DNA from: Methanomethylovorans sp. PtaU1.Bin093
GTDB taxonomy: Archaea; Halobacteriota; Methanosarcinia; Methanosarcinales; Methanosarcinaceae
Direction: 5' to 3'
Assembly (NCBI RefSeq): GCF_002067275.1
Contig: NZ_MVQX01000035.1
Span: forward strand, 1-64,000
DNA length: 64,000 nt
Part shown: positions 1 to 64,000 of the stretch, one piece after another
How positions within the stretch are numbered: the first letter of the stretch is position 1
How the letters are laid out: every line of letters starts with the position of its first letter
Position numbers and translations under genes: made by a program
The notes under the pieces: model-generated
Seen by the model: the letters and a program-made list of their open reading frames with translations, nothing else
What the model was told of the DNA's origin: nothing
Database searches by the model: none

Positions 1-144
1 TCAAGTATGTTCTCGATTGACAATTACTCTAATATGAGACAAAATATAAATAATTAACTCAAAAAGTTAATATATCAAATTTAAGATAACTTAATTTGAG
101 GAGAAGAAAGGAAAAAAGAGTGAGAAGTGTGGAAATTATCCATT
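1..144. other. AT-rich intergenic segment at left edge
   Basis: This stretch precedes the 3' end of the minus-strand gene that follows. It is AT-rich and holds two short inverted repeats: TTAACT/AGTTAA (54-59 and 65-70), and an imperfect CAAATT/AATTTG pair around 76-98. These could form a terminator for the minus-strand gene or belong to a gene outside the window. I see no convincing coding sequence. Confidence 0.4.
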
Positions 145-2079
145 TCACTCCTTTATGATCATCATGGGATCGCCTATGCCCACAACGGTGATCCTGGTTT
201 CCAGAGGTGGATGAGGCCAGTTCTCAGGAGAGATGTTCTTCACTGAAATATTGATCTGGGTCTCTTCCTTGCTAACCCCGCATCTGTTTTCATAATCAAG
301 CACCATGTCCAGTCCGATCTGTCTTGCTCTCTCAAAGGCTTCTCTGTAATCTACAACACGTTCTCTTCCACCCGGATAGAAGATAAGGAAATCCTCTGCA
401 GGTTTTTCTATGGACACTGGCATGATCAGTACTTCAACTTTCTTGACGCCTTTTCCGGCAAGAGCCCCCACGGCATTCCCCACATCTGCATGTTCCGGGA
501 CGATAATATAAGCATCCAAGAGTGCAGACATTTCCTCTGAATATGCTTTTACGGGTCCTCCCAATAATACAACAGGCAATTTCAGGCTGAACTTTGCCGG
601 ATACAGACCACTAAGCAATTCGTCCACAAGGGGTCTGGACCTTTCAGGCAAAAGAAAAGCCATCTGGCTATAGGCCATATTCCTTGCCACATGTTCTTTC
701 ACATGGGTGCAGAATTCATATTTCTTACTGCCGTTATAGCGGGAAAGAAGCTCAGCGCCCATGTGGGATGCATCCAGATCCCAGGCAGTGTATTCTCCTC
801 TCACATGCAAAGCGTCCGTGGGCGTGAAACCGATAGCTTGCACCAGTCTTTTCTTTATAAGTGAATCAATTATCTTTCCGGAAGGCATGGCATGCATATA
901 AGTATAGAGTTCATGTATGCTGATAGGATCGCTTCCGATATGCTGGAGCATTTCAGCTTCTTCATTGTTCAGCCCATTGCTGGCATAACCGGTCCTTACA
1001 AAGAACTTGGTGGGCTGATAGTTCTCATCCAGTGACTTACGAGGTAGAGGTCTCATGTGACTAAGTTTCTGTAACAGTCCTGGATACTCAACTGCAGCAA
1101 CACATAGAGGAATAACACGTCTGGGACCTATCTTCACTTTTCCATCAGTGATCCAGACATGGCTGTCCCCACCAGTGGCCGATGTTTCCATTTTCATGGC
1201 CCTTACTCTTGTTTTCCATCCGCCCACTACAGAACCTGAAACGCTTATTTCCGGTACCCCATGGTATATGGCAGATACATCGGTACTGGTTCCCCCCACA
1301 TCTATGGCTGCACATGTGTCCAATTTTGCAAGATACGATGCTCCGAGAAGACTTGCAGCAGGGCCGGAAAAAATGGTCTCGATGGGTTTTTCCAGAGCGT
1401 CCTCCAGATTATATACGGAACCATCACATTTCAGCATCAGCATCCTTGCATTGATGCCTCTTTTCCTGATGTCTGCCATAACAGCACTAACAAAGAGATG
1501 GGTAATAGGTATCAACTGAGCATTAAGTACAGCAGTCACTGCCCTTTCATAGGCACCTAGTTCCTGGGAAAGTTCGTGACCACATACTACAGGCTTACCA
1601 GTTATCTTCTGGATAAGGGATTTTGCTCGCAGTTCATGTTCGGGATTCCTTGTACCAAAGAAGGCTGAGATTGCGTATGCTGATACTTTGTCTTTTGTCC
1701 TGCTGCCAAAACCTCTGATGGCTTCGGTATCCAAAGGCACCTCTTCTTCACCGCCTGGGCCATGACCACCAGGCACAACTATGAGATCCGGAGTAGGGAA
1801 TTCCTGATCTGCAGGATGCTGCCCTATGAGCACAAGCCCCACAGGAGTTCCGGTGCCTTCAAGTAATGAATTAGTGGAAAGAGTGGTAGAAACTGACACG
1901 AGGTTGACCTGGCTGAGAAGTTCCTGGTCAAGGGCATCCAGAACCGCACTTATGCCAATCTGCAGGTCAGGATATGTGGTAAACGCTTTTTTGGAATCTA
2001 CGATCATACCGTCTGACCCTCTTAAAAGGACAGCATCGGTGTACGTTCCACCGGTATCAATACCAAGACCATAGTGCAA
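145..2079 (-). CDS. Hydantoinase/oxoprolinase family protein (HyuA-like), orphan
   Basis: A 644-residue protein of the ASKHA-fold hydantoinase A/oxoprolinase family. The N-terminal phosphate-binding motif GIDTGGTYTDA is at residues 6-16 and the second ASKHA motif DVGGTSTD at about 260-267, preceded by SGPAAS at 238-243. Family members use ATP to open cyclic amides such as hydantoins or 5-oxoproline, usually with a HyuB partner. No hyuB lies nearby, so the substrate is open. In methanogens such stand-alone proteins are common and their function is not established. The gene is divergent from a metallo-beta-lactamase-fold gene, with about 140 bp between them, and ends 144 bp from the window edge. 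Confidence 0.85.
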   Translation of the reverse strand: MHYGLGIDTGGTYTDAVLLRGSDGMIVDSKKAFTTYPDLQIGISAVLDALDQELLSQVNLVSVSTTLSTNSLLEGTGTPVGLVLIGQHPADQEFPTPDLIVVPGGHGPGGEEEVPLDTEAIRGFGSRTKDKVSAYAISAFFGTRNPEHELRAKSLIQKITGKPVVCGHELSQELGAYERAVTAVLNAQLIPITHLFVSAVMADIRKRGINARMLMLKCDGSVYNLEDALEKPIETIFSGPAASLLGASYLAKLDTCAAIDVGGTSTDVSAIYHGVPEISVSGSVVGGWKTRVRAMKMETSATGGDSHVWITDGKVKIGPRRVIPLCVAAVEYPGLLQKLSHMRPLPRKSLDENYQPTKFFVRTGYASNGLNNEEAEMLQHIGSDPISIHELYTYMHAMPSGKIIDSLIKKRLVQAIGFTPTDALHVRGEYTAWDLDASHMGAELLSRYNGSKKYEFCTHVKEHVARNMAYSQMAFLLPERSRPLVDELLSGLYPAKFSLKLPVVLLGGPVKAYSEEMSALLDAYIIVPEHADVGNAVGALAGKGVKKVEVLIMPVSIEKPAEDFLIFYPGGRERVVDYREAFERARQIGLDMVLDYENRCGVSKEETQINISVKNISPENWPHPPLETRITVVGIGDPMMIIKE

Positions 2080-2130
2080 TTGTAACTCTCCTTTCTTTTT
2101 CTATTAATTCTATATGGAGAAATTATATTT

Positions 2131-2150
2131 AATACTTTTCAAATAGTATT
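2131..2150. promoter_or_regulatory. Inverted repeat in divergent promoter region
   Basis: AATACT (2131-2136) and AGTATT (2145-2150) form a dyad between the divergent genes starting at 2079 (minus) and 2221 (plus). TATA-like AT runs (TTATATTTAA, ATATATTTAT) flank it on both sides. A regulator binding here could control both genes; this is inferred from position only. Confidence 0.3.
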
Positions 2151-2220
2151 ATATATTTATTCTCACATGTGTTAAATAAGGTTTGAGAAGAGAGAAGTAG
2201 CGCGGTTTCGGGGTATTAGC

Positions 2221-2931
2221 ATGAAAATTACGGTCATTTATGACAATGAGGCAAAAATAGGTTTGAATAGTGGATGGGGTTTTTCTTGCTTAATTGAAAC
2301 TGTAGGTCATAATATTCTCTTTGATACCGGCTGGGATGGCCATGTTCTTCTGGCAAATATGGACATACTTGGCTTTTCACCTGAAGAGATCGACATCCTG
2401 GTATTATCTCATCAGCACTGGGACCACATTGGCGGCGTGCCAACTTTCCTTAACATGCAGCCAGATGTGGATGTCTTTATACCGGCAAGTTTTTCAACCA
2501 ACCTGAAAAGAGAGATATCGACAAGGGGAAAGCAGGCAGATACTTCCACCTTTCTTAAGGAGATGAATATTTCCAGGAATCCCAGACTATTTGAGATAAA
2601 AATGTCTCAGGAGATATGCAAGGGAATCTACACAACAGGAGAGCTTGGGAAAGAAATAAAAGAACAATCTTTGATACTAGATTCCGGCAAAGGACTGTAC
2701 GTTATCACTGGTTGTGCCCATCCCGGACTACCTGCAATATTGGCTGCAGCTTCTTCCTTTGGTAATGTGGTCGGTATCGTGGGTGGTCTGCACGACAGCC
2801 AGGAATATGATCTGTTCAAAGACATGCATTTGATAGGTGCCGGCCATTGTACAGCTCATAAAGAAGAGATCAGGATGAAATATCCAGATGCTTTTGTCGA
2901 TATTTTTGCAGGATATTCTGTGGAGTTTTGA
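2221..2931 (+). CDS. Metallo-beta-lactamase-fold hydrolase (COG1237-like)
   Basis: A 236-residue metallo-beta-lactamase superfamily protein. The zinc-binding motif SHQHWDHIGG is at residues 63-72 (HxHxDH with Trp in the variable place), and further likely ligands lie in TGCAHPG and GGLHDS in the C-terminal half. The sequence looks like COG1237, often annotated as a dihydropterin/ribofuranosylaminobenzene-phosphate synthase, a label I would not trust because true beta-RFAP synthase belongs to the GHMP kinase superfamily. No signal peptide or membrane segment is visible, so it should be cytosolic. A GGGG stretch 6 nt before the ATG could serve as a weak ribosome-binding site. Confidence 0.8.
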   Translation: MKITVIYDNEAKIGLNSGWGFSCLIETVGHNILFDTGWDGHVLLANMDILGFSPEEIDILVLSHQHWDHIGGVPTFLNMQPDVDVFIPASFSTNLKREISTRGKQADTSTFLKEMNISRNPRLFEIKMSQEICKGIYTTGELGKEIKEQSLILDSGKGLYVITGCAHPGLPAILAAASSFGNVVGIVGGLHDSQEYDLFKDMHLIGAGHCTAHKEEIRMKYPDAFVDIFAGYSVEF

Positions 2932-2938
2932 ATAATAC

Positions 2939-3070
2939 GGCTCTGTAGAAATACTATTAAGATCAACATCATTAGCCGGAAATACCTAACACGAAACAAC
3001 ATATACAAACACGTATTTCAAAAATACAACTTTGGTTAGTTCCCCAAAAAGAGAGGATTTCTACAGAGTC
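2939..3070. repeat. MITE-like segment bounded by 12-bp inverted repeats
   Basis: CTCTGTAGAAAT (2941-2952) is repeated in perfect inverse as ATTTCTACAGAG (3057-3068), with one flanking base pair also conserved. The 104 bp between the arms are AT-rich and non-coding. Short terminal inverted repeats enclosing a small non-coding segment are typical of MITEs or of a deleted insertion sequence. I do not see a clear target-site duplication. It lies just upstream of the TATA box of the next gene, so it may also affect that promoter. Confidence 0.45.
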
Positions 3071-3081
3071 AACCTTGGAAA

Positions 3082-3092
3082 ACTATATATAA
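3082..3092 (+). promoter_or_regulatory. TATA box of the DUF134-mrp operon
   Basis: ACTATATATAA is centred about 31 bp before the ATG at 3118. This fits a transcription start only a few bases upstream of the start codon, giving a very short leader without a Shine-Dalgarno sequence. Confidence 0.5.
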
Positions 3093-3117
3093 TTAATATC
3101 CATTGTGAAAAAATGCT

Positions 3118-3453
3118 ATGAAAGAGAGAGGACGTCCTAAGTGCCCACGGCGTGTGGAGCTTACTCCGGAAGTGATCTATTTTAAACCCAGAGGAGTGCC
3201 TCTACGTGAACTTGAAGTAGTTTGCATTGCAATGGAAGAACTTGAGGCTCTACGTCTTGTGGACCTTGAAGGTCTTACACAGGAAGAGGCATCCCTTAAA
3301 ATGGGAATATCAAGGAGAGCCTTTTGGGAAGACTTGCAAAGTGCCAGGAGAAAAGTTACTTTTGCTCTCACCACCGGCAAAGCTATTGAGATCTCAGGTG
3401 GGGATTATGTCACTGTCGGAGAGGAAAACAAAGGTTGCAGAAGATCAACATAA
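3118..3453 (+). CDS. DUF134 / UPF0251 family DNA-binding protein
   Basis: A 111-residue protein of the DUF134 (UPF0251) family. The conserved N-terminus [11 protein letters not shown] is followed by a sigma-70 region 4-like helix-turn-helix at about residues 50-80 ([20 protein letters not shown], then [18 protein letters not shown]). Family members are small predicted DNA-binding proteins, often found beside Mrp/NBP35 ATPase or iron-cofactor genes. Here mrp follows after about 55 bp on the same strand, which suggests a shared transcript and a role in Fe-S homeostasis. The latter is inference. The short C-terminal tail has one Cys and a basic stretch. Confidence 0.85.
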
Positions 3454-3507
3454 GCCAAATGTACGTTACGTCTTTTGAAAATTTGAATTATCATTCAGGT
3501 GAAAAAT

Positions 3508-4347
3508 ATGGACAAGAAAGTTCAGAAAACACAGGATCTGCTCCAGAAACCGCAGGAATCTAAATTAGTTGCCAATATGAGGGCGATCAAGAACAAGATA
3601 ATGGTAATGAGTGGAAAAGGAGGGGTCGGCAAAAGCACCGTTGCAGCCAATCTTGCTGCCCAGCTTGCCCGGAAGGGATTCAAAGTGGGTCTCCTTGACA
3701 GTGACATTCACGGGCCAAGCATACCCAAGATGTTCGGGATAGAGGATAAAAGACCTGCAGTGGACGAGAAAGGCATTGTCCCCGTACCAGTGACAGATAA
3801 CCTCAAAGTTATGTCCATTGCCTTACTTATCGAGGATAAGGATTCTCCAGTGATATGGAGAGGACCGGCCAAGATGGCGGCTATCAAGCAGTTTCTGGAA
3901 GATGTTTCATGGGGAAAGCTTGATTACCTGATCGTTGACCTGCCACCAGGAACCGGTGATGAACCCCTCAGCATTGCCCAGCTCATTGAGAAGATAGATG
4001 GTGCTGTGGTCGTTACTACACCTCAGGACATGGCACTGGTAAGTGTACGCAAGTCAATTACCTTTGCCCATATGCTAAAGGTTCCTGTTATCGGCATAGT
4101 GGAGAATATGAGTGTGATCATCTGCCCCCACTGTGATGAGAGGATCGATCTTTTCAGTAAAGGCGGTGTTGAAAAGGCGGCAAAGGACTTTGGTGTACCA
4201 GTGCTTGCAGCATTACCCATGGATCCAGAGCTCGCTGAGATAGAGGATAGCGGAAAAGTGCATACCCTGGATGCCGATTCCACTGAGTGGTCAAAGGAAT
4301 TCGCAAAGATCGTGGATTCAGTCGTTGGATTTAAAAAACAGGTGTAA
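3508..4347 (+). CDS. mrp: Mrp/NBP35-type Fe-S cluster carrier ATPase
   Basis: A P-loop ATPase of the Mrp/ApbC/NBP35 class (279 residues from this start). The deviant Walker A SGKGGVGKST is at about residues 35-44, the switch DIHGPSIPKMFG follows, then DLPPGTGDE, and a CPHC motif near residue 205 that bridges the dimer and holds the labile Fe-S cluster. Such proteins assemble or carry Fe-S clusters to cytosolic apoproteins. The ATG at 3508 is preferred because AGGTG lies 6 nt upstream; a GTG at 3499 is inside that ribosome-binding site. It forms an apparent operon with the DUF134 gene. Confidence 0.93.
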   Translation: MDKKVQKTQDLLQKPQESKLVANMRAIKNKIMVMSGKGGVGKSTVAANLAAQLARKGFKVGLLDSDIHGPSIPKMFGIEDKRPAVDEKGIVPVPVTDNLKVMSIALLIEDKDSPVIWRGPAKMAAIKQFLEDVSWGKLDYLIVDLPPGTGDEPLSIAQLIEKIDGAVVVTTPQDMALVSVRKSITFAHMLKVPVIGIVENMSVIICPHCDERIDLFSKGGVEKAAKDFGVPVLAALPMDPELAEIEDSGKVHTLDADSTEWSKEFAKIVDSVVGFKKQV

Positions 4348-4433
4348 GTTTCGTACACTTTTTGTGCAGGGAAAGCCTATGATCCCTTCACAATACATTT
4401 TTCATATCATTGCTGCAGAGCCGAAATGAAATA

Positions 4434-4443
4434 ACTATATAAG
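4434..4443 (+). promoter_or_regulatory. TATA box of the orphan NrdD-like gene
   Basis: ACTATATAAG is centred about 28 bp before the ATG at 4466, the spacing expected for a leaderless archaeal transcript. No Shine-Dalgarno motif is seen before that ATG. Confidence 0.5.
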
Positions 4444-4465
4444 CCAGCATCACAGATTTTTAATC

Positions 4466-6268
4466 ATGGCAGTGATGTCAAGTGGGGGTAATGTAGACAG
4501 GCTTGATTTCAAGGACCCTGTAGAGCTCATAGATGATGTGCTCTTGAAAAAGAACTGGTTGCTTACCGAGAACTCGAACACCAGGACCAGTCCTTCGGTG
4601 ATAGACCTCCATATTGCATCCCAGGTCAAAAAAAGATATGCTCTGGAAAAACTTTACTCTAAGGATGTCACAGCAGCGCATCTGGAAGGCCTGATACATA
4701 TCCATGACCTGCACAGTCCTTTCATGCCATATTGTAATGGCATTGACGGGCGTATCATTCTTATGGAAGGCCTGAAGTTCCCTGACACCCGCAGCCTGCC
4801 TGCTAAAAGACTGGATTCTGCATTGTTCCATGTAATGTCATTCATGATGCATTCCCAGCAATTCTTTGCAGGTGCTCAGGCTGTGGACATGCTCAACTGG
4901 CTGCTGGCTCCTCATCTGCATTATGAGAGAATGGATGGGTCAGCGGTTTATCAGGCAGTGCAGGGTTTCATGTTCCAGATGAACCAGTCTAACAGGATAG
5001 GTGCTCAGAGCGCTTTTACTAACATCGGCCTGAGATTGAAATGTCCTCCGGCACTGAAAGATGAAAGAGTGGTATACGGAGGTGAAACACTCGATGCTAC
5101 ATATTCAGAATTCGAAGATGAGGCACGGCAGATATACAGTGCTTTCATGAGAGTTTCAGCGGATGGCGATTCCACGGGTGCTCCCTTCACATTCCCTCTC
5201 ATTACCACGGCCATTACCAAGGACCATGATTTCAATGATCCCCTGTGGATGGAGACCATGCAGGCCACTTCAGCTACAGGTGCACCTTATTTCCTGAACC
5301 TTGCTGCTCCTTATCTGGAAGAGGATACGGTGCATGCCATGTGCTGCAGATTGCTGAGCCGCCATGCAGGCGGTATCTGGACGGCCGGTGGCATGGGTAC
5401 AGGCTCCAATAAGGTTGTGACCATTAACCTGCCCGGAGTGGCTCTGCGGTCAGCAGGTGAGGATGATTTCATTATACAGCTGGATAACGCCCTTGATATT
5501 GCCCGCAAGGCCTTATTGGAAGGACAGGATATCATCAGAAGATCGCTTTATGAGTGGAAGCTTCTGCCATGGCTGCTCAATAAAACTGATGACGGTGTGC
5601 CATATTTTAATTTTGGGGAACGCCACCTTACATTTGGTGTGGTGGGTATGAACGAATGCCTTTTGGACCTCACAGGAGAAGGTATTGACAAAAAGATCGG
5701 AACAGGCATAAAAATAATTGCTCACATACTTGGAAGGATAGAGGAGTTCTCCCATGAGGATGGCATAGCGTATACTCTTGAGCAGACTCCTGCAGAAAGC
5801 ACTGCACATAGGCTTGCCATGCTTGACCGAGAGAACTTCGGGGAAAAATCTGAAGTTCAGGGTATTAAAGGAGCATGCTATTACACCAATTCCACCCACC
5901 TGCCTTATAATGCAGGTATGTCCCTCATAGACAGGATCAATATCGAGGCAGAGTTTCATCCTTTCTTTACCGGAGGTACGATCTGCCACATATGGATGGG
6001 TGAAAGTTATCCCGACCCGGCCGGCCTCAATGATTTCATCAGGAAACTTTCGGGGACAAAGCTTGCTTATCTCTGTTTCTCCCCTGATTTTTCCATATGT
6101 GATAAAGGACATACTTCCAGAGGTGTAAGTGAAATATGCCCGCTATGCTCAAGTCCGGTAACTGACCATATATCCAGGGTAACCGGCTATTACGGTCATG
6201 TGAACCAATGGAATCCCGGAAAAAAAGCAGAGTATGCTCAGAGACACAGGTATAGGATGCATTGCTAG
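4466..6268 (+). CDS. Orphan class III ribonucleotide reductase-like glycyl radical protein
   Basis: A 600-residue NrdD homologue. Features are LIHIHDLHSPF near residue 90, the paired cysteines MCCRLLSRH near 290, GTICHIWMGESYPDP near 510, a C-terminal CPLCSS zinc-type motif and the glycyl-radical motif RVTGYYG about 30 residues from the end. Family members reduce ribonucleotides anaerobically after an NrdG radical-SAM partner makes the glycyl radical. Unlike the 794-residue NrdD in this window it lacks the N-terminal ATP-cone and has no neighbouring nrdG or redoxin. It could be an alternative reductase activated in trans, or a related glycyl radical enzyme. A TATA box 28 bp upstream suggests leaderless translation. 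Confidence 0.8.
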   Translation: MAVMSSGGNVDRLDFKDPVELIDDVLLKKNWLLTENSNTRTSPSVIDLHIASQVKKRYALEKLYSKDVTAAHLEGLIHIHDLHSPFMPYCNGIDGRIILMEGLKFPDTRSLPAKRLDSALFHVMSFMMHSQQFFAGAQAVDMLNWLLAPHLHYERMDGSAVYQAVQGFMFQMNQSNRIGAQSAFTNIGLRLKCPPALKDERVVYGGETLDATYSEFEDEARQIYSAFMRVSADGDSTGAPFTFPLITTAITKDHDFNDPLWMETMQATSATGAPYFLNLAAPYLEEDTVHAMCCRLLSRHAGGIWTAGGMGTGSNKVVTINLPGVALRSAGEDDFIIQLDNALDIARKALLEGQDIIRRSLYEWKLLPWLLNKTDDGVPYFNFGERHLTFGVVGMNECLLDLTGEGIDKKIGTGIKIIAHILGRIEEFSHEDGIAYTLEQTPAESTAHRLAMLDRENFGEKSEVQGIKGACYYTNSTHLPYNAGMSLIDRINIEAEFHPFFTGGTICHIWMGESYPDPAGLNDFIRKLSGTKLAYLCFSPDFSICDKGHTSRGVSEICPLCSSPVTDHISRVTGYYGHVNQWNPGKKAEYAQRHRYRMHC

Positions 6269-6303
6269 AAAAACGCTAAATACAGACCAGCATATTATAT
6301 TGT

Positions 6304-6996
6304 ATGGACCACAGGATAGCAAAGGCGCTTGATTGGATCGAGACGCAACAGCCGGATTCCATCAAGGGGATCGCCCGGGTGGTCTGGGCTCGCGGGGCAT
6401 GGAAACTGCCCAGTCAGCATACTGCTTGTCTTATATGGCTTAAAAGTGATCCCCCGTGGGGAGGAAATATAAGGGAAACTGCCAGAGCAGCCTCTTCTCT
6501 TTTCCAAATGGGTCTGGTCTTCCCGGATGTGGGGCAATGGCTTCTTTCAAAAAAGAAAGAAGGTTCCTGGAACGGTAACGTGTACGATACCGCCTATTCC
6601 CTCATTGCACTGGCAGATATGGATATCCATGATCCCGATGGCTGCCAGTGGCTATTAGACAACTATGGACCTGAATGGGAACATCCCGGAACCACTGCAC
6701 TTGTGGTCATGGCATTAGTAAAACAGGGTGCTATGCCGGATGAACATCATGGTTTTATAGAAAAGAGAGCACGTTGGTTGCTTGAGAAACGTGAATTGGA
6801 TGGCGGATGGAAGAACATAGCAACCAGCAACATAGTCATGCAGTCTCTTTTAATGACAGGTTTGAGGGAAGAACTTAAGGTCTCTGTGGACTGGCTCATG
6901 AAAGAGCAGAACTCTGAAGGTTTCTGGGGTAAAGGGGAAGATATCATTGTTGCTACTTCCCTGTCCCTGATCACTCTTGCATTATGGAAGCCATAA
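6304..6996 (+). CDS. Prenyltransferase/squalene-oxidase-type alpha-alpha toroid repeat protein
   Basis: A 230-residue soluble protein made of helical-pair repeats with QW-like signatures (KKEGSWNGNVYDTAYSLIAL, RELDGGWKNIATSNIVMQSL, NSEGFWGKGEDIIVATSL). This pattern belongs to the alpha/alpha toroid fold of terpene cyclases and protein prenyltransferase beta subunits. I do not see the DxDD motif of squalene-hopene cyclases, and the protein is about a third of their length, so cyclase activity is unlikely. Function is unknown. It starts 35 bp after the NrdD-like gene on the same strand and may be cotranscribed with it. No signal peptide is seen. Confidence 0.7.
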   Translation: MDHRIAKALDWIETQQPDSIKGIARVVWARGAWKLPSQHTACLIWLKSDPPWGGNIRETARAASSLFQMGLVFPDVGQWLLSKKKEGSWNGNVYDTAYSLIALADMDIHDPDGCQWLLDNYGPEWEHPGTTALVVMALVKQGAMPDEHHGFIEKRARWLLEKRELDGGWKNIATSNIVMQSLLMTGLREELKVSVDWLMKEQNSEGFWGKGEDIIVATSLSLITLALWKP

Positions 6997-7079
6997 CAGA
7001 ATAGCCTATGAAACTAATATATATGAGAGGCCAGCGTATAATATACGTTTTATCTACATCATCTTATACCAGTGATAAA

Positions 7080-7511
7080 ATGAAAACAGAATTTATCAAA
7101 TACCACCCCGGCTCCAATACCTACATCATTCAGAAAAAAGCATACTTTGAGGATAGTGTTCTTCTTAAGGGTAATCTGATAGTCGGGGCAGGCTGTAATT
7201 TCTGGCAGGAACTGAGGGTTGAAGGAGATCTGGAACTTGGAAAGAACTCTCTGGTCAAAGGTCACGTGCAGGCACATAATGCGCTCATTGGTCCGCATTG
7301 TGAGATAAACGGTGACGTACAGGTGGACAAGGATCTTACACTAATGAATAATGTCAATATCGCAGGTTCTGCCACATGTGGCGGACAGATGCTTGTGCGG
7401 CCAGGCTGCTCCATGGGTTTTGTAAAAGCTGAAAAAGTGCTGGAACTCGTAGGGAAGGTCAACATAAAAGATGTAGAGGCCGGAACAAAAGTGATCGTAC
7501 GTTCCGAATGA
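7080..7511 (+). CDS. Bactofilin-like polymer-forming protein
   Basis: A 143-residue protein dominated by short beta-helix-like repeats rich in Gly and hydrophobic residues (VLLKGNLIVGAGCNFWQELR, GDLELGKNSLVKGHVQAHNA, INGDVQVDKDLTLMNNVNIA). This is the pattern of bactofilin or polymer-forming cytoskeletal proteins, which self-assemble into filaments in bacteria and some archaea. I start at the ATG at 7080: a TATA-like TATAATATAC lies around 7036-7045, upstream of it, and the longer in-frame start at 7008 precedes that box. The role in this organism is unknown; scaffolding is inferred from the fold only. Confidence 0.65.
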   Translation: MKTEFIKYHPGSNTYIIQKKAYFEDSVLLKGNLIVGAGCNFWQELRVEGDLELGKNSLVKGHVQAHNALIGPHCEINGDVQVDKDLTLMNNVNIAGSATCGGQMLVRPGCSMGFVKAEKVLELVGKVNIKDVEAGTKVIVRSE

Positions 7512-7544
7512 GTTGAACATTCTCTAATTTTTAGAAGCTGTGAC

Positions 7545-8312
7545 TTAATCTATTCTCTCTTTTCTCTCTTCGGAGAGCAACTTCAGCACAGCTGTCCGTA
7601 GCTTGTTGACTTCCGGACTTGTTCGTATTCTTGGACGCGGAAGTTCCACATTTATGATCTCTTTTATCTTTCCGGGACGTGCGGTCATAACTACTATCCT
7701 GTCAGCCAGGAATACTGCCTCATCCACACTGTGGGTAACGAACAGGATGGTTATGTGTTTCTTATCCCATATCTCCAGAAGCTGGTGCTGTAAGGAGTTC
7801 CGGGTCTGGGCGTCCAGTGCGCCGAAGGGCTCATCCATGAGCAAGACCTCCGGTTCATTTGCAAGCGCACGGGCAATGGCAACTCTTTGCCTCATACCTC
7901 CTGAGAGTTCATACGGGAAACTATCCTTGAACTGTGTAAGGCCCACCAGCTCAAGATATTTCTCTGCATCCTGTATTGCTTTTTTCCTGGCAACTCCTTT
8001 CATTTCCGGGCCAAAGATGATGTTCTCGGTGACATTCCTCCAAGGGAAAAGCGAATACTCCTGGAATACCATGCCTCTCTTTGAATCCGGTATGGTTATT
8101 CTGGTCCCGTCCAGTATTATTTCCCCTGAATCGGGAGTATCAAGTCCGGCAATGATACGCAAAAGGGTGGTCTTACCACAGCCGGAAGGACCTAAAAAGC
8201 ATACGAACTCCTTGTCATCTACATTAAGGCTCACATTATCCAATGCAAGGGTCTCAGGTGCATCTTCCTTTCTGAAAATACGGGTAATGTTCTTTATTTC
8301 AACTTTTCCCAT
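7545..8312 (-). CDS. ABC transporter ATP-binding protein (nitrate/sulfonate/taurine type)
   Basis: A 255-residue ATPase of the SsuB/TauB/NrtD group. Walker A GPSGCGKTT, the signature LSGGMRQRVAIARAL, Walker B VLLMDEP and the H-loop VTHSVDEA are all present. It powers import of a small oxyanion or organic solute through the permease encoded just upstream. The ATG at 8312 overlaps the permease stop by one base (TAATG), which indicates translational coupling; a longer frame to 8336 would intrude into the permease gene. It is the last gene of the binding-protein / permease / ATPase operon on the minus strand. Confidence 0.93.
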   Translation of the reverse strand: MGKVEIKNITRIFRKEDAPETLALDNVSLNVDDKEFVCFLGPSGCGKTTLLRIIAGLDTPDSGEIILDGTRITIPDSKRGMVFQEYSLFPWRNVTENIIFGPEMKGVARKKAIQDAEKYLELVGLTQFKDSFPYELSGGMRQRVAIARALANEPEVLLMDEPFGALDAQTRNSLQHQLLEIWDKKHITILFVTHSVDEAVFLADRIVVMTARPGKIKEIINVELPRPRIRTSPEVNKLRTAVLKLLSEERKERID

Positions 8313-9139
8313 TATCTCACAACTCCTGCCTGCCATTTGAGCAGGTGTTCATCGATAACGTATCTGAGCACTTTGTCAATTAAAAGGCCCAGAAGACCCA
8401 GAACCACCATGTATACAAGCACCATATCCATCTGATGCAGATAGTAATGATGCCATATCTTAAAACCTAATCCATACTTGCTCACTCCGAACATTTCCGC
8501 GGCTACCAGACACATCCACCCCACACCGATAGCTATTCTTATGCCTGCAGCTATGGAAGGAAGAGCAGAAGGCATTGCAATGTATCTTATAAGATCACGG
8601 TCCTTCTTGCATCCCAGTACCCTGGCTGCTTCTACATAGACCTTTGGTACGTTCTTAAGGCCTGTGAAAGTATTAATTATGATAGGGAACACAGCTCCTA
8701 TAAAGATCAGAAAACCAGCCGAAACAGGCGTAAGACCCAGCCATATGATGGCAAAAGGTATCCAGGCAAGTGGAGGGATTGGCCTTAACATCTCAATAAT
8801 AGGATCAAACATCCTGTTAAATGTTGTGAACCAGCCCATCATCATACCTATGGGTATTCCTATGATCAGGGCAGCCACCATACCAATGGAAAAATGTAAC
8901 AAGCTGTGCAAGAGATCAATGAAGATCACTGGCATTTCTATCGCCAATGACCCTAGTTCTAAAATCGAAGGTCTCTGAAATATCGTTACAGAGGCCGAAA
9001 TGACATCAAGGATACTTGGCAGGAAGAACTTGTTACGAACTATGAACTCTGCGACCAATTGCCACAGCAGAAGGGCAGATATAATGGAGATCATCTCCAC
9101 TGCCCTGCCCTTGACCACGTGTATTATTTTATTCTTCAT
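8312..9139 (-). CDS. ABC transporter permease (SsuC/TauC type)
   Basis: A 275-residue integral membrane protein with about six hydrophobic segments. The binding-protein-dependent transport signature lies in the cytoplasmic loop (ARVLGCKKDRDLIRYIAMPS), and AAGIRIAIGVGWMCLVAAEM matches the EAA-loop region of the SsuC/TauC family. It forms the channel of the importer with the downstream ATPase and the upstream substrate-binding lipoprotein. The stop overlaps the ATPase start by one base. The gap to the binding-protein gene is about 50 bp, so the three genes form one operon. Confidence 0.93.
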   Translation of the reverse strand: MKNKIIHVVKGRAVEMISIISALLLWQLVAEFIVRNKFFLPSILDVISASVTIFQRPSILELGSLAIEMPVIFIDLLHSLLHFSIGMVAALIIGIPIGMMMGWFTTFNRMFDPIIEMLRPIPPLAWIPFAIIWLGLTPVSAGFLIFIGAVFPIIINTFTGLKNVPKVYVEAARVLGCKKDRDLIRYIAMPSALPSIAAGIRIAIGVGWMCLVAAEMFGVSKYGLGFKIWHHYYLHQMDMVLVYMVVLGLLGLLIDKVLRYVIDEHLLKWQAGVVR

Positions 9140-9189
9140 GTCCGCTTACAGAACTCCTTGCTCATTCATGTAAGTTGTTGTCAATGCAC

Positions 9190-10221
9190 TTACTTTTGTA
9201 AGGAATCATAAAAAGACGTATCAAATATATCTTTTTCCGTAAGTGGTTTGCTTATATATCCCAGTTCATACTGTATGTTTGCATAATCCACAGTTGAGTT
9301 CACGATCAGATGTGGATCTGCCACCCATGTGCCATCCCATTCATTAATAGAATCCTGGACAATTTTTAGATCCATACCCTGATCAGCTGCATAGATCTGT
9401 GCTGCTTCATCGGGATGCGCATTGTTGTACTCTGTAGCATCCACATGTGTTGCAACAATTGTAGCAACTACTTCAGGATGGTTTCTGATGAGGTTTCCAC
9501 TTACAACTACCACACAGCATGCGTGGTTAGGCATGATCTCCCCTGACTGAACCACTGTACGACCATATCCCTTTTCCTTTATTTCAGTTGGTGAGGGGTG
9601 TGGAAGGAAGACAGCATCAACCTTGCTGGCCGAGATGGCTGTCACAGCGTCTGCCGGTGTCATGGGCAGAATGGTTACATCTTTATCGGGGTCGATGTTA
9701 TTTGTTTTCAGCCAGTTCCTAAGTAGGGTGTCCTGGATAGTCCCTGGCGGGAATGTAGCTATCTTCAGGCCTTTAAGGTCTTCAGGTTTTTCATAAGGCA
9801 CGCCTGTACGCACTGAGAGATCAGAACCCTGTACCTGGACAGCAGCTACGATCTTGGCATCGAGATCACTGCCTAGAGCCGCTATGAATGGTGCCGCCCC
9901 AACATATGCCACATCGATGTCTCCTGTAAGCATGGAACTCATTTCCGGTGCTCCACTTGGGAAGAGATTATCTGTAGTTTTCACTATACCCAAAGGTGCC
10001 AGGTTATTGTCCCACCAGCCTTTTTCCTTTGCTGTAAGATATGCTATCTGATGAGTACTGGGCTGGTATCCAAAGTGTATCTCTGCAAGATTTCCAGTCA
10101 GATCCTCTGACAGATTTCCATTTTGTTCAGGTTCAGTGCAACCTGAAATAAATGCAATGGCCATCGTAGCGGTAATGACAAAGATGGCACCCATAATTCT
10201 GTTAATATTTTTGCTGTTCAT
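9190..10221 (-). CDS. ABC transporter substrate-binding lipoprotein (SsuA/NrtA-like)
   Basis: A 343-residue extracytoplasmic solute-binding protein. The N-terminus is a lipoprotein signal peptide with lipobox ISGC near residue 28, followed by an acidic, Asn-rich linker and a periplasmic-binding-protein type II domain (IHFGYQPSTHQIAYLTAKEK at its start). The nearest families bind nitrate, sulfonates, taurine or thiamine precursors; the ligand cannot be told from sequence. The ATG at 10221 is chosen because GAGGT lies 6 nt upstream; an in-frame start seven codons earlier lacks such a site. It is the first gene of the transporter operon and is divergent from a regulator. Confidence 0.9.
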   Translation of the reverse strand: MNSKNINRIMGAIFVITATMAIAFISGCTEPEQNGNLSEDLTGNLAEIHFGYQPSTHQIAYLTAKEKGWWDNNLAPLGIVKTTDNLFPSGAPEMSSMLTGDIDVAYVGAAPFIAALGSDLDAKIVAAVQVQGSDLSVRTGVPYEKPEDLKGLKIATFPPGTIQDTLLRNWLKTNNIDPDKDVTILPMTPADAVTAISASKVDAVFLPHPSPTEIKEKGYGRTVVQSGEIMPNHACCVVVVSGNLIRNHPEVVATIVATHVDATEYNNAHPDEAAQIYAADQGMDLKIVQDSINEWDGTWVADPHLIVNSTVDYANIQYELGYISKPLTEKDIFDTSFYDSLQK

Positions 10222-10367
10222 ATCGATACCTCTTTTTCTCAATAATGGAACCGTTCTTCTGAGCTATATTTAATGTTTCCTGTAGGGTATAAAGCAATTT
10301 CCTGAAAGTATAAATATAAGCTCCATCCTTACCTTTTGAGGATATTCTTTTTGATGTATGGAGGATC
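10222..10367. promoter_or_regulatory. Divergent promoter region, ABC operon / HTH regulator
   Basis: This spacer separates the minus-strand transporter operon from the plus-strand regulator. It holds AT-rich TATA-like elements in both directions (for example AAGTATAAATATAAG around 10307-10321). GGAGG at 10360-10364 is the likely ribosome-binding site of the regulator, unusually close to its ATG at 10368. Confidence 0.45.
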
Positions 10368-10889
10368 ATGGAATCGTCAGATAAGATAGTTGATGCAATA
10401 CTGGAATCGTATGAAAAGTTCCAGAATACCTTTTCAGAGGTATTAAAGGAAGACTTGAAGCTCACTGCCATCGAGTTCTCACAGGAGGCTAACATACCTG
10501 CGAGCACTTTGTACAAGATCATGTCGGGCAAAAGAGAGCCTAACATGAAAACATTAAGACAGATAATTAAAACCATAAAGAGACTGCAAAATGCTGAAAA
10601 GGGGGATTTTATAGCGGTCATTGCTGCAAGACCTGTGCTTGATAATATAAGAGAGACAAAGAAAAAGATAGGAGGAAATCTCTGTACTATAAGGGAATAT
10701 TCTGCCACCTCCATAGAAGAAGCCATCATTGCAGCGGTTAAAGCAGAACGGGAAGGGGCACGTGCTTTGGTGTGCGCCCCTATTGTAAGCCCTACTGTGG
10801 AAAAAATACTGAGGATCCCTGTGGCCACGATCATGCCAAAGAACAGCCTGATAGAGGCTATAGAAAGAGTGTCAAAAAAAATAAGTTAA
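10368..10889 (+). CDS. HTH transcriptional regulator (COG1709-like)
   Basis: A 173-residue predicted regulator. An XRE/lambda-repressor-like helix-turn-helix is at about residues 36-70 (FSQEANIPASTLYKIMSGKR followed by EPNMKTLRQI). The C-terminal half is an alpha/beta domain (IAVIAARPVLDNI, EEAIIAAVKAEREGARALVC, VAPI/PVATIMPKNS) that resembles archaeal COG1709 regulators and probably senses a ligand. Its position, divergent from the ABC transporter, suggests it controls that operon, possibly with autoregulation; this is inference. The gene converges on the S-layer gene with only six bases between the stop codons. Confidence 0.8.
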   Translation: MESSDKIVDAILESYEKFQNTFSEVLKEDLKLTAIEFSQEANIPASTLYKIMSGKREPNMKTLRQIIKTIKRLQNAEKGDFIAVIAARPVLDNIRETKKKIGGNLCTIREYSATSIEEAIIAAVKAEREGARALVCAPIVSPTVEKILRIPVATIMPKNSLIEAIERVSKKIS

Positions 10890-10890
10890 T

Positions 10891-10930
10891 TGAATTTATC
10901 GGATAGAACCGATAAATTCATTTATTTTTT
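10891..10930. terminator. Bidirectional terminator hairpin between convergent genes
   Basis: TGAATTTATCGG (10891-10902) and CCGATAAATTCA (10909-10920) form a perfect 12-bp stem with a 6-nt loop. A T-rich run follows on the plus strand and the A-rich tail of the regulator gene supplies one on the minus strand. The hairpin overlaps the last codons and stop of the minus-strand S-layer gene, so it can serve both convergent genes. Confidence 0.65.
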
Positions 10931-13900
10931 CCTTTGCCATTTCCACTGTCCAGCCGCCAGCAGTGAACAGATAGCCAACCCCTGCAGCAGCCAGCAGGAT
11001 GATACCGCCGAGAACATACCAGATCGTACCGGATTTCTCCAATACTTCATAAGTAACGCTCAGTTGCTGAACTGAAACTATATATGTGCCTGGCTCTTCC
11101 TCCACATGAACAAAATCCAATGTAGTGGAATTTCCATTGTTGAGTGCCACTTCCTGAGAACCTACCACAGTACCATTGATCTTCAATTCAACAGTATAGT
11201 TACCAGGTGCTGTTCCAGTGTTTGTTACATTTACAGAGATAGTTGCTTCATCTCCTGCCCTTACCTCAAGTGGCGATATCTGCAGGTTCGTGAAGGTGAA
11301 CTTAGCAGCAAGTTCCTTTACCTCAAAGTTAAGTTCTGTATCCAGTAATCCGGACTTGGAAGCTGTCACCTTGTGCATACCCACTTCTGTAACAGTATAG
11401 GTAACATTTCCATCTTTTGAAGTGTTGCCTATGAACTTACCATCAAAAGTGACCTCTGCACCTTCGATAGCTTCTCCGCTTATAGCTTTAAGGACGCTGA
11501 ATTTAACATTAGTTCCCTCATAAACTTCTTCAGGAGCGATATCTATGGTCATCTTCCTTGATTCGTCCTGAGCAGATATTACCTCAAGCTTGGAACTTGC
11601 AGAAACATATCCTTCCTTTTCTGCGTTTAGGGTAAAGTTACCGATCTTGTCCGGCGTATACCTGAGTGTGCCTTCTTCGGAGGTGGAACCAATGGTCTTA
11701 CTATCGATCTTTAATGTTGCATTGGTTACAGCCATGCCTCTGGAGGTGACCGTTATTGTCATTGCGGTGCCTTCAGTGACCACTTCACTATGACCGATCT
11801 CGAGTGCTTCAGATGCGGATGTTTGCACCTCCACGAAGGGATAGAACCTGACCGTGCTATCATCAGCTACCTTGAAGTTGATATCACCCATAACCGTGAT
11901 CTCTTTACCCTTTGAAAGGGAGATGGAATCCTCATTCTTCATGGTAATGCCGTCTTCCGAGATACTGGTCACTTCCATCTCATCAAATGTTTCACCGCTT
12001 TCTACGGATATGTACTCATCAGATATCTGGAAGATACCGTCTACGAACACAGCACTGCTTTCAGTTCCCTGAAAAACATCCTGGAAGTGAACGGCTATAA
12101 CAGGTACATCATCAACATCACCCACGTCCATTTTATATACGTAGGTCCCGTCTGAGGCGATGATGTCATCGTCTACCTCATCGCCATCCTTTGTAAGGCT
12201 GACATACACAGTGTCACCATTTACATCAACTTCAACAATTCTCAGAGCATAACCCTCTTCCAGTACTAACGATGTGCCTGAGGTAAGAGATGTTTTGTCA
12301 CTTTCATCCAGAAGCACTTCGGACAGCTGACCTTGGGAAACAAGGCTGACCTCATCTGTAAAATCGTTTTCAGGATACCCTGCAAAATATTTTTCGGCCA
12401 TGAAGCCTATTACCTCGAATTCTCCCCAGTCGTCATACTCGAAACCTACATCCTCAGGAGTAGAGGTATATACAAGGTCTCCATCGTCAATTGTTCTGTC
12501 TGACAGTTCGGTGATCTCCAGTTTCTCAGTACCTATCCCTTCATCGATGTTGTAATAGAAACCCTCAAAGTTCAGAGGAGTCCATTCAAATTCCTCCTCA
12601 GCAACAGTACCTCTTAGCTCATAGGTACCGGCCTCTGACATGTCAACAAAGGGAGCGAACCTCAAAACTGAATCATCGGCAACGATGAACTTCAATTTCC
12701 CCATAATACTGGCAACCTTGCCTTTGTTAAGGGATATTGAATCTTCATTTTCCATGGTTATTTTTTCATCGCTTACAGTGTTTATCTCCATTACACCATA
12801 GCTATCACCGGATTCAATGCTGATGTATTCATCGGAGATCTGGAATATAGCGTCAATAAATACTGCACTGGCTTCTGTACCCATGAAGATATTACCGAAA
12901 TGCACAGCTATAATGGGTACATCATCACTGTCTCCCAGATCAGCTTCATACACGTATGTGCCATTATCCTTTACTATGGTCTCATCGACCTGTGAGCCTT
13001 CTTTGGAAAGGGTCACATATACGTTGTCACCATTTGTATCAACTTCTACGATGTTCAGAGCATAACCATCTTCCAACGTAAGGCTCGAACCTGCATAAAG
13101 GGATTTTTTGTCATTTTCATCAATAAGCACCTTGGAAAGCATACCATCCGACATGACACTTACCTCATCAGCGAATTCCGTAGTGTCAAGGTACCCTGCG
13201 AAGTATTTCTCAGCCATGAACCCTACGACCTGATAATCGCCCCAATCATCGTACTCGAACTCGGTGGTTATGGGCGTGGTCTCATATTCCAGGTCACCTT
13301 CATCTATGGACCTGTCGGAATCGCTTTCGAGATGTACGGTCATGGTCTCTGATCCTTCACCTGTGTCAAGGTCATAGTAGAAACCAGAGTAGCTCAGAGC
13401 GGTCCATGTGTAATCAAGGGACTGGTTGGCATCAGCATCCCATATACGATCGCCACTTAAATACGTTTTAGAAACTACCGCCCAGGTCCATTCCTTCTGG
13501 GCTTCTCCATTCACATTTGATGCTTTTGCAGTAACATTATAGGAACCCATCTCCTCGCCAGAAACATTCAATGATGCGATAGATACGGAATCGTTCTTTT
13601 GCTCCAGGTCTCCATCTATATACCATTCTATATCTGCATCCTGATTTGTCTCAACTGTGAAATTCTGGTAAGTACCCACCGCACTTGAAGGGTTATTTTC
13701 AGGACTGAAATCTGTGATCTCCAATGAATCGTTCTCTGCTGTAACTGTCCAGTCCCATATCTGTTGATCTGAGCCGTTCACATTGGAAGCTATCGCTGTT
13801 ACATTATATGTGCCTGCAACAGCCGTGTTGTTCGAATAAGAACCTGCTGACCCTGTTTCAGTATCCATCTCAATCCCATCGATAAGCCATCTGATAGTGG

Positions 13901-14594
13901 CTTCCTGATTGAGTGTAATACCAAATTCCATTGCATTTCCTGTCGTAGAGTCGGGAGTGACGTCAGCTGGATTGAAACCTGTGATCGACAGTGATCCATT
14001 TGTTGCATTCGAGACCGTCCAGTCCCAGGTCTGCTGGTCAGTACCGTTCAGGTTAGATGCAATAACAGTTACATTATATGTGCCTGCAACAGCAGTGTTA
14101 TTTGAATATGAATCAGAGGACCCTGTTACATTTTCCATTTCATTCCCATTGATAAGCCATCTGATAGTAGCTTCCTGATTGAGTATGACATCGAAATCTA
14201 CTGTATCCCCGGCTGCAGATCCGGGAGTTGTATCGTCAGGATTGAAGTCTGTTATCGACAAAGGTTCATTTTCCACGGTCCATGTCCAGATATGCGGGAC
14301 GGAAGTTCCATTGGCGTTTTGTGCCACAGCCGTAACATTATATTCCCCTGCAGATGCACCATCATTTGAATATTCAGAAGTGGTTACTGATGCATCTGTT
14401 TTGACAAGTGAGCCATTCAAAAACCAGGTAACATTAGCAGTTTCATTTATGTTCACACTGAAATCCGGGCTGTTACCAACTGTCGAAGTCGGATCGCTGG
14501 CTGGAGAGTGGTCAGAAATGCTTGGGATCGCAATTGCACCACCTGCCAGCAGTATCAATACTAAATATATAGCAAAACCTAAACGGGTTTTCAT
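10896..14594 (-). CDS. Large mosaic S-layer-family surface protein
   Basis: A secreted, membrane-anchored protein of about 1230 residues. A signal peptide is followed by four Ig/PKD-like repeats of about 90 residues, of which the second and third are very similar (QEATIRWLI, YSNNTAVAGTYNVT). Then come two tandem Methanosarcina S-layer domains (DUF1608 type; each has FEYDDWG and GFMAEKYFAGY), two Gly/Thr-rich beta repeats, a CARDB-like domain (VNVTNTGTAPGNYTVEL), and a C-terminal membrane helix with a short basic tail. Canonical Methanosarcina S-layer proteins have just the tandem S-layer domains and anchor, so this is probably an accessory surface protein. Start 14594 has an AGGT motif upstream; 14609 is possible. 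Many NxT/NxS sequons are present. Confidence 0.88.
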   Translation of the reverse strand: MKTRLGFAIYLVLILLAGGAIAIPSISDHSPASDPTSTVGNSPDFSVNINETANVTWFLNGSLVKTDASVTTSEYSNDGASAGEYNVTAVAQNANGTSVPHIWTWTVENEPLSITDFNPDDTTPGSAAGDTVDFDVILNQEATIRWLINGNEMENVTGSSDSYSNNTAVAGTYNVTVIASNLNGTDQQTWDWTVSNATNGSLSITGFNPADVTPDSTTGNAMEFGITLNQEATIRWLIDGIEMDTETGSAGSYSNNTAVAGTYNVTAIASNVNGSDQQIWDWTVTAENDSLEITDFSPENNPSSAVGTYQNFTVETNQDADIEWYIDGDLEQKNDSVSIASLNVSGEEMGSYNVTAKASNVNGEAQKEWTWAVVSKTYLSGDRIWDADANQSLDYTWTALSYSGFYYDLDTGEGSETMTVHLESDSDRSIDEGDLEYETTPITTEFEYDDWGDYQVVGFMAEKYFAGYLDTTEFADEVSVMSDGMLSKVLIDENDKKSLYAGSSLTLEDGYALNIVEVDTNGDNVYVTLSKEGSQVDETIVKDNGTYVYEADLGDSDDVPIIAVHFGNIFMGTEASAVFIDAIFQISDEYISIESGDSYGVMEINTVSDEKITMENEDSISLNKGKVASIMGKLKFIVADDSVLRFAPFVDMSEAGTYELRGTVAEEEFEWTPLNFEGFYYNIDEGIGTEKLEITELSDRTIDDGDLVYTSTPEDVGFEYDDWGEFEVIGFMAEKYFAGYPENDFTDEVSLVSQGQLSEVLLDESDKTSLTSGTSLVLEEGYALRIVEVDVNGDTVYVSLTKDGDEVDDDIIASDGTYVYKMDVGDVDDVPVIAVHFQDVFQGTESSAVFVDGIFQISDEYISVESGETFDEMEVTSISEDGITMKNEDSISLSKGKEITVMGDINFKVADDSTVRFYPFVEVQTSASEALEIGHSEVVTEGTAMTITVTSRGMAVTNATLKIDSKTIGSTSEEGTLRYTPDKIGNFTLNAEKEGYVSASSKLEVISAQDESRKMTIDIAPEEVYEGTNVKFSVLKAISGEAIEGAEVTFDGKFIGNTSKDGNVTYTVTEVGMHKVTASKSGLLDTELNFEVKELAAKFTFTNLQISPLEVRAGDEATISVNVTNTGTAPGNYTVELKINGTVVGSQEVALNNGNSTTLDFVHVEEEPGTYIVSVQQLSVTYEVLEKSGTIWYVLGGIILLAAAGVGYLFTAGGWTVEMAKEKINEFIGSIR

Positions 14595-14637
14595 GATATA
14601 ACCTACCATATTTCTACTTTACGTGATTTCTCGCATT

Positions 14638-15636
14638 TTATGTATTATCTGCTATCTTTAACTGTTCATAGCCTTTTCGTTCCACTTGTAACACAGTACC
14701 ATCCGACTTCTGTATGGAGATCGATCTTTCCTGAGGTAAGACCTCTCCGATCATACTGATATTGCCCAGATTCAGCACTTCTTCAATGCCCTCCGGCCTT
14801 ACAGTGAAGATCAGTTCAAAATCACCTCCAGTATAAAGAGACATAGAATTTAGAGTTACCCTGTCAAAAGACACTAGTTCTTCTACCTCTGGCTGCAGAG
14901 GCAGCGCCTTTTCCTGTAGCCTGAACCCAACTCCTGAAGCTTTGGAAAGATCATATAATGACATTGCAATGCCATCACTTGTATCCATCATGCTTGTCAC
15001 ATGGCCCAAGGATGCAAGTTCCATTGCTTCCCTTATGCGGGGCATGGGTTGCAACAAAGCCTTCAGGACACTATCCGGTACATCAATACCATTTTCCAGG
15101 GCATACAGTGCAACACCCGCCGAACCTGCGTATCCTGTAACACATACCTTATCTCCTACCCGGGCACCTTTTCTCGTTAACAGTTCTCCTTTTGATACAG
15201 TTCCAAGAGCAGTGCCGCAAATAGTAAGTTCATCATGGGTGTCAATATCCCCTCCTATGACCGCAGTATCGTATTCCCTGGTACAGTCCCTCATGCCTCT
15301 TGCTATCTCTTCCACAAAACTGACATCTGTATCACGTGGAAGACCTATAGCAGCCAGTAAACCCGTTGGCCGGGCACCCATAGCGGCAATATCACTAAGG
15401 TTAACTGCTGCCGACATCCACCCGATCTGCCAGGGACTCATCTGCTTGGGAAAATCTGTCATGCGGTGCAGCATATCCGTGGTAACTACGAGATATGAAC
15501 TTTCATTTATATCGATAACTGCACAGTCATCAGCACCTGCACCTGAAATAACTCCATCCGGCAGTTCATGGAATATAGTAGAAAGGATTGATATAAGGGG
15601 TCTTTCCCCAAGCTGTGAAACTGGTATATAGTTCAT
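14638..15636 (-). CDS. thiL: Thiamine-monophosphate kinase
   Basis: A 332-residue ThiL of the PurM/AIR-synthetase-like superfamily. It phosphorylates thiamine monophosphate to thiamine diphosphate with ATP. Seen in the sequence are GADDCAVID near residue 34, VVTTDMLHRMTDFP, the Gly-rich VNLSDIAAMGARPTG and DTSDGIAMSL, all typical of ThiL. The first gene of a minus-strand pair; the S-layer gene begins about 40 bp downstream, so the two might share a transcript although their roles are unrelated. Confidence 0.93.
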   Translation of the reverse strand: MNYIPVSQLGERPLISILSTIFHELPDGVISGAGADDCAVIDINESSYLVVTTDMLHRMTDFPKQMSPWQIGWMSAAVNLSDIAAMGARPTGLLAAIGLPRDTDVSFVEEIARGMRDCTREYDTAVIGGDIDTHDELTICGTALGTVSKGELLTRKGARVGDKVCVTGYAGSAGVALYALENGIDVPDSVLKALLQPMPRIREAMELASLGHVTSMMDTSDGIAMSLYDLSKASGVGFRLQEKALPLQPEVEELVSFDRVTLNSMSLYTGGDFELIFTVRPEGIEEVLNLGNISMIGEVLPQERSISIQKSDGTVLQVERKGYEQLKIADNT

Positions 15637-15783
15637 AGGATATCATTCAGCATTTAAAAAATTTTATAAATAAACCAGACAACTTTTATTTAATTGTATG
15701 TGTCATAGGCATTCATCCAATATAATATTTGAGGCTTCCACACCTTCTACAGATAATGACTTTCAATAAAAAGGATTACAAGG
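15637..15783. other. AT-rich spacer between thiL and the DUF4349 gene
   Basis: This non-coding spacer includes AT-rich runs (TTTAAAAAATTTTATAAATAAA around 15654-15675) that probably contain the minus-strand promoter of thiL. No gene or strong dyad is seen. Confidence 0.35.
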
Positions 15784-16650
15784 CTATCGTTTCCTGTGTA
15801 CCCGGCGGCCTATTACAAATACAATAGTAACTAGAACTGAAAGCACTATTGCAATTGGAAGCAGATATCCCACCAGGATCACCATGGCTCTGACAGTTGA
15901 CACAAAACCTTGTACTGAACTGGAAAGAGCATCCCTCATACCCCAGGAATGTGTGATAGGTGTTGGTTCTGTTACTCTGATATTGATCGTGGCGAGATCT
16001 ATCCTGTTGTCCAGATACTGCAACCTTCCAGTAAGACTATCTATTTCTCCACGCACCCTCTCAAGTTCTTTTTCTACACTGAGCACTTCTTCGACGGTAT
16101 TGGACATATTAAGGATCTCGGTCAGGCGTTTTTCCTGCTTTTGCAGATTGTTGAGCCTTGCTTCCAGGTCTATGTATTCCTCTGTTACATCAGTACCTGT
16201 TATGCTTTTAGAACTAAGGTCACCCAGATTTTCAATATCTTTCACAAAAGCAGTATAATTTTCTGAGGGGATCCTTACTGTAACATAGCCTTCCTTACGA
16301 GGAGTACTATCATATGACAGATCATACACAGAAGAACTGGATACATAACCACCTGCTGCTGTTGTCATTGTTATTATATCGTCTACGGTCCTGGATGCAT
16401 TGTCCACTTCTATGGACATCTCTACACTCGTAATGGTCTTCCTTTCAGAAATGTAAACTTCAGAAGTGACATCTCCCGCGAGCATTTCATCGCTCGCATA
16501 TTCGTATGATACACTGTTCTTAGAAGCAGGATACACGGTGACCTGGGGAGATTGAGATGATGGATCTGTACCCATTTGAGATATACAGCCTGCAACACTT
16601 GTTCCTACTAGGAGCAGTAATACAACCAGCAGCTGAGAGGTTCTTTTCAT
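15784..16650 (-). CDS. DUF4349 domain lipoprotein
   Basis: A 288-residue predicted surface lipoprotein. A signal peptide ends at the lipobox VAGC near residue 21. A DUF4349 domain follows (VEMSIEVDNASRTVDDIITM, GYVTVRIPSENYTAFVKDIE). The middle contains a long coiled coil (EYIDLEARLNNLQKQEKRLT onward), and a single hydrophobic helix (VILVGYLLPIAIVLSVLVTI) ends in a basic RRVHRKR tail. The family is widespread and its function unknown; a role in envelope organisation or signalling has been suggested only by context. It stands alone between thiL and nrdG. Confidence 0.85.
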   Translation of the reverse strand: MKRTSQLLVVLLLLVGTSVAGCISQMGTDPSSQSPQVTVYPASKNSVSYEYASDEMLAGDVTSEVYISERKTITSVEMSIEVDNASRTVDDIITMTTAAGGYVSSSSVYDLSYDSTPRKEGYVTVRIPSENYTAFVKDIENLGDLSSKSITGTDVTEEYIDLEARLNNLQKQEKRLTEILNMSNTVEEVLSVEKELERVRGEIDSLTGRLQYLDNRIDLATINIRVTEPTPITHSWGMRDALSSSVQGFVSTVRAMVILVGYLLPIAIVLSVLVTIVFVIGRRVHRKR

Positions 16651-16709
16651 GCGATTAACTCCAACATTATATTGTATGGAGTCTGTCGCATAAAAAAATT
16701 ATGTAAGCT

Positions 16710-17495
16710 TCAAATGAATTCGAAGTTAATCCGTTCATTGCCCGCTTCTTTTGTCCTTATCCATACATTATGTAAAAACGGATATGCAGCTTTAGCCATC
16801 TCAATTAATTCTTTTCTTGTAAAAGGCTTTGTATCTCTTAAGTTCTCAGACATGGCATTTTCAGGCAGTCCCTGCTGTATCACATAAGGTTTATCGCTAT
16901 CCTTAATGTAAGGCGATAAAAACTGACCTATAGCAGCAATGTCTTCCTTGCTGCCCACAAGGCCGGGTATAACAGTGGTCCTCACTTCCAGATGTGCATT
17001 ACTCTTGGAAATAAGATCAAGGCTCTTTGCGATATCCTCTATAACCTCTTTAGGTTCAAGGGTAAGGTTATATTCATCACAGCCAATGACCTTACAGTAA
17101 GCTATAGGGTCGTTCATAGGAGCTTTTATATCGAGGAAAAAAGCGTCCACCAATGATTTCTGCAGGAGTTCTTCTATAACCTCTGGATAAAAACCATTTG
17201 TGTGGATACCGACAAGCAATCCCTTTTTCTTAGCAAAGCTTGCCAGTTCCTTCACAGCTTTTTTCTGTATAAGGGGTTCCCCGCCGGAAATTACAAGACT
17301 GCTTATAAATGGGGTGGAACTTTCAATTTTATCCTGCAAGACCCTCATTTCTACAAGGTCGGATCCTGTCAGGATCTCATAGTTCTGGCAGTAGGGGCAG
17401 CGGAAAGGGCACCCTCTTAAAAAGAGAACTACTGCCGCCTTCCCATGCCAGTCTACCGTGGAAATGGGTATATATGAGCCGTAATTGGCTTTCAT
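16710..17495 (-). CDS. nrdG: Anaerobic RNR-activating radical SAM protein
   Basis: A 261-residue radical-SAM enzyme with the cluster motif CPFRCPYCQNYE near residue 30, followed by SGGEPL. It belongs to the archaeal/PFL-activase-like branch of NrdG and should generate the glycyl radical on NrdD using S-adenosylmethionine and a [4Fe-4S] cluster. It starts 10 bp downstream of nrdD on the same strand, which is the main support for NrdD as its target. It could also activate the orphan NrdD-like protein at 4.5-6.3 kb, since that one has no activase beside it. Confidence 0.9.
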   Translation of the reverse strand: MKANYGSYIPISTVDWHGKAAVVLFLRGCPFRCPYCQNYEILTGSDLVEMRVLQDKIESSTPFISSLVISGGEPLIQKKAVKELASFAKKKGLLVGIHTNGFYPEVIEELLQKSLVDAFFLDIKAPMNDPIAYCKVIGCDEYNLTLEPKEVIEDIAKSLDLISKSNAHLEVRTTVIPGLVGSKEDIAAIGQFLSPYIKDSDKPYVIQQGLPENAMSENLRDTKPFTRKELIEMAKAAYPFLHNVWIRTKEAGNERINFEFI

Positions 17496-17505
17496 TACAC
17501 CACTA

Positions 17506-19890
17506 TCATGCTATGCCAGCTACTTTATACCTCTTCCTGTCTGCCAGCTCCTGCTTCTTTGCAGCATTCCAGCCGCTGACAGATTGGATATATCCTGTGA
17601 CCCTGGACATCTGTTCAACATTGGAAGAACCACAGTTCTCACAGACATCCTTGAGACCGGACATCATGTGGAAATCGTTCAGACATATCGTCATGTCCTT
17701 GGTGAAGGTGAAATATCCTACTTGTGTGTTCTTTGCAATGTTCATGGCAAATTCCTTCAGACCCTTTGGGTCCGGTGAACCTTCTCCCAGCCAGATGTGA
17801 CAGATGTTGCCTCCATCCACTATGGGGAAGAACACATGTTCTATCTTTATCCTGTCAGCAAGGGATATGTCAGCACCTGGTGGCACATGAGTACCATTGG
17901 TGTAATAGATGGGAAGGTCATGGGTTTCCTTTACCTTCGCCAGGGCCTTCTCCAGATCACCCTGCACGACCTGCTTTACACCATCTGCATATTCCTCATG
18001 CAACAGGTCGGATACAGCGAACCTCTGGCCTGTGGTCTCTGCGGGAGTCCTTGCAAGTGCTATCTCGATGCCATGTTTCTGGCCCAGCTCACGTGCATAC
18101 ATTTCAAGTTCTGTCATAACTCTTATCGCGAACTTGAAGGCAGCCTTTGACTCGTGTATCTGATTACCTGTATGGTACTGCACCATCTCGTTTATACCTA
18201 CGACACCTATGGTGTATACCAGCGAATCTATGTCTACTGCTATTGAGCCCTTCTTACCGGTCATCGGGTCCTTTGGACGCTGCGTTGCAAAGGGCATCCT
18301 GTCGTTCTCTATGATGTTCTCCATCCACTGCCTTTTGGTTGCAAATACCTTGATCGCCTGGTCCATCAGGCTCTTGAGATCTGCAAAGAGTGCCTTATCA
18401 TCACCGTTTGCTCTGTATGCAGCCCTTGGGCAATTCAGTGTCACTACCTGCCATGAACCCATGGAGAAGTGCTTCCCATCCTTAAAATGAAGCTTGTCAT
18501 TAAAGCTGGCATCGGCATCTGCATTAGCAGAGAACTGATATGCACAACACTGGTAACATGAGATGCCTTCTCCGGCTCCTCTGTATTCAGGAAGCTGATT
18601 ATCGAAGTAAGGTGTGCCGAACTTCGCAGCCAGCTCGAATGCCAGAGTGTAGAGGCCATCGTATGTAGGAAGTTCCGGATGAGCACGGTTGAACATCTCG
18701 TCCTCCTGCATGAAATCCGGTTCAATGGAGATCTCAGGTTTAGGGAAGTTAAAAGGCTTACCCCAGTTATCGCCCTGAAGCATCACGTTCATGAGGGCTG
18801 CAAATCCCAGCCTGACCTCACGTTCGAACTCTCCGTATGTGCGCCTGACAGTGCCGTTGGTACCGTCATGCACTTTGCCCTTGTATACTACAGGGATATC
18901 TTTCCAGAGCTTGGGCACACCTGGAGACAACTGTACCGAGGAGAAGACAACCTGGCCTCCCCGGGCCACCATCATCTGTGTCATCTCGTACACGAACATC
19001 TGCATAAGCTGTTCGATATCCTTGTAGCTCTTGCCTTCGAAGTAAGGTGCAAGGAACGTTAGGAAATTATAGAACCCCTGTCCACCGGCGAAGTTGGTCT
19101 GAGCGCTGCCCAATGCTTTTACTGCGTGCAGGATGGCAACCTCTGCCTTCATAGCCGGGCCTGCAACACTGGCTTTGGCACCGGACCCATCTGGCATGAG
19201 GCCGTAGTAGAAGAAATACCTCAGGTCCCAGTCCTGACAGAAGGCACGTGTGCCCATATATTCCAGATCATGGATGTGCAGGTCGCCGTTAAGGTGCAGG
19301 TCCGCAAGTCTGGGCGGCAACAGCAACAAATACTGCTCCTTGGAGATCTTGTCCGCCTTCTTCTTGTGTGATGTTTCGGCATTCTCCTGCAGATTTGCAT
19401 TATCCTTTGCTTCAAAACCTGAACCAAGATCGATCTCGCAGGCATCATATACAGGAGTACCTACTCTGGTGGAAACGTTCCTCCATTCCACATGTCCGCG
19501 CTCCAGCAGGATCATATTCACCATTTCCCTTATGAGTGGGCCTGAAAGGAACTTAAGGTCCAGCTGCCTTATGCGCCTCTCGGTATCCTTTGCGATGTCC
19601 TGGGCTTCTTCCCTGCTTATACCTGGTTTATTGTGGAACCTTGCGGCAAGCCCTGTTTCCTTCATCAGCTGATTGACCACTATATTACGGTCCCAGTCCA
19701 CCATGTGCCCGTCAGTGGTACGCACTTTTGGCATTACGGATATGGAATGACCATCGAGGGTCCTTTGTACGGCCTGCTTTTGAGGAAGTGTCATGTCCTC
19801 CTGAACAATACCTATGAACTTAAGCCTTTTGTCACTCCCTTCAACTGCTTTTTCCTTCTTATCCTGTGTACCAATGATGCATGTATCCAT
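17506..19890 (-). CDS. nrdD: Anaerobic (class III) ribonucleoside-triphosphate reductase
   Basis: A 794-residue NrdD. Residues of about 50-140 form the ATP-cone that regulates overall activity (VMPKVRTTDGHMVDWDRN, ISREEAQDIAKDTERRIRQL). The catalytic barrel follows with LHIHDLEYMGTRAFCQDW, the cysteine motif GISCYQCCAYQF and GNICHIWLGEGSPDP. The C-terminus carries the zinc motif CENCGSS and the glycyl-radical motif RVTGY. It makes deoxynucleotides in this strict anaerobe. It is the middle gene of nrdH-nrdD-nrdG; the nrdH stop is 18 bp upstream. A GGGGAT stretch before the ATG is a plausible ribosome-binding site. Confidence 0.95.
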   Translation of the reverse strand: MDTCIIGTQDKKEKAVEGSDKRLKFIGIVQEDMTLPQKQAVQRTLDGHSISVMPKVRTTDGHMVDWDRNIVVNQLMKETGLAARFHNKPGISREEAQDIAKDTERRIRQLDLKFLSGPLIREMVNMILLERGHVEWRNVSTRVGTPVYDACEIDLGSGFEAKDNANLQENAETSHKKKADKISKEQYLLLLPPRLADLHLNGDLHIHDLEYMGTRAFCQDWDLRYFFYYGLMPDGSGAKASVAGPAMKAEVAILHAVKALGSAQTNFAGGQGFYNFLTFLAPYFEGKSYKDIEQLMQMFVYEMTQMMVARGGQVVFSSVQLSPGVPKLWKDIPVVYKGKVHDGTNGTVRRTYGEFEREVRLGFAALMNVMLQGDNWGKPFNFPKPEISIEPDFMQEDEMFNRAHPELPTYDGLYTLAFELAAKFGTPYFDNQLPEYRGAGEGISCYQCCAYQFSANADADASFNDKLHFKDGKHFSMGSWQVVTLNCPRAAYRANGDDKALFADLKSLMDQAIKVFATKRQWMENIIENDRMPFATQRPKDPMTGKKGSIAVDIDSLVYTIGVVGINEMVQYHTGNQIHESKAAFKFAIRVMTELEMYARELGQKHGIEIALARTPAETTGQRFAVSDLLHEEYADGVKQVVQGDLEKALAKVKETHDLPIYYTNGTHVPPGADISLADRIKIEHVFFPIVDGGNICHIWLGEGSPDPKGLKEFAMNIAKNTQVGYFTFTKDMTICLNDFHMMSGLKDVCENCGSSNVEQMSRVTGYIQSVSGWNAAKKQELADRKRYKVAGIA

Positions 19891-19908
19891 TATCCAATCC
19901 CCTTCCGA

Positions 19909-20175
19909 TCAAAGTAAATTTTCAAGCGCTTCTCTTTTTACTTCCATTCCATTGAACAGCTCATCATGGGTGAGGAACTCTTCATCTATCTGCAATACAG
20001 GAGCTGTAAGGGTGAACACTCCATTGACCCTTAGTTCCGTGAGAGCTTCAGGAGTGGACATATCAGTGGTCTTGAAAATCACGCCGCTCTCCTTAAGAGC
20101 CCTTTTGAGCATTTCGCATTTTGGGCAGGTTTTTGTTGTATATATAATGACTTCAGGCATTTTTCTCGCGTCCAT
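19909..20175 (-). CDS. nrdH: NrdH-type glutaredoxin-like redoxin
   Basis: An 88-residue thioredoxin-fold protein with the redox motif CPKC near residue 16 (YTTKTCPKCEMLKRAL) and the cis-Pro region LTAPVLQID. It probably re-reduces NrdD, as reported for the Methanosarcina barkeri class III system, where a redoxin delivers electrons to the reductase. Start 20175 is chosen because a TATA box (TTATATATAAG on the minus strand, about 20191-20204) lies some 23 bp upstream, giving a leaderless mRNA; a longer reading frame to 20247 extends beyond that promoter. An ATG five codons later (20160) is also possible. Confidence 0.85.
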   Translation of the reverse strand: MDARKMPEVIIYTTKTCPKCEMLKRALKESGVIFKTTDMSTPEALTELRVNGVFTLTAPVLQIDEEFLTHDELFNGMEVKREALENLL

Positions 20176-20190
20176 TACTACTTTATTATT

Positions 20191-20204
20191 ATACTTATAT
20201 ATAA
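20191..20204 (-). promoter_or_regulatory. TATA box of the nrdHDG operon
   Basis: On the minus strand the sequence reads ATTATATATAAGT, centred about 23 bp before the ATG at 20175. The spacing fits leaderless initiation of the operon. Confidence 0.5.
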
Positions 20205-20247
20205 TTGAGTTATGAGTAGGCGTTACCTGTGCCCACTTAAAAAACAC

Positions 20248-20470
20248 AAGCAGAAAGCCCTTCTCAATAACTTTGATCTCTCGTTTGAAGGTAAATTATA
20301 CAAATGACATGTGGATTAATAACGGTTTTTCACAGCACATTTACATACATAAAAATTACAACTGGTAACAAACATGGTCAGTAAAAGCTCCACGAGAGGA
20401 GAGATGTTTACCAGATGTGGTCACAATGCGTTCCTACAAAAAGATGATATAAATCATCCCCGTATAGCAA
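20248..20470. other. Intergenic region between nrdH and radB
   Basis: AT-rich non-coding spacer between divergent genes. A short dyad GATGAT/ATCATC (20443-20448 and 20453-20458) surrounds a TATA-like GATATAAAT just before the radB start. No ORF with coding character is seen. Confidence 0.4.
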
Positions 20471-21160
20471 GTGATCCCAAGAGGTGTTTACATAGATCCA
20501 CATTTAGCATCTGGCTGCAGATCACTGGACGATCTCCTTGAAGGAGGATTGGAAGCTGGAGTTGTGACCCAGCTTTTTGGAGAAGCTGGCAGCGGCAAAA
20601 CAAATCTGTGTCTTCAGCTTGCCATAAGGTGTGTAGGGCAAGACAAGAAGGTCATAATCATCGATACTGAAGGTATTTCTCCCAGCAGGTTCAGACAGAT
20701 AGCAGGAGAAAGAGCAAAGGAAATAGCTCAGCAGATAATAATCTACGAACCTCATAACTTTGAAGAACAACATGCAGCAGTAAGAGAACTTGAAAAGGTC
20801 ATCAAAGAGAACATCGGCCTTATTATAGTAGACTCTGCCACTGCCTTTTACAGATTTGAACTGGAGCAGGATGATGCTGCCCTAAGGGCAAGGCGTGAGC
20901 TTGGTAGCCAGATAGGTTTTCTGCACAGCCTTGCAAGAAAATATGGCATTGTGGTGGTCATAACCAACCAGGTATACACAGATATCCCTTCAGGGATGCT
21001 GCGCCCTGTTGGCGGCAATATAATCGAGCATATATCCAAGACCATTATCCAGTTAGAGCGCCTCGGTGATGGAAAACGGCGGGCAGTTCTCAGGAAACAT
21101 CGTTCTCTTCCGGAAGGCATAAGCTGCGAGTTCACCATAACTTCCGAAGGCGTTGAATGA
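20471..21160 (+). CDS. radB: DNA repair and recombination protein RadB
   Basis: A 229-residue RecA/RadA-family paralogue of archaea. Walker A GEAGSGKTN lies near residue 38, Walker B is LIIVDSATAF, and the protein lacks the N-terminal helix-hairpin-helix domain of RadA, as expected for RadB. RadB binds DNA and modulates RadA-mediated strand exchange and Holliday-junction resolution. The frame opens with GTG at 20471; no ATG lies near the conserved N-terminus (SGCRSLDDLLEGG). It converges on trmI with 17 bp between the stop codons. Confidence 0.93.
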   Translation: MIPRGVYIDPHLASGCRSLDDLLEGGLEAGVVTQLFGEAGSGKTNLCLQLAIRCVGQDKKVIIIDTEGISPSRFRQIAGERAKEIAQQIIIYEPHNFEEQHAAVRELEKVIKENIGLIIVDSATAFYRFELEQDDAALRARRELGSQIGFLHSLARKYGIVVVITNQVYTDIPSGMLRPVGGNIIEHISKTIIQLERLGDGKRRAVLRKHRSLPEGISCEFTITSEGVE

Positions 21161-21177
21161 CCTGTCTGGATACTTCG

Positions 21178-21930
21178 TCATATCCTGGCAATAGTGATAT
21201 AACCTGTATGGCCTACTCCACCTGTCCCTGGCCTTGTGCCTCTCTCCGATACTGATAGCGGCCTTTCGATGCACTCTATTGTCATAACATCCCAGGGACC
21301 TGATGCATCCAATGCTTTGCGTATTGCGATGGTCTGTTCTATGAATGGGGAATAAGTTACCACAAAACCTCCAGGTACAAGCACCCTTCGCACTTTTGGG
21401 ACGACTTCCGGGGAATTAATGGTGTCAAGGGTAACGACATCGAACTTTTCTTCTATTTTGTCGATCTCTTCAACTATGTTGCCACAACGTACTTCTACAT
21501 TGTGCAGGCCGGCTTTCGAAATATTGTTGCGTGCAAGGTTTGCGAAATTCTCTTTTATCTCATAGGTGATGACATTCTTTGCTATGGAGCCAAGGTACAT
21601 GGATAGAACACCTGACCCGGTCCCTGCATCCAGTACCACATCGTTTTTACAAAGTCCAGTATAGGCGACGACCATGCCTATATCCTTGGGCATCATGGGC
21701 GCACCGGAGCGCTGTGCATGCCTGAACATATCCGGCATACGAGGTTTCTGCACAATGAACTCCTGGCCCTTGTGAGAACATATCCTATCACCCGGGGAAA
21801 GCCGAAAAAGCTCTGAGAGCTCGATAATACCAAAATCGCTGTGGAAAGCATCCTCAGAAACGCATACTATGAACTCTCGTGGCTTCTCATTGAGGAATGT
21901 CCTCAACAGCACCATTTCTCCATTTTCCAT
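21178..21930 (-). CDS. trmI: tRNA (adenine-N1)-methyltransferase, TrmI family
   Basis: A 250-residue SAM-dependent methyltransferase. Motif I is VVLDAGTGSGVLSMYLG, motif II is ITYEIKENFANLARNN, and the N-terminal part (CSHKGQEFIVQKP, MPKDIGMVV) matches the archaeal TrmI family that methylates A57/A58 in the tRNA T-loop. C-terminal IERPLSVSERGTRPGTGGVG with a GHTGY ending is also typical. It lies 8 bp after the HD-domain gene on the same strand, so the two are likely cotranscribed. Confidence 0.9.
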   Translation of the reverse strand: MENGEMVLLRTFLNEKPREFIVCVSEDAFHSDFGIIELSELFRLSPGDRICSHKGQEFIVQKPRMPDMFRHAQRSGAPMMPKDIGMVVAYTGLCKNDVVLDAGTGSGVLSMYLGSIAKNVITYEIKENFANLARNNISKAGLHNVEVRCGNIVEEIDKIEEKFDVVTLDTINSPEVVPKVRRVLVPGGFVVTYSPFIEQTIAIRKALDASGPWDVMTIECIERPLSVSERGTRPGTGGVGHTGYITIARI

Positions 21931-21938
21931 AATAGCTC

Positions 21939-23768
21939 CTAGACCTGTTTTGAAGGCGCATATCTTGCCATGGACATGGTCACCATGTCCTTGGGAATAG
22001 AGTGTTTATTTATCATTACATAGCTTTCTATCTGCTTGAACTCCGAAGCATAAGACCCTGCGATCTTGCGCGCATATTCCGCACCTTCATGCGTGAGCAC
22101 GTACTCGTATCTCTGTCTGTACCTGCCATTCTTTTCATAGTATCTCAGATCCTCATCTACTATGCCCATAGCAACAAGCACCTGTATGTCCTCGAAGGCT
22201 TTGTCACTATATGGGAACCCATATCTTTCATGGAAATCATACTCGAAAAGGTTCTTCAGCGAAGCATGATCGCTGAACTGAAGTATGGTACGGTACAGCC
22301 AGGTAATATGCCTGAGCCGTGGCACTGAGATGAAACCAGCTTCTTCCTTCTTAAAGATATTGTATATTGCATAGAAAAGCAGTATTATGCCTTCTATGGG
22401 AAGATACTGCTCCGCACGGATAAAGCCCAGAAGCCTGGGGGATAGTTCATCCACGATTTTATGCATCTGAGAGGAAACCACTGTTCCATCTATCCCTGCT
22501 ACAGCATCGGGATGTGCAAATGTCGTAAGTGAAAGCTGTCTTGAGATAGATCTGACAAGTCCATTGGCCAGGGCTGATTCATCATAGAAGAAGCTTTCTT
22601 CATCACCTATCAATACTCTCATGCTTTTGGGAACGCCCGATGCTACATCCAGGTCTGCCAGCACATCCCCCAGTTCCCGGGCAAGACGTGATTCGAATTT
22701 CATCTTAGCCACACCGTGGCGGGCAATGGTTGCAAGTGCCATCCTTGTGGAAGGCCTGAGCATCTTCTGGCTGAACCTTGCAACAGATACATATAACCTG
22801 CCATCCCGGAGGTCATCAAGTAGCCGGAGAGATCTTTCGGCTGCATGTGACCTGATGAAAACTAGCAGATCGTTGTCATTGTATTCGGTGAAAAAGCGAA
22901 TTACCTCGTCCTTTGCAGCTTCTGTGCCGGATACATTTCTGAAACGCTCAAGTGCATCCTCAAGGGCGTAGAGCAGCATCACCCTGGCGGCCTGGGTCTT
23001 TGGATTGTGTATGACAGCAGTATAATGATGAGCTCGGGATATTAACATGGATTCTGCAGCTGTGAGTGCCATTTCATTACCATAGTCCGAGCCTTCCGGA
23101 CTTCCCAACACGACATTCCCGCCCTTGATGATGAGGCTGTCGATTATCTGGTCAACATCGATGAGTCCGAAGGATACGCCTGTATGGTAGGAATCCCTCA
23201 GGAGGAAATCTATTCTGTCAGCATCCACGTCACCTGCTATTATCTGGGCGAGGTAAGGCTTTGATATGGCACATGCTTCACCTGTGGCAATATTTGCGAT
23301 CTCATCAAAGAAATAAAAAGGATCTGTACCAAATTCCGACTCCGTATACCTTGCAATGAAATTGTCCTGTGGCAGCATCCTTATGATGGCCCTTGAGAAG
23401 GCTTCGTGCCTTATGAACTTCCTGTCTTCGATCACTGGCTGTAATTGAGGATTGCGCTTGAGCACGCTCTCGACCGCATGGGAGAATGCCGAGTGACCCA
23501 CATCATGTAAGAGTCCCGCGATCCTTATCCTGCGTATATCCTCTTCCTCAAGGGAAAGCGACTGGCCGATGACGGATGCCATATGCATGGTGCCGATGCT
23601 GTGCTCGAAACGGGTGTGATTGGCACCGGGATAGACATGGTCAACTAACCCAAGTTGTTGTATGTTCCTAAGCCTTTGGACATGACGCGTGTTCAGAAGC
23701 ATCTGCTCGAACTCATCAAGGATGATGGTCTTGTGCACAGGGTCATGTATTATGAGGGGTTTTTGCAT
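21939..23768 (-). CDS. HD-domain phosphohydrolase (dGTPase-like), long form
   Basis: A 609-residue protein with an HD domain: DPVHKTIILDEFE at the start, then NHTRFEHSIGTMHMA, LLHDVGHSAFSHAVES (HD pair at about residue 88) and AGDVDADRIDFLLRDSYHTG. These match SAMHD1/dGTPase-like enzymes that hydrolyse nucleotides. The C-terminal 250 residues are additional and may include a winged-helix segment (residues about 530-570). The second HD protein in this window (57988-59184) shares the N-terminal half but is 210 residues shorter. Substrate is not known. It is upstream of trmI. Confidence 0.85.
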   Translation of the reverse strand: MQKPLIIHDPVHKTIILDEFEQMLLNTRHVQRLRNIQQLGLVDHVYPGANHTRFEHSIGTMHMASVIGQSLSLEEEDIRRIRIAGLLHDVGHSAFSHAVESVLKRNPQLQPVIEDRKFIRHEAFSRAIIRMLPQDNFIARYTESEFGTDPFYFFDEIANIATGEACAISKPYLAQIIAGDVDADRIDFLLRDSYHTGVSFGLIDVDQIIDSLIIKGGNVVLGSPEGSDYGNEMALTAAESMLISRAHHYTAVIHNPKTQAARVMLLYALEDALERFRNVSGTEAAKDEVIRFFTEYNDNDLLVFIRSHAAERSLRLLDDLRDGRLYVSVARFSQKMLRPSTRMALATIARHGVAKMKFESRLARELGDVLADLDVASGVPKSMRVLIGDEESFFYDESALANGLVRSISRQLSLTTFAHPDAVAGIDGTVVSSQMHKIVDELSPRLLGFIRAEQYLPIEGIILLFYAIYNIFKKEEAGFISVPRLRHITWLYRTILQFSDHASLKNLFEYDFHERYGFPYSDKAFEDIQVLVAMGIVDEDLRYYEKNGRYRQRYEYVLTHEGAEYARKIAGSYASEFKQIESYVMINKHSIPKDMVTMSMARYAPSKQV

Positions 23769-23857
23769 TGGATGATATTAGGAGAAGAGGATATATAAAT
23801 GGGAAGGGAAATGCGATCTTAAATGCCTTATCATGTCTTATCAGCCACTTTATACCC

Positions 23858-24514
23858 CTAACCGCCCAATAAGATCGTTATCGCTGCTATCGACATGCCT
23901 ATGACCGTAGTGCCAAAGCCTGATCTCACCTTGCCGTAAAGGTCCTTTTCGTATGTTCTGTAGTAGCCGGTGATGAACAATAGCAATATTCCCAGCAGAT
24001 TGGACATTGCAAGTGCATGGATCAGCTTGTCGGACAGAAAGAACGGCAGGACAACTATGACCCCTGAGGCTGTGGATATCAGGGATGTGCCCAAGATCAT
24101 ATACAGTGCATCCCGGGTAGATACTGTTTCTTTTTTTCCGGTTGCTGCAAGATGCAATATAAGATCCCTGTATAGTTCAAGCCTCTTTTCTTCAGAAATG
24201 TTACTAATAATGGTATTTTCAAGCTGTTCGCTGATCAGAGGGAGTGCAGCCTTTCCTTTCCGGTCGGACTTGCATATATCTATTATATCGTTCTCTATTC
24301 CGAGATTGTGATTTCTCTCCCATATATAGAAAGAACCATCAGCTATCCCCCATGCAATGCAACACAAAAGCGCAGAATATATCATAGGGAAGTATGAACC
24401 CCCAGGTATGGCAATGTAGGTCCGCAGGACACTGGTAAAGGTCATTGCGATAATCACTGCATAGATAACCTCTGCTCCGGTCCAGTACTTGCCAATATAG
24501 CTGGAAAGATGCAT
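23858..24514 (-). CDS. VIT1/CCC1-like integral membrane protein
   Basis: A 218-residue membrane protein. About five hydrophobic segments are visible: two near the N-terminus (VIYAVIIAMTFTSVL, IYSALLCCIAWGIADGSFYI) and three near the C-terminus, with a cytosolic helical domain of about 60 residues between them. The arrangement and the AWGIADG motif resemble the VIT1/CCC1 iron/manganese transporter family, where the central domain binds metal. The match is by pattern only, so metal transport is tentative. It stands alone on the minus strand. Confidence 0.5.
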   Translation of the reverse strand: MHLSSYIGKYWTGAEVIYAVIIAMTFTSVLRTYIAIPGGSYFPMIYSALLCCIAWGIADGSFYIWERNHNLGIENDIIDICKSDRKGKAALPLISEQLENTIISNISEEKRLELYRDLILHLAATGKKETVSTRDALYMILGTSLISTASGVIVVLPFFLSDKLIHALAMSNLLGILLLFITGYYRTYEKDLYGKVRSGFGTTVIGMSIAAITILLGG

Positions 24515-24726
24515 ATTTTCTCCTCAGGTGATTGACCATTTGTTAAGAGATTTAATATATTTATTATTTGAGATAAGATAAAAAAGGAATAAACTTCCGA
24601 GGAAGAATATTCGACTACAAGAAACAGACCCCACATGTGACTTACTGGCACGATCTTCGGACTTACCGACCAATACGCCAACCTTCACATTTTTATCCTC
24701 CTTTGCACCTTTACAAAGCAGATACC

Positions 24727-25746
24727 ATGAGGACCATAGACTGGAACGATGAATCAAACTCAATAGTAATGATCGATCAGACCCTGCTTCCGTCAGAATA
24801 CAAAGTGATAGAATGTACGACTCTCGCATCCCTGTGTGAGGCCATCATGTCACTCAGGGTGCGCGGAGCTCCGGCTCTCGGGGCTGCAGGCGGATATGGC
24901 ATGGCTCTTGCAGCCAGGCTTAGTAGTGCCAAGGACATGGATGCGTTGTTAAAGGACATGCAGGTCGCGGCAAAGACCATAAAGGCTACAAGACCCACTG
25001 CCGTTAATCTTGCATGGGGGGTTGACAGGATATTGCATGCCATCAACGATGCGTATGACCTGAAAGGAATAAAGAATGTGGCGCTCTCGGAGGCAAAAAG
25101 GATGGCGGACGAAGATGTGGTCAAGAACAGAAAAATAGGGGAACATGGTGCCAGATTGCTGGAAGATGGCGATGTGGTGCTTACTCACTGCAATGCCGGC
25201 AGGATGGCCTGTGTGGACTGGGGTACAGCTCTTGGCGTGATACGTTCGGCAGTTGAAGACGGTAAGCAAATACAGGTGGTAGCATGCGAGACGCGGCCAC
25301 TTAACCAGGGAAGCAGGATCACTGCCTGGGAGCTGATGCAGGATAATATCCCTGTCACCCTTATAGCGGATTCTATGTCAGGCCACTTGATGAGAAAAGG
25401 AGTCATTAACAAGGTCATAGTGGGGGCTGACAGGATAACAGGCGACGTGGTCTTTAACAAGATTGGGACATATACCCACTCCGTGCTTGCAAAGGAGCAC
25501 GAGATACCCTTCTACGTAGCTGCGCCCTTGTCCACCTTTGATCTTGAAGGATGGGAAGAAACCGTACCTATCGAACTGAGGAACGAAGATGAGTTGCGTT
25601 CCTTTAATGGAAAAGCAATAGCTCCCAAAGATGCAAAGGTGTACAATCCGGCATTCGACGCAACACCTATGGAGAACATCACTGCCCTTATCACAGAGAA
25701 AGGTGTATATTATCCACCATTCCTGCTGGATGAATTGTTCATATGA
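24727..25746 (+). CDS. mtnA: S-methyl-5-thioribose-1-phosphate isomerase
   Basis: A 339-residue aldose-ketose isomerase of the MtnA/eIF2B-alpha-like family. RGAPALGAAGGYG lies near residue 50, the catalytic cysteine in THCNAGRMACVDWGTALG near 155, and the catalytic Asp in VGADRITGDVVFNKIGTY near 235. It converts methylthioribose-1-phosphate (or 5-deoxyribose-1-phosphate) to the ribulose form in methionine salvage. The start at 24727 agrees with the usual N-terminus (RTIDWNDESN); a TATA-like TTTTATC lies about 33 bp upstream, which suggests a short leader. Confidence 0.92.
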   Translation: MRTIDWNDESNSIVMIDQTLLPSEYKVIECTTLASLCEAIMSLRVRGAPALGAAGGYGMALAARLSSAKDMDALLKDMQVAAKTIKATRPTAVNLAWGVDRILHAINDAYDLKGIKNVALSEAKRMADEDVVKNRKIGEHGARLLEDGDVVLTHCNAGRMACVDWGTALGVIRSAVEDGKQIQVVACETRPLNQGSRITAWELMQDNIPVTLIADSMSGHLMRKGVINKVIVGADRITGDVVFNKIGTYTHSVLAKEHEIPFYVAAPLSTFDLEGWEETVPIELRNEDELRSFNGKAIAPKDAKVYNPAFDATPMENITALITEKGVYYPPFLLDELFI

Positions 25747-25839
25747 TCAGATGAACACCATAAGGCTTTAAATGGTTGAATACAATTCACAGCATAAAGC
25801 ACTAATACAAATATAGCTTATTTACCATCAGGAGAAAAT

Positions 25840-26013
25840 ATGTCTAAGAAAAGTTCAAGTGGCAGCGGGTTGATGTCATCAGCCGGGCTGATGCGTTATT
25901 ATGAAGCGGACAAGAAAGCAATTCATGTAGATCCAAAGGCTGTATTGGCTTTTGGTGCAGTGATAGGCTTTGCTGTCCTGATGCTCAATGCCATGTATGG
26001 CCTTTGGCCATGA
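25840..26013 (+). CDS. Preprotein translocase subunit Sec61-beta (SecG)
   Basis: A 57-residue gene, easy to miss. The product has a Ser/Gly-rich N-terminus (MSKKSSSGSGLMSSAGLMRY), a short amphipathic stretch (YYEADKKAIHVDPKAVLA) and one C-terminal transmembrane helix (VLAFGAVIGFAVLMLNAMYG). This is the pattern of archaeal Sec61-beta, the small non-essential subunit of the SecYE-beta translocon. GGAG lies 6 nt before the ATG. It follows mtnA by about 90 bp and probably has its own promoter (CTTTAAATGG near 25766). srp19 and the secFD pair in this window belong to the same export route. Confidence 0.9.
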   Translation: MSKKSSSGSGLMSSAGLMRYYEADKKAIHVDPKAVLAFGAVIGFAVLMLNAMYGLWP

Positions 26014-26056
26014 ATTCTTATTTCATTGTTTCTTTTTCAGATGGGTCTTTCCGTTA

Positions 26057-26347
26057 TTATGAGCGTATTTCTTTAATGGCTGCAGCTATTTTTCTTGAGA
26101 GCTGGGTTTTCGGAGCGGTATTATCGATAAGAACCCTGCCACTCTTTTCCCACCATGACCGGGGATAGGACCTATCTTTTTCGACCTCAGGGTTCATACC
26201 AAGCTTCAATGCCGCTTTTTCGATCTCAGCAAGGGTAGGCTCGCCAACAGACGATTTTTTTGAAATAATACGCCCCTGACTTCTCGATCTGTTCTTATCT
26301 ATATAGGCTGGCCATATGACCAGTTTGTTCCTATCGCGCATCAACAT
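26057..26347 (-). CDS. srp19: Signal recognition particle 19 kDa protein
   Basis: A 96-residue SRP19. The RNA-binding region is seen in KLVIWPAYIDKNRSRSQGR near the N-terminus and SVGEPTLAEIEKAALKLG; PRSWWEKSGRVLID is a family hallmark. It binds SRP RNA and promotes assembly of SRP54, which then targets nascent chains to the Sec translocon. A TATA-like ATTTTAAAT on the minus strand ends about 24 bp upstream of the ATG at 26347, consistent with leaderless translation; an ATG two codons later is the other option. Confidence 0.92.
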   Translation of the reverse strand: MLMRDRNKLVIWPAYIDKNRSRSQGRIISKKSSVGEPTLAEIEKAALKLGMNPEVEKDRSYPRSWWEKSGRVLIDNTAPKTQLSRKIAAAIKEIRS

Positions 26348-26404
26348 GGGCTTTAGTTAATACTTCATCTGATTTAAAATTCCCTGATGATCCGTTTTGA
26401 TGGT

Positions 26405-26833
26405 TCACTCCTGCTTCTCAGAACTTACATCTTTCACGAAGTCAAGAGTTCCCAGGTCCTGCAGACTGCTGATGGGGGCATAACACACGATAATGGTGCC
26501 ATCTGCAGAAACCGTGAGTATATCTATGCCAAGCCCTCTTAAGGTCTCAAGGTTGACGGGATCATTTTCAAGTGTACGGACCCTTAATCTCAGATTACCG
26601 TCCCTTGTGCTCAGAAGAGGGTCCGAAGTATAATACAGGAAAGCAGCTGGCTCTCCCTGAGTTTCATATATATGGGCTGTCTTATTAAGGTGCCAGCCCA
26701 GGACCGGATGGGCAAAATAAGTGTTCGGGTAACCAGGATCAGTAAATACTGGAATTTCTTCCTCTTCTTTCTCGATACAACCGCAAAGATATATGGCTGA
26801 GATCAACAGCAATGATATCATAACTCTGGTCAT
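26405..26833 (-). CDS. Small predicted lipoprotein
   Basis: A 142-residue protein that I do not recognise. The N-terminus is a lipoprotein signal peptide with lipobox YLCGC near residue 17, followed by an acidic linker (IEKEEEEIP) and an alpha/beta domain (AHPVLGWHLNKTAHIYE, LRVRTLENDPVNLETLRGLG) ending in DVSSEKQE. It should be anchored on the outside of the membrane. A TATA-like CTTAAATAC about 30 bp upstream supports the start at 26833 over an in-frame ATG at 26857, which lies too close to that box. Confidence 0.7.
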   Translation of the reverse strand: MTRVMISLLLISAIYLCGCIEKEEEEIPVFTDPGYPNTYFAHPVLGWHLNKTAHIYETQGEPAAFLYYTSDPLLSTRDGNLRLRVRTLENDPVNLETLRGLGIDILTVSADGTIIVCYAPISSLQDLGTLDFVKDVSSEKQE

Positions 26834-26931
26834 AATATCTACATTATAAAATTCCATGTCCGTGTATTTAAGTATGTGCTTGGACAGGTTGCAGCAAAAT
26901 ACATATAGTTGCTGCTTAATGCAAGCTACAC

Positions 26932-27210
26932 ATGGAAAAAACTCAAAGAAACTTGGATATTGACCCTGAGGTCAAAGCTTTCATACTGGAACATAAAGGA
27001 GACCTCAGATTATGCACCACATGCGGAGGGCCTGTGATAGTGCCAGTTGAGATGAAAGGTCCGAAGGGTTCGGATATTGTAATGCAGATCGGACCCAATA
27101 AGCTTTATATCTCAAAGGTACAGGCCCATTACCTGAGGCGCATTGAAAAGCATATGCTTGCTTATTACGAAAGGTACATGGAAAAGAAGAATTTAGAAAA
27201 GAAGAATTGA
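26932..27210 (+). CDS. Conserved small archaeal protein with CxxC motif
   Basis: A 92-residue protein of unknown function. Residues 28-31 form CTTC within LRLCTTCGGPVIVPVE, a possible half zinc site or redox pair, and the C-terminal half is a basic helix rich in Lys, Tyr and Glu (AHYLRRIEKHMLAYYERYM). A TATA box (ACATATAG, near 26901-26908) sits about 28 bp upstream of the ATG, implying a leaderless mRNA. It converges on the DUF5806-like gene with 5 bp between the stops. Confidence 0.7.
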   Translation: MEKTQRNLDIDPEVKAFILEHKGDLRLCTTCGGPVIVPVEMKGPKGSDIVMQIGPNKLYISKVQAHYLRRIEKHMLAYYERYMEKKNLEKKN

Positions 27211-27215
27211 ACTTT

Positions 27216-27683
27216 TTAATAATAATCCTCTTCCATCGATTCATTGATCCTCCTGAGCACGTCTGCCACAAGCATCTGCACTTCGGTCGCATGCTCTGCC
27301 GGGATCTCGCCACCTTCCGTTTCAATGAGCTTCTTCATATCCTGTACCATCTTATGTATCATGCCTATCATTTCTTCCTGTGTGATGAGACCTGCATAAT
27401 AGGCATAAAAAAAGGTAGTTCCACTGCGCTGAACTTTTTTCTTGAACGATGCTCTTGCGTTTGAAACTTCCTGACGTGTGTACTCCTCGTCCATAAAGGG
27501 AACAAGTTCCTTAAGATTAGAGCCTATCCACGTCATCTCGGAACGGTTAGAAGCATCTTTAAAGTCTGCGCAGAGGTGAGCTATCACCCATTCCCTTGCA
27601 GTGAGATGTGTTGTCTTTTTCAGGAACCGTGTGACATCAAGGTATTTTTTGCTATCCATTTTCCTGAACTTCTGATACTTCAT
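27216..27683 (-). CDS. DUF5806-like conserved archaeal protein
   Basis: A 155-residue soluble, mostly helical protein. Its pattern (YQKFRKMDSKKYLDVTRFLK, TAREWVIAHLCADF, LKELVPFMDEEYTRQEVSNA) resembles the euryarchaeal DUF5806 family known in haloarchaea and methanogens; the family name is from memory and should be confirmed. Function is unknown. The AGGTG motif 9 nt before the ATG is a clear ribosome-binding site. Confidence 0.65.
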   Translation of the reverse strand: MKYQKFRKMDSKKYLDVTRFLKKTTHLTAREWVIAHLCADFKDASNRSEMTWIGSNLKELVPFMDEEYTRQEVSNARASFKKKVQRSGTTFFYAYYAGLITQEEMIGMIHKMVQDMKKLIETEGGEIPAEHATEVQMLVADVLRRINESMEEDYY

Positions 27684-27749
27684 GGTATTTCACCTGAAAG
27701 TCCAAATATGTATTGCAGCCAGTATATTACAATACCAATTCAAAGCACT

Positions 27750-27760
27750 TTAATATATTT
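27750..27760 (+). promoter_or_regulatory. TATA box of the universal stress protein gene
   Basis: TTAATATATTT is centred 21-24 bp before two adjacent ATGs at 27776 and 27779, so the mRNA is probably leaderless. No ribosome-binding site at suitable distance is seen. Confidence 0.5.
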
Positions 27761-27775
27761 AACTCTAATGAAGGT

Positions 27776-28228
27776 ATGATGAAGGTCTTACTACCCACTG
27801 ATGGCTCGATATATTCAGAAAATGCTGCACGGATCACCAAAAAGATCGGAAATGAGGAGACGGAGTTCATAGTCCTTCATGTACTTGCAGATAAGGGTAT
27901 GGGCATGAAATCATGGCAGAAAGAGGGAGCTGACATTATTTTATCAACTATCGAAAATATACTGGTCGAGATAGGGTTTGACAGTTCCAGAATAAAGAAA
28001 GTCGTGGAAGAAGGGAATGCGCCTGCACAAATAGTCAATGTGGCAAATCGCTATGAAGTTGACCTGATCGTTATGGGGAACCAGGGTAAAAATGGTTTAA
28101 AGAAAATAATGGGCTCCGTAACTGCCAAGGTACTGGAACTTTCAGAAAGGCTGGTATTGGTGGTACCACCTAACTACACGCTTTCACAGACCGAGAAAAG
28201 CTCAGTCCTTGCCCAGACACTGCATTAA
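27776..28228 (+). CDS. Universal stress protein (UspA family)
   Basis: A 150-residue UspA-domain protein. The start MMKVLLPTDGSIYSENAA and the C-terminal ATP-binding motif VMGNQGKNGLKKIMGSVTAK (G-2x-G-9x-G-S type) are intact, so it probably binds ATP. Such proteins help survival under stress, mostly as small cytosolic dimers. Its 3' end overlaps the 3' end of the convergent isomerase gene by 27 bp, so antisense transcripts are possible. Confidence 0.88.
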   Translation: MMKVLLPTDGSIYSENAARITKKIGNEETEFIVLHVLADKGMGMKSWQKEGADIILSTIENILVEIGFDSSRIKKVVEEGNAPAQIVNVANRYEVDLIVMGNQGKNGLKKIMGSVTAKVLELSERLVLVVPPNYTLSQTEKSSVLAQTLH

Positions 28229-29014
28229 TGTAGCTTTACCTGAACGCACATCCGACATGGAGAACACCTCAAGGTTGTAGATACCTCTATAATTATGGAT
28301 CTCTTTTAATACGGTATAGTCTATATTGCCTCTGCCCGGAGCAAGGTGCTCATCCCCGTCATAAGTACTGGTCCACTTACCCCCATTGTCATGCATGTGC
28401 ATATGTACTACATGGGATGAAACGGTTCTGACAAATGTCCTCAATTTGTCTGGGTCTCCCCCGCAGGTAAGGTTTGCGTGTCCGATATCCAGCGTGATCT
28501 TCAGATCATCCGAGTTCACAGCTTCCACAGCTGCCACAAGTTCTTCTGCGAGGCAGCAAAGGTTCGTAGGATCTGTACCTTCCTTATTTTCAAGCCCAAG
28601 CATCACCCCGAGATCAGCTGCCTGTGCCGCAAGTTGCTTCAGGTTGGATACCATGTTCCTGAAGGAAGTTTCACGGTCACTATTGATCCTGCCGGGATGC
28701 AGTACAACTGCTTTTGAGCCCAGGGTGGCTGCAAGCTCGATCGATTCACCCATGAGCCTGAGATCCCCTTGCCCCATATTGGAAGTATCAACACGCAGTT
28801 CTTTTGGATATGTAGGAGAGTAAGCAGAGTAAGGAGCGTGTATGGAGGTAATGAGATCCAAAGTGGAGAGCTCATCAAGGATAGTTGCCAGCACACCACG
28901 GTCCAGACTTCGGCCGTTATAGACATGCAGCTTAGGCATATACAGTTCCACTGATCTCACTTCATGTGACAGCTCAGACAGGGAACCTGCAAAGGAAGAT
29001 GCTCCAATCATCAT
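28202..29014 (-). CDS. Sugar phosphate isomerase/epimerase-like TIM-barrel protein
   Basis: A 270-residue xylose-isomerase-like (AP endonuclease 2 superfamily) protein. Metal-ligand segments are seen: SIHAPYS, VVLHPGRI, LGLENKEG, TLDIGHANL, HMHMHDN and LEVFS. These place His, Glu and Asp residues at the ends of barrel strands as in divalent-metal isomerases or endonuclease IV-like enzymes. Substrate is unknown. It converges on and overlaps the universal stress protein gene by 27 bp. Confidence 0.8.
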   Translation of the reverse strand: MMIGASSFAGSLSELSHEVRSVELYMPKLHVYNGRSLDRGVLATILDELSTLDLITSIHAPYSAYSPTYPKELRVDTSNMGQGDLRLMGESIELAATLGSKAVVLHPGRINSDRETSFRNMVSNLKQLAAQAADLGVMLGLENKEGTDPTNLCCLAEELVAAVEAVNSDDLKITLDIGHANLTCGGDPDKLRTFVRTVSSHVVHMHMHDNGGKWTSTYDGDEHLAPGRGNIDYTVLKEIHNYRGIYNLEVFSMSDVRSGKATLMQCLGKD

Positions 29015-29411
29015 ATACTATCAGGAAACAGCTTCAAAATAAGAGATTTTTGGTCGCTATGATGCCGGACTTGAGGTTTGAGTATAATATAAGGCCAAGT
29101 GAAGTTTTTCAATTCTATATTTTTAAATATTTAAAACCCTGAAAGGTTCAGGCGAAAGCGCATAGTATTATTTAAACTCTACTGTAGGATTTAATGTTCC
29201 TACAATAGCGAAAATTATAAAAAAATAAATATGAAAATATGCCTATGCAATGCGGGTTTTTCTTCGAAAGGTTTATAACGACACAGTATATTCAATTTCA
29301 GCGAATGGTAATATACTACCATCATTAATGCCACTTTACTATGATGGACTAATATTATCCAGATAATAGAATTAATTCAAATCAGAAGACAAATATGTAG
29401 GAGGAAAATAT
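29015..29411 (+). promoter_or_regulatory. mtr operon promoter and long leader
   Basis: This 397-bp gene-free stretch precedes mtrE. The best TATA box is TTTATAA at 29272-29278, which would give a leader of about 110 nt. Three dyads are visible: CCTGAA/TTCAGG (29138-29143, 29147-29152), TGTAGGA/TCCTACA (29183-29189, 29198-29204), and ATGGTA/TACCAT (29305-29310, 29317-29322), the last inside the predicted leader. Further AT-rich TATA-like runs occur at about 29125-29135. The ribosome-binding site TAGGAGG (29398-29404) is very strong. The long AT-rich upstream region is expected for a highly expressed methanogenesis operon; the dyads may be regulator sites. Confidence 0.55.
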
Positions 29412-30317
29412 ATGGACCCGCTCATAGGTATGGGCGCGTTGGCACTTATGGGTGCTGCTGCCACAATAGCAGGTGCATCCGAGGACCTGGAATCCGATAT
29501 CGGATCTCAGAGCAACCCTAACTCACAAGTGCAACTTGCCCCCCAGATGTCGTATCCACACAGGATCTATAACAAAGCCATTTCTGGAGAACCACCATCG
29601 AACGCTCTCATGTGTACCATTGGTGGAACTGTAGCTTATGTTATGTTGAACTTCAATGTTTCCGTAGTGCTTGCACTGACCATAGGATCACTGGTCGCAG
29701 CCATGGTACACGGAACATACGCAACAACTGCATACATGGGCAGATGTTCAAGTCAGAAACGATTCAAACAGATGGTGTATCTTGATGTGCTTCGGTCGCA
29801 CACTCCCCCGATAATGGGATATTCGTTCATAACAACATTCACTATTCTTGTAGTATCTTATATAATGGTAACTGTTTTTGCTCATCCTTTTCCGCTTCCG
29901 CTACTGGCGTTCATATGGGGTATCACAGTTGGTGCTATCGGCTCATCCACAGGTGATGTGCATTATGGCGCAGAACGTGAGTTCCAGGATGTGGAGTTTG
30001 GTTCCGGCCTTAACACCGCAAACTCCGGTAAGATCGTAAGGAAGGCAGAGTCCGGACTTAGGAGCAGCATGGACAACTCCTGGTTCTGTGCCAAGTTCGG
30101 TGGACCTGTGACAGGTATCGCCTTTGGTATGACCGTGTTCCTTAGTGGATGGATCACTACTGTTTTCGATCCATCGAAAGGTCCAGCAGCGGGATGGGAA
30201 TCTGTTATAGCAGGGGCTCTCATCATACTCGTTATGATCATATATAACAGGAAAATGGAAGTCAGCGCAAGGAAAGAATTCGGTCCGTACAAAGAAGATA
30301 AAGAGGAAGCAGCATGA
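29412..30317 (+). CDS. mtrE: Tetrahydromethanopterin S-methyltransferase subunit E
   Basis: A 301-residue polytopic membrane subunit of the Mtr complex, which transfers the methyl group from methyl-H4MPT (H4SPT in this group) to coenzyme M and couples this to sodium export. About six hydrophobic segments are seen. With MtrC and MtrD it forms the membrane part that is thought to carry out sodium translocation. It is the first gene of an eight-gene operon, with a strong TAGGAGG ribosome-binding site, and its stop overlaps the mtrD start by 4 bp (ATGA). Confidence 0.97.
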   Translation: MDPLIGMGALALMGAAATIAGASEDLESDIGSQSNPNSQVQLAPQMSYPHRIYNKAISGEPPSNALMCTIGGTVAYVMLNFNVSVVLALTIGSLVAAMVHGTYATTAYMGRCSSQKRFKQMVYLDVLRSHTPPIMGYSFITTFTILVVSYIMVTVFAHPFPLPLLAFIWGITVGAIGSSTGDVHYGAEREFQDVEFGSGLNTANSGKIVRKAESGLRSSMDNSWFCAKFGGPVTGIAFGMTVFLSGWITTVFDPSKGPAAGWESVIAGALIILVMIIYNRKMEVSARKEFGPYKEDKEEAA

Positions 30318-31066
30318 TCGACATAGCAGGATTAATTGCAGAGAACATAATATATGTGTTGCTTATCACCCTCGGTGGTGTCCTTGTATCTGTTAGCGTG
30401 CACTTCGTGCCTGTGGGCGGCGCGCCGGCGGCAATGGCCCAGGCCTGCGGTATAGGAACAGGTACCGTCCAATTGGCAGCCGGAGCAGGTCTTACCGGCC
30501 TGGTAACAGCAGGCGCGATGATGGGCGTTACTGACAATATTGGACTGGTGCTGGCCTCAGGAACTGTGGGCGGTATGATAATGATAGCAGTAACCATGAT
30601 AGTAGGTAACTGGGTCTACTTCTATGGTGTCGGCTGTCCTGCTGCATCAGCAAAGGTAAAATACGACCCCATAACCAAGGACAGACAGGACCTCTACATA
30701 TCCCAGGGTACTGAAGGCCATGCTATCCCAACCGTTTCGTTCGTAAGCGGTGTTATCGGAGCCGGGCTCGGTGGACTTGGCGGAGGTCTCGTTTATTATG
30801 CACTGCTGAAGATCGGAGAAGTTGCTTCAGGATTGACAGTTAAGGATATCATGAGCACAACTGGTCATGAACTGGTAGGACTTGCCAGTATTTTCGCAGT
30901 GGGTATATTCTTCATGAACGCAGTTATCCCATCATACAACATTGGTGGAACCATCGAAGGTTTCCATGACCCGAAGTTCAAGAGATGGCCAAGGGCTGCG
31001 ATCACCTCACTTGTGGTTACCTTCCTTTGTGCTATCCTGGCAGTTGTCACATTAGGAGGTATGTAA
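30314..31066 (+). CDS. mtrD: Tetrahydromethanopterin S-methyltransferase subunit D
   Basis: A 250-residue integral membrane subunit of Mtr with about six hydrophobic, Gly-rich segments (HFVPVGGAPAAMAQACGIGT, SGVIGAGLGGLGGGLVYYAL). It is part of the proposed sodium-translocating core with MtrC and MtrE. The start overlaps mtrE by 4 bp and mtrC follows after 1 bp, so translation is coupled. Confidence 0.97.
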   Translation: MIDIAGLIAENIIYVLLITLGGVLVSVSVHFVPVGGAPAAMAQACGIGTGTVQLAAGAGLTGLVTAGAMMGVTDNIGLVLASGTVGGMIMIAVTMIVGNWVYFYGVGCPAASAKVKYDPITKDRQDLYISQGTEGHAIPTVSFVSGVIGAGLGGLGGGLVYYALLKIGEVASGLTVKDIMSTTGHELVGLASIFAVGIFFMNAVIPSYNIGGTIEGFHDPKFKRWPRAAITSLVVTFLCAILAVVTLGGM

Positions 31067-31067
31067 G

Positions 31068-31895
31068 ATGTCAGCCGGAGGAAGCGGGGAAGCTCATGCA
31101 GCTATCCCACAGAATCAGCTAATAGCCTTTGGTATAATCGGAGGCCTTATAGGAATATATGCAGCGTTTTTCCTGAGCAATGTAGCTGGAGGGGTTTTCT
31201 CTTTTATGGGTGCCCTGGGTGCTATATGTGCTACTATATGGGGTGCTGCGGCAGTAAGAAGAGTGGCAAGCTATGGTCTTGGTACCGGCGTGCCTTCCAT
31301 AGGAATGCTGGCCCTGGGTATGGGTGTCGTTGCAGCCATGTTCGGACTTGCAGTGGCCGAAGGTTTTGGTCTTGCGATAGCCGGTCCTTTGATAGCGCTT
31401 GTAGTAGCATCCATTATCGGTCTGTTGATCGGTATCTTTGCCAACAAGGTGCTGAGAATGAACATCCCCGTGATGGAGCAGTCCATGACAGAGATAGCCG
31501 CATCTGGGACGATACTAATCATTGGTCTTTCTGTTGCAATGACAGGCACATTCCTGTTCGACGTAGTACTTGAAGATGTCATTACCACAGGATACATTGC
31601 AGTGATCTTCATTGCAGGCGGTATGGCTCTTCTGCACCCGTTCAACGCAAATCTCGGCCCGGATGAAAAGCAGGACCGTACTCTTTACAATGCATTGGAG
31701 AAGGGTGCTATTGCAATGATCATAGCAGGCATAGTGGCATTGTCCGTACAAAATGCATCTGTTGGTATGGTTACCGTCCTTATAGGTATATTCCTATGGT
31801 ATTATGGTTTTACCGGTTTCTATGCACGGGTAAAGAGAGATGCCTTCAAAGTAGTTGGAACAGGACTGTTGCCATCTGAGGAGGAGTTAGAATGA
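31068..31895 (+). CDS. mtrC: Tetrahydromethanopterin S-methyltransferase subunit C
   Basis: A 275-residue polytopic membrane subunit of Mtr with about seven hydrophobic segments and a cytosolic C-terminus (KRDAFKVVGTGLLPSEEELE). It completes the MtrCDE membrane module. Its end overlaps mtrB by 4 bp (ATGA). Confidence 0.97.
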   Translation: MSAGGSGEAHAAIPQNQLIAFGIIGGLIGIYAAFFLSNVAGGVFSFMGALGAICATIWGAAAVRRVASYGLGTGVPSIGMLALGMGVVAAMFGLAVAEGFGLAIAGPLIALVVASIIGLLIGIFANKVLRMNIPVMEQSMTEIAASGTILIIGLSVAMTGTFLFDVVLEDVITTGYIAVIFIAGGMALLHPFNANLGPDEKQDRTLYNALEKGAIAMIIAGIVALSVQNASVGMVTVLIGIFLWYYGFTGFYARVKRDAFKVVGTGLLPSEEELE

Positions 31896-32215
31896 GCATG
31901 GTACACGTTGCACCTGAAGCACACCTGGTGCTTGATCCATTGACCTCTTTACTGGCAGAGGAACGCCCTGACATTATCCAGTATTCAATGGACCCTATAC
32001 TGGCAAAGCTTGATGAGCTTGATATGATAGCAGATGATCTGGTGAACTCCCTTGCACCTGACAGACAGCTTATGAACGCATTCCCCGGCCGTGAGCACAC
32101 ATCCTACATTGCCGGTATATACGGAAATTCGTTCTATGGAATAGTCGTAGGTCTTGGAGTGGCAGGTCTGCTGCTGATCGTAATGTATGTGCTAAGAACT
32201 ATGGGAGTGATGTGA
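31892..32215 (+). CDS. mtrB: Tetrahydromethanopterin S-methyltransferase subunit B
   Basis: A 107-residue Mtr subunit with a mainly soluble N-terminal part (VHVAPEAHLVLDPLTSLLAE) and one C-terminal membrane helix (FYGIVVGLGVAGLLLIVMYV). It is a single-span subunit of the central stalk helix bundle with MtrA, F and G. It overlaps mtrC by 4 bp. Confidence 0.96.
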   Translation: MSMVHVAPEAHLVLDPLTSLLAEERPDIIQYSMDPILAKLDELDMIADDLVNSLAPDRQLMNAFPGREHTSYIAGIYGNSFYGIVVGLGVAGLLLIVMYVLRTMGVM

Positions 32216-32216
32216 G

Positions 32217-32942
32217 ATGGTAGATAAGAGAGAACCAGCACCACAGTGGCCCGTACTTAAAGGTGAATATGAAGTTGGAGATGTAAAGAACTGTGTTGCT
32301 GTCATCACCCTGGGTTCACACCTTCCCGGTGGTCCTCAGCTTGATGCAGGAGCCTGTATCACTGGTCCCTGTAAGACAGAGAACCTGGGTATAGAGAAGG
32401 TAGTTGTACATATAATCTCCAACCCCAACATAAGATATCTCATTGTAACTGGTTCCGAGGTCAAAGGACACGTTACCGGCGATGCAATGCTGAAGATGCA
32501 CCAGAACGGTGTCAAAGATAACAGGATCGTTGGAGCTGTAGGTGCTATTCCATATATAGAGAACCTGACAGCAGAAGCGATAGAAAGGTTCCAGAAGCAG
32601 GTCGAATGTGTCAACTTCATAGGAACGGAAGATGTCAGTGCGATAGTAGCAAAGATCAAGGAATACGCTGCAAAGGACCCTGGAGCCTATGACGCTGAGC
32701 CTATGCTCCTTCAGATAGGAGAAGCAGGCGGAGAAGAGAAAGAAGAGGCAGGCGGCCTGAAGCCAATGGCTGCAGAGCTGGCTACTGTAAGGAGCCGTAT
32801 ACTTGCCATCAACAGAGAGATGATGGGTATCGGTAACCTCAACAAGTTCCACGCAGGTGTGCATGCCGGCAAGGTAGAAGGTATAATGATCGGTATGGGT
32901 ATTACCCTGACAATACTCGGTCTGCTGCTGGGAGGTAACTAA
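32217..32942 (+). CDS. mtrA: Tetrahydromethanopterin S-methyltransferase subunit A (corrinoid protein)
   Basis: A 241-residue cobamide-binding subunit anchored by a C-terminal helix ([20 protein letters not shown]). The cytosolic domain binds the corrinoid that accepts the methyl group from the MtrH reaction; the histidine in [12 protein letters not shown] (His85 here) corresponds to the known axial ligand. The sodium-pumping step is linked to demethylation of this cofactor. It starts one base after the mtrB stop. Confidence 0.97.
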
Positions 32943-32943
32943 A

Positions 32944-33177
32944 ATGGCTGAACAGTTGGAATACGATAAAGGGGTTCCTATGGTGATCACACCTCAGATG
33001 GGACCAATAGATAATGTTGTAGCAGACATAAGGGCCCGTGCGCAGCTTATTGCAAGGAACCAAAAGCTTGATTCCGGTGTGAGCGCAGCAGGGATAGTTG
33101 GTTTTGCCGCTGGCTTTATATTTGCCATCCTTATGACAGTAGTTATTCCATTGATCATCTGGCAGGTGATTTACTAA
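32944..33177 (+). CDS. mtrF: Tetrahydromethanopterin S-methyltransferase subunit F
   Basis: A 77-residue Mtr subunit with one C-terminal membrane helix ([20 protein letters not shown]). The soluble N-terminus resembles the C-terminal part of MtrA ([20 protein letters not shown]), as is known for MtrF. The stop TAA overlaps the mtrG ATG by one base. Confidence 0.96.
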
Positions 33178-33407
33178 TGACAGACAGAAGCGATAGAATA
33201 CCAAGCGTTGTCACAGACCCTGCGGATTTTGCTGAAGTGCTGGCGAGGCTTAACAAGATAGACGAGAAGATAGAGTTCGTCCACAGTGAAGTTGCACAGA
33301 GGATAGGAAAGAAAGTTGGAAGGGACATTGGAATACTGTATGGAGCCGTTGCTGGAATACTAATATTCCTTGTTTACCTGTCAATAAAACCGTGGTTATT
33401 TGGATAA
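33177..33407 (+). CDS. mtrG: Tetrahydromethanopterin S-methyltransferase subunit G
   Basis: A 76-residue Mtr subunit with a helical soluble part (FAEVLARLNKIDEKIEFVHS) and one C-terminal membrane helix (IGILYGAVAGILIFLVYLSI). It starts on the last base of the mtrF stop (TAATG) and precedes mtrH by 12 bp. Confidence 0.96.
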   Translation: MTDRSDRIPSVVTDPADFAEVLARLNKIDEKIEFVHSEVAQRIGKKVGRDIGILYGAVAGILIFLVYLSIKPWLFG

Positions 33408-33419
33408 AGAGGTGTACAA

Positions 33420-34376
33420 ATGTTCAGATTTGATAAAAAGCAAGAGGTATACGAGGTAGGCAACGTCAAGTTCGGTGGCCAGCCAGGAGAATACCCCACA
33501 GTACTTGTAGGTACGATGTTCTATGCAAGGCACAAGATCGTGTCCGATGAAGATAAAGGCATATTTGATAAGGCAGCTGCCGAAAAACTGTGGCACAACA
33601 TCCAGGAGATGGGTGCGACCACAGGTAACCCCTACGTCAACCAGATCGTGGGAGAAACCCCTGAAGCTATCAGGAAATACATCGACTGGTTCGTTGAGCT
33701 CGATGATAAGACCCCATTCCTCATCGACTCCTCAGCAGGAGATGTTCGTGCAGCGGCTGCAAAACACGTTACGGAGATAGGTGTAGCCGACAGGGCGATC
33801 TACAACTCCATCAATGCAAGTATCCACCCGGACGAGATGGAAGCAGTAAGGGAAAGTGACATCAATTGTTCCATTGTCCTTGCATTCAATGCAACCGATC
33901 CAAGCGTCAAGGGAAAGCTTGAGATTCTTGAGACAGGCGGTACAGGCCAGTCAAAAGGCATGCTTGAGATAGCAAAGGAATGTGGGATCACAAAGCCATT
34001 GATCGATGTGGCAGCAACGCCACTGGGAGCAGGTTCCGGTGCATCCATGAGAGCTGTCGTAGCTATCAAGGGACACCTCGGACTGCCTGTGGGCGGTGGA
34101 TACCACAACATGGCATCTGCATGGGACTGGATGAAAAACTACAAGAAGAAGTTCGAGACAAAGGAAGAGAAGCAGGCAATCTACATGCCAGCAGATATAG
34201 GTACAAACCTTGTGCCACAGGTACTTGGATCAAACTTCCAGCTTTTCGGCCCTATCGAGAACACTGACAAAGTGTTCCCTGCAACAGCCATGGTAGACAT
34301 CATGCTGGCTGAAACTGCAAAGGAACTCGGTCTTGAGGTCAAGGACCCCAACCATCCCATATTCAAACTGGTATAA
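33420..34376 (+). CDS. mtrH: Tetrahydromethanopterin S-methyltransferase subunit H
   Basis: A 318-residue soluble TIM-barrel methyltransferase that moves the methyl group from methyl-tetrahydromethanopterin (sarcinapterin) to the corrinoid of MtrA. Motifs seen include FLIDSSAGDVRAAAAKHV, AIYNSINASIHPDEME and CSIVLAFNATDPSVKGK, typical of pterin-dependent methyltransferases. It is the last gene of the operon. AAAGAGG 6 nt upstream of the ATG is its ribosome-binding site. The last codons and stop are part of a perfect palindrome that acts as the terminator. Confidence 0.97.
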   Translation: MFRFDKKQEVYEVGNVKFGGQPGEYPTVLVGTMFYARHKIVSDEDKGIFDKAAAEKLWHNIQEMGATTGNPYVNQIVGETPEAIRKYIDWFVELDDKTPFLIDSSAGDVRAAAAKHVTEIGVADRAIYNSINASIHPDEMEAVRESDINCSIVLAFNATDPSVKGKLEILETGGTGQSKGMLEIAKECGITKPLIDVAATPLGAGSGASMRAVVAIKGHLGLPVGGGYHNMASAWDWMKNYKKKFETKEEKQAIYMPADIGTNLVPQVLGSNFQLFGPIENTDKVFPATAMVDIMLAETAKELGLEVKDPNHPIFKLV

Positions 34377-34401
34377 TTATACCAGTTTTCATCCTTTTTT
34401 T
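34365..34401 (+). terminator. Palindromic terminator of the mtr operon
   Basis: Bases 34365-34388 are a perfect 24-nt palindrome (10-bp stem AAACTGGTAT with loop AATT), followed by CATCC and a T-tract at about 34395-34401. The stop codon of mtrH (34374-34376) is inside the loop and stem. This looks like an intrinsic terminator or 3'-end processing stem. Confidence 0.7.
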
Positions 34402-34424
34402 AACTTAATTCTTTGAACACCTAC

Positions 34425-35468
34425 TCAAAGTGAATCCATTCTCTTCCAGTTACCCATAAGATGTTCATTCGGATTGTAATTGTAACTGTCAGATAGTATC
34501 CTGTCACCCAGGGCATTTGTCCAGACATCCACATGTCCACCCTCAACATCGATCTCCTTTTCTTCATAAGGGTCCCAGCGTCTTTCAAGACCAAGGATGG
34601 CTTCACGGCTGAACCTTTCAGAAGGGCTTTCCCGATCGATCTGTGCATTATATGCTGCCCTGTCAGCCTCGAATCGCTTATTTGACTCTTCCCAGCTACG
34701 CATTCTCTGCTGTCTTAAATGGTCCTGCATCTGGCTGTATTGTCTTGAAAAAACACCTATCTTCCGGATATTTGCGATCTGCTGCTGATAAGACCCGGTT
34801 ATCAGGTCCGTTAACTGCCGGACCCATACCTCATTTGGCCGAAGAGAAGTCTTCATCGTTCTGAAAAGGGGCAGATTCTCGTCAAGATGCCCCTGGGGGG
34901 CACGAATAGATCCGGTCTGCATATGCCAGAGAATGAGATCTCCGGCCATCATCGGAACCTGTTCGTATAAGACCCCGGCATAGAATTCCTCTTCAATAGG
35001 ATTTTTCGCAATTTCATAGGCTATCCGTACTTTTCCAAACCTCAAGCTGGCTGCTGGCATACGGGGTGCCGAAGCATCTGCAACCATCGGATCATCAGGA
35101 TGTACCGGACCTCTGAGAACTAGTCTGTAAGGCTGCATCTTTTGCCTGAAAGGAGATATTATGTATTTAAGAAGCGCTTCATCCGGTTGCATGGGTGCAG
35201 CAACCTTTGTACTCTGGCTCTGCCAGAACTGCTGGTTCATCACTGCCATAGGGTTGCTCGACCACGTGAACTTCAGGATGGGAAAACCTTCAAATGCCAT
35301 TAGACCATCGGGGCTGACCACTGCAAAGTTAATATATGCAGGCATATGCATGTCATTTACCCACGTGATCCCACCATAACATATCCAGTCACTGGGTATG
35401 ATCATTCGGAATGCTTCGATACCAAACCCTGCCTGGTCTATACACTGGACCTGTCTGTAACCGGTCAT
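34425..35468 (-). CDS. Unrecognised 347-aa protein
   Basis: I do not recognise this protein. It is soluble with no signal peptide. The N-terminal half is a compact alpha/beta region rich in aromatic residues (IPSDWICYGGITWVNDMHMP, FEGFPILKFTWSSNPM). The central part (residues about 220-280) is a charged helical stretch with coiled-coil character (YSQMQDHLRQQRMRSWEESN). The C-terminus is a short beta-rich module (HVDVWTNALGDRILSDSYNY, ending NWKRM). ATG 35468 is chosen because GGAG lies 8 nt upstream; a GTG three codons earlier is possible. Upstream the frame stays open for 26 more codons without any start (see findings). It is convergent with mtrH. Confidence 0.6.
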   Translation of the reverse strand: MTGYRQVQCIDQAGFGIEAFRMIIPSDWICYGGITWVNDMHMPAYINFAVVSPDGLMAFEGFPILKFTWSSNPMAVMNQQFWQSQSTKVAAPMQPDEALLKYIISPFRQKMQPYRLVLRGPVHPDDPMVADASAPRMPAASLRFGKVRIAYEIAKNPIEEEFYAGVLYEQVPMMAGDLILWHMQTGSIRAPQGHLDENLPLFRTMKTSLRPNEVWVRQLTDLITGSYQQQIANIRKIGVFSRQYSQMQDHLRQQRMRSWEESNKRFEADRAAYNAQIDRESPSERFSREAILGLERRWDPYEEKEIDVEGGHVDVWTNALGDRILSDSYNYNPNEHLMGNWKRMDSL

Positions 35469-35477
35469 TGCATACAC

Positions 35478-35555
35478 TCCATCATGGTCTTTTGATGCTG
35501 CACAGATCTCAGAATCCTGACCAATGAAAACTGGGTGGACCCACTCCCCACCCGT
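35478..35555 (-). pseudogene. In-frame coding-like extension without start codon, upstream of the 347-aa gene
   Basis: Immediately upstream of the GTG/ATG of the 347-aa gene the same frame remains open for 26 codons after a TGA at 35556-35558. The read-through would be TGGEWVHPVFIGQDSEICAA followed by SKDHDG, which has a protein-like composition, but no ATG, GTG or TTG occurs in it. It may be the remnant of a longer ancestral gene or of a lost neighbour. The evidence is weak. Confidence 0.25.
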
Positions 35556-35672
35556 TCACATGCAAGGAGATATTCTCCAATATCTTCCTTATAACAATGT
35601 TTCATCTGCTGCTATTTAAATGTAACCAGTTACTTAGAAAGATTAATATCAGAATGTAATAATGCTGTCTTC

Positions 35673-36239
35673 ATGACAGATGTGATGCTTTTATGGGAAA
35701 CACCCCTGTTGTTTGAAAAATTGTTTATTGAGTACGGGATTAAATGCCAGAGGGTACCAGCTGAATCCCTTGGTACTCCTTTCCTGCCCCCATGCAGATG
35801 CCTTGTTCTTCCCACAGGTTTTGCCAATCCTGCATATACTTCAACTCTCAAGGGTGTTGTGAGGAACAAGAGCAAGATCGAAAAATTCCTCAAGAATGGA
35901 GGAACAGTGCTCATATTCGGACCAATGGTGCCGGAATATGATTATGACTGGCTGCCCATTGAATTGAAATATATACAGGAACAGGGATCTGGAAGTGTGC
36001 AGAGGATGGAAGGGAACGAAGAGATCTGTGCCATCGACAGCTATACCACCGAGGTGGAATACGACGGTTACTTTATGGGTACAGATGCAAAGGTAATCCT
36101 GAGGGATTCAAGCTACCGGCCAATAATGGTCGTAAAAGACGCAGGTAAAGGCAGGGTCATAGCCTGTTCCATCCACGAGTTCCCATCAAAAGATTTTCTG
36201 CAACGCATAGTGGAAATATCTGCAAGCTGCAAGATCTGA
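35673..36239 (+). CDS. Class I glutamine-amidotransferase-like domain protein
   Basis: A 188-residue protein with a Rossmann-like flavodoxin/GATase fold: strands end in LLWETP, LVLPTGFANPAY, GGTVLIFGPMVPEY and GKGRVIACSIHEFPSK. This resembles the class I glutamine amidotransferase-like superfamily (ThuA/BPL-N type) but I see no nucleophilic Cys in a GxCxG elbow, so it is not a canonical amidotransferase. Conserved-protein function is unknown. It converges on the small DUF1894-like gene with only 2 bp between the stops. Confidence 0.6.
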   Translation: MTDVMLLWETPLLFEKLFIEYGIKCQRVPAESLGTPFLPPCRCLVLPTGFANPAYTSTLKGVVRNKSKIEKFLKNGGTVLIFGPMVPEYDYDWLPIELKYIQEQGSGSVQRMEGNEEICAIDSYTTEVEYDGYFMGTDAKVILRDSSYRPIMVVKDAGKGRVIACSIHEFPSKDFLQRIVEISASCKI

Positions 36240-36241
36240 GA

Positions 36242-36529
36242 TCATGAGAACTCTTTTTGCAGCTTGTCGATCTCTTCCTGTGCATCTGCTATTTTAAGTA
36301 CGAATAATCCAAAACAGGGTTTTATGAACTGGAATATCAGATCCTTGCCCTTTACACCTACTGGGATCTTATCTGAACCAATAAGTTTCATGCCCTTTAT
36401 TTTATACCCCCCTGGTACATGGAATACCCTGTCAGAGTTCTCCTTTATGTATTTCTCACTCTGTGCAAGGGTAACCCCGCTAGTTAATATCTCATAGGGT
36501 ATATCTTTTGTACATGATGATCTGGACAT
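36242..36529 (-). CDS. DUF1894-like small methanogen protein
   Basis: A 95-residue soluble protein. The pattern VFHVPGGYKIKGMKLIGSDK with IPVGVKGKDLIFQFIKPC resembles DUF1894, a family restricted to methanogens; this assignment is from memory. The C-terminus is a coiled-coil helix (IADAQEEIDKLQKEFS). It lies 13 bp downstream of purM on the same strand and may be in the lysC-purM operon. Function unknown. Confidence 0.55.
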   Translation of the reverse strand: MSRSSCTKDIPYEILTSGVTLAQSEKYIKENSDRVFHVPGGYKIKGMKLIGSDKIPVGVKGKDLIFQFIKPCFGLFVLKIADAQEEIDKLQKEFS

Positions 36530-36542
36530 GTTAACACACGCT

Positions 36543-37544
36543 TCAAACTATTGTGAGTCCCTTCACCCTTATACCGGACCCGATCATGCTGCCTACGATC
36601 TTCCCGCCGGTAATTTCAACTGCTTTTGCAGCATCTTTTTTGGGCAGTATTATTACAAATCCCATTCCCATATTGAACGTCCTGTACATTTCAAGTTCAT
36701 CCACATTACCTTCTCTCTGCAAGAACTTAAAAATATCGTTGGGTTCAATGGGGTCGGAAATGTCAAACCCGAGGTTAGTTATCCTTTGAAGCTTTAAGAG
36801 GCCGCTTCCGGTGATATGGGCCAGACCATGGACATCACATTGCTGTATCACATCAAGTACTTCCATATATATCCTGGTGGGGATCAGCAGTTCTTCACCA
36901 ATGGTCCTTGAATCGTTGAAAGGGAAAGGATCATCATAAGAATATCCGGACCCTTCGACGATCTTGCGCACCAGGGAATAACCATTACTATGTACCCCAC
37001 TGCTGGGTATGCCTACGATCACGTCACCAACCTGCACTTTTTCACCGGTGATGACCTTATCTTTTTTCACAGCACCAAGACAGGTGCCTGCAAGGTCAAA
37101 ACCCTTTACGATGTCCGGGAGAGTAGCAGTCTCACCGCCTACTATGGACATACGGGAGAATTCAGCGCCTTTCCTTAATCCCTCTCCTATCTGAGCTGCG
37201 AATGATCCGTCATGGGATTCAAGTGCAAGGTAATCTACAAAAGCTATGGGCTCTGCACCAATGGCCAGTATATCATTGACATTCATGGCAATACAGTCTA
37301 TTCCCACTGTATCCCATTTTTTTATTGCGTTTGCAATGAGGACTTTAGAGCCAACTCCATCCGTTGTCATCGCAAGGGCATATTCTCCAAAATCAAGCAG
37401 ACCTGCATAATGACCGATATTTGTCAGTGGAGCACCCAAGCCCGTACGAACATAGGTCATTTTACTGGTAAGGGCTTTGATAGTATTCTCTTCCTGTTTG
37501 ATATCCACGCCTGATCCTGCATATGTGAGATGCTTTTCACTCAT
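36543..37544 (-). CDS. purM: Phosphoribosylformylglycinamidine cyclo-ligase
   Basis: A 333-residue AIR synthetase of purine biosynthesis. It begins LTYAGSGVDIKQEE and contains MTTDGVGSKVLIA, IAMNVNDILAIGAEPIAFVD, SIVGGETATLPDI, GIPSSGVHSNGYSLVRKI and HITGSGLLKLQRI, all diagnostic. It converts FGAM to AIR with ATP. Its ATG overlaps the stop of the upstream aspartate kinase gene by 4 bp, so the two are translationally coupled although they belong to different pathways. Confidence 0.95.
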   Translation of the reverse strand: MSEKHLTYAGSGVDIKQEENTIKALTSKMTYVRTGLGAPLTNIGHYAGLLDFGEYALAMTTDGVGSKVLIANAIKKWDTVGIDCIAMNVNDILAIGAEPIAFVDYLALESHDGSFAAQIGEGLRKGAEFSRMSIVGGETATLPDIVKGFDLAGTCLGAVKKDKVITGEKVQVGDVIVGIPSSGVHSNGYSLVRKIVEGSGYSYDDPFPFNDSRTIGEELLIPTRIYMEVLDVIQQCDVHGLAHITGSGLLKLQRITNLGFDISDPIEPNDIFKFLQREGNVDELEMYRTFNMGMGFVIILPKKDAAKAVEITGGKIVGSMIGSGIRVKGLTIV

Positions 37545-38947
37545 TGATGACCCTCGGTAAATTCACGATGTAACGCTCTCACGGCATTAATAGCATCCTT
37601 TGAGCTCACAACAAAGGATATGTTGTGCTGTGATGAGCCCTGGCTTATCATTATAATGTTTACTTTTTCTTTACCCAGGATGCCAAACACCCTGCCAGCA
37701 ACTCCAGGGGTGCCATCCATTCCGGCCCCGACTACCGCTACAGCACATATATCGCGGTCATAGACAACATCTCCCACTACATTTCTGTTAAACTCGGAGC
37801 GTATGGCATTGACCGCGGTTTCCAGCTGTTCCTCCATAACGACCAGTGACATATTTGCTTCAGAAGAAGCCTGACTGATCATGATTATATTGACACCCAC
37901 ATTTGCAAGGCTTGTAAATACCCTGGCAGCTGTGCCGATAGTACCCATCATGCCCGCGCCGCAGATATTTACCAGGGCAACATCTTTGATGAGGGTCACA
38001 GCCTTTACCACGTCCTGGCTTGGGACCTGATCAGCCACTATAAGAGTGCCTTCAAAGGCAGGTTCAAAAGTATTTTTTACCCTTACCGGTATCCTGTGTT
38101 TTATAGCCGGTTCTATTGTCCTGGGATGCAACACTTTGGCACCGAAATAGGACAGCTCCATAGCTTCGATGTATGAAATCTGGGGCAAAGACTTTGCTTC
38201 AGGCACTATTCTTGGATCAGAGGTCATTATTCCGTGCACTTCTTTCCACAACCAGATCTCATCGGCCTTAACAGCTGCTCCGAGGATCGAAGCTGAGAAA
38301 TCGGATCCGCTCCTGCCAAGGGTGCTGATGATACCCGCTTCGTCCTCTGCAATGAAACCAGTGACAACGGTTACTATTGAACAGTTCAGTAAAGGAGACA
38401 ATCTTTCCTTGATAAGCTCATAGCTTTTTTCAAGAGGACGTGCGTTCCCATAATTGCTATCAGTGATAATACCGGCCTCTCCCCCGGTAAGCCATTTAGA
38501 ACCAATGCCTAAAGACCTGATAGAACCACTTACTATGGGTGCAGCCAGCCTCTCCCCGTAAGAAGAAATATAATCAATGGAACGCGGCGTGAGCTCTCCC
38601 AGATAACATATGCCTATCAGGGCCTTTTCCAGTTCATCTAACCGCTGATCTATTACCTCTATGGTTTCGGAGATAATATCTTCGTCTTCAATTGCAGCAT
38701 GTATGGCATCATAATGCTTTTTGGTGATGTCCGCTATGAACTCCTTGACCTGAGAAACTTTGCCGCTCTTTGAAACATCTTTTGCTGTGCCCAAAAGACC
38801 ATCTGTAATGCCACCAAGTGCTGATGTAACTGCAATAAGCTCGTCACCTTTTTCATGGAAGCCTTTCAGGAGTGTAGCAACATGGCGGATCTTTTCTCCA
38901 TTTGCTACCGAAGTACCACCAAATTTCATTACGATTCTCATATTCAT
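37541..38947 (-). CDS. lysC: Aspartate kinase
   Basis: A 468-residue aspartokinase. MKFGGTSVANG at the N-terminus is the amino-acid kinase motif; GFIAEDEAGIISTLGRSGSD and LWKEVHGIMTSDPRIV follow. Two C-terminal ACT domains (about residues 320-460) include VNIIMISQASSE and VNIIMISQGSSQ. It makes aspartyl phosphate for Lys, Met and Thr synthesis, and the ACT domains suggest feedback control. A minus-strand TATA box (GATATAAAG) lies about 50 bp upstream. Confidence 0.94.
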   Translation of the reverse strand: MNMRIVMKFGGTSVANGEKIRHVATLLKGFHEKGDELIAVTSALGGITDGLLGTAKDVSKSGKVSQVKEFIADITKKHYDAIHAAIEDEDIISETIEVIDQRLDELEKALIGICYLGELTPRSIDYISSYGERLAAPIVSGSIRSLGIGSKWLTGGEAGIITDSNYGNARPLEKSYELIKERLSPLLNCSIVTVVTGFIAEDEAGIISTLGRSGSDFSASILGAAVKADEIWLWKEVHGIMTSDPRIVPEAKSLPQISYIEAMELSYFGAKVLHPRTIEPAIKHRIPVRVKNTFEPAFEGTLIVADQVPSQDVVKAVTLIKDVALVNICGAGMMGTIGTAARVFTSLANVGVNIIMISQASSEANMSLVVMEEQLETAVNAIRSEFNRNVVGDVVYDRDICAVAVVGAGMDGTPGVAGRVFGILGKEKVNIIMISQGSSQHNISFVVSSKDAINAVRALHREFTEGHQ

Positions 38948-39042
38948 GTCCCATTTTCTGCGGTTATGGATTGCACTATAAAGAAGATGGTGCGATATAA
39001 AGATTATGAACCCATTCCAGTAAGATCGCTGTATTTTTACCC

Positions 39043-40026
39043 TTAGCTCAATTTAAAGATCACAATTCCTATCGCTATGATGACTATGAACAGTATTGGC
39101 ATGAAACTATCAGTATTCACGTGATCGGTCATGGTACCGTTTTCGTTGTTTACGGATGAGGAGGGAAAATTTTGCACGTCTTCTGTAGCAGAACTATTCA
39201 GCCCCTCCTTATCAGAGTCAATGATATCAGGTATGGCCATCAGGGGCTGCGTCTCATTAATTTTATTATCGGACCCATTTTCTGAGATCTCTTCATCATC
39301 TTCTTCCATGTCGGGTCTCTGGGTAACATCTTTGAGGATCACAGTTGAACTGTCCGAGGATTCAAAAAATTTACTCACTCTTGCTATGAATATGGTCCTT
39401 ACATTATCATCCACACTTTTAGAGTAGCTGAATATATCGTCGATCTCAAGCTCTTCTTTCTTCAGGGATCTACCATCCTTGCTCAGTTCAAGAACCACCG
39501 AGTCGTCTTCCATGTCGCTTGCGTCCAGAGTGTAACCTTCCTCCAGAGAAAGACTTTCTCCCACTTTTACAGACTTTGAAGTATCCAGCAAAAGGAAATC
39601 ATCATCTTTCTGCTCAGGATCAAGGAACTGTTCGATCTCCACTTCAACATGGACCCCATCATCCTTATCATCAAAATCCACTGGCCTGATCCTGATCACA
39701 ACATAATCTGTTTCCGCTTCTTCGTCCTCATCGCTTTCTTCTATGGTGATCATGTACTCGAATGGATCATCTTCGTCTCCGAAAGAATCACCGATCTCTA
39801 TCTCTTCATCTTTGTAGTAGACTTGTACCAATATGTCTCCCGAGTCTTTACTGGCATCTATAAGCTTGAAAGAATAACCCTGCTCCAGGTGTACAGTATC
39901 ACCTGCTGTCAGAGTCTCCTCAGAGTAATAGATCATCGCTTTCTCCTCGGTCGAGCAATACACCGGAAAGGAGAACAGAAACAGTATTATCATTGCACAG
40001 ATGAACACAAAACGTATATATCCCAT
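39043..40026 (-). CDS. Acidic S-layer-like membrane-anchored surface protein
   Basis: A 327-residue secreted protein. A signal peptide (VFICAMIILFLFSFPVYC) is followed by an S-layer-type domain with the two halves HLEQGYSFKLIDASKDSGD and SLEEGYTLDASDMEDDSVVL, which resemble segments in the large S-layer protein of this window (LEDGYALNIVEVDTNGD). It is very acidic (runs of D/E), then has a low-complexity Ser/Asn linker and one C-terminal membrane helix (MPILFIVIIAIGIVIFKL). It probably decorates the S-layer. The ATG at 40026 is preferred; a GTG at 40035 is also possible. Confidence 0.75.
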   Translation of the reverse strand: MGYIRFVFICAMIILFLFSFPVYCSTEEKAMIYYSEETLTAGDTVHLEQGYSFKLIDASKDSGDILVQVYYKDEEIEIGDSFGDEDDPFEYMITIEESDEDEEAETDYVVIRIRPVDFDDKDDGVHVEVEIEQFLDPEQKDDDFLLLDTSKSVKVGESLSLEEGYTLDASDMEDDSVVLELSKDGRSLKKEELEIDDIFSYSKSVDDNVRTIFIARVSKFFESSDSSTVILKDVTQRPDMEEDDEEISENGSDNKINETQPLMAIPDIIDSDKEGLNSSATEDVQNFPSSSVNNENGTMTDHVNTDSFMPILFIVIIAIGIVIFKLS

Positions 40027-40129
40027 AGGAACCACTATCTTAGAAGTTAAAGGACGCTACATGCGATTGCATGCTTGTTTCTTCTATTAGTTGATTAGTC
40101 TGTCGGTTTTGAGATCCCAGGTGTGTATC

Positions 40130-41329
40130 ATGAAATATGTAATACTGATCGGAGACGGTATGGCGGATGAACCCATTGCTGAACTGGGAGGAAGTACTGT
40201 GCTCCAGAAGGCAAGAACACCCAACATGGACTATATTGCTGCCCATGGAAAAGCAGGACTGGCCCAGACCGTTCCGGAAGGTATGCATCCGGGAAGTGAT
40301 GTTGCGAACATGTCCATCGTAGGATATGACCCTAAAAAGTATTACTCCGGCCGGGCTCCTCTTGAAGCTGCCAGCATGGGTATCGGACTGAATGCTGATG
40401 ATGTGGCCTTCAGATGCAACCTGATAACCATAGAGGACGGAATGATAGCTGACTACAGTTCCGGACACATTTCCAGTGACGAGGCCAGGGAACTCATACA
40501 AGCCTTAGATGCAGAGTTAGGTAAGGACGGGATCAGCTTCTATCCTGGTATCAGCTACAGGCACCTGATGGTAACAAAGAATAACTTTGGTGCTGAAACC
40601 ACGTGCACTCCACCTCATGATGTGATCGGTGAAAAAAAGGAAAACCACATGCCAAAAGGCAAGGACAGTAAAATATTGTGTGAATTGATAGACGCTTCCA
40701 TGCCTATCCTTGAGAAACATCATGTGAACCTTAAAAGGATAGCAGCAGGTAAGAAGCCGGGTAATTCCATCTGGTTATGGGGACAGGGAGGTGCGCCTGC
40801 ATTCCCTTTGTTCAAAGATATGTATGGTAAGACAGGAGCTATCATCTCTGCAGTAGATCTTGTGAAGGGAATAGGGACATACGCAGGTTTCGATGTTATC
40901 GACGTGCCCGGAGCAACAGGTTATCTGGATACCAATTATAAGGGAAAGGCCGAGTATGCACTGCAAGCTCTGAAGGATCACGATTTCGTAGTCGTGCATG
41001 TGGAAGCGCCTGATGAGGCAGGACACATGGGAGATGCAAAGGCCAAGATCCAGGCCATTGAGGATTTCGATGAGCATGTCGTTGGCACTATATTACATGG
41101 TGCAAATGCTATGACCGAAGATGTGACCATCCTGGTAATGCCTGACCATCCGACCCCTGTGCACTTGAGAACACATACCTCAGAACCCATACCATTTGCG
41201 ATCTACTCCACAAACGAGCAGCATCCGGATAATGCCAGGGCGTTCAATGAAGTTGATGTAAGGGCTGGGTCCTATGGAACTGTGTATGCTGCAGATCTGG
41301 TAAAGATCATGCTCAAAAGGCATATCTGA
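40130..41329 (+). CDS. apgM: Cofactor-independent phosphoglycerate mutase (archaeal ApgM)
   Basis: A 399-residue alkaline-phosphatase-superfamily enzyme that interconverts 3- and 2-phosphoglycerate. The metal-binding start [14 protein letters not shown] and the C-terminal motifs [14 protein letters not shown] and [20 protein letters not shown] are typical of archaeal ApgM. Start 40130 agrees with the conserved N-terminus; AGGTGTG lies just upstream. The longer frame upstream (to 40091) lacks such a site. Confidence 0.94.
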
Positions 41330-41361
41330 ATTTACAGTGCCACTTTTTTTAACAAAAGTCA

Positions 41362-41372
41362 TATTTATATAG
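41362..41372 (+). promoter_or_regulatory. TATA box of hsp20
   Basis: TATTTATATAG is centred about 25 bp before 41392, where the first leader hairpin starts. It implies that the transcript begins at or near that hairpin, with a leader of about 53 nt. Confidence 0.5.
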
Positions 41373-41391
41373 CTGTTCAACAATACATTTT

Positions 41392-41444
41392 ATTGGGGTT
41401 ATGCGGGGAATAGCGGAACCCCAATGATCAAAGGAGTGGATCAT
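41392..41444 (+). promoter_or_regulatory. Structured hsp20 leader with Shine-Dalgarno sequence in a hairpin loop
   Basis: ATTGGGGTT (41392-41400) and AACCCCAAT (41417-41425) form a perfect 9-bp stem. A second hairpin, ATGATC (41424-41429) with GATCAT (41439-41444), places AAAGGAGTG, which contains the Shine-Dalgarno AAGGAG (41431-41436), in its loop directly before the ATG at 41445. The two stems share two bases (41424-41425), so they compete at their junction. The arrangement suggests control of translation, possibly by temperature; it could also be a DNA operator. Confidence 0.45.
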
Positions 41445-41906
41445 ATGAAACAAGGTCTTACAAGATGGACACCTTCAGGTATGTCTAAATGGGACCCTTT
41501 TGAAGAGATAAGCAGGATGCAGGAACGCCTGAGCCAGCTATTCAGTGAACTGTCGCCTTCGGGTGAAATGAAGGCCTTAGACACGCTTTCACCTATGATG
41601 GACGTGCAGGATAAGGAAAAAGAAATAGTTGTAAAGGCGGACATGCCCGGAGTAGACAAGAAAGATGTAGAGATCGATATTAAGAACAATATGCTCTACA
41701 TCAATGCAAACATGCATCGCGAAAAAGAAGAAGAGAAGGAAGGATATGTGATGCGTGAACGTGCTTTTTCACGGTTTGCCCGGACCTTCAGCCTGCCTGC
41801 GAACGTTGTGGCAGAAGGGGCAAAAGCCAAACTGGAGGATGGCGTTCTGACCATAAACATACCCAAGGCTGAGATAGAGGAAAAGCAGAAGATACTCATC
41901 GAATAA
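41445..41906 (+). CDS. hsp20: Hsp20/alpha-crystallin small heat-shock protein
   Basis: A 153-residue small heat-shock protein. The alpha-crystallin domain is at about residues 45-140 (DKEKEIVVKADMPGVDKKDV, FSRFARTFSLPANVVAEGAK, LEDGVLTINIPKAE) and the short C-terminus ends in KILIE. It should form oligomers that bind unfolding proteins. The ATG at 41445 has AAGGAG 8 nt upstream; an ATG seven codons earlier (41424) lies inside the leader hairpins. Confidence 0.93.
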   Translation: MKQGLTRWTPSGMSKWDPFEEISRMQERLSQLFSELSPSGEMKALDTLSPMMDVQDKEKEIVVKADMPGVDKKDVEIDIKNNMLYINANMHREKEEEKEGYVMRERAFSRFARTFSLPANVVAEGAKAKLEDGVLTINIPKAEIEEKQKILIE

Positions 41907-41920
41907 GTTGTGAATAAGTT

Positions 41921-41966
41921 CCAGGGTACGTCCATATATATAATGGACATCCTGGATCTCTTTTAC
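41921..41966 (+). terminator. Terminator hairpin after hsp20
   Basis: CCAGG (41921-41925) pairs with CCTGG (41951-41955), and inside it GTCCAT (41930-41935) pairs with ATGGAC (41943-41948), leaving a 7-nt AT-rich loop. A T-rich run (CTCTTTTAC) follows. This is a plausible intrinsic terminator. Confidence 0.5.
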
Positions 41967-42106
41967 GGTTAGTATTATAATTACGGCATCAGGGAAATAA
42001 CCTCGTCATATTTTGCTCAGTCGGGGTAACTATCATCATCGCCGCATCTGTTTATATGTAGATAGGCTTATTTATGCCTAATGACCTGTTAGCATCAGGT
42101 GTAATT

Positions 42107-42871
42107 TTGAGATTCGAGGCTTTTGCAGTGGAAAATATCCCTTTGATCAAAAAAGGGGATGATCTTGCACAGATCATTTGTGAAAGAACGGATGTCCTTG
42201 ACGGAGATGTTATAATTATAGCTTCCACTATTGTTGGGAAAGCTGAAGGAAGGACCTTTTCCCTGGAAGGTATAGTTCCTGGCGCGGAGGCTGTAGAATT
42301 CTCCAAAAATACCCGGTTCACTCCCGGGTTTATACAGACAGTTCTGGAAAGGAGCAGGGAATGCCTGATCTCTTCACCGGTATTGCTTGTGGAAATGAAG
42401 AACGGTCATATATGTATCAATGCAGGTATCGATGAATCCAATGTTGAAGGGGAAATGCTTCTGGAGCTTCCGGCAGACCCGGATGCAAGCGCTGAATACA
42501 TTGGAAAGAGGATCGAGAGTTACACTGGTGCGCAGATCAGTGTGATAATTACCGATACAAACGGCAGAGCTTTCAAGAGGGGCCAAACAGGAGTTGCTGT
42601 AGGCGTCTATCGCATCCATCCTCTTAAAGACTGGAGAGGACAAAAAGATCTTTTCGGGAAAGAACTTAAGATCACAGAAGAAGCTGTCGCTGATGAGATC
42701 GCAGGGGCTGCTAACCTGCTTATGGGCGAAGGTAATGGCGGATATCCTGTAGTGATCATACGTGGTCTTAGATCAAGGTCAAAAGATAATGCATCTGTAA
42801 CGGAAATGTACAGGTCTGATGAAGAAGATCTGATCAAAAAAAGTCTCAGATATCTAAGGGACAGAGGATAG
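42107..42871 (+). CDS. cofE: Coenzyme F420:L-glutamate ligase
   Basis: A 254-residue CofE, which adds glutamates to F420-0 with GTP. The conserved motifs are [12 protein letters not shown] near the N-terminus, [36 protein letters not shown] and [21 protein letters not shown] prefer the TTG at 42107: it makes the start [12 protein letters not shown] collinear with other CofE proteins, AGGTG lies 5 nt before it, and a TATA box (TTTATATG near 42050) would put the transcription start near 42077. An in-frame ATG at 42074 lies too close to that box. Its 3' end overlaps the convergent deaminase gene by 18 bp. cofD is also in this window, 16 kb away. Confidence 0.93.
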
Positions 42872-43315
42872 AGGCATATTCACCAATTCCACCCCGGCCT
42901 CAGCAAAGAACTCAATTGAATCCTTGTCAGGATAGGATTGCAGGAACACAACTCTTTTGATATTTGAGTTGATGATCATCTTGGCACACAGGATGCATGG
43001 CTGATGTGTGCAGTAAAGAGTTGCCGAATCTATACTCACGCCGTACAGTGCTGCCTGGATGATAGCATTCTGTTCTGCATGCACTGCCCTGCATTTCTCA
43101 TGGCGTGTGCCTGATTCTATATTATTCTGCTGTCTGATACAGCCAATGTCGAGACAATGTGCCATGTTCCTGGGAGCACCATTATATCCCGTTGAAAGTA
43201 TCCTTTTATCTTTGACGATCACGGCACCGACCTGATTTCTCAGGCAGGTTGACCTTTTTGCCACAACGGTAGCTATCTCAAGAAAGTATTCGTCTAATCC
43301 GGGCCTCACTTTCAT
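42854..43315 (-). CDS. Deoxycytidylate deaminase-like protein (CDA superfamily)
   Basis: A 153-residue zinc-dependent deaminase. The active site is [14 protein letters not shown] (His and Glu) with [10 protein letters not shown] (two Cys), and [15 protein letters not shown] marks the dCMP-deaminase/ComEB branch. It would convert dCMP to dUMP for dTMP synthesis. The tail overlaps cofE by 18 bp in convergent orientation. TATA-like sequences occur upstream (TTATATATA on the minus strand near 43340-43349). Confidence 0.88.
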
Positions 43316-43370
43316 CGGCTTATAAAAATAGCAAGTAGTATATATAAGTTGTAGTGTATGTTGGAAACGA

Positions 43371-43379
43371 AATATAAAT
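43371..43379 (+). promoter_or_regulatory. TATA box of the secFD operon
   Basis: AATATAAAT is about 45 bp upstream of the secF ATG at 43420. A start near 43402 would leave a short leader that contains GGAG (43407-43410) as the ribosome-binding site. Confidence 0.45.
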
Positions 43380-43419
43380 CTCGATTTCCATCATCCTTAC
43401 ACTCTTGGAGCATCAGAAG

Positions 43420-44322
43420 ATGAGTCTATCTCTTACAGAACAACTGGATTCGTTCGTAAGGAAGCACAACGACCGGCAATTGCTGATCTTGCCTGTTGCT
43501 ACTTTCCTTATAGCCGTATTAATCATTGCCTTCACCTTAGCTACGACAGGAGCACCGGTGAAACTGGGCATGGAATTCAAAGGCGGCACGATGGTTTCCC
43601 TGACCACCGAAACGCCAGCAGATTCACTTAAAGAAAAATATTCCACTTATCCTCTAACAGATGTACGACAGACAGGCTCAAGGACGGTCATGCAATTCGG
43701 TCCGATGTCGGGTGAAGAGCAGCTTAGCCTCACTGAAGATGTTACAAATACTTATGAAAATGTGGAGATCCGGCAGATAGGCCCTGTCTATGGAAAAGAC
43801 CTGCAGAAACAGGCAATTAAAGCAGTCATTTTCTCGTTTTTGGGAATGGCTATCGTTGTTTTCATAATCTTCAGGACCTTTGTCCCCTCTGCTGCTGTTG
43901 TGTTGTCGGCCTTCTGTGATATTATGATCGCAGCGGCTTTTATGAACGTGGCAGGTATAGAGCTCTCCTTGGGCACTGTAGCGGCACTGCTTATGCTTAT
44001 AGGTTACTCGGTGGACAGCGATATATTGCTTACTACCAGGGTGCTTAAGAGAAGAGGAGAGGTCGAGGAAAATATAACAAATGCCATGGGTACGGGTATA
44101 ACAATGACCACCACTACTCTTGCAGCCCTGATAGTAATGTATTTCGTTACCACATATTCTTATTTGATCATACCTTCCTTTTCTCAGATCAATCTGCTTT
44201 CAAATATCTCTATTGTACTCATATTCGGACTCTTGGCTGATATTATGAATACCTGGCTGACGAATGTTTCCATTCTGCGCTGGTATGTTCAAAAAGAAGG
44301 GGCAAGGAGGAGAAGAGCATGA
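43420..44322 (+). CDS. secF: Protein-export membrane protein SecF
   Basis: A 300-residue RND-superfamily subunit with six hydrophobic helices: one at the N-terminus, a large extracytoplasmic loop, then five. VKLGMEFKGGTMVSL is the conserved first motif and VAALLMLIGYSVDSDILLTT the central one. With SecD it uses the ion gradient to aid protein translocation. The ATG at 43420 has GGAG 9 nt upstream. It overlaps secD by 4 bp; the archaeal order secF-secD is reversed from bacteria. Confidence 0.94.
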   Translation: MSLSLTEQLDSFVRKHNDRQLLILPVATFLIAVLIIAFTLATTGAPVKLGMEFKGGTMVSLTTETPADSLKEKYSTYPLTDVRQTGSRTVMQFGPMSGEEQLSLTEDVTNTYENVEIRQIGPVYGKDLQKQAIKAVIFSFLGMAIVVFIIFRTFVPSAAVVLSAFCDIMIAAAFMNVAGIELSLGTVAALLMLIGYSVDSDILLTTRVLKRRGEVEENITNAMGTGITMTTTTLAALIVMYFVTTYSYLIIPSFSQINLLSNISIVLIFGLLADIMNTWLTNVSILRWYVQKEGARRRRA

Positions 44323-46031
44323 GAGAAGATGAAGAACCTAAGAGCATATTCAGGGATCTACGGGTAATGATCTTCATAATTGCTCTTCTGGGATCGATAG
44401 CTTTCATTCATCCCGGATATAGCTCTGCAGATGGATTTACGACGAACCTCAAATATGGACTGGACCTGGAGGGTGGTTCATGGTTACAGGTCAAGCTTCA
44501 GGGGGCACTTGTACAGGTCGATGCGGACACAAATATGCTTCTGAAAAAGCTCGTAGAACCGGTAATAAGTAACACGATCGAAATCACAGGTACAACAGCC
44601 GCTGTCAATGGCCAAGGGCAAACCCATACCCAGGCTATCACTTTCACGACTCCGGGCAACATTACAAATGCTCAGATGGACCTTTTGGGACTGGGTGAAT
44701 ACACCATCAGTAAACAAAACGAACTTACACAGGTAAAAATAACCACATCTAAAGAAACACTTATAGAAGCCTACCTCGCCAACTCTTTGAAGGCTGAGAT
44801 CGTTCCGATGGTCATGACGGATGGAGTGGAATATGAGATAAGGACTGCTGTCACAGAGCAGCAGATCGAAGCTCTTATGGATGCGGTGGGCGGTTCCATC
44901 CTGAAAAATGCTGATGGCAGCTCGCGATACAAAGACGGGGTGAGAACAGAAACCCGTGATCTTACCAAAACCATCCTTAGTGAAAAGATGAATTCTCTTG
45001 GACTTAAGGACATACCTGTGAAGACAGTAGGTGATGAGTACATCCTCATCGACTTTGCGGGCATTGACCTGTCAACTGCAAGGGAGATCGCAGAAAAACC
45101 CGGCAAGTTCGAGATACGTATCCAGACCATAGGCAATGAGACAAAGCATGTGATATATGGTGAAGACATAGAAAGTGTCGGGATAGTTGGTTACAATGAG
45201 GAGGACGGAATGTGGTCTACGCCCTTCACCCTCAACGAAGCGGGAGCTCTCGCCCTGCAAAAAGCAGCTATCGAGGCAGGGGCTACCACCAATCCAATGG
45301 AGCACAATCTGGTAATGTTACTCGACGGCAATGAAGTGTACAGTGCGCCTCTGAGTAACTCTGCAGCTCAGCAATTGGTAATAGGTCCGATCTATTCCTG
45401 GCAATCCTCCACAGGTACCGGAGATGAGGGTAAGGCACAGGCACAGCAACTTCAGATCCATCTGAGGGCCGGAGCCCTTCCTGTCAACGTAGAGATCATG
45501 GGTGCAGGTCATGTAGACGCAGCATTAGGAACGCAATTTAAGAAAGAATCTGTGATCGCAGGGTTGATAGCTCTGATGGCAGTGGCCTTAGTGGTGTACA
45601 GGAAGTACCACCAAAAGGAAATACTTATACCTATGGTAGGTACTTCTTTAAGTGAAGTGATAATGATATTGGGTGTCGCCTCTGCGATAGGCTGGCAACT
45701 TGATCTACCAAGTATTGCAGGTATCATCGCTGCAATCGGTACAGGCATCGATCACCTTGTGATCATCACTGACGAGGTATTGTATGAAGGCAAATTACCT
45801 CCTACAAAGGTGTACCTTTCCAGGATAACCAAGGCATTTAGCATAATACTGGCAGCAGCAGCAACGACCGTTATTGCCATGGGGCCATTGGTATTGATGG
45901 GTTTCGGGTCCCTGAAAGGGTTTGCCATTACCACCATAATAGGTGTGTTCATAGGCGTGGTAATAGCAAGGCCGGTCTATGGGAAGCTGATAAACGAAGT
46001 ATTGAAAGGTAAAAGCGAGGGTCAGGCCTGA
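44319..46031 (+). CDS. secD: Protein-export membrane protein SecD
   Basis: A 570-residue RND-superfamily subunit with an N-terminal helix, a large P1 extracytoplasmic domain (LKYGLDLEGGSWLQVKLQGA at its start), and five C-terminal helices including IIAAIGTGIDHLVIITDEVL. It works with SecF. Translation is coupled to secF through the ATGA overlap. Its TGA overlaps a CTG codon that may start the next gene. Confidence 0.93.
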   Translation: MREDEEPKSIFRDLRVMIFIIALLGSIAFIHPGYSSADGFTTNLKYGLDLEGGSWLQVKLQGALVQVDADTNMLLKKLVEPVISNTIEITGTTAAVNGQGQTHTQAITFTTPGNITNAQMDLLGLGEYTISKQNELTQVKITTSKETLIEAYLANSLKAEIVPMVMTDGVEYEIRTAVTEQQIEALMDAVGGSILKNADGSSRYKDGVRTETRDLTKTILSEKMNSLGLKDIPVKTVGDEYILIDFAGIDLSTAREIAEKPGKFEIRIQTIGNETKHVIYGEDIESVGIVGYNEEDGMWSTPFTLNEAGALALQKAAIEAGATTNPMEHNLVMLLDGNEVYSAPLSNSAAQQLVIGPIYSWQSSTGTGDEGKAQAQQLQIHLRAGALPVNVEIMGAGHVDAALGTQFKKESVIAGLIALMAVALVVYRKYHQKEILIPMVGTSLSEVIMILGVASAIGWQLDLPSIAGIIAAIGTGIDHLVIITDEVLYEGKLPPTKVYLSRITKAFSIILAAAATTVIAMGPLVLMGFGSLKGFAITTIIGVFIGVVIARPVYGKLINEVLKGKSEGQA

Positions 46032-47074
46032 TAACGCAAGCAAGTACAAAGGACCTCTGGACCGTGAAATATAGACCTTCAAGGCTTGAGGAGATCATAG
46101 GTAATGAAGAGTCTGTGAATACGCTTCACAGACTTGCATTGTCCCGTAATGTTCCACACTTGTTATTGTATGGACCGGCAAATTCCGGAAAAGCCACTGC
46201 TGCCTTTGCTCTGGCGCACGAACTGTATGGGGAAGGTTTCGAAAGGAATTTCACCTACTTCAATGCATCCGATTTCTTTGACAAAGGTAAAAGTTATCTG
46301 ATACGGGACAAGAGATTCACACGTATACTGGGTACCGATGACCCCAGGAAGATCCAGAAAAGTGTGATATCCATCTTCAAGGAAATAATCAATGAATATG
46401 CAAGTGTGGCACCAATAGATTCGGACTATAAGGTCATATTCATAGATAGTTCCGAAACTCTTGATGTGAATGCACAGCATGCATTAAGACGCATGATGGA
46501 AAAATACACGGCAACGTGCAGGTTCATTCTTTCCACCACTCAGCCATCAAGATTGATAGCGCCTCTGCGTTCAAGGGGCTTACAGCTTTTTTTCAGGCAT
46601 GTATCAGATGAAAAACTGGGCAATTTCATAAAACGTATATCTGAAAACGAAGGCTTTCCTGTCACTGAGGATGGTATACAGGCATTGTTGTATCACTCAC
46701 GAGGCAACGTGGCAGTTTCACTTGATACATTACAGGTAGCAGTAATTCTCTCCCATGGTGAACCAATAGGAACTCAGGCTATATATGATGCTGCTGTCAG
46801 GGAAGAAGTAGGTGAGATCAGATCGCTCTTTGAGGCCGCCACGGTCGGCAATATGATGGAGGCCAGGAAGATCATAGACCGCATGTTGATAGATAATGGT
46901 TTTACTGGTTATGAGATACTTGAACGTCTTCACAGGACCGTGGTGGGGTCTGGAGAACCTGAACACAGGATCGCAAGGTGGACCATTAAGATAGCCGATG
47001 CTAACTTTAAAATGATGCAGGCTGCTAATGACAGAATACAACTTGAAGCTCTGGTGGCAGATCTCTGCAACTGA
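46028..47074 (+). CDS. RFC small-subunit paralogue with degraded ATPase motifs
   Basis: A clamp-loader small-subunit homologue (about 348 residues from the CTG; 336 from GTG 46064). The DNA polymerase clamp loader loads PCNA onto primed DNA. Changes from the catalytic consensus: Walker A is GPANSGKAT rather than GPPGTGKTT, Walker B is IFIDSSETL rather than LDEAD, and the SRC motif is SRG. About 25 extra residues follow NASD. It is probably a structural partner of the catalytic RfcS, similar in role to the second small subunit known from Methanosarcina. The family start WTxKYRP extends upstream of GTG 46064, which cuts into it; CTG 46028, overlapping the secD stop and 6 nt after GAGGG, would restore it. 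Confidence 0.8.
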   Translation: MITQASTKDLWTVKYRPSRLEEIIGNEESVNTLHRLALSRNVPHLLLYGPANSGKATAAFALAHELYGEGFERNFTYFNASDFFDKGKSYLIRDKRFTRILGTDDPRKIQKSVISIFKEIINEYASVAPIDSDYKVIFIDSSETLDVNAQHALRRMMEKYTATCRFILSTTQPSRLIAPLRSRGLQLFFRHVSDEKLGNFIKRISENEGFPVTEDGIQALLYHSRGNVAVSLDTLQVAVILSHGEPIGTQAIYDAAVREEVGEIRSLFEAATVGNMMEARKIIDRMLIDNGFTGYEILERLHRTVVGSGEPEHRIARWTIKIADANFKMMQAANDRIQLEALVADLCN

Positions 47075-47089
47075 TACAGAATAGTGATT

Positions 47090-48730
47090 ATGGATAAGAA
47101 CAGTGAATTCACTCTGGCCTGCCGCGAACTCCTGGAAAAAGTACTCAGCGGGGAAATACGGGACCCTGATCAGCTGGTTAAGGCAAAGAAACTGGTAAGC
47201 AAACATCATAAACTCTCTTCTCTGCCTACAAATGCAGATATTATCATCTCCGGGAACGAAGAGGAGCAGCTTTTAGTAAGAGAGTTCCTGCGGAAAAAGC
47301 CTGTACGCACCATCTCAGGTGTTGCGGTAATAGCAGCGATGACTTCCCCTGCTCCATGCCCACATGGAACATGTGTTCCCTGTCCCGGAGGTCCGGCCTC
47401 TTCTTTTGCTTCGCCGCAAAGCTATATGGGACAGGAACCCTCTACAATGCGCGCTATCCAATGTGAGTACGATCCCTACAGGATAACAACTGCCCGCCTT
47501 GAACAATTAAAACAGATCGGACATGACATAGATAAAGCCGAATTGATCATAATGGGCGGGACGTACTCAGCTCGCACTTTGGACTATCAGGAATGGTACG
47601 TAAAAAAGTGTCTTGAAGCCATGAATGACTTTTTTGGTACGGAATGGCGGGAACATGCCCATGTCATTGGCAAGGAGTGCCCTTACATCCCTCTTGAGGA
47701 GGTGCAGAAGGCCAATGAAACCTCAAGGGTCCGCAATGTGGGTATGACATTTGAGACACGGCCAGATTGGGCCAAAGAAGGGCATATAGATATATTGTTG
47801 AAATTAGGGGCCACCAAAGTTGAGATAGGAGTGCAAAGCACTTACGATTTCGTACTTTCCAGGATCAATCGCGGGCATACCGTTGCCGATACGACAGAAG
47901 CTAACAGGGTCCTGAGAGACAGTGCACTTAAAGTGGGTTTTCACATGATGCCACATCTTCCGGGCATGGACATTGAAGGAGATGTACGTAATTTCAAAAG
48001 ACTGTTCAGAGATAGCAGGTTCAGGCCAGATTACCTGAAAATATATCCTACACTGGTCACAGAGGGAACGGAACTTCAGAGAATGTGGCAGAATGGAGAA
48101 TATGAAGCCCTTACAGATGAAAATGCTGTTGAATTGCTCTCCCGGATAAAGGCATTTCTGCCGAAGTGGGTAAGATTGCAGAGGATACAGAGGGATATTC
48201 CTGCTCATCAGATACTTGCAGGTACCCGCAAAAGTAATATCAGACAGCTTGCTAAAAGCATGCTGGAAGAACATGGCGGCTCATGCCGGTGTATCCGCTG
48301 CCGGGAGGTAGGTCACAATATTCTTAAAGGGATCATGCCTGATCCTGAGAACATTACACTCACAGTAGAAAAATACGATTGTTGCAGTGGAGTGGAACAT
48401 TTCATATCTTTCGAAGATGTACGATCGGACATCCTGATAGGTTTTCTGAGATTAAGGTTCCCTCATGATCCTCACAGGCTTGAGCTGCAGAATTCAGCTC
48501 TGGTCAGAGAATTGCATGTATATGGGTCCATGGTCCCGGTAGGTGAAAATGCAAAAAAGTGTGATTGGCAGCACAGAGGATACGGAGCAGAATTGCTGAA
48601 CTGTGCAGAAGAAGTGACAAAGGATGCGGGCTTTAAGAAAATATCGGTTATAAGTGGTATTGGGGCAAGGGAATATTATCGCAGACAGGGTTATATGTTG
48701 GATGGCGTATATATGTCTAAGTGGTTTTAG
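47090..48730 (+). CDS. elp3: Elp3 tRNA uridine(34) 5-carboxymethylaminomethyl modification enzyme
   Basis: A 546-residue Elp3. The N-terminal radical-SAM domain has the cluster motif CPHGTCVPCPGG, and the C-terminal half is a GNAT acetyltransferase (QHRGYGAELLNCAEEVTKDA, IGAREYYRRQGYMLDGVYMS). It modifies the wobble uridine of tRNA. The ATG at 47090 is close to the end of the RFC paralogue (16 bp); a GTG two codons earlier is possible. It is likely in one transcript with that gene. Confidence 0.93.
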   Translation: MDKNSEFTLACRELLEKVLSGEIRDPDQLVKAKKLVSKHHKLSSLPTNADIIISGNEEEQLLVREFLRKKPVRTISGVAVIAAMTSPAPCPHGTCVPCPGGPASSFASPQSYMGQEPSTMRAIQCEYDPYRITTARLEQLKQIGHDIDKAELIIMGGTYSARTLDYQEWYVKKCLEAMNDFFGTEWREHAHVIGKECPYIPLEEVQKANETSRVRNVGMTFETRPDWAKEGHIDILLKLGATKVEIGVQSTYDFVLSRINRGHTVADTTEANRVLRDSALKVGFHMMPHLPGMDIEGDVRNFKRLFRDSRFRPDYLKIYPTLVTEGTELQRMWQNGEYEALTDENAVELLSRIKAFLPKWVRLQRIQRDIPAHQILAGTRKSNIRQLAKSMLEEHGGSCRCIRCREVGHNILKGIMPDPENITLTVEKYDCCSGVEHFISFEDVRSDILIGFLRLRFPHDPHRLELQNSALVRELHVYGSMVPVGENAKKCDWQHRGYGAELLNCAEEVTKDAGFKKISVISGIGAREYYRRQGYMLDGVYMSKWF

Positions 48731-48772
48731 ATACGTTTTTTACCAATGCTTGCTAATGGGGCATGGACAATA

Positions 48773-49165
48773 ATGAGAAGTGATCAGATAGAGAACATGT
48801 CGGAAAAAGAGATTCTGTGGCAGATCCTTGAAATACTGGTCAGTATAGATCGGAAAATAGACCGGATGGTTCCAAAAGGTATCCCGATGACCAAAGCACA
48901 TTCAATGGGAGATGAGAAAGCAGATCACTCGGGTGGTCTGGATGTAATGACATTGCTTTCCCTGCCGGAACATTTGAGGATCACTGCAACGGTATTATTT
49001 GAGAGGGGAGCGGCTACTGCTGAAGATATATCAAAGGTCACGCATAAGGAAAGAGCTGTTGAAAGTGGCTACCTCAATCAGCTTGTAAGGATGAGACACG
49101 TGAAAAAATACCGCACAGGCAGAAAGGTATATTTTTGCATCAGCGAGGATAAGAAAACTGACTGA
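48773..49165 (+). CDS. Winged-helix domain protein next to a MinD-like ATPase
   Basis: A 130-residue protein I cannot assign to a named family. The N-terminus has a helical segment (MSEKEILWQILEILVSIDRK) that may oligomerise. The C-terminal 80 residues look like a winged helix (LSLPEHLRITATVLFERG, TAEDISKVTHKERAVESGYL, VKKYRTGRKVYFCIS). The start is uncertain: ATGs at 48746, 48773 and 48797 are in frame and none has a strong ribosome-binding site. It precedes the MinD-like gene by 23 bp and may regulate it or work with it; that is inference. Confidence 0.6.
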   Translation: MRSDQIENMSEKEILWQILEILVSIDRKIDRMVPKGIPMTKAHSMGDEKADHSGGLDVMTLLSLPEHLRITATVLFERGAATAEDISKVTHKERAVESGYLNQLVRMRHVKKYRTGRKVYFCISEDKKTD

Positions 49166-49188
49166 TCGATAACATAGGCTTTTTTCAG

Positions 49189-49959
49189 ATGGGTGATGAT
49201 GTGGGGGTAACTGTAGCTGTACATTCGGCTAAAGGGGGAACAGGAAAAACTTGTATATCGACGAACCTTGCAGCTTTATTAGCTTGTGAAGGTTATAATG
49301 TTTGTCTTCTGGATATGGACCTAAAAGCACCGTGTCTGTGCACTTTCTTTAATAAATATCCAAAGTGGTGGCTTAATGAATATCTTGATGGTAACTGCAA
49401 CATCGATAGTATACTGAATGAGATCGGTCCCCAATTGGGTACGAAGGGCCATTTTATCATAGGTTGTTCCAATCCCGATATTACAGCAATTAGAAAAGTG
49501 TCCAATGTTGACCGAAAGTGGCAGGCAAATGCATTGAAATTACTTCTGGCTGCAAAAAGATCTCTATTTGAGAAAGGTATCGATGTATTGATCTTAGATA
49601 CTGGACCGGGCATAGAGTTCGAATCTGTGAACGCTATTGCTGTAGCGGATCTCGTATTGTCTGTCATGAAACCCGACAAGATAAGTTATGTGTGCACCGA
49701 GCAACTTGTGAAAGGTGTTTATATGACACTGGAAAAGAAATGTTATCTGGTGGAGAACATGAGTCCCAGGTTACCCATTAAGCTGGCCGAAAAAGAGCAA
49801 GTTTTTGGGATCCCTGTCATTGCATCAATACCCTGTATCTGCGACATTCCCCAGAAAAATGATACATGCATAATAAGTTTAACTTATCCCGACCACATAT
49901 TCACAGCTTCAGTGAAAAGAATACGCCGGGCTATAGAAGAGCACATAGCTAAAATATGA
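49189..49959 (+). CDS. MinD/ParA-type P-loop ATPase
   Basis: A 256-residue deviant-Walker ATPase: VAVHSAKGGTGKTCISTNLA (residues about 8-27), then CLLDMDLKAPCLCTFF and VLILDTGPGIEFESVN. Lys in the KGGTGKT signature is intact. The C-terminus (RIRRAIEEHI) lacks the strongly amphipathic membrane-targeting helix of bacterial MinD. It could position a complex or a partner protein; no MinC/MinE partner is present. Cysteine content is higher than in neighbours. It follows the winged-helix gene by 23 bp. Confidence 0.82.
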   Translation: MGDDVGVTVAVHSAKGGTGKTCISTNLAALLACEGYNVCLLDMDLKAPCLCTFFNKYPKWWLNEYLDGNCNIDSILNEIGPQLGTKGHFIIGCSNPDITAIRKVSNVDRKWQANALKLLLAAKRSLFEKGIDVLILDTGPGIEFESVNAIAVADLVLSVMKPDKISYVCTEQLVKGVYMTLEKKCYLVENMSPRLPIKLAEKEQVFGIPVIASIPCICDIPQKNDTCIISLTYPDHIFTASVKRIRRAIEEHIAKI

Positions 49960-49960
49960 T

Positions 49961-50062
49961 CTATATTTTTTCTTGCTTATGCAGGATCTTCTTTGCTTCT
50001 ATCTGTATATATTCTTCGATCGCTCCTTCTTTTATTTCCTGGGCCCGGTTCTCAAATGTATT
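49961..50062 (-). pseudogene. Possible gene remnant, 33-codon C-terminus-like fragment
   Basis: On the minus strand an open stretch of 33 codons ends in TAG at 49961-49963 and is preceded by TGA at 50063-50065. It reads as a charged helix (ENRAQEIKEGAIEEYIQIEA then KKILHKQEKI) of typical protein composition, in contrast to the AT-rich DNA around it. No start codon or upstream domain is present in this frame. It looks like the decayed 3' end of a former gene. Confidence is low. Confidence 0.3.
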
Positions 50063-50402
50063 TCAATGTAAAAAGTGGATGTTGTGTATATGTGTATTAC
50101 ACTTGGGAGAAAACACATTCTTCTTAAATTTCAAAATACGAAAAGAATACGCATACATATACATAATTACGTTTAACAAAGTTTATATAATAAAAACAGA
50201 TTAAACCTTTCATAAAGATTTATGAGATCTGGCACTATTCACCTTTCTATTTGATGTTGGCAACAGCTGTGTATTTAAATTTTTTAATAGATACAATTGT
50301 TCACTATGATGCTTTAATAATAAGAATTCAAGTTAATAATTTTTATTTTGTATACCATTCGTATAAAAGTAATTTAATAAACTTTAAATAGAAAGTTGTA
50401 GA

Positions 50403-50460
50403 TACAAGTAAATGGGATTACAAAGTATTTTACTTGTAAAAAAACAATATTTTACAATCC
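50403..50460 (+). promoter_or_regulatory. Inverted and direct repeats before the DUF1699 gene
   Basis: TACAAGTAAA (50403-50412) is inverted as TTTACTTGTA (50429-50438). TATTTTAC occurs twice, at 50426-50433 and 50448-50455, 22 bp apart, which is two helical turns. A TATA-like box at 50382-50390 would put the transcription start inside the first arm. This may be an operator or a structured leader for the gene at 50476. GAGGT before the ATG is the ribosome-binding site. Confidence 0.4.
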
Positions 50461-50475
50461 ACAGAGGTATAAGAT

Positions 50476-50874
50476 ATGAAAATAAGAGTTGTCAGTTCCA
50501 AAGAAGAAATTAATACATTAAGCCCAAATGAAGAGATAGTGCACCTTGCATTCAGACCATCTAACACGGACATCTTCTCACTTATAATGAAGTGCCCCCA
50601 GGTTAAGGCACTCCACATACCAAGTTCCTACAAGAGAACTATTTCCAACTCTGCTAAGATGTACCTCAAAATGCAGGGTATAGAACTGCTCGAAGGAGAC
50701 GTATGGGGACACCGCAAGGATATAAACGAATATTCTGAAGTTTCCCCGAGCGTTTACGAGCGCATAAAGCAGTACCGTCTGGACGGAATGCAGGAAGATG
50801 ACATCGCCGACAAGATGGTCAGAGAAACCAGGCTGAGCCCGGATTTCATCTCATTCCTTATCAAGAGCAACTGA
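50476..50874 (+). CDS. DUF1699 family protein
   Basis: A 132-residue soluble protein of DUF1699, which I recall as a family of Methanosarcina and relatives. It begins KIRVVSSKEEINTLSPNEEI and has an alpha/beta start followed by a helical C-terminus (PSVYERIKQYRLDGMQEDDI). Function is unknown. It is a single gene with a 516-bp gene-free region upstream that carries repeats. Confidence 0.7.
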   Translation: MKIRVVSSKEEINTLSPNEEIVHLAFRPSNTDIFSLIMKCPQVKALHIPSSYKRTISNSAKMYLKMQGIELLEGDVWGHRKDINEYSEVSPSVYERIKQYRLDGMQEDDIADKMVRETRLSPDFISFLIKSN

Positions 50875-51041
50875 TTTTAAAAATATAATGCCGGTCTTGC
50901 TGACCCGCATTCTCTTCCCTTTTTGATCTGTCCATAGGATTTTAAACCCTGTAAATAGCCCTCATTCTCCGGAAGTTTTATTTTACTGTTCCCAGATCGA
51001 ATCACAAAACATGCAAGAAAGTAAAAAAGACCTGAATACTT

Positions 51042-51236
51042 TCACTCCACATCCATCAATTTAATACCTATTCCGGAAATAAGGAGTATAAATATCACCA
51101 AAGAAACAATGAATCCATAGCTTTCCATCGATGAATTAGGATCGGCGGAAAAGACAGAATGAGTGATAATAATAAGGGCTATCAGGACCAGCACTGAGCC
51201 AGTGGAAGATAATATTTCAAGGGTCTTTTTGTTCAT
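51042..51236 (-). CDS. Small membrane protein with two helices
   Basis: A 64-residue protein (from ATG 51236; a TTG three codons earlier is possible). It consists of two hydrophobic helices (VLVLIALIIITHSVF and YGFIVSLVIFILLISGIGIK) joined by a short polar loop with Pro and Asn. A GGA sits about 6 nt upstream of the ATG. I do not recognise the family. The hydrophobicity pattern and lack of overlap with other genes support it as real. Confidence 0.55.
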   Translation of the reverse strand: MNKKTLEILSSTGSVLVLIALIIITHSVFSADPNSSMESYGFIVSLVIFILLISGIGIKLMDVE

Positions 51237-51314
51237 GTGGTCCAATAAGCGGGTAACCTACATCAATTTAACGCATTGGGAAATCAGTTAGGCATGTATA
51301 TCAATAGGTGATCC

Positions 51315-51812
51315 ATGACAGAATTCGAGAGAGTACTTGTACAATCGTTTAATTCCTTTTTCACTGAGAATGAGATAAAAGGAATAGCACACAGAGTAAA
51401 ACAGCATCGTTTTACTCCTCAGTTCCTGGACGTACTTGTGGATTCACTTGACCCGGACTATTATATGGGCATAGAATGCAAAAGTATTTCTGTAGACAAA
51501 GGAGCAAAAGCTCTGTATTATTCTCAGCACTTCACAGTGGACAAAAAAGGCACTCATCAGATAGCACGCATCTCTGATTTTCTCAGACTTTCAGGGCGTG
51601 CCGGTTTTCTGGCAGTGGAACTGAGGATGGGAACAGGTTATTCCCGTGAAGCATATATCGTACCCTGGACCGAACTGGATACCCTTTTTAATACCGAAGG
51701 AGAAAAGAAGTTATCTATATCTGATCTGAAAGAGTATGCCATGATAGAGAGAGAGGGAAACAGATATCGTATCGATCCTGCAAAATGGAAAGCAGGAAGA
51801 GTACTCGGATAA
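51315..51812 (+). CDS. Predicted PD-(D/E)XK nuclease (Holliday junction resolvase-like)
   Basis: A 165-residue protein with a likely nuclease core: an acidic residue in FLDVLVDSLDPDYYMG, then GIECKSIS (E-x-K) near residue 54, and a following helix rich in basic residues. This resembles archaeal Holliday junction resolvase-like nucleases of the PD-(D/E)XK superfamily. The C-terminal part is a small beta/alpha module. It is followed by a DHH exonuclease gene with 9 bp or less between them, so a shared role in DNA repair or replication is likely. The family was not searched. Confidence 0.55.
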   Translation: MTEFERVLVQSFNSFFTENEIKGIAHRVKQHRFTPQFLDVLVDSLDPDYYMGIECKSISVDKGAKALYYSQHFTVDKKGTHQIARISDFLRLSGRAGFLAVELRMGTGYSREAYIVPWTELDTLFNTEGEKKLSISDLKEYAMIEREGNRYRIDPAKWKAGRVLG

Positions 51813-51821
51813 GTGGTTGGA

Positions 51822-53222
51822 ATGTCAGACTGTCTGGAGCAAATGAGAACACGCGCAAGGAAATGTGCTGATACGATACATGAGAACAGTGAAGTGAAGG
51901 TCGTGTCGCATATAGATGCAGATGGAATAACATCCGCAGCTATTATTTGCAAGGCGCTTGAACGTGCAGGCATTGAAAATTCTGTCAGTTTTGTAAAACA
52001 ACTTGACGAAAACACGATCTTTAAGCTGGCAGATCAGGATCCTGAACTTGTCATATTCACTGACCTGGGGAGCGGGATGCTTGAACCTATCATAAGTTCC
52101 GGCTTAAATGTTGTGATATCTGATCACCATCGTCCACGGGGAGACACGGAAAACCTGATAAAGCATCACCTCAACCCCCATCTTTTCGGGGCTAATGGCT
52201 CTACAGATATAAGTGGTTCCGGAACAACATATTTGCTGGCTAATGAACTTGGAGATAACCATGACCTTGCAGGTCTCGCAATAGTTGGTGCGATCGGAGA
52301 TATGCAGAACAGACGTAATGGTCATCTCATAAGTCTCAATAGGGAGATCCTTGAAGAGGGTGTTTCTAAAGGGGTATTGTCGTTTGAAAAAGATATCATG
52401 CTCTTTGGCAAACAAACAAGACCTGTTTTTAAACTGCTGCAGTTTGCATCAGATCCATACCTTCCCGGTCTGACCGCGGATGAGGATGCGTGTATAGAGT
52501 TCCTTCACCGTATAGGGCTTCGTTTTGGAGATGACGATCGCTGCCGAAGGTGGATAGACCTGGAACAGAAAGAGAAACAAAAAATAGTCTCTGCTCTTCT
52601 GCAACATGGCCTTTCTTCAGGACAGGAATCCTGCAAACTTGAGAGGCTTATAGGGGAAGTATATATATTGTTGAACGAAAGGGAAGGCACTGAAATGCGG
52701 GATGCCACCGAGTATTCGACATTGCTGAACGCAACAGGAAGATACGATAATGCCGAAATAGGGATGGCCGTATGCATGGGAGATCGGGGGGAGGCGTATG
52801 AGAAGGCACGTAAATTGCTTGCTGATCATCGATCTAACCTTGTGAATGGCCTTTCCTTTGTAAGGGAAAAAGGGATCACAAAGCTTAATAACCTCCAATA
52901 TTTCGATGCTGGCTCAAATATAAAAGAAACAATAATAGGCATTGTTGCAGGCATGAGCACATCGGTTATCGCTGACAGGAACTATCCAATAGTCGCATTT
53001 GCAGATGCCGAAGGAGGCGTGAAAGTCTCAGCTAGAGGCACACAGGACCTTGTAAGAAAAGGGCTAAACCTATCAGAAGCATTAGCCTTTGTATCTGCAG
53101 AGGTAGGAGGGGCCGGAGGCGGGCATGATATTGCAGCCGGGGCAACTATTCCTCAAAATTCCAAAGATGAGTTCATACGCAGGCTTGATTCGATCATTGG
53201 TGCCCAGATCTCGAAGCAATGA
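51822..53222 (+). CDS. RecJ/GAN-like DHH-family single-strand exonuclease
   Basis: A 466-residue DHH phosphoesterase. Motifs: SHIDADGITSAAI (about residue 30), FTDLGSGML, VVISDHHRPRG, AIVGAIGDMQNR and the DHHA1 motif GGAGGGHDIAAGATI near the C-terminus. Archaeal members, such as GAN, are 5'-3' or 3'-5' exonucleases, some linked to GINS and the CMG helicase. Here the upstream neighbour is a predicted nuclease. ATG 51822 is preferred; a GTG at 51813 immediately follows that gene's stop. Function in replication or repair is inferred from the family. Confidence 0.85.
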   Translation: MSDCLEQMRTRARKCADTIHENSEVKVVSHIDADGITSAAIICKALERAGIENSVSFVKQLDENTIFKLADQDPELVIFTDLGSGMLEPIISSGLNVVISDHHRPRGDTENLIKHHLNPHLFGANGSTDISGSGTTYLLANELGDNHDLAGLAIVGAIGDMQNRRNGHLISLNREILEEGVSKGVLSFEKDIMLFGKQTRPVFKLLQFASDPYLPGLTADEDACIEFLHRIGLRFGDDDRCRRWIDLEQKEKQKIVSALLQHGLSSGQESCKLERLIGEVYILLNEREGTEMRDATEYSTLLNATGRYDNAEIGMAVCMGDRGEAYEKARKLLADHRSNLVNGLSFVREKGITKLNNLQYFDAGSNIKETIIGIVAGMSTSVIADRNYPIVAFADAEGGVKVSARGTQDLVRKGLNLSEALAFVSAEVGGAGGGHDIAAGATIPQNSKDEFIRRLDSIIGAQISKQ

Positions 53223-53226
53223 GCGA

Positions 53227-53982
53227 TCATCTGTACTCACTGATATGACGCAGCTCCCTGAAATCAACTGTTGTAGACATAGCATTTGTTCTTATGCCTA
53301 TACCGTGTTCCTGAACAATAGCCATGGGATTGGTGCCACCTATCACAACGATGCCAAGATGGTCCCTTTCCACAGGCACGTCCAGAATGCGTGTATTTGG
53401 CTCTCCAACTTCGAGGATACCTGTGATACCAGCATCCATCATATCTGAAAGAATTCGGTCGATATCATCCCTTGCAACCATGGGGGCTTCCCTAAGGTTC
53501 GCCAGTATTTTTCCGGAGCCCGTTTTAAGCATTTCGGTGACCGATGTGATCTCCTGGGACATGAGCACTTCCAGAGGATCGATGGTAGTACTGTGATAGG
53601 TTAGCACATTGGTGAACCTAAGAGGTGTTCCGTCCTTGATCTCCACCAATCCGCCAAATCTGGGGTTCACGAACACGCCTTTCTTGAGCAGGATACCATC
53701 TATGGTGATGCTGCACATCGTGACAAAACCAACTTCATCCGGACCCACGGAGATCCCTTCAACATTATCCCCTTCATGGAGCACCCTTATATAGGGACTT
53801 ACTGACAGGCCACTATTGATAGCCATTTCGAATATTCCCATCACATCATCGAAATCTTTTTTATCGATAATGGATAGGTTGACCACTACCTTACCTTCCC
53901 GTGTGACCGGATCAAAAGTTGTTCTGAACATCAGATCTTCTATCTTTGCTGATGTGAACTGGATACAGTAGTTTTTCTGCAC
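53227..53982 (-). CDS. NrpR regulatory-domain protein without HTH (NrpRII-like)
   Basis: A 251-residue protein matching the NrpR regulatory (DUF128) domain: [60 protein letters not shown]. NrpR is the methanogen repressor of nitrogen fixation and ammonium-assimilation genes and is released by 2-oxoglutarate. This copy lacks the N-terminal winged helix, as NrpRII does in Methanosarcina, where it works with the DNA-binding NrpRI. No nif or gln gene is in the window, so the target is elsewhere. It converges on the DHH gene with 4 bp between the stops. Confidence 0.8.
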
Positions 53983-54051
53983 CGATAGACCTCAAGGAAC
54001 CTATTTGTCTTTCTTATATTATACACTATCGATGCAGATATGCAAACTCTT

Positions 54052-54786
54052 TCATTCATTTGCGAGTAGCTTTGAGAACATTGCACTGTATAAATGCGGA
54101 TTTTTCAGGAAATCCAGCTTACTGAGATCGCTAACAAGATCATACATATCCTCGCCCTTAGCAAGTCCCAGCATAGAAGGATCTGTGGGTTTGAGATAGC
54201 GTATAGGTGGTATGTTAGTATATTGCGGGTTGCCCACATAACCTGTTCCAAGAAGATAATATGCGGCTCCTGAATGCTCTTTGATGGGGTCGTACATGGA
54301 CGAGAACTCGCTGCATACCCAGTTTGCCATCTTAAGGGTCTTATGGGAAGAATTAATGGTAATGTGACCATAACCCGGAGGAACCATTACTATATCTCCG
54401 GCTTTTGCCTCAACGACCACTACATCCTCAACATTTTCTTCTGACATCCTCTGCAATAAGTAATTAGCTTCGCCCTCAAGAACCTGATAGAGCTCTGCGT
54501 AAGAAACAGAAGCTCCAGGCACATCAGGATGATAATGTCCGGCTGTTTTAACATACTCCTTCCCAAGCATTTGGGGCGGAATAACAGTGATGTCATATCT
54601 CAGTTGCTGTGATCTGATAGCTTCATGTTCCTTTTCATTTCTGTACAGATCCCTGTACATGTAATAGAGTTCAGTGTTCTTTGCTGTCCGGCTCCACTCC
54701 GTGTCATAGAGGACATCATCCATATCATGCAGCATTCTGATGTCTGGCTTCTTAATGTGTCCAAAAAAATTAAGTTCTTTCCCCAT
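54052..54786 (-). CDS. pgiA: Cupin-type glucose-6-phosphate isomerase
   Basis: A 244-residue archaeal phosphoglucose isomerase of the cupin superfamily. The metal-binding cupin motifs are GHYHPDVPGASVSYAELYQV and DIVMVPPGYGHITINSS, with the family's conserved TVIPPQMLGKEYVKT in front. It interconverts glucose-6-phosphate and fructose-6-phosphate and needs a divalent metal. ATG 54786 is chosen since GAGG lies upstream at proper distance; the frame opens at 54801. Confidence 0.9.
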   Translation of the reverse strand: MGKELNFFGHIKKPDIRMLHDMDDVLYDTEWSRTAKNTELYYMYRDLYRNEKEHEAIRSQQLRYDITVIPPQMLGKEYVKTAGHYHPDVPGASVSYAELYQVLEGEANYLLQRMSEENVEDVVVVEAKAGDIVMVPPGYGHITINSSHKTLKMANWVCSEFSSMYDPIKEHSGAAYYLLGTGYVGNPQYTNIPPIRYLKPTDPSMLGLAKGEDMYDLVSDLSKLDFLKNPHLYSAMFSKLLANE

Positions 54787-54903
54787 TTTTATATTCCTCA
54801 CTATCTTTAATACCTCACCGAATAGCCACTGTCCGAAATTGCGTTCTTAGTGAACATATTATTATTTTTATTATTGATTTGTATATATATAACCTTGTAG
54901 GTT

Positions 54904-56727
54904 TCACATTTTGTCAGCTCCATTCCATGGACCATGTTCCCGGAATTTTTCCAATATGCGTAGCCCAAGTTTTTTGTTTATACCTTCTATCTGGCATAGT
55001 TCTTCCATTGTGGCCTGGCCGATCTTTTCCACAGAACCAAAATGATTGATAAGCGCTTTTTTCTTTGCTTCTCCTATGCCGCTTATGCCGTCAAGTATGG
55101 AATGTGTGAGCCTGGCCGATCTTCTGCGTCTGTGGGAGGACACTGCGAACCTGTGCGCCTCATCCCTTACATGCATAAGGAGTTTCAGGGCAGGAGAGCT
55201 ATGAGGCAGAACTATCACTTCACCTGGACCTTTTTTAGTAGTGATTATGTGTTCGAACCTTTTGGCAAGACCAATGACAGGAATATCCAGCCCCAGCTTG
55301 TCAAGTGAATCTTTTGCTGCAGATAACTGTCCTGGTCCCCCGTCTATAAGGATCAGATCAGGAAAAGGCATCTTTTCTTCCTTGAGGCGGGAATAACGGC
55401 GTCCGACAACTTCTCCCATCATTGCAAAATCATCAATGCCTTTAACTGTTCGGATATTGTGCTGCCTGTATTTATTATTAGATGGCTTGCCATTCTCGAA
55501 CACCACCATTGAGCCGACAGCATCTGTTCCGGAGATATTGGATATATCAAATCCTTCTATGTATAAGGGTACTGAGGGTAGGGAAAGCAATGATTGCAGG
55601 TCTTTGAGCGATTCCATCGACTCGCTGGCTACCACAGCTTTTAGCCTGTTTGCCCGCATGGTCATTTCTGCATTCATCAAAGCCATGTCGAGCATCTTTT
55701 TTTTGTCACCCTTCTGAGGCACATTTATGTGAACTTCCCTTCCTGATCTCTGTTTGAGCCACGAGGTGATGAGATCATGATCAGGTATATCGTATTGTGT
55801 CAATATTTCAGTAGGGATGGGCGAATCCAGATAATACTGCTTTATGAATTGAGAGACAACATCCGGAAGTGCAGTACCTTCTGCGGAGCTCATGGCAAGG
55901 TCAGCTCTCCCCACCATATTACCGTGCCTCACGTAGAATATCTGGATGTAGACTGTGTCACCATCCTTGAAGGCTGCTATTACATCCCTGTCATCTGTTC
56001 CAGAAGTGGCTATCTGTTGTTGCGAGAGCACTTTGACAGCTTCAAGCTGGTCCCGTACCTGGGCAGCAGCTTCGTACTCCTGTTTTGATGCAAGGTCTTG
56101 CATCCTTTCTTCCAGTTCTTTCACCAACCCGGAAGTCTCTCCTTTAAGGAACTTTATAGCCTCCTGGACATTTTCCATGTATTCCTTTTCACTGATCTTC
56201 CCGGCACATGGCGCATAGCATCTTTTAATATGGTAGTCCAGACAGGGTCGTGCCTTCTTTTCATTAAGAGGCTGCCTGCACCTGCGTATCCTGAATACCT
56301 GGGATATGATATCCAGTGTTTTTCTTATAGCACCTGCATTTGTATAGGGCCCGAAATACAGGGACCCATCCATGAGCCTCCGGCGTGTCAGGAAGATCCG
56401 GGGATATCTGGAGTTCACTGTGACCTTGACATAAGGATACCTTTTATCGTCCTTCAGGCGGACATTATACCGTGGCCTATATTTTTTGATAAGGTTCGCT
56501 TCAAGAACAAGAGCATCGACTTCCGTATCTGTGATTATATATTCCAGATCCTCTATGCGGCTGACAAGCGTTTTAGTCTTTGGTGTCAGGTTCTTTGATG
56601 ACTGGAAGTACTGGCGGACCCTTTTCCGCAAAGATAGGGCCTTCCCCACGTAGATCACTTCTCCGGAGTCATCTTTCATGAGGTACACTCCCGGAAGATC
56701 TGGAAGAGAAGAGAGGGCAACGGTCAT
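54904..56727 (-). CDS. uvrC: Excinuclease ABC subunit C
   Basis: A 607-residue UvrC. GVYLMKDDSGEVIYVGKALS is the GIY-YIG 3' nuclease, KQEYEAAAQVRDQLEAV is the UvrB-binding UVR motif, LILIDGGPGQLSAAKDSL belongs to the RNase H-like 5' nuclease, and two helix-hairpin-helix motifs end the protein (LDGISGIGEAKKKALINHFG). It makes both incisions in nucleotide-excision repair. It was probably acquired from bacteria in an ancestor of this group. ATG 56727 has TGGAG about 9 nt upstream; a TTG five codons earlier opens the frame. Confidence 0.96.
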   Translation of the reverse strand: MTVALSSLPDLPGVYLMKDDSGEVIYVGKALSLRKRVRQYFQSSKNLTPKTKTLVSRIEDLEYIITDTEVDALVLEANLIKKYRPRYNVRLKDDKRYPYVKVTVNSRYPRIFLTRRRLMDGSLYFGPYTNAGAIRKTLDIISQVFRIRRCRQPLNEKKARPCLDYHIKRCYAPCAGKISEKEYMENVQEAIKFLKGETSGLVKELEERMQDLASKQEYEAAAQVRDQLEAVKVLSQQQIATSGTDDRDVIAAFKDGDTVYIQIFYVRHGNMVGRADLAMSSAEGTALPDVVSQFIKQYYLDSPIPTEILTQYDIPDHDLITSWLKQRSGREVHINVPQKGDKKKMLDMALMNAEMTMRANRLKAVVASESMESLKDLQSLLSLPSVPLYIEGFDISNISGTDAVGSMVVFENGKPSNNKYRQHNIRTVKGIDDFAMMGEVVGRRYSRLKEEKMPFPDLILIDGGPGQLSAAKDSLDKLGLDIPVIGLAKRFEHIITTKKGPGEVIVLPHSSPALKLLMHVRDEAHRFAVSSHRRRRSARLTHSILDGISGIGEAKKKALINHFGSVEKIGQATMEELCQIEGINKKLGLRILEKFREHGPWNGADKM

Positions 56728-56876
56728 CAGGTATTTCTCCAAATATCATTATGTGCAGCAGGAAAATATAAATGTGCTATCCTTGACCAAATGTCGGCAG
56801 GATATTTAAAAACAGGTCGGCAGAGGAAAACGCTAGAGAAGATGAGCCGGAATTGACATTGGCTTTAAAAGAAGTT

Positions 56877-56954
56877 TGGTGGGATAGCGCGGATTTGAAC
56901 CGCAGTCCAAGCGTCCCAAACGCTCGAGGATGGACCAGGCTACCCTACTATCCC
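56877..56954 (-). tRNA. tRNA-Pro (anticodon UGG)
   Basis: On the minus strand this 78-nt segment folds as a tRNA. Acceptor stem GGGATAG pairs with CTATCCC. The D arm contains GGGTAGCCTGG, typical of archaeal tRNA-Pro. The anticodon stem GAGCG/CGCTT closes the loop TTTGGGA, with anticodon TGG. The T arm is GCGG-TTCAAAT-CCGC, and the 3' CCA is encoded (56877-56879 on the complement). No intron is seen. A TATA-like AATCTATAA lies about 30 bp upstream and a T-rich run follows the 3' end. Confidence 0.95.
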
Positions 56955-57078
56955 AAGAGGGTAAGCACTGCAATAGACGTTATAGATTAAAAACCTTCCG
57001 TAAGGGATCGTCAAAGAATATAAACTGGGGAGAAAAAGAATAAAAAAATAAAGAAATGAAGGGCAAAGACAGCAAAGA

Positions 57079-57630
57079 TCATTTCCATCTTTTATATACA
57101 TCGTTATCTATTCCTGCGAGGTCCAAAGCTCTCCCGACAATGGAATTTACAAGATCTTCAATGTGCTTCGGCTTAGAGTAGAACCCGGGGCATGCAGGCA
57201 TTACAATAGCTCCTGCCCTGGTGAGCTTTAACATGTTCTCAAGGTGGATCTCGTTCAAAGGAGTTTCCCGCGGCACAACGACAAGCCTGCGTCTTTCCTT
57301 GAGGCAGACATCAGCAGTTCTTTCCAGGAGGTTGTCAGACATGCCATTTGCAATGGAGCCAACTGTCTTCATGCTGCATGGGGCTACGATCATGCCATGG
57401 AACCTGTGCGATCCGCTGGCTATGGGAGCAGTGAACTCTCTTTCCTCATAGACATAGCTTGCCATGTCTTCCACCTCCACAACAGAATAGTCAGTTTCGA
57501 TCTCAATGATCTGCCTTGCCGACCTGGTTATAACAAGGTGTGTGACCAGACCCATTTTAGAAAGTATCTCAAGCAGCCTTATGCCATAAATAGACCCTGA
57601 TGCTCCACTTATACCAATTACGATCTCCAT
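57079..57630 (-). CDS. ubiX: Flavin prenyltransferase UbiX
   Basis: A 183-residue UbiX/Pad1. IGISGASGSIYGIRLLEIL is the FMN-binding start, IVAPCSMKTVGSIANGMSDN and VVVPRETPLNEIHLENML the substrate region, and MPACPGFY follows. It attaches a dimethylallyl group to FMN to make prenyl-FMN, the cofactor of UbiD-type decarboxylases. It is the third gene of a minus-strand operon, 4 bp after the LpdD-like gene. No UbiD homologue is present in the window. Confidence 0.95.
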   Translation of the reverse strand: MEIVIGISGASGSIYGIRLLEILSKMGLVTHLVITRSARQIIEIETDYSVVEVEDMASYVYEEREFTAPIASGSHRFHGMIVAPCSMKTVGSIANGMSDNLLERTADVCLKERRRLVVVPRETPLNEIHLENMLKLTRAGAIVMPACPGFYSKPKHIEDLVNSIVGRALDLAGIDNDVYKRWK

Positions 57631-57634
57631 TTTT

Positions 57635-57991
57635 TCACCTTATGGTCCCAATAAGCTCGTCTATCATCGCTTCAGAAGCCTGCACAATGGACCGGATCTC
57701 ATCTACAGTTATATCATCTATATGTATACCGACCATTAATACTGTTGTGTTCTGCGTGATAGCACTGATCTTCCGTGCTCCGCGCAGAGCGATCTCATCC
57801 TCCCTGTGTCCCGGGGAGCTTATCACGGAAGCGGAGGCACGGCGACTTTCTTCATCATAGATACCCATGGCAACAGCACCTATGTGCTCTCTGCCGCCTG
57901 ACAGTACAAAGAACATATCCTTGCCTATAGATTCCCCTTTTAATAGGAGCTGTATCCTTCCAACATCTTTTTTGATCTCGATCATGATCAC
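57635..57991 (-). CDS. LpdD-like prenyl-flavin chaperone domain protein
   Basis: A 118-residue soluble protein. It contains FFVLSGGREHIGAVAMGIYD, SPGHREDEIALRGARKISAI and VGIHIDDITVDEI, features of the LpdD-like/PAC_BAC domain that I recall as associated with prenylated-flavin-dependent decarboxylases. Position directly upstream of ubiX (4-bp gap) supports a role in delivering or protecting prenyl-FMN. Its start overlaps the stop of the HD-domain gene by 4 bp. The family name is from memory and needs a profile search. Confidence 0.7.
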   Translation of the reverse strand: MIMIEIKKDVGRIQLLLKGESIGKDMFFVLSGGREHIGAVAMGIYDEESRRASASVISSPGHREDEIALRGARKISAITQNTTVLMVGIHIDDITVDEIRSIVQASEAMIDELIGTIR

Positions 57992-59184
57992 AGCTCCGTG
58001 AGCCTGAACTGTTTTGTGGTCTTTTTAACTTCAAAGAACTCTCTTGCAGCCTTTCCCACATCATCACGGAATTCCTTTGGAGTATAGACACCCATTTTCC
58101 AGTTATCCCAGTGAGCCTTCTCAAGGGTCGCAACCACATAAGAAGCCTCATCAAGTCTTACCATCTTGCCGTTGAGCTTCACAAGTGCTTTTAGCTCGGG
58201 TATCTCCGGAGAACGGGGCATGTCGATGAGCACATCAGTGGGTTCAATGCCCACCATACCTGCGATCTCAGCCTCTATTCTGCGTATGTTGCCCCTGTGC
58301 TTCAAAACGCTCTCTGTGACCTCGTCAAAGCCTACATATAAAGCTCGTTTATAAAGCCTGCGTTCTTCAAGGCGCTGTGCCAGGCGGCCGCCGTATCCAG
58401 CATCCGAACGCATGATATGCAGCAAATGTGCATCATCCATCTGTCTGAGCTCCATAGGATCGATAGCATTGTCTTTTATAAGTTCCTCAATAGCACGGAC
58501 GCACATTGTTTCTGCGATACGCGATACATGGTGATAATAAACAGACGGGTGCATGAGAAATCTGGATACAAGCAAGGACTCTGCGGCCTTGACACCTCCT
58601 GCACCCACTACCAGCTTGTCTTCATAGAACTGCATCTCATGGATGAGCCTCACATGGTCCACCAGCCCAAATGCAACACCCGTATAATGCGAGTCCCGCA
58701 CCAGATAGTCCATACGGTCCACATCGATCTCACTGCTGAGGATCTTACCGAGATCTGTTTCCCCTTTGATGTGTTTCTGGATGGTTGTAGGGCTCAGACC
58801 GTGTTCATCCAATATTTCCGCGATCTCGCCCTTGCGCAGCAGATGAAGCACATCTTCATGTTTCTGGCGTGTATATTGAGTGATGAAGCTCTCCGTTACA
58901 TGGGAAAGAGGGCCATGACCTATATCGTGGAGCAAAGCTGCGACCCTCAGTTCATCCTTTTCCTGCTGGGACACTGAATCGATCTGCCTTGCCAATGTGG
59001 CTGCAAGATGCATAACACCCAGGGAATGCTCAAAACGTGTATGATTGGCACCCGGATAAACAAGATTTGAAAGCCCAAGCTGCCTTATCCTGCGCAGGCG
59101 CTGCATGGGAGGAGTATCTATAAGGGAAAGCGTGAGCTCATCGAGTTCGATATAACCGTGAATAGGATCACGAACGACCTTCAT
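57988..59184 (-). CDS. HD-domain phosphohydrolase (dGTPase-like), short form
   Basis: A 398-residue HD protein. It carries VVRDPIHGYIELDELTLSLI, NHTRFEHSLGVMHLAATL, LLHDIGHGPLSHVTESFI (the HD pair at about residue 72) and SSEIDVDRMDYLVRDSHYTG. It is a paralogue of the 609-residue HD protein in this window but lacks that protein's C-terminal extension. The ATG at 59184 aligns with the paralogue's start and a TATA-like CATTATAG lies about 24 bp upstream, suggesting leaderless translation; in-frame ATG 59205 and GTG 59229 are upstream options. It leads the operon with the LpdD-like gene and ubiX. Confidence 0.85.
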   Translation of the reverse strand: MKVVRDPIHGYIELDELTLSLIDTPPMQRLRRIRQLGLSNLVYPGANHTRFEHSLGVMHLAATLARQIDSVSQQEKDELRVAALLHDIGHGPLSHVTESFITQYTRQKHEDVLHLLRKGEIAEILDEHGLSPTTIQKHIKGETDLGKILSSEIDVDRMDYLVRDSHYTGVAFGLVDHVRLIHEMQFYEDKLVVGAGGVKAAESLLVSRFLMHPSVYYHHVSRIAETMCVRAIEELIKDNAIDPMELRQMDDAHLLHIMRSDAGYGGRLAQRLEERRLYKRALYVGFDEVTESVLKHRGNIRRIEAEIAGMVGIEPTDVLIDMPRSPEIPELKALVKLNGKMVRLDEASYVVATLEKAHWDNWKMGVYTPKEFRDDVGKAAREFFEVKKTTKQFRLTEL

Positions 59185-59264
59185 ATGCTTTAAATATCCC
59201 TTCATCCTATAATGCTGTTCCTCTATCACAACTAATTTCTGTTAAGAACTGATCGGAGACATAC

Positions 59265-60182
59265 ATGCTAGTACTTTCCGGAGGGACCGGAACCCCCAAG
59301 CTGCTTGAAGGACTTAGAAATATACTTCCTGAAGAGAATATTACTGTTGTCGTCAATACTGCAGAGGACATGTGGGTATCAGGAAATCTGGTAACGCCTG
59401 ATATTGATACAGTTCTGTACCTGTTTTCCGGAAAACTTGATACTTCTAAATGGTGGGGAATAAAAAATGACACTTTCATGACCTACGAAGCCCTCAGGTC
59501 TTTGGGACACGATGAGATAATGAGGCTGGGCGACCAGGACCGTGCCACAAATATCATGCGTTCCGACCTTTTAAGAGCAGGGCGTTCTCTTACGGAAGCA
59601 ACGCAGGAACTTGCAAGAGCTTTAGGCATCCGGGCAAAGATACTGCCCATGTCCGACGATCCGGTAAGGACGATGGTGACAACACCCTCTGGAAAAATAC
59701 ATTTTCAGGAATTCTGGGTAAAAGAGCATGGAAAACCCGATGTGCTGGAAGTTGTGCAGGAAGGCATCGAAAAGGCTTCCATTGCACCGGCTGTTCTGGA
59801 AGCGCTGGAAAAGGAGGAACATGTGCTGATCGGGCCCAGTAACCCTATCACAAGCATCGGACCCATACTGGCCTTGCAGGGGATGAAAGAACTGCTGAAA
59901 AAGAAAAAAGTTGTTGTAGTAAGCCCCATGATAGGGAAGGAACCTGTCAGCGGACCAGCCGGAAAGCTGATGGCTGCAAGGGGTTTGGAAGTATCTTCTG
60001 CCGGTGTTGTCGATTGCTACGGAGATATCCTGGACATAATGATACTGGATGAAAGGGATGCATATGGTATCTCTGCTCTGAAGAATGCGACATGCAAGAT
60101 ACTCATTGCCGATACGTTGATGAAGAATGTGGATAAAAGTACGGCTCTGGCCAGAGCTGTGGTGGATGCTTTTAAATGCTAA
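59265..60182 (+). CDS. cofD: 2-phospho-L-lactate transferase
   Basis: A 305-residue CofD. The N-terminal nucleotide-binding motif VLSGGTGTPKLLEGL, VVNTAEDMWVSGNLVTPDID, then IRLGDQD-like MRLGDQDRATNIMRSDLLRA and GPSNPITSIGPILAL are diagnostic. It transfers 2-phospholactate from the guanosine-diphospho-lactate donor to Fo, giving F420-0, the substrate of CofE. A purine-rich GATCGGAGAC before the ATG is its ribosome-binding site. It is divergent from the HD operon with about 80 bp between the starts. Confidence 0.95.
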   Translation: MLVLSGGTGTPKLLEGLRNILPEENITVVVNTAEDMWVSGNLVTPDIDTVLYLFSGKLDTSKWWGIKNDTFMTYEALRSLGHDEIMRLGDQDRATNIMRSDLLRAGRSLTEATQELARALGIRAKILPMSDDPVRTMVTTPSGKIHFQEFWVKEHGKPDVLEVVQEGIEKASIAPAVLEALEKEEHVLIGPSNPITSIGPILALQGMKELLKKKKVVVVSPMIGKEPVSGPAGKLMAARGLEVSSAGVVDCYGDILDIMILDERDAYGISALKNATCKILIADTLMKNVDKSTALARAVVDAFKC

Positions 60183-60260
60183 GAACGATAAGATAAGATT
60201 TTCACGTGTTAAAACAATAACATTTCTAGCAATGCTTAAATTTTTTCATGTAGACTCTCT

Positions 60261-60301
60261 TTTATATGTGTATGCATATATGTGGCAATCTAAGTAAGGA
60301 G
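60261..60301 (+). promoter_or_regulatory. Promoter and ribosome-binding site of hpt
   Basis: TTTATATG (60261-60268) is a TATA box, and AAGGAG (60296-60301) a ribosome-binding site 8 nt before the ATG at 60310. The transcript should begin near 60287. Confidence 0.5.
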
Positions 60302-60309
60302 TATTTCAG

Positions 60310-60882
60310 ATGCTGGAGATATTACGCGAGTCCTTTAATGAGATCCCTATTGTGAAACGGGGAGATTACTATTATTTCATTCATCCTATGTCTGATGGCG
60401 TTCCTGCACTGGAGCCGGAGCTTCTGGAAGAGGTCGCAGAGTACATTGTGGAAAGGGCGGACCTCGATGTGGACAGGATAATCACCATTGAGGCCATGGG
60501 CATACCCCTGGCCACCACAGTTTCTTTGATGACCGATATACCTCTTGCCATTGTGCGCAAAAGGAAATATGAACTGGAAGGTGAAGTAATCCTTTCCCAG
60601 AGCACAGGCTATTCTAAAGGCGAGTTGTATATCAATGGCATAAAAAAAGGAGACAGGGTGCTCATAATCGACGACGTGATCAGCACCGGAGGCACCTTGT
60701 TGGCGCTGGCGAGGGCGCTCAAGAACATTGGAGCCATAATTGCAGGCATCTTTGTTGTCATTGAACGTGGTGAAGGAGTTGCAAGCCTTAGAAAAGAAGG
60801 CATAGAAGTGACAACTCTTGTACGTATAGATGTCGATGAGCATGGTGTGCATATACTGGAGGATCAGGTTGGCAGACAGTGA
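60310..60882 (+). CDS. hpt: Hypoxanthine/guanine phosphoribosyltransferase
   Basis: A 190-residue type I phosphoribosyltransferase. The PRPP-binding motif [20 protein letters not shown] is near residue 115, and [19 protein letters not shown] with [14 protein letters not shown] is typical of methanogen Hpt. It salvages hypoxanthine and guanine. The 3' end overlaps the dph2 start by about 14 bp, so the two are cotranscribed. Confidence 0.93.
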
Positions 60883-61861
60883 AGCATTCGATTTCCAGAT
60901 AGCAAGGATCATTGGCATAATAAAAGATACAGGTGCAAAGACTGTAGGCTTACAGTTCCCTGAGGGCTTTAAGCGCAGGGCTGCGAGCATAGTCCATGAG
61001 ATCGAAAAAGCTACAGCTGCACAGATATTGATATCCGGGAACCCATGTTTTGGGGCATGTGACATAGATGTCTACCTGGCACGCAGGGTGGACATACTGT
61101 TCCATTTCGGGCATGCTGTGCTTGATGACAGCAACTATGTCAAGAATGTGTATTTCATTGAGGTAAGGTCCAATGCTGCAGTAGAGGAAGTGGTGAACAA
61201 GTCTCTGGAAATGCTTAAGGGAAAGAGGATAGGGCTCATCACCACGGTTCAGCATGTGCACAAGCTTCAGGAAGCAAGTGAGATATTACAAGCCCATGAC
61301 AAAGTTTGCGTGATAGGAAAGGGAGATGCAAAAATAGCATATCCCGGACAGGTTCTTGGGTGCAATTTTTCCTCGGCAAGGGCCGAGATATGCGATGAAT
61401 ATCTCTATATAGGGAGTGGCTATTTCCACCCCATGGGTGTGGCATTATCTACAGGAAGAAGAGTGCTCATAGCCGACCCATTTGTAAATGAGGTCAGAGA
61501 ACTGGACATTTCAAAGGTGCTCAAACAACGCAGTGCCGTTATCGGAAGATCACTGGATGCAGATCTTTTCGGAATGATCGTATGTTCCAAGCCTGGACAG
61601 GAACGTATGGCACTTGCCCTGAAGTTGCAGGACCTTATACGCAGGCATGGTAAAGATGCCCGGATCATTATGATGGATCTCGTGACCCCTGACCAGCTAC
61701 TCCAGTTCAAAGTGGATGCTTTTGTAAATACTGCATGTCCGAGACTTGCCATTGACGAGGTTGGCCGCTTCAATGCGCCAATGCTCACTCCACCGGAACT
61801 TGAGATAGTACTGGGCGAGAAGGCATGGGAAGATCTGGTATTCGATGAGATAACTGCCTGA
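60869..61861 (+). CDS. dph2: Diphthamide synthase radical enzyme Dph2
   Basis: A 330-residue archaeal Dph2 that makes the first step of diphthamide on elongation factor 2 by an unusual radical cleavage of S-adenosylmethionine. The three cysteines that bind the [4Fe-4S] cluster are in [29 protein letters not shown] and [17 protein letters not shown] at 60869 is chosen because GGAGG lies 5-6 nt upstream; it overlaps hpt by 14 bp. The frame extends upstream to 60830 inside hpt, without a ribosome-binding site. Confidence 0.92.
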
Positions 61862-61874
61862 AGCGGGTCATTAA

Positions 61875-62477
61875 ATGAAGCAGAGAAAACTTGAGATCAT
61901 GCTGGAAAAGGTGAAAGGGTTCGAAAGACCTGATGTGAACCTGGAACAATATGCTACGCCTGCTCCCATCGCTGCTGAGGTATTGCATTTTGCATTTATG
62001 CATGGGAATCTGCAGGGTACGGTATACGACCTTGGATGCGGCACCGGCATCCTTGCCATTGGTGCAAAGCTCCTGGGTGCTGAAAAAGTAGTAGGTTTCG
62101 ACCTTGATCCCTGTGCCCTTGAGATCGCAAGAGAGAACGCATCTATGATGGGAGTTGACGTGGAGTTCGTACAATGTGACATCTCAGGTGTGCCTGAACA
62201 TGCAGATACTGTAGTAATGAACCCGCCTTTTGGAGCACAGTGCAAGGGCAATGACAGACCTTTCCTTTCAACTGCCCTGAGAGTTGCAGATGTGGCATAT
62301 TCCGTCCACAATTGCGGGAGTCACAGGTTCATTAAGAGTTTCATAAAGCCTGCGATCATTAGTGACTGGTATGAAACTGGTTTTCCGATAAAACGAACAT
62401 TTAAATTTCATAAAAAGGATGTAGAACTGGTTAAGGTTGAGATCTACCGGATAGTCCGGTGTGATGGCAGCATATAA
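61875..62477 (+). CDS. METTL5-like rRNA/nucleic-acid adenine N6-methyltransferase
   Basis: A 200-residue SAM-dependent methyltransferase. Motif I is VYDLGCGTGILAIGA, and the catalytic motif NPPFGAQCKG marks amino-group methylation of adenine. The N-terminus KLEIMLEKVKGFERPDVNLE, YATPAPIAA and the C-terminal IKRTFKFHKKDVELVKVEIY match the archaeal relative of METTL5, which methylates rRNA. It follows dph2 by 13 bp, so it shares that transcript. Confidence 0.85.
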   Translation: MKQRKLEIMLEKVKGFERPDVNLEQYATPAPIAAEVLHFAFMHGNLQGTVYDLGCGTGILAIGAKLLGAEKVVGFDLDPCALEIARENASMMGVDVEFVQCDISGVPEHADTVVMNPPFGAQCKGNDRPFLSTALRVADVAYSVHNCGSHRFIKSFIKPAIISDWYETGFPIKRTFKFHKKDVELVKVEIYRIVRCDGSI

Positions 62478-62498
62478 TCTGCCGATGTTTGCAACTGC

Positions 62499-62507
62499 TT
62501 TATATAG
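62499..62507 (+). promoter_or_regulatory. TATA box upstream of csl4-rpoL
   Basis: TTTATATAG lies here and would give a transcription start near 62528. The csl4 leader would then be about 245 nt to the ATG at 62773, or about 83 nt if the in-frame ATG at 62611 is used. Confidence 0.45.
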
Positions 62508-62772
62508 CGGGAAACATATGTCTTGCAAACTGGCGCTCGATCATATCTATCTAATTTCATCATGAGGGATTCTTATTCGTATAAGGAACAGGAAAAAGGT
62601 TTCACGCAGGATGATCAAAGGCTCAGGCGAGGGATCAGAAAGTGTACGGTCATCGGAAGAAACAGAACAAATGGTGACCAAGGGAAGGAAAGTGGAGGTA
62701 GCTGCTAAAATGACGAAAGTTCCAAAAAGCGGCATTGTTAAGCCTTCAAAGAAAGTGATACAGGAGGAGAAC

Positions 62773-63342
62773 ATGGATGAAGAGGAAACGGTCTTTGTGA
62801 TGCCTGGAGACATTATTGGTACTACTGAAGAATTTAGTCCCGGGATCGGGACTTTCCTGCATGTTGCAGATATCCATGCTGCCTCTACTGGTGTCGTGAA
62901 GATAGACAGGAAAGCACGTATCATATCCGTTGTTCCCAATACCAAGTATCCACCATCAATTGCCGTAGGAGATATCGTAGTTGGCAGTATAACCGGCCTT
63001 AGAGAGAGCGTCGCTCTTGTTGAGATAGCTGCTATAAAAGGTGAAGGTGAACGTGAATTCCGGAAAGTTGGGACAGCTGCGGTGCATGTATCCAATGTTA
63101 AAGATTCATACTGCAAGAGACTGGACGAGGAATTCGCTGTGGGAGACATAATTAAAGCAAAGGTTTTGAACACTGAGAACATGCGGCTTAGTACCGCAGG
63201 GAAGGAACTTGGTGTAATGAAAGCCCAGTGCTCCAACTGCCGCGCTGTTATGGTCAAGGAAGATAACAAACTGAAATGCCCGGAATGCGGAAGAGTAGAG
63301 AGACGTAAACTCTCCTCAGATTATGGAACAGGCATAGTATAA
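62773..63342 (+). CDS. csl4: Exosome complex RNA-binding subunit Csl4
   Basis: A 189-residue Csl4 of the archaeal exosome cap. The N-terminal domain has FVMPGDIIGTTEEFSPGIGT, the central S1 domain GDIVVGSITGLRESVALVEI, and the C-terminal zinc ribbon CSNC...CPEC (residues about 154-175). It recruits RNA and DnaG to the exosome. ATG 62773 is chosen because AGGAGG lies 5 nt upstream. In-frame ATGs at 62611, 62671 and 62710 could add a basic N-terminal extension of up to 54 residues that is rich in Lys, Glu and Ser. Confidence 0.9.
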   Translation: MDEEETVFVMPGDIIGTTEEFSPGIGTFLHVADIHAASTGVVKIDRKARIISVVPNTKYPPSIAVGDIVVGSITGLRESVALVEIAAIKGEGEREFRKVGTAAVHVSNVKDSYCKRLDEEFAVGDIIKAKVLNTENMRLSTAGKELGVMKAQCSNCRAVMVKEDNKLKCPECGRVERRKLSSDYGTGIV

Positions 63343-63373
63343 TATAAAAATCTGACTTATATGGGTGAAGTCC

Positions 63374-63652
63374 ATGGAACTGAAGATCATAGACAAGACC
63401 GAAGATGAAATGCACCTTGAGATAAAAGGTGAAACACACACTCTTCTTAATATGCTGAAATCTGTGTTACTTGAAGATACAAGAGTACACACCGCTTCGT
63501 ATGATATGAAGCACGTGTCTATAAGCGAACCGGTCCTGTACATAAAGACAGACGGTACAGACCCTATCATAGTAGTTAGAGAGGCTGCTGAAACTCTTGT
63601 TGTACAGTGTGAAGAGTTCGTCAGCGTATTTGGCAAAGCTGTGGAAGTCTAA
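63374..63652 (+). CDS. rpoL: DNA-directed RNA polymerase subunit L (Rpb11/RpoL)
   Basis: A 92-residue RpoL, the archaeal homologue of Rpb11/Rpc19, which dimerises with RpoD. ELKIIDKTEDEMHLEIKGET and LLNMLKSVLLEDTRVHTASY are the conserved core. ATG 63374 starts the family N-terminus MELKI; a GTG at 63365 forms part of its ribosome-binding site. TATA-like TATAATATAAAA at 63339-63350 suggests that it also has its own start near 63370. It follows csl4 by 31 bp. Confidence 0.92.
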   Translation: MELKIIDKTEDEMHLEIKGETHTLLNMLKSVLLEDTRVHTASYDMKHVSISEPVLYIKTDGTDPIIVVREAAETLVVQCEEFVSVFGKAVEV

Positions 63653-63766
63653 TAATTTCCACTGCATTTTTTCTTTTTTAATGTTAGATACTGACATCTA
63701 TTATTAATTGTACAAAGTGAATACTTTGTGGCCTGGAAGGAATTAATCAACTGGAGATGTAATATC

Positions 63767-64000
63767 GTGAAAGTAGTGGCATTTAATGGCAGTCCCAGAA
63801 AAGAAGGCAATACTGCAACGCTCATAAAGTATGTCTTTGAAGAACTGGAAAAAGAGGGAATAGAAACCGAGCTTGTACACATTGGGGGTAAAAAGACAAT
63901 TGGATGCACAGCATGCATGAAATGTTATCAGAATAAAGATAGGAGATGTGTTTTCAATGATGATTTTGTGAATGAATGCATTGTGAAAATGATAGATGCA
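63767..64000 (+). CDS. NAD(P)H-dependent FMN reductase / iron-sulfur flavoprotein, 5' part
   Basis: The first 78 codons of a flavodoxin-fold protein, cut off by the window edge. VVAFNGSPRKEGNTATLIKY is the FMN-phosphate-binding loop of the flavodoxin-like/iron-sulfur flavoprotein (Isf) family, followed by IGCTACMKCYQNKDRRCVFN, a cysteine motif (CxxCxxC then CVF) that resembles the [4Fe-4S] cluster motif of Isf. It would transfer electrons in the cytosol. GTG at 63767 has GGAGA about 9 nt upstream. Confidence 0.85.
   Translation, partial: MKVVAFNGSPRKEGNTATLIKYVFEELEKEGIETELVHIGGKKTIGCTACMKCYQNKDRRCVFNDDFVNECIVKMIDA

Follow-up and report, generated by a model that had tools for sequence, protein, structure and literature searches.

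A predicted stem-loop at the 5' end of the hsp20 mRNA is maintained within Methanomethylovorans

Introduction

Among archaeal small heat-shock genes, one of the described systems closest to the hsp20 gene reported here is Mpsy_0075 (Hsp20) of Methanolobus psychrophilus R15, which is transcribed with a leader of 65 nt or 12 nt according to temperature, the ribosome-binding site being buried in the longer one (PMC5378194). The same report credits long leaders in a cold-adaptive methanogen with a part in keeping transcripts stable at low temperature (PMC5378194). The gene of the window (the whole 64-kb stretch of Methanomethylovorans DNA that was analysed) is likewise a small heat-shock gene from the same methanogen family with a leader predicted to fold, but it corresponds to another paralogue and its ribosome-binding site is not buried. 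Its orthologue in genome G044 (very probably R15) is located at 2.10 Mb and encodes a 17.63-kDa protein, which fits Mpsy_2176/Hsp17.6 (PMC7961418); a weak match at about 77.5 kb in G044 fits Mpsy_0075. Assignment of the published Mpsy_0075 start sites to the orthologue of the window gene was rejected once the R15 paralogues had been located.

Bacterial RNA thermometers (ROSE, fourU, Synechocystis hsp17 and the Brucella dnaJ element) share with the window leader a short hairpin near the Shine-Dalgarno sequence of a heat-shock gene, but the Shine-Dalgarno sequence of the window leader is not paired. Stem-loops at the 5' terminus can also stabilise mRNA, as in the E. coli ompA leader. The window leader resembles this type in its stable stem, predicted to lie close to the start of the transcript or right at it, and in the predicted single-stranded Shine-Dalgarno sequence 3' of the stem; the archaeal 5'-to-3' decay enzymes are, however, unlike the RNase E pathways.

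Only two archaeal heat-shock regulators have been described, and both bind DNA (PMC9133787). The operators of these regulators (Phr and HSR1) overlap an hsp20 transcription start, as the window element is predicted to do, but the window site has neither the CTAAC-N5-GTTAG palindrome of HSR1 nor the TGGTAA arrangement of Phr, and its changes look like RNA pairing. The RNA thermometer that, according to the accessible text of PMC11549558, was the first to be put to use in an archaeon was an engineered bacterial one, and that portion of the report cites no natural counterpart from archaea. With genetically tractable methanogens among the relatives of these genera, a conserved hsp20-specific hairpin in the leader would offer a concrete and cheap test of archaeal heat-shock regulation via mRNA structure.

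The hsp20 gene and its promoter

The hsp20 gene (41445-41906, plus strand) encodes an alpha-crystallin small heat-shock protein of 153 aa (PF00011 match, 80 bits). Translation likely starts at the ATG at 41445, because the second in-frame ATG, at 41424, is missing from the leaders of the four sister genomes in the leader alignment. The predicted TATA box, TTTATATA (41364-41371, plus strand), was recognised by sequence and is kept in four of the five Methanomethylovorans leaders, the fifth having TTTATAAT. From TATA spacing, the transcription start region was predicted at 41392-41396 (plus strand), 24-28 nt past the TATA centre; for comparison, the 65-nt UTR of Mpsy_0075 in M. psychrophilus R15 (PMC5378194) puts the start about 27 nt past its own TATA centre.

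A second hsp20 gene of the same genome (contig C73; L002/L092) is located on the same strand, directly 3' of a divergent Cpn60-family gene, and is without such a leader hairpin. No SSU rRNA gene was found in this genome.

Structure and rarity of hairpin 1

The perfect 9-bp hairpin that the original prediction placed at the start of the transcript is present: ATTGGGGTT (41392-41400) and AACCCCAAT (41417-41425), both on the plus strand and read from the sequence (the latter also by scan), form an inverted repeat with a 16-nt spacer, here called hairpin 1. In the minimum-energy fold, an inner 5' arm TGC (41402-41404, plus strand) is paired with an inner 3' arm GCG (41413-41415, plus strand). The hairpin begins where the transcript is predicted to start, about 24 nt past the TATA centre, and its 3' arm ends 5 nt 5' of AAGGAG, the Shine-Dalgarno sequence.

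Perfect 9-bp repeats are not rare by themselves (14 overlapping-register matches in the 64-kb window, few of the sites being intergenic), and the leader was compared with several backgrounds. Among 39 intergenic 55-nt leaders in the window, that of hsp20 has the lowest folding energy (-19.5, against a mean of -8.9 and an sd of 4.3). Its best stem between the TATA box and the Shine-Dalgarno sequence is better than all of 300 dinucleotide shuffles, and the fold of 41390-41425 is better than 200 of 200 shuffles (z -3.6). The expected count of GGGGTT-N10..22-AACCCC in the window is 0.01.

In a genome-wide pattern search with up to 3 mismatches allowed, the hairpin 1 motif has a single copy in its own genome; the other match in the genus, in genome G068, is inside an unrelated reading frame, and TTGGGG was not found in the dnaK or thermosome leaders. 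Judged from these searches, hairpin 1 is specific to hsp20. Rfam covariance models (ROSE, fourU and others) gave no match in the window at the gathering score and, with E relaxed to 5, still none over the leader. A role as terminator of the upstream phosphoglycerate mutase gene was ruled out by position, because that gene ends at 41329 and is followed by a T-rich run at about 41344-41350, and no T-run is found 3' of hairpin 1.

Conservation within Methanomethylovorans

Stem 1 is kept with compensatory changes (two compensatory pairs) in five of five Methanomethylovorans hsp20 leaders, i.e. the window and four sister genomes, which align well and to which a scan of genome contigs added no further sister; the distance from the TATA centre to the stem is constant (21-23 nt) and the gap from the end of the 3' arm to the Shine-Dalgarno sequence is 5-7 nt. 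Leader L004 carries two double changes, GC to AU and UA to CG, and its stem is lengthened; L003 has one mismatch, L005 has one A-C mismatch and L006 retains TTGGGG/CCCCAA, the stems of the last two being reduced (shuffle p about 0.2). Across the genus, 89% of stem 1 positions are paired, against 27-58% when the partner arm is slid. The shuffle control for covariation is weak, since 52 of 500 shuffles reach the observed value with five sequences. The pattern suggests that pairing of the predicted 5'-terminal stem-loop has been kept by selection, as judged from few sequences with shared ancestry.

Hairpin 2 and Shine-Dalgarno accessibility

A second, 6-bp hairpin had also been predicted, and it is indeed found: ATGATC (41424-41429, plus strand) and GATCAT (41439-41444, plus strand) enclose AAAGGAGTG, with AAGGAG (41431-41436, plus strand) in the loop, and the hairpin ends at the base before the start codon. 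The fold of this hairpin 2 is weak: its energy is -4.3 kcal/mol (z -1.9), and 10 of 200 shuffles do equally well. The stem is broken in all four sisters, none of which has a contiguous 6-bp stem. The 5' arm is not conserved (the sisters have ATACTC, ATACTT or AAAATT), two sisters retain the GATC of the 3' arm in spite of having lost the 5' arm, and the two central pairs are unpaired in three of the five aligned rows. The original prediction held that the two stems compete through bases 41424-41425; the bases are shared, but competition is slight, as only these two terminal pairs are in common and the minimum-energy fold of 41390-41447 holds both stems, with hairpin 1 shortened by 2 bp.

From this arrangement, a translational thermosensor had been proposed, in which hairpin 2 would hold the Shine-Dalgarno sequence, open on heating and compete with hairpin 1. 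Hairpin 2 is part of the predicted minimum-energy fold, and in two sister leaders (L003 and L004) an alternative 4-bp stem, ACTC or ACTT with GAGT, could partly pair the Shine-Dalgarno sequence; the sister leaders are predicted to pair it to varying extents via unrelated pairings. In the window leader, however, the predicted unpaired probability of the Shine-Dalgarno sequence goes from 0.98 at 15°C to 0.87 at 65°C, a slight drop in accessibility on heating and no opening, with the AUG at 0.96 at 15°C and hairpin 1 mostly folded throughout 15-65°C. Because the Shine-Dalgarno sequence stays unpaired in its loop, there is nothing to unmask, and a masking thermometer via hairpin 2 was rejected on accessibility together with the lack of conservation. 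The thermosensor is thus very unlikely, and the pairing in hairpin 2 probably arose by chance.

Hairpins in related genera

Two further groups of hsp20 leaders, g11 (probably Methanolobus) and g10 (probably Methanohalophilus), have a hairpin of other sequence at the equivalent promoter-relative place. The identity of g11 is supported by genome G044, whose three small heat-shock genes fit R15 locus numbers. The g11 hairpin has different arms and begins 25-31 nt past the TATA centre in nearly all of 26 leaders, and that of g10 begins 23-26 nt past it in most of 8 leaders, the TATA call of this cross-genus scan being unreliable for L049, L070 and L071. Stems better than dinucleotide shuffles at p<0.05 were found in 3/5 leaders of Methanomethylovorans (g1), 11/26 of g11 and 7/8 of g10, and in 0/23 leaders of g7, g13, g14 and g5.

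In two g11 subgroups, stem pairing reaches 90% and 92% and is lower on sliding the partners; covariation in these subgroups shows no gain over shuffles. The motif of subgroup A is present in 8 genomes, with one copy each, always just upstream of hsp20, and it keeps both a G/G mismatch and a constant sequence in the arm, neither of which pure pairing explains.

In six subgroup A leaders (L012, L015, L017, L020, L026 and L028), the hairpin is followed immediately by another TATA-like box, CTATATATAA. By analogy with the two start sites of Mpsy_0075, this box could start a short, hairpin-free transcript. The Shine-Dalgarno-like GGGAGT is found in the hairpin loops of L007, L008, L009, L018 and L031 (g11) and in the 5' arm of other leaders.

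The eight g10 leaders (L047, L049, L050, L053, L054, L069, L070 and L071) have a 5'-end hairpin whose 3' arm extends into the Shine-Dalgarno sequence. Six of these leaders have the arms CTGTTATT/AATAACAG (or TTGTTATT), and the other two have (C)TGCAGT/ACTGCA(G); three pairs differ on both sides between the two arm types and the ending is always CAGGAGTG, these pairs having been counted by script because MAFFT misaligned the arms. The predicted mean unpaired probability of the g10 Shine-Dalgarno sequence is 0.01-0.34 at 37°C and does not exceed 0.47 at 65°C. In these folding models, translational control is more plausible for the g10 leader than for that of the window, and the predicted melting of the g10 hairpin is too high for a simple thermometer.

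RNA stem-loop, DNA operator or chance repeat

The one-sided changes within the arms bear on the choice between an RNA stem and a DNA palindrome. When g1, g10 and g11 were scanned with a scheme that scores both kinds alike, G-U and A-C combinations stood at 40:10, all pair counts being phylogenetically dependent. In hand-aligned arms, 18 columns have G-U and 3 have A-C (binomial p 0.0007, a value made optimistic by the hand choice and by shared ancestry). This bias favours RNA pairing, since no preference for G-T would be expected in a DNA palindrome. In addition, arm sequences and total span (about 23-34 bp) differ between subgroups, and with the G-U bias these changes lean to an RNA rather than a DNA element.

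The same DNA could instead be an operator, an alternative already named in the original prediction: a regulator dimer sitting on the transcription start would hold RNA polymerase back until heat shock, in the manner of Phr at the hsp20 promoter of P. furiosus. A repressor would be ideally placed over the predicted start; the Phr site covers 29 bp and overlaps the start, and HSR1 recognises CTAAC-N5-GTTAG (PMC9133787). The g1 and g11 arms have the outer TGG/CCA in common, and the arm sequence is fixed in g11 subgroup A. Against these points stand the preference for G-U, the arms and spans that vary between subgroups, the absence of the HSR1 and Phr consensus sequences from the site and the lack of further copies of the repeat, whether at dnaK, at the thermosome genes or anywhere else in the genome; with one copy in its own genome by pattern search, an operator of a regulon was rejected. 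The operator was therefore kept as the main rival and second choice, but it is unlikely. Slightly less probable still is a chance inverted repeat without function, conserved only through the close kinship of the sister promoters. Perfect 9-bp repeats do occur at several other sites in the window, and the genus sample consists of five sequences, two of them with weaker stems, but chance does not account well for the compensatory changes in L004, for the reuse of the same TATA-relative place with different arms in two other genera or for the G-U bias.

We consider it about an even bet (probability roughly 0.5) that the hsp20 mRNA begins with hairpin 1, a conserved stem-loop formed in the RNA and most likely acting after transcription. 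The transcript would begin within a stable stem at the predicted +1, the 3' arm would end 5-7 nt before a single-stranded Shine-Dalgarno sequence, and the stem would protect the 5' end of the mRNA from 5'-to-3' decay and/or limit ribosome loading next to it. We infer a post-transcriptional setting of hsp20 output because the stable 5' stem closely precedes the Shine-Dalgarno sequence; compared with known leaders, the layout may be that of one protecting mRNA or tuning ribosome loading. A wider proposal is speculative: several Methanosarcinaceae genera would have a rapidly evolving but always paired hairpin at the hsp20 5' end for post-transcriptional control, which in one genus (probably Methanohalophilus) would have moved onto the Shine-Dalgarno sequence and become a naturally occurring element of translational control in archaea, perhaps even a thermometer.

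Region downstream of hsp20

Just 3' of hsp20, a probable archaeal C/D-box sRNA gene was noted on the minus strand (41987-42043). This putative sRNA contains C, D', C' and D boxes, has inverted ends at its termini, and gives a sub-threshold Rfam match to sR1 (E 4e-4). The same C/D-box element is also present 3' of hsp20 at many other loci in the family.
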